Part shown: positions 1 through 14,508 of the stretch, piece after piece
Layout: each line of letters starts with the position of its first letter
Numbering within the stretch: the stretch's first letter is position 1
Position numbers and translations under genes: made by a program
Origin: Jimgerdemannia flammicorona
Taxonomy: Eukaryota; Mucoromycota; Endogonomycetes; Endogonales; Endogonaceae
Assembly: GCA_003990745.1 (NCBI GenBank)
Contig: RBNI01004191.1
Location: forward strand, 1 to 14,508
DNA: 14,508 nucleotides
Direction: 5' to 3'
The notes under the pieces: generated by a model
What the model saw: only the letters and a program-made list of their open reading frames with translations
Told to the model about the DNA's origin: nothing
Database searches by the model: none

Positions 1-232
1 TTTTTTTCCTTATGTGTGCATAGCTGGTGCATGATTAGGAAGTGTGGGGGTCTGCGTTTCTTGAACCCATTTAGAACGTTGTTGACCCCATCACAGCACC
101 TTTTCTTCACCAAATCTTCATCTCTGTATCCGGAAAGCCTCCATTGTCTACGCCATCCTCCTCCTCCTCATTGTCGCCTCTATTACCACCATTGCAATCG
201 CCATCACCGTCAAATACGTGCGATTTTTCTAA
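1..232 (+). CDS. C-terminal exon of a membrane protein, 5' end outside the window
   Basis: From about base 97 the + strand reads as a short tail followed by a strong hydrophobic segment and a basic end, closing at TAA 230-232. The hydrophobic part (bases 137-205) starts ASIVYAILLLLIVASITTIA and continues with more small and aliphatic residues; the last residues are KYVRFF. This frame has a stop at 83-85 and no ATG after it, so the exon must be joined to an upstream exon. The sequence CATCACAG ending at 96 is a reasonable intron acceptor. One membrane helix with a short basic cytoplasmic tail is all that can be stated. The family is not recognised and the exon start is uncertain. Confidence 0.4.
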
Positions 233-1035
233 TTGAGCGAGAAATGGCTAGCTAATATATGCAAAGCCGCTCGCCCGGCAAATTCATTGAGCAAAATACA
301 ACGAAGAATTTGACAGTATTCTGTCTTTTCAAAGGCACGTGGAAAAGTCCGTTGTATTAGGGAGTTTGTGTGACGGGCTTGGCCCAACACCTTATTATGT
401 GCAGCTCTAAGCGGTTACTAACATAGATAATTGGTCGCGTTACAGACGTACGAGTTAATTTTACCTTTCCAAGGAGTCGAGTCGCCGTCGGACACCTGGA
501 TGTTTCAGATTGATAAGAATATAAAAGAGGATTAAATTAATGTACCCACGCATATTCACATTCGACGCCCAAAGGCTGGGAAACAGTAAGAATATCATGG
601 TTTCGGACTTTCTTTCGATGGCTGCTATTGACTCGATTTTCTTATCCAATATCAGTTACGACGCATCTTTAGATTGATATGAACCAAGCTCGACCACAGG
701 TACCGAGAGCTCGGGAAACTAAAGTATTTGGCGGAGATTAATTTCCAGGCTGCATTGTCTCCCCATATATTGACGGGTTTCCGCCTGCTGATGGCTCATT
801 GTGTGTCGTTGCTAAATTTGGTGGTGTAACATCTACAAGAGGTTAGTCCATTTTTGGAATGGTTTAGCAGCCAGTTCATTCTCCGCTACTCTCTAGTCTC
901 TTCTCTGACACAACCAGATAATCAATTGTGAAACAACAAGACCCTCTTCAACAAAATTGTTTCGTTTGCTCGCAACCACCATCATTGACTTGACCCCTTA
1001 CAGACCACATACCATCCCATCAAATCAATCACCGC
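233..1035. other. Intergenic stretch with probable promoter and leader of the 7TM gene
   Basis: I find no convincing reading frame on either strand across these 800 bases; the short open frames have no protein-like composition. The last 150 bases change character: a pyrimidine-rich stretch around 885-906 is followed by CA-rich sequence up to the ATG at 1036. This is the usual look of a fungal transcription start and 5' leader. No clear TATA box was identified. Confidence 0.4.
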
Positions 1036-2525
1036 ATGGATACGCCTCAATCACGAACCGCCGTGCCTTTTGAAGAGACTCTTGGCCAGCTAGTTTGTAT
1101 CGCATGCATCTCTGCCATGTCCGCACTGTTTGGCATCAAAATCGCTGGAAATCGGCTTAAGGACCTCAATTACGCAAGAATTCTCGTACTGCTGCTATAC
1201 GTCACATCATGGGCATTCACCAACATGGCAGCCGTGCTTATATCGACGAACACAGGTATGTTATGTCGTAGGACACCCTAATACCCATTATGCCCAAGTA
1301 AAGTTCTTAACCCGTATCGCTTTCGTTTAAACATAGGGAATTTCGTTTCGTGCAATGTGTCTATTTTGGCCTGTGTTACGTTCTATGCTGGAAGCAATAT
1401 TGTCATGTATCTCTGGTATGTATCTCGTTCGAATCACGAAAATATCAATAATAGCGATGTAATGATTGAACAGTTTATATTTACATCCTTCACATTTTCA
1501 GGTTAATTGAAAGAGTCTGGATTGTAACGTTGGTGAAGACGAGCCGCATGGAGAGTCTCTTATACAAATTCCATTTGTTATTGCTAACACCATACATTGG
1601 CATATTTATCTTAATGGTGAGGGTTCTAACTAAATCTTTCATCTGTCTTTCAGGATAACTCATATATAATCATCTAATCAGATATTGCATTTTATATTAC
1701 ATTAAAAGATTCTATTTCGAATTGGTCACCTCAATCCAGATGTAACTTGTCACATTGGGTTGCAACGGGTAGCTAGCATTCCCCTCGTGGTAATATTATT
1801 CATCTTTTATGTGTATATGAGAGGGTTGGGCATGAAAATTTACAAATTAGTCATATAATCCATAACGAAATTTCCTGTTCCATCCTTTTTCCACTCCACT
1901 CTATGCCTCTAGATTTACGATTTTGTGAGTAAGAGTCTGTGCAGATATTTAAAATATAGCATCTCATGCACGCTGATCCGTTTCCAATTCCTCTTATGAA
2001 TCTCAGGTCTTCAACAGCTATCTTACTATCCTCTTCATCCGGCCTCTCACTTCTCGGGAATGGCCGAACTCCACCTCCTTTCTGAATCGGATAAGTCGGC
2101 GAACTATGGTTGCCTCCATAACCTGTCTCATCACCTCTGCTGCAAACATCACTACGTTGGTGATAATAGACCGTGGGGAAAGAGATTTTCTCTGCCTCGC
2201 AATGTGTTCGTTCGATGTAACATTGAACGTGGCTTCGGTCCACTGGGTGCGTAGCAGGCTTATTTCGTTTTCGTCTCTTTGCAACGTTTTTCAAAGGCGA
2301 GGCTCAACGTTTCGGCTATCTCTCTCACTCATTTTTTTAATTTATTTTCTTTTGTGCACACAGGTCACATCGGGAGCAAGATCGAATCATGCAAGCAACA
2401 AATCCCACTATCCCGACTTAGAACATGAGAGTGGTCCCAAGATATCTGACAAGGAGTCCGAGGTGCACATCGTGACTGAGATGTCACATCAGAATACATT
2501 CGAGTTGCCGACGATGGAAAAATGA
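1036..2525 (+). CDS. Seven-helix fungal membrane protein, 7 exons (302 aa)
   Basis: Proposed exons are 1036-1255, 1337-1415, 1502-1616, 1709-1789, 1913-1924, 2007-2246 and 2364-2525. Together they make 909 nt with stop TGA. Donors are GTATGT, GTATGT, GTGAGG, GTAATA, GTGAGT and GTGCGT. Acceptors are TAG, CAG, AAG, TAG, CAG and CAG. The spliced product has seven hydrophobic segments, at about residues 15-37, 46-70, 74-100, 119-142, 155-182, 200-221 and 225-245, and then a hydrophilic tail of about 55 residues. The join across exons 4-5-6 gives IPLVIYDFVFNSYLTILFIR, a continuous helix-like segment that none of the exons gives alone. The architecture matches conserved hypothetical seven-helix proteins of ascomycetes, some of which resemble receptors; ligand and function are unknown. 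The sixth intron (2247-2363) is in frame and open, so a retained form would add 39 residues. The AAG acceptor of intron 3 is the weakest junction: the better-looking acceptor at 1681 would bring in a stop. Confidence 0.8.
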
Positions 2526-3241
2526 CCGGTCTTTTAATGCTCGTTTTGGCAGGATATAAAATCATCTTCCTTGGTTGATATATGCGTTGGAATTCGCTCT
2601 CATCTTTATGTTCATATTTGGTTGGCATATTTAAGATGCCAGTCAGATCGGAGTTATTCATTTCACATACTGTGGTCTTAATGCAGATACTAAGCGCCTT
2701 TCAACAAATGTAATTTTTTTCTTTTCTTTTTTTCTCACTAGGTAGACAGTTTGAAGTGTAAGTGCTATGAGCAAAATATTAGAAAACCTACGCCCTAAGG
2801 ATACTGTTATTACGGAATGATACACGCTGTATTTATGATCAGTGTATAAATATTATCTTTAAACCATTATCATACAAGCATAGCTCAACGAAAGTCGGGG
2901 AAACCCATAATCGCGAAATCCATTTTATTTGCTTTATAGGCGGTGTACACTTCCATTTTAACTGATATTAAAATACACTATCAATAGACGACATGCTGTG
3001 AGGTATCATTAAGTAAGTAATTATATGTCATTTAATTTTCTGATTCGTTTGCGAATAATCGGGCCAGCGAAATACCGCATTTTTTACATGCGTGCATTAC
3101 AATCAAGGGGCGGTTGCAGTCCTATTTTCTATGGTATATACATATCTGTCTGATGCCTTCAACATTTCCTTTCTTCTGAACAATCATCCCAGCTCTGGCC
3201 GTAAAACCAATCGATTCCGTCCCACGCGTTTCGCCTACAGT
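2526..3241. other. Downstream and intergenic DNA, no gene seen
   Basis: This holds the 3' flank of the seven-helix gene and a moderately AT-rich spacer. A pyrimidine run lies at 2713-2740. The open frame at 3092-3322 on the + strand has no protein-like pattern and overlaps the end of the minus-strand gene, so it is not called. No RNA gene or repeat was seen. Confidence 0.4.
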
Positions 3242-3883
3242 TTAGATCGTGCACTTGGCACATCCGTCGTACTCTCGGACGCCGTAATCCGTTATGACGC
3301 TCTTCCCAGTGCTCGCAAATGACGCAACCGAACACCTAACGCTGTTCTCTTTCGTCAATGTAGGAATGGCGGTCGAGGCAATATGTTCCATTTGACTTGC
3401 GATGACCGTTGAGATCGGTGATTCAACCTTGTTGACGATGCCGAGTTGCGCGCAATGTAGCTCGCGTTTCACCTGCGCATATTCCCTTCTGAGCTCCATC
3501 TTACCCTGGTTCAATTGTTCGATTCTGAAAGAGCTCTTTTGAGCGTTTGCCGCGCCGCCTACATCGTTTGGACCCGCTACGCGCTCCGGGGCAAGCCCGA
3601 TCAGTCTCCGCGTGTGCGCCAGGCGGAAGATTGCACGCATGCTGGACCAGTGCGATACCGTATACGAGGGGCAGGAGAGGTGGCACGACGAGGATGGAAT
3701 CACGGCAACCGCGGCTCGGGGCCTGGTCGCCAGAATGAGTGTCACAATGATGGCGATGCCAAATTCCTCCTGCTGCAGGCCGATGAGCAGGAATCTCACC
3801 GAGTACGTCAAAATGAATGGTGCCCACTTCACCTCTTGTAGGCCTCGTTTCCGAGTCGTAGCATATCGAACCTCACATCCATA
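3242..3883 (-). pseudogene. Probable 5'-truncated host gene ending at the AT-rich block
   Basis: The minus strand is open for 213 codons, from 3883 down to the TAA at 3244-3242. The upstream stop (3886-3884) lies exactly where composition switches from balanced to AT-saturated. There is no suitable in-frame ATG near the 5' end. The codons favour C and G at third positions and the product looks protein-like: a hydrophobic stretch near residues 38-55 (FGIAIIVTLILATRPR), a basic middle part, and a hydrophilic helical-looking tail (KMELRREYAQVKRELHCAQL). The simplest reading is that the 3' part of a host gene survives and its 5' part was lost when the repeat block formed. Alternatives are an unspliced exon of an intact gene or a chance frame. 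The family is not recognised. Confidence 0.4.
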
Positions 3884-4023
3884 CTATTAAAAAATGTATC
3901 CAATATTTTATTTCTAGTAAAAATATAATATAATTTATATTTTAAATTTTATCTACAGATATAGGAAATAATTACTTTATAATTTTACAATTTTTATAAA
4001 TATTTAGTTATACAGTTAAATAC
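3884..4023. other. Left arm of AT-saturated block
   Basis: These 140 bases are nearly all A and T and begin abruptly after the balanced DNA to the left. No coding signal is visible. The LTR retrotransposon starts at 4024, and similar AT-saturated sequence resumes directly after its right LTR at 10739. The element therefore appears to be inserted inside one block. Confidence 0.7.
4020..4023. repeat. Candidate target-site duplication, left copy
   Basis: ATAC precedes the left LTR and ATAT follows the right LTR at 10739-10742. They differ by one C-to-T change, as RIP would give. In such AT-rich DNA four bases carry little information, so this is only a candidate. Confidence 0.3.
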
Positions 4024-4278
4024 TGTGATGGCTGATCCAAATTAGTAACATGAAACAGGGGAATTAGACATTTGATTGCAGTATCTGAATCTGATTCCCA
4101 ATATAGTTTAGCCTTATAAATAGCAGTCATATTCTGCGAAGTGCAGAAACTTTAACATTCGCAAAGATTTAGGAGATATTAGAATGTTTGCAATCAATGA
4201 AATCCTAGCAGATATTAAAAGATTTGATACTTGCAGAAAATGACTTACTACTTAGTCATCTTATAGCTAGCAAACCCA

Positions 4279-4286
4279 TATAAATA
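4279..4286 (+). promoter_or_regulatory. LTR TATA box candidate
   Basis: TATAAATA lies in the middle of the LTR and is conserved in the right copy at 10529-10536, although the bases just before it differ. A second TATA-like site (TTATAAA) lies at 4114-4120. The central position suits the U3 promoter of the retrotransposon transcript. Confidence 0.5.
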
Positions 4287-4304
4287 ACCCAGTATCTTTG
4301 AGTG

Positions 4305-4310
4305 AATAAA
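4305..4310 (+). promoter_or_regulatory. LTR AATAAA polyadenylation-like signal
   Basis: AATAAA is present in both LTRs at equal offset (10555-10560 in the right copy). In the 3' LTR it would serve to end the element's transcript. Its position just after the TATA-like box implies a short U3-R junction region near 4310. Confidence 0.4.
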
Positions 4311-4490
4311 CCTCAGATCGAAATAGTTCAAGCAAAGAGAAAGCAAAGAAACTAGTAAGCCTGTGGGCAGATACACTTCGAACTCACCCATCCCTGTACC
4401 TCAAGGACTCCACAGAGTCAAAGAAGAGCAAGTTTTCAAGATACAGAAATTCGACGTACTTCAAAGGTTAAGCATCCACTATGTTACAAC

Positions 4491-4508
4491 TTGGTGCCCA
4501 TTGGCTGG
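4491..4508 (+). promoter_or_regulatory. Primer-binding site candidate
   Basis: TTGGTGCCC follows the LTR end after two bases. The TGG triplet pairs with the CCA end of a tRNA, the normal minus-strand primer arrangement. The sequence further along does not contain the expected complement of a T-arm, so the match may be short or the tRNA is not one I recognise. RIP may also have altered it. Confidence 0.45.
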
Positions 4509-4602
4509 TGATTCAAGATGAATCTCTCACTTTTAAGCTGAACAATGAACAACTGCCACCACCCGAACAACCATATAAACTGAGGCAAGATATCAAGACA
4601 AG

Positions 4603-5655
4603 ATGGATATAAGACCACCAGTATTCCATGGATATATCTCAGATGAATCAATCATCACCTTCATTGATGATTTCAAGCAGTATGCTGCTGTAAGAACTCT
4701 GACAGTAGCACAGCAAGTAGCCCTCATGCCCTTCAGCCTACAAGGTCCTGCCAGAGCAGCATTCACAGCTGCAATCCATGCAGAGAATGATGCTGATGCT
4801 ATACTGACAGTATAGAAGATCTGGCTCCAAAACACCTATTACACAGATGAGATTAAGTAAGCTCTGAAGGATCAGCTCAATACAACATGGCAAGGAATGA
4901 GCAAGAATCCAAACACATTCTACACCCAAATCTGATATCAGATAATCCTCACAGATTATGCTGATGCTATCTGAGATCAAGTAGCCAAAGCAAGCTTTAT
5001 GAAAGGAGTCCACTCAGAGATAGCTATGGCCATTTGCTCATCACCAGTAGTTCTGGATCTACCACAAAAGGTCACCTATGCTTAGCAGTATTGGATAGCC
5101 AGACATCCACAAGACCACACAATGGAAAGAGTCACTGGAGTTAGAATTGAAGCACTGAAGGCAACCAGTGTGATCTCCACCACAATGATCAATCAAAACA
5201 CACCTCAAACAAGAGCTACAGAGTAGCAGAGAAACAGTGACCCCATGGAGGAGCTTGCCAAGCAGTTCACTGAAATGACTGCTCATTTAGAGGATATAGT
5301 AAAAGAAATTAGAGGAAGAGATCACCGCCTGATTCAGAAGTTTGCCACCACCTCAGACAAGAAGAAAGGTACCTACTATAGCTGTGGAGAAGAAGGCCAC
5401 TACTCATATGAATGTATGAGTGAAACTAAGTATAAGGTCCAGCCGAGCAATGCTACTAAAAATAAAGAACAGGCCAACATCATTACCTTCAAGGAAATTG
5501 GAGAGTCAGATGAAGAATGGGAGATCTATTCTGCACAGACTACCAAGAAGGATGTTCACAAGGAACCCTACAAGAGACCACCAGGAAGACCCAAGAAGAA
5601 CCTGGTGGAAAAACAGATGGAAATAGCCACAGAAAGCCAAGCCAAAGAAATGGAT
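4603..5655 (+). pseudogene. Gag region: capsid-like part, zinc knuckle, AT-hook-like motif
   Basis: The N-terminus (MDIRPPVFHGYISDE) and the following FIDDFKQYAA segment resemble the start of Ty3/Gypsy Gag capsid domains. Stops lie at 4813, 4858, 4933, 4969 and near 5083 and 5224. A nucleocapsid knuckle lies at 5374-5415. Its pattern should be CX2CX4HX4C; the last three ligands are Cys (5383), His (5398) and Cys (5413), but the first is Tyr (TAC at 5374), one G-to-A step from Cys. After it come acidic residues and then the basic KRPPGRPKK at 5572-5598, which matches the core of an AT-hook. Gag would package the RNA; the AT-hook could bind the minor groove of AT-rich DNA (inference). Confidence 0.8.
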
Positions 5656-5939
5656 TAAGATATAGAGCTCGAGCAGGTAGTCCAAGACATCATCTGAGGA
5701 ACCACTCTAGCTAGCGAAGGAAAAAAGGAGAAGAAGCTTTGCAAAACCAAGACTTTCAAGTATGATATCTTCAAGGATCTTAGCTAATAAAAAGTCAATG
5801 CAACCTTTGGCCAGCTTACAGAAATTTCTACATTTAGACAGCAAATGAGATTTGGACTTACTGAAACAACCAAGGAGTAGGGTTGGAAGATAACTGAAGC
5901 CAACAATGTTCAAGAAGATTCTGGAGAAGAAAGTGAAGA

Positions 5940-6310
5940 CAACTACAAGACTTCTGCCTATGCAATCTGCCAAATCGAAGACAGAATCTTTGAAGCCATC
6001 ATAGATACAGGAGCAGGAGGATGCCTTCTCAGCAAGAAGGCAGTAGACTGTCTGAGATGGGAGGTCAAAGAAGCAACCAAGTTGGTGTTTATTACAGCAG
6101 ATGGCACAAGAGCCACCCCTTTGGAAAAAATCTGAGATGTTCCCATCAAGTTTGGAGGAGCAACTATCCCAGTAGATGTGATAGTAACTAATGCAATCAA
6201 CTATGACATTCTTATTGGCAACCAGTGACTTCACAAAGCCAGAGCAATAATCGACCTGAATGTCCAGAAGATGCAGATTATCTACCGAGGTCAGAAGATG
6301 CGAATTCCCA
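5940..6310 (+). pseudogene. Retropepsin-type aspartic protease domain
   Basis: The domain matures the polyprotein. The active site IIDTGAGGCLLS is intact, with catalytic Asp at codon 6004-6006. The second conserved segment, YDILIGNQ followed by a stop and LHKARAIID, has TGA at 6226 where Ty3/Gypsy proteases carry Trp, one G-to-A step away. Another stop lies near 6133. The region after it (6370-6690) is a Lys-rich and then Glu/Asp-rich linker leading to the dUTPase. Confidence 0.85.
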
Positions 6311-6690
6311 TCAATGTCAACAAAGGAGTACTCCCCAAGATGGAGGAAGATGAGCAAGAAGAAGCTTACATAGTGACCATACAGAAAAAGAAGAAGAAAG
6401 TTGGATGGATGAGTGAAGAAGAATGGTGCAAGAAGATTGCAGAAGGATATACACCACAAGGAGTCTGTCTGCATGGGATCTGAATGTACTGTATAGAGCA
6501 TGTCAATGAGTGCTACCAGTACACTGGCAAAATCAAGGAAATCTACCACCAAAGAAGAGAGAAGACTCTCAAGGAATAAGCCAAAGAGGAAAAGAAGGAG
6601 GAGGAGGAAGATGATGAACCACCAGCCCTTCTGGAGGACAGTGATGATGAAGAAGAAATCAAGGTCAAAATCTGGAAGATTCACCCTAAT

Positions 6691-7080
6691 GCAGTCCTGC
6701 CAGAATACAAATCGGAAAATGCAGCTGGAATGGATATCGCCATAGTGGAAGAAACTGTACTTGAACCCCAGACAACTACTCTACTTACAACTGGCCTGGA
6801 GATGACCATCCTAAAGGATCATGTCAGGATCCTCAAAACAAGAAGCAGTTTGGTAAGAAGCAAAATTACAATTGAAGGAGGAGTCATTGATTCAGACTAC
6901 ATCAGAGAAATACTACTCATCGCTAGGAATCACAATCCTACTATTCCATTCCCAATTAAGAAGAAGAACTGACTGGCACAGATGTTGATCTTCCCAGTCT
7001 GACAACCAAAGATCATAAAAGTCAAGAAGTTGGAGGAAATGAAAAGAGAAAAGAAAGGATTCAGATCTATAGGAAAAGGA
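6691..7080 (+). pseudogene. dUTPase domain embedded in Pol between protease and RT
   Basis: dUTPase hydrolyses dUTP to dUMP and so limits uracil in new cDNA. All five motifs of the homotrimeric family can be read in order in the gag-pol frame. Motif 1 is AAGMDI (Asp 6733-6735). Motif 2 is TRSSLVRSK (6838-6864). Motif 3 is GGVIDSDYIREI (6877-6912, key Asp 6889-6891). Motif 4 is a stop at 6970 followed by LAQM, where Arg-Ile-Ala-Gln is usual. Motif 5 is GFRSIG (7057-7074), against the usual GFGSTG. The differences are single transitions: TGA from CGA, AGA from GGA, ATA from ACA. A second stop lies at 7000. Domain length and the lead-in with Leu-Pro before motif 1 fit the family. dUTPases inside pol are known from some retroviruses and reported for some LTR elements; which lineage this one belongs to was not determined. 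Confidence 0.85.
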
Positions 7081-7199
7081 GTATTCACCAGTACCAAGAT
7101 CACTGAACTGGATCATAAGAAGGAGGAAACCACAAACAAGCACAGCTATACTATTGGAAACAAATTCCCACTCAAGGAGGAACTCAAGAAAATACTCCA

Positions 7200-8110
7200 T
7201 GAATTTGAGGATGTCCTCATCACAGACTTCAAGAATATCAAAGAAAAAATACCACACTACTATCATGAGGTAGATACTGGAGACATCGAACCAATTTACC
7301 AAAAAGTAAGACCTGTCCCACCAGCCTACTGGGAATGGCTCAGAGAAGAAATCAAGCAGATGGAAGAAGCCGGTATTATCAAAGAAGTCAGTAGCCCCTG
7401 GTCTTCACTAGTTGTACTAGCCCCGAAAAAAGAAAGCAAGTTTGGAGAATTTGCCCCAAGACTCTGTGTCGACTACAGAAAGCTCAATGCAGTTACCAAG
7501 AAGGATCGCCAATCACTGCCCCTCATCAGCAACATCCTTATAACCCTGAGAGATGAAGCACAGTACTACAGCACCTTGGACTTATACTCAGGATTCCACC
7601 AAATTGGACTCATAGAAATGGCAAGTGAAAAGTCAGCCTTCATAACCCCAGATAGAACCTACATCTACCTGTGAATGCCATTCGGGATGTGTAATGTACC
7701 AGCAAGCTTCCAGCAAATGATGAACAAAATCTTCCACTATGACATGAAAAGATAAATGATGGTTTACATTGATAATGTAATCATCTACAGCAAGACACCT
7801 GAGGAATATCTACAGCACATATAGCAGATAATGGAAAGTCTGAGAAAGCATGACCTGTACATCAAGCCCAAGAAATGCAAGTTTGCAGAAATCGGGATCT
7901 CCTACCTTGGCCATATTATCAATCAAGATGGAACACATATGGACCCCCTCAAGATATAAGCAGTAGCAGCATACCTAAGGCCCACTACTGTCAGGGAAGC
8001 CCAAGCCTTAATGGGACTCACCTCCTACTATTGTAGATTTATTAGAGGATTTTTCAACATCGCAGGTCCAATCTATGAACTCAACAAGAAGGACATTAAG
8101 TTCCAGTAGA
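7200..8110 (+). pseudogene. Reverse transcriptase domain, catalytic motif mutated
   Basis: The polymerase copies element RNA to DNA. Ty3/Gypsy RT landmarks are clear: PVPPAYWEWLREEI, then EEAGIIKEVSSPWSS, LCVDYRKLNAVTKKD, YSTLDLYSGFHQIG (first catalytic Asp 7579-7581), MPFGMCNVPASFQ, and the YxDD box at 7765-7776. That box reads YIDN: the second Asp is AAT at 7774, one G-to-A step from GAT, in a TpG context expected of RIP on the other strand. Later KPKKCKFAEIGISYLGHII and LMGLTSYYCRFIRGF mark the connection region. Stops at 7672, 7753, near 7822 and 7960 also inactivate it. Confidence 0.95.
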
Positions 8111-8560
8111 CTGGCAGACAACAAAAAGCATTTGACAAACTCAAGGTCAGACTGACCCAGGCACCTATCCTCAGATGACCCAATTGGACTCAAGAATTCA
8201 TCCTGTAGACTGATGCAAGTGCACAGGGACTAGGAGCAGTCCTAGCTCAAAAGAAAGACAAGAAAGAGTATGTTATTGCATATCTTAGCTGCAGAACCCG
8301 AGGAGCTGAAAAAGAATATGAATCCTATAAGTTGGAATGTCTCACAGTCATCTGGGCCATGGAGAAGTTCCACTACTACCTGGCTGGAAGACACTTCACT
8401 ATTCAGACAGACCACTCAGCTCTTGCCTGGCTACTGACAACTGGATAACTCAAAGGAATCTATGCCAGATAGATAATGAAACTACAAGCCTACAATGTAA
8501 CTATTGTGCACTGCCCTAGAAGAACAAATTCCAATACAGATACTCTCTCATAGATACCCC
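8111..8560 (+). pseudogene. RNase H domain
   Basis: RNase H removes the RNA strand after minus-strand synthesis. The catalytic acidic residues are kept: Asp in TDASAQGLGAVL (8212), Glu in KLECLTVIWAM (8335) and Asp in QTDHSALAWLL (8410). The domain ends near RTNSNTDTLS plus a stop at 8551, where the family usually has an ADALSR-like end. Stops at 8107, 8176, 8206 and several near 8446-8475 break it. The reading frame is lost shortly after 8553. Confidence 0.9.
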
Positions 8561-8581
8561 AAAACACCTCCAACCAACAAA

Positions 8582-9790
8582 TCAATTATGAATAAGGAGC
8601 TCTACTACAGAATCGTCACATATCTGAGACAGCAAAAGATGCCCCAACATCTGGAAGAATGGACACAAATGATTATCAACAGGACATGGAAACAATTCAA
8701 AACCGACAGAGAAACACTGAGGAAAGGAAAACTACTAGTCATACCAGAACACAAGAAGGAGCAAGCAATGAAATCAGTATATGAACTCGGCTATCTAGAA
8801 GGAATCAATACATATGATAAGGCAAGAAGAATGATATGGTGGCCAGGAATGGAGGAAGATATCAGACAATTTGTCAAAATGTGTGACAAATGCCAGAAAC
8901 AAAAACAAGACCAACAAAACCAAGCCCCGGGATCAGCACACATAGAACCAATACTATTTGCCCACATAGCAATGGATGTAATTGGCCCCCTACCCCTGAC
9001 CTTGACTGGCAACTGATATATCATTATTATCATAGACCTTTTTATGAAATAGATAGAAGCAGGACTCCTCAAGGAAGCCAATGCACAGTCAATTGCTGAT
9101 TTCTTCTACAAAGAAATCATCTACCAGTTCAAGACCCCAATACAAGTAACTACAGACAGAGGAATGGAATTCATGAACCAGTTCTTTGAGGTTCTCTACA
9201 AGAAGTATAAGATCCAGCATATTCGAACCACAGCCTACCACCCTCAAGGAAATAGACAAGCAGAAAGGACAAACAAGATTCTCAAGAATGTTATCGCCAA
9301 GATCTGTGATAACTATGAAAACTGGGATCACTATCTGCTAATAGCATTATTGGCCCTTTGGAATATTAGATTACAAAGTACCTATTTTATCCCTCAGGAA
9401 ATACTGTTTAGAGAAGAAAGTTCTTAAGGAACCCTATTGTCCAATAGAGATACTGTATGGAAATAAGTAGACACAGAGATACGGAAACTGCACCAAATCA
9501 GGAAGAAGGCTGAGGATTACATAAACAAGGTGCAGACACTACAATGGAATAATGTGGAAAAGATTCACAAGCCCCTGGAGATTATCAAGATAGGAGACAA
9601 AGTTCTGATGTATTGAAATATAGTAGAAGCTTCATAGTCATAAAAGCTGGAGTCTAAGTGGAAAGGACCTTACCTTGTGCAAGATATAAAAGAGACCACC
9701 TTTTGGCTATAAAAACTCTCAGGCATAATCATCCCTACTACTATTCACTGAAACCAACTCAAGAAGTATCATGACCAATCAACAAAGTAA
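8582..9790 (+). pseudogene. Integrase with zinc finger, DDE core and GPY/F module
   Basis: Integrase inserts the cDNA. In the second frame the HHCC zinc finger keeps both Cys (8882, 8891 in CDKCQ). The two His positions read Tyr (TAT at 8780 and 8792, in VYELGYLEG), each one C-to-T step from His. The catalytic triad is intact: Asp in MDVIGPL (8975), Asp in TTDRGMEF (9155) and Glu in QAERTN (9263), with 35 residues between the second and third. Near 9012 and 9050 stops replace conserved residues, including the Trp of the usual KWIEA segment. The C-terminal module has KWKGPYLVQDI (9656-9688) and ends NQLKKYHDQSTK before TAA 9788. No chromodomain follows. Confidence 0.9.
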
Positions 9791-9815
9791 TGCTACTGCT
9801 CTCAAGATCACTAGC

Positions 9816-10295
9816 ATGGCCCAGTGAGCTATAGAAAGACAGTGGTGTTCCACCAAGCCACTAATGATGGAGGAATCCTTTGACAGCATCCAGAGTATAG
9901 TGCAGATACACTTATCATAGATCTTACATTTCAAGGCCTACCAGAACTAAACCGAGTTCCAGGAATACTTCAAGTTAGGACAGCTACTGAATTCAAAACC
10001 AAAGATGGGAAAAGAAGACTAGATCAAGGAATGTCAGCTCTCCTACATTCAAATTATGATTGCAAAAAGAGTACACAAGTTATTTAAGGATGATAAAGCA
10101 GTCTTAGCCCACTTCCAGGAAGTAATCCCAGGAGACTTCGGATACATCAAGAGACAACACTGGAAGAATATAATGATACAAATCATGCAGTATAAGGAGA
10201 TATAAATTGTAGAAGCCTGGGAATTCGAGTGAATAGGATACTCCGAAGATGAATCACCTATTTAGAAGAAAGATGTGATGGCTGATCCAAATTAG
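9816..10295 (+). pseudogene. Putative ORF3 after integrase, reaching into the 3' LTR
   Basis: An ATG with a good context (A at -3, G at +4) lies 25 bases after the pol stop in the third frame. The frame runs 159 codons to TAG 10293-10295, which is 20 bases inside the LTR. It is broken by about seven stops, all one step from Gln, Arg or Trp codons, the same density as gag-pol. The reading looks protein-like and hydrophilic, with segments such as FQEYFKLGQLLNSKPKMGKE and HFQEVIPGDFGYIKRQHWK. It has no membrane segment, so it is not env-like. The polypurine tract is inside it. I do not recognise the family. A rival open stretch in the second frame (9884-10085) is shorter and less convincing. Confidence 0.5.
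10264..10273 (+). promoter_or_regulatory. Polypurine tract
   Basis: AGAAGAAAGA is an uninterrupted purine run ending exactly at the first base of the 3' LTR. That is the position of the plus-strand primer in LTR retrotransposons. In ORF3 the same bases are read as Lys-Lys-Asp. Confidence 0.7.
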
Positions 10296-10738
10296 TAATA
10301 TGAAACAGGAGAATTAGACATTTGATCGCGGTACCTGAATCTGATTCCCAATATAGTTTAGCCTTATAAATAGCAGTCATATTCTGCAAAGTACAGAAAC
10401 TTTAATATTCACAAAGATTTAGGAGATGTTAGAATGTTTGCAATCAATGAAATCCTAGCAGATGTTAAAAGATTCGATACTTGCAGAAAATGACTTACTA
10501 CTTAGCCACCTTATAGCTAGCAAACTTGTATAAATAACCCAGTATCTTCGAGTGAATAAACCTCAGATCGAAATAGTTCAAGCAAAGAGAAAGTAAAGGA
10601 ACTAGTAAGCCTGTGGGCAGATACACTTCGAACTCACCCATCCCTGTATCTTAAGGACTCTGTAGAGTCAAAGAAGAGCAAGTTTTCAAGATACAGAAAT
10701 CTGACATACTTCAAAGGTTAAGTATCCACTATATTATA
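10274..10738 (+). repeat. 3' LTR
   Basis: The same length as the 5' LTR, starting TGTGATGG and ending TTATA where the other copy ends TTACA. Both LTRs carry the ORF3 stop (TAG 10293), the TATA-like box and AATAAA. Changes are shared out between copies: some sites are C or G only in the left copy, others only in the right. This fits independent mutation of both after insertion. Confidence 0.95.
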
Positions 10739-12060
10739 ATATATATAATCTATAAATTTAGTTTAACTCTTTGTTATTATTATAATTTAAATAATCATTT
10801 TTACTTAAATATTTTTTCATCATTGTTTTTATTTTATTACTATCTTTATTTTTAAATATTAGTTTTATTATTTTAATTTTTATTATTATATATTATTATA
10901 TTAATTTTCAGTCTCTAGAAAGTTTAATATAATTATTTAGTATTAATTATATATTTTTTAAAAATTATAATATAAATATATACATATAATATAATATTCT
11001 GTTTTAGTTATAAAATTTTAATTAAACTATTATAGTAATTTAAAGATTTTAAAAGATTTTAAATAGTAAATTATCTTAATAATATTTATATCTTGAATAA
11101 ATATATAAGTAAAACTTAGTAATAATATTATTTATATAAAAAGAGTATTAAGTATTAATAATAATAATAATAAAATAATATAGCTATAGAAATTACTAAA
11201 AGAAAATTAAAGTTTAAGTAATATAACTATATATTAATCTTTTAGAATAATCAATCAACTATTACTGAAATAAAAAATTATATATTATAATTAAATAAAA
11301 TATAACATAACTAATAGTTTAATATTTATATTAATAAAAACAAAAATTTATATCAACTTTAACATTAATATAATATATACTAGTTTAAAATTTATAATAG
11401 ACTTAATATATATCATAAGATATTTTTAGACTTTTAAAAGAGTTTTTATATTTCTACTCTATATTTTTTATATTTTAATTTTCTTTATTATAAATTTTAT
11501 ATTTATTATAATTAATATTTAGATTTTAGATTTTAAATTCTTATCAATATTTTATATTTATAGTTATTTAGTTAATTTATATTTCTGTTTTTTTTTTTTA
11601 TTCTATATTTTTATTTTATAATTTAATTAGTTACTTAGATTATAACTCATTAAGTAAGAGCATTAAAATAAAACTTAAATAATAAGTATTTTATAACTTA
11701 GACTTAGATATAAATATTATCAAAGATATATTATTAATATTTATAATATATAAATATATAGATATTTTAAGTATTAATAAAATATTCTTTATTCTTTATT
11801 TTTTATTTTAAATATATTATTAATAATATTTTATTTATAAAAACAGTTTAGAAATATATCTGAATATATATTATATTAGTAATATCAGTCTTATTAATTT
11901 TATAACTACATATTTACTCTTACTAATCTATATTATTTAATTTATTTTAAAAGTATAATTGTAAAATTTAATATTAAAAGTCTTAATATATATTTATCTT
12001 TTTAAATATTATCTATATTATTTTTATATACTCTTATTTATTATTTTATAATAATTACTA
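10739..12060. other. AT-saturated block, no readable gene
   Basis: By eye about nine in ten bases are A or T over 1.3 kb, with runs of TATTA and TTTAAA type words and no protein-like frame on either strand. It is the right arm of the block that begins at 3884. The likeliest origin is old repeat DNA driven to near-pure AT by RIP. A mitochondrial insertion cannot be excluded, but no mitochondrial gene was recognised. Confidence 0.7.
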
Positions 12061-12062
12061 AT

Positions 12063-13295
12063 ACTGAAAAAAAGAATTAATTGAATATAATATAGTGTCA
12101 TGTAGTAGTCACTGAGTCCTTCAAATATATCAGATTCTCTTCAAGATATATCTCTTAAACTAACTATAAGTTTGTTATAAGTAAGTTCTTATTGAAGTAC
12201 CTTCTCAAGATCTTATAGCCCTCAAACTTCTTATCTTTAAATTGTCTTATTATCTCTTAGATAGCTTGTATAGAATTGAATATAAGTGAACTTGACTGAC
12301 TTTATTTCAAAGAAAATAAGAGAGATATTTATATAAAATATAATTCAATAGTTACTAAGATATAAAGCTAAATATAAATTTCAATAACCAAATAAAATAC
12401 TAGAATACAGAAAACTTCAGTTATAAGTACAAATTCAAGTATCTGTATAGATAGTTGTATAAGTTCAGAATGCTAGTAGATTTCAGTAATACAGAAAAAG
12501 AATGCTGATAGAATTCAGTTATATAGAAAAAGGATGCCAGAAGATTTTGATGTTACTAAGAACTTAGAGCAGAATGTTCAGAATCCTGGGGGCTTCATCT
12601 TTATTACTATTATCAAAACTAGAGATTGGAAATAGGATGTCTTTGAAGAAGATGAGATCAGCAAATGTTTTGTCCATTTTGTATACTTTGTATATATTAC
12701 CAATTAGCAGAATAATGTCATCACTAATGATATCATTATGTTTGGTGACAGGGAGAGCAAGGAGATCTGAGACTTTCTAATTTATAAAGATATCTTCTAT
12801 AAAATAAAGAACAAATATAGGGTCTTGAGAAGGTCTAACCTAGATGCTGGAGCCTTGGAATACTGAGATCAATTCTTACAGGAATTGATCTGGATTATTC
12901 TGGAGAATGAGATTCCAGAATTCTTCTACTTCATCACTATTGAGAGTGATAGTAGACTAGACTTCTGTAGCCACCATAGTCTTTAGTATATTGGTATAGC
13001 AGGCTGACAATTCCTTGAAGTCTGAGACTCTAGTATACTCTAAGTTGGGGATTGATCATGTGCATGCCTAGAGACCTGATAAATCTTCTTGGCTATCATA
13101 CATCTATAGAAGTAGCATCTTATATCTCTTGAGGACTAGCCTGAGAGAATTCCTAGTAGAGGAGATTTCTTATTTTATATTCCTGCCATATTCAGAGATA
13201 TTCAGTAGTGATAGTAATCCTTGTTTCCATTTTATAATAGTAAAGAATATAGTGATAAGAGTTACTAGTACTCAGATTGAGGCTAGAAGTCCTTC
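12063..13295 (-). pseudogene. Long decayed protein frame of unknown family
   Basis: One minus-strand frame stays protein-like over about 411 codons without a frame change, interrupted by about 23 stops. Most stops are TAG, TAA or TGA where Gln or Arg would fit. Readable pieces include SIPNLEYTRVSDFKELSACY, the acidic LNSDEVEEFWNLILQNNPDQ, SDLLALPVTKHNDIISDDII and KDILFPISSFDNSNKDEAPR. The stop density and AT drift grow toward 12063, where the AT-saturated block begins. The beginning is unclear: the first 40 codons are hydrophobic and may be leader. No transposase, RT or other motif was seen, so this may be a repeat-encoded protein or a host gene caught in mutation spreading from repeats. Confidence 0.5.
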
Positions 13296-13923
13296 TTATA
13301 TAGCTTCTTATATACAACTGCTCCTTTCTCTGCTACCTTACTGATCACAAGGTTTGGTAGGCAACCTTCCGAGTCCCCTTCCCCTATTATTACCCCTCTA
13401 CCTCAGGTTGGTTTGCTGTACCTGCATGGGCATGGTGGGAGGAGGGCAATAGTGATGAGTTGCCCCTTTATTGGTGTCAGATTGGTGTCTTTTCCACTTT
13501 TTTGTAGTTTCTGGTGTCTTCAGCTACATCTGGAGTGCATCCGTTTTGGTGTGGCACCTTCTTCCTTTTGCTGTCACCAACAAGGTGCTGTCTCGGTGTA
13601 TCTCGGGCTACATAGGGAGTCAGCTGACCTTGGGTGTCAAGTGCTCAGTGTAGGTTACCTGTAGGTCCTCAGTGCCTGTGGTGGGGCCCTCTGGCTTTGG
13701 TAAGCTTCCTGGCGAGCACGGTTCTGGCATAGGTGACTGCTTTTCAGGTGATGTTGGGATAGGAGGAGAGATGGCTGTCACAGATAGGAGGAAGGGTGAT
13801 TATGATGAACTAGTGGGGTGCCAGGCTGGGGGCGGTCATTGGGGCTAGGGTGGACAATATTTCGGTGGGACCTTTCGATTGGCTAGTGGGGAGTGGGGTG
13901 GTGCAGGGGCCGGTATCCTGGCT

Positions 13924-14070
13924 GTACCCAACTGGAACTGGGAGCTGATGCAGCAATGCGATCGAGATCCACAGGCTTGGGGAGTGGGACCTTCCTCATT
14001 TGGCAGTACCCAACTGGAACTGGGAGCTGACATGGCAACGTGATTGAGGCCCACAGGCTCGGGGAGTGGG
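13924..14070 (+). repeat. 82-bp tandem duplication (two copies, second partial)
   Basis: Copies begin at 13924 and 14006 with GTACCCAACTGGAACTGGGA. The first 25 bases are identical. The next 40 align without gaps with about ten differences, all transitions. The period of 82 is not a multiple of three, so the repeat would not keep a reading frame and is more likely part of a control region or leader. Confidence 0.8.
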
Positions 14071-14409
14071 AGTGGGATCTCTTCAGGCCCTAGCCCATGT
14101 GTAAGTCCTTTGAGAAAGATGCTGCATATAAGTCCTTTACTCACTCACTTTGAATCCACTTTGCTCTCTGTTGGTTAGTTGGGGGGTTTTTCTTTACCTC
14201 GGACTTTCTTTTGGGGTTTGGGAGGCTATTCTTTATTCAGTCCCAGCACTGCTAGATCTGACGTATAGGTGTGCTCTTGCATGTAAACAATGATCCAGCC
14301 CTAGTGAGCAGACAAATCTAGTCTATGTCATGGGGGTTGACGTAGCCAGTGTTCGACAGGCATAGCTGGAGTGGTGGGACTGCTGGACAATTTAGTAGCC
14401 TAGGTTAAT

Positions 14410-14508
14410 GGGGGGATATTGTTCGGTGGGTAGTGGGGGAGGGTTTTGGCCTATATAGTCTAGGTTCCCTTTCAATAAAAATCCGCGGGACTATAAGTCC
14501 GTTAAAAA
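14410..14508 (+). repeat. Possible LTR start cut by the window edge
   Basis: A G-rich run (TGGGGGGATAT, 14409-14419) is followed by TGTTCGGTGGG from 14420, then a TATA-like CTATATAG (14451-14458) and AATAAAAAT (14475-14483). Polypurine tract, TG start, TATA box and poly(A) signal in this order are typical of the right end of an LTR element. The partner LTR was not found in the window; a loosely similar TTTCGGTGGGAC near 13860 is too short to count. Confidence 0.3.

What the first reader, a model, noticed from the sequence alone, without database searches (positions are those of the whole stretch)
6691..7080. dUTPase domain between protease and reverse transcriptase of a fungal Ty3/Gypsy element
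All five trimeric-dUTPase motifs are readable in order inside the gag-pol frame: AAGMD, TRSSLVRSK, GGVIDSDY, a stop plus LAQM, and GFRSIG. The placement between PR and RT differs from the best-known pol dUTPases of non-primate lentiviruses (between RT and integrase) and of betaretroviruses (fused to the nucleocapsid-protease junction). A dUTPase would matter for an element whose cDNA is made in resting cells with high dUTP.
Basis: partly seen in the sequence, partly recalled or inferred. Interest (0 to 1): 0.75.

Follow-up and report, generated by a model that had tools for sequence, protein, structure and literature searches.

The report
Fungal retrotransposon carrying a dUTPase domain
A decayed, high-copy Ty3/Gypsy retrotransposon in a likely fungal genome carries a dUTPase domain between its protease and reverse transcriptase, which in working copies would likely have kept uracil out of the new DNA; this arrangement was already known from other fungi and some animals.

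The parts
4024..4488 (+). 5' LTR
   Evidence: Repeat finder and alignment to the 3' LTR, 463 sites compared; exact end read by eye.
4492..4508 (+). possible primer-binding site just after the 5' LTR
   Evidence: Read by eye (starts TGG); no tRNA was matched to it.
4579..4815 (+). start of the gag frame, stop-free piece
   Evidence: ORF list; no Pfam match.
5227..5658 (+). nucleocapsid part with CCHC zinc knuckle
   Evidence: zf-CCHC 21.1 bits against 20.8; zf-CCHC_3 6.6e-5, below its cut-off.
5881..6135 (+). aspartic protease
   Evidence: gag-asp_proteas 4.1e-5 in the window piece, below its cut-off; 1.9e-11 in the as-found copy L093, above it.
6424..6522 (+). Cys/His module between protease and dUTPase, with a stop at 6481 in this copy
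   Evidence: Conserved Cys/His columns over 40 copies; aligned to the module of family C; no Pfam match in L093 over this stretch other than a chance-level one.
6580..6669 (+). acidic linker
   Evidence: Read; a like linker in P0001, P0155 and P0156.
6670..7080 (+). dUTPase domain, all five motifs in order, two in-frame stops (6970, 7000)
7102..8100 (+). reverse transcriptase
   Evidence: RVT_1 2.3e-6 in piece 7003-7671, slightly below its cut-off; 3.2e-7, above it, in L069.
8209..8448 (+). RNase H
   Evidence: RT_RNaseH 2.7e-27.
8501..9427 (+). integrase (zinc-binding part and core)
   Evidence: Integrase_H2C2 8.7e-14; rve 1.9e-5, below its cut-off.
10264..10273 (+). purine tract before the 3' LTR
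   Evidence: Read by eye.
10274..10738 (+). 3' LTR
   Evidence: exact end read by eye.

Best explanation
A trimeric-type dUTPase domain lies between protease and reverse transcriptase in the pol frame of a decayed, high-copy Ty3/Gypsy retrotransposon, where in working copies it would likely have hydrolysed dUTP so that the reverse transcriptase made uracil-poor cDNA. Shown: the domain, its place, its presence in 39 of 40 copies found through the RT, five of 40 copies that read the segment without a stop, a metagenome relative (P0156) with the same order in an open frame, and decay dominated by transitions. Inferred: that the protease freed the domain or that it worked inside Gag-Pol, that it was active as a trimer, that low dUTP protected the cDNA from uracil excision, and that the decay is RIP. 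The plus strand inside the element is 37.6% A, so first-strand cDNA would be 37.6% T, which by inference would make it more exposed to dUTP than the flanking DNA.
Against: No activity, expression or particle data. In the window copy motif IV is cut by a stop and motif V is altered. Over 40 copies the motif I Gly is kept in 32, the acidic residue of motif IV in 37, the glycine after motif III's Tyr in 18, and the second glycine of motif V in 15. Within-family pN/pS gives no clear sign of constraint on dUTPase: 0.81 of a neutral simulation, while off-frame controls range from 0.75 to 1.85. The host's own DUT gene was not recognised among the scored matches, so whether the host lacks dUTPase at some stage is unknown.
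Confidence: 0.8

Rival explanations
1. The domain is kept for a non-catalytic task, such as spacing or assembling Gag-Pol or binding nucleic acid together with the neighbouring Cys/His module, much as one bovine lentivirus needs a dUTPase-related gene whose product lacks the activity.
For: PMC4261571 (title and start of abstract in a search listing) reports such a gene. Here a Cys/His module adjoins the domain in families A and C. dUTPase is less conserved to P0156 than RT is.
Against: All five motifs are kept in P0156, and the eight catalytic columns counted are kept in 38-40 of 40 copies.
Confidence: 0.12
2. A passenger: a dUTPase captured once and carried along by amplification of one lineage, without selected use.
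For: Within-family pN/pS is close to the neutral simulation.
Against: Motifs are kept in relatives 55-59% identical, and two further families in the same genome also carry dUTPase in gag-pol.
Confidence: 0.07
3. A host or viral dUTPase gene that merely landed inside one copy.
For: None found.
Against: 39 of 40 RT-found copies keep it in the same place, and it is in frame with PR and with RT in as-found copies.
Confidence: 0.01

Closest known systems
PosPlaTy3-5 of Postia placenta (PMC2864245, passages read)
   Same: Fungal Gypsy element with dUTPase between PR and RT.
   Different: That paper centres on chromodomain elements; no chromodomain was found in the two 3' pieces scanned here.
Tmt1 of Tuber melanosporum (cited in PMC2864245; original paper not read)
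   Same: Fungal LTR retrotransposon with dUTPase.
   Different: Not compared by sequence.
Juno, Vesta and TelKA of bdelloid rotifers (PMC5408684, passages)
   Same: dUTPase between PR and RT; Juno has an extra zinc knuckle after it.
   Different: Animal retrovirus-like elements, some with extra ORFs. In the window family the Cys/His module lies before the dUTPase.
Planarian giant Gypsy-like elements (PMC6431247, passage)
   Same: dUTPase-like domain between PR and RT.
   Different: Very large elements with further domains.
Betaretroviral and non-primate lentiviral dUTPases (PMC4531489, passages)
   Same: Enzyme type; dUTPase made as part of a polyprotein.
   Different: Placed on the gag side of PR, or between RNase H and IN. 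Family B of this genome has the former kind of place, the window family neither.

Membership tests
Trimeric dUTPase (PF00692) | Profile match above the curated cut-off | tested here: met
   49.4 bits against 22 for the window piece; 94 bits for L049.
Trimeric dUTPase (PF00692) | Five motifs in order with the catalytic residues | tested here: met
   All in order in the window, with motif IV cut by a stop and motif V altered; residues counted in 40 copies.
Trimeric dUTPase (PF00692) | dUTPase fold | tested here: met
Trimeric dUTPase (PF00692) | dUTP hydrolysis; homotrimer | not testable with these tools
   Needs purified protein.
Ty3/Gypsy LTR retrotransposon | Direct LTRs around gag and PR-RT-RH-IN in that order | tested here: met
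   some window pieces are below Pfam cut-offs, PR and RT are above them in L093 and L069.
Ty3/Gypsy LTR retrotransposon | Target-site duplication | tested here: inconclusive
   Flanks read by eye show no exact 5-base duplication; the right flank is very AT-rich.
Chromovirus | Chromodomain after the integrase | tested here: inconclusive
   No match in pieces 9884-10084 and 10023-10202; the rest of the broken 3' part was not scanned.
PR-dUTPase-RT Gypsy elements (PosPlaTy3-5 type) | Order of domains | tested here: met
PR-dUTPase-RT Gypsy elements (PosPlaTy3-5 type) | Common descent with the named elements | not tested
RIP-mutated repeat | Mostly C/T and G/A differences, enriched at CpA | tested here: met
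   148,557 of 174,145 pairwise differences are transitions; 34,792 of 59,958 C/T differences with a shared 3' neighbour stand before A, not corrected for how often C stands before A. LTR pair: 30 transitions, 0 transversions in 463 sites, 8 of 18 C/T ones before A.
RIP-mutated repeat | RIP machinery in the genome | not tested
   Not searched.

The most novel reading that the evidence does not exclude
dUTPase and a Cys/His module with no match in the libraries searched form a movable block in Gypsy gag-pol: protease-module-dUTPase in the window family, dUTPase-module-protease in family C of the same genome. Together with the module-free family B, this genome has been colonised by three lines of retrotransposon that each took up dUTPase separately, which would make it a test bed for why retroelements repeatedly need this enzyme.
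Probability: 0.25. Interest if true: 0.5.

Novelty: new member of a known kind. Interest (0 to 1): 0.33.

Why it matters
dUTPase in fungal retrotransposons is in print, but PMC2864245 says that its role and origin remained unclear. A genome with three dUTPase-bearing families in two kinds of placement, two of them read in many copies, lets repeated capture and selection on the enzyme be studied within one host.

Tried and rejected
Selection inside family A: pN/pS against a simulation with the observed mutation spectrum gave 0.81 (dUTPase), 0.72 (RT), 0.97 (PR) and 0.68 (linker), but off-frame controls ranged from 0.75 to 1.85, so nothing is claimed (300 of the 780 pairs were used for the observed values).

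Dating by LTR divergence (K2P 0.069) was set aside because all 30 differences are transitions.

One common origin of dUTPases A and B: holding them together gave p-AU 0.0165 with 37 rows and 0.0518 with 38 rows after adding P0156. Not rejected: A+C 0.347 and A+P0034 0.266, B+C 0.386, A+B+C 0.222, A+B+C+P0043/P0044 0.208, B+P0043/P0044 0.424. P0033 was dropped from both of those sets as a long branch (it is in the 38-row tree). Rows were picked from the best matches to A and B, so the sample is biased. No retroviral, no host DUT and no Tmt1 row is in the trees.

Host DUT gene: three searches each scored 150 places, and none could be told apart as the host gene; not shown absent. DUF6534 found nothing here or in the controls, so it tells nothing about the kind of fungus. 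The model of P0156 is unusable (mean pLDDT 38.9). Module of P0157: alignment to that of C does not exceed shuffles.

Full report
In the frame of base 4603 the five trimeric-dUTPase motifs follow each other between about 6721 and 7080, with stops at 6970 and 7000. The piece before the first stop matches PF00692 at 4.8e-13 and many solved dUTPases. Upstream lie a CCHC knuckle and an aspartic protease; downstream lie RT, RNase H and integrase. The protease, RT and integrase-core matches of the window fall under Pfam's cut-offs; the pieces are short and decayed. LTR copies that start at 4024 and 10274 bound the element.

The segment belongs to the element. A search with RT alone also scored 40: the window, 20 places beside ones of the first list, and 19 others. 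Of these 19, 18 carry the whole dUTPase stretch (three of them lack part or all of PR) and one, L091, lacks PR, linker and most of the dUTPase. Both lists are capped, so they are not a census. Over the 40 aligned copies (window and 39), five (L049, L065, L069, L074, L077) have no stop in 6670-7101. As found, L093 reads PR, Cys module and most of dUTPase in one 426-residue frame, and L074 and L069 read dUTPase into RT. The catalytic residues are almost fixed: motif I Asp 39, II Arg 39, II Ser 40, III Asp 38, III Tyr 40, IV Gln 39, V Phe 40 and V Ser 40, each of 40. Other motif positions vary: motif I Gly 32, the acidic residue of IV 37, the glycine after III's Tyr 18, the second glycine of V 15. 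The predicted fold of L049's domain is that of dUTPases.

Decay. Between the 40 copies, 148,557 of 174,145 differences are transitions, and 34,792 of 59,958 C/T differences with a shared 3' neighbour stand before A. The LTR pair of the window differs at 30 of 463 sites, all transitions. This is the pattern expected of RIP (recalled); the enzymes were not searched. Stops at 6970 and 7000 occur in 27 and 25 of 40 copies, which may be repeated mutation at favoured sites or shared descent; the two were not told apart.

Relatives. P0001 (55%), P0155 (74%) and P0156 (55%) from public collections share the Cys module, the acidic linker and the dUTPase in the same order; P0001 starts only at the end of the module and P0155 ends near motif IV. 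P0156 reads on into RT in one open frame with all five motifs. The lineage is therefore not confined to this one sequence collection.

Other dUTPases in the genome. A PF00692 search scored 150 places, all above the cut-off. The 30 cut out form one single-linkage cluster at 90% DNA identity: family B. Its locus L012 reads Gag, CCHC (by eye; Pfam 0.085), dUTPase (1.4e-36) and protease (RVP_2 6.2e-8) in one 467-residue open frame, L031 gives the same order over two pieces, and L011 continues into RT (2.1e-34). One further locus, L105 (family C), reads CCHC (19.1 bits against 20.8), dUTPase, Cys/His module and protease (25.1 bits against 28.2). Nine matches span the whole 52-residue fragment as that of L105 does; eight of them, L105's included, have the module 271-274 bases downstream of the matched dUTPase part on the same strand, and one (C4427) has no partner in that capped list. 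Only L105 was read by sequence. The module of C aligns with that of A at score 135 against a maximum of 73 in 2,000 shuffles, and with that of P0156 at 146 against 47; P0157 at 28 does not exceed its shuffles. The L105 piece has no match in Pfam, NCBIfam or PDB. So the module lies between dUTPase and protease in both families, with the order of the three reversed.

Trees. Family A, P0001 and P0156 form a clade (100/99) that falls with the bacterial rows (99/95), and family B falls with the eukaryote-like rows. Forcing A and B together is rejected at 0.0165 in one set and not at 0.0518 in the other; A with C is not rejected. Separate capture is thus plausible, not shown.

Known context. PMC2864245 (passages) reports dUTPase in Postia placenta elements at the amino end of Pol, at its carboxyl end, or between PR and RT, and cites Phanerochaete and Tuber. 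PMC5408684 (passages) gives PR-dUTPase-RT for rotifers, PMC6431247 (passage) for planarians, fungi and rotifers. PMC2774666 (passage) likens betaretroviral dUTPase to that of fungal chromoviruses, and PMC11105155 (passage) lists dUTPase among Pfam domains enriched in Entomophthora muscae. For the retroviral rationale, passages of PMC4531489 and PMC3511177 were read. In the listings and in the passages read I saw no description of a Cys/His module beside a retrotransposon dUTPase other than the rotifer zinc knuckle; only asked for zinc motifs, most listed papers were not opened, and the library lacks most subscription papers, including the 2008 originals.

Mechanism. Most likely the domain worked as a dUTPase near the RT, lowering dUTP during cDNA synthesis. 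Internal plus-strand composition is 37.6% A and 21.2% T, against 26.2% A and 31.3% T in window 1-4000, so the first cDNA strand would be T-rich. That this mattered for uracil excision in the fungus is inference.

Noticed in passing
L012 829-2229, L031 1492-2208, L011 1492-3384 (family B): A second dUTPase-bearing Gypsy-type family in the same genome, with dUTPase between Gag and protease, as in betaretroviruses.
   Followed up: partly
L105, about 474-860 and 912-1070: A third dUTPase lineage (family C) before the protease, followed by a Cys/His module homologous to that of the window family.
   Followed up: partly
P0043 and P0044 (public metagenome proteins): dUTPase flanked by what looks, by recalled motifs only, like the end of a Gypsy RNase H and the start of an integrase, the place known from lentiviruses. 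Pfam matched only dUTPase and the related DCD family.
   Followed up: no
window 8448-8501: The reading frame moves by one between RNase H and integrase in this copy; decay or design was not examined.
   Followed up: no
window 10750-12000: A stretch of about 10% G+C directly after the 3' LTR.
   Followed up: no
window 12560-13060: An older repeat: 39 other scored places at 76-81% identity in a capped list.
   Followed up: partly
window 13650-14508: Another high-copy repeat: 39 other scored places at 90-92% identity in a capped list, 10 of them starting 11-23 bases from a contig end, as the window's own copy ends. It holds a 71-base direct repeat at 13919 and 14001.
   Followed up: partly
window 994-2525: Open pieces that look by eye like a multi-exon membrane-protein gene; no Pfam match in the four pieces scanned.
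   Followed up: no
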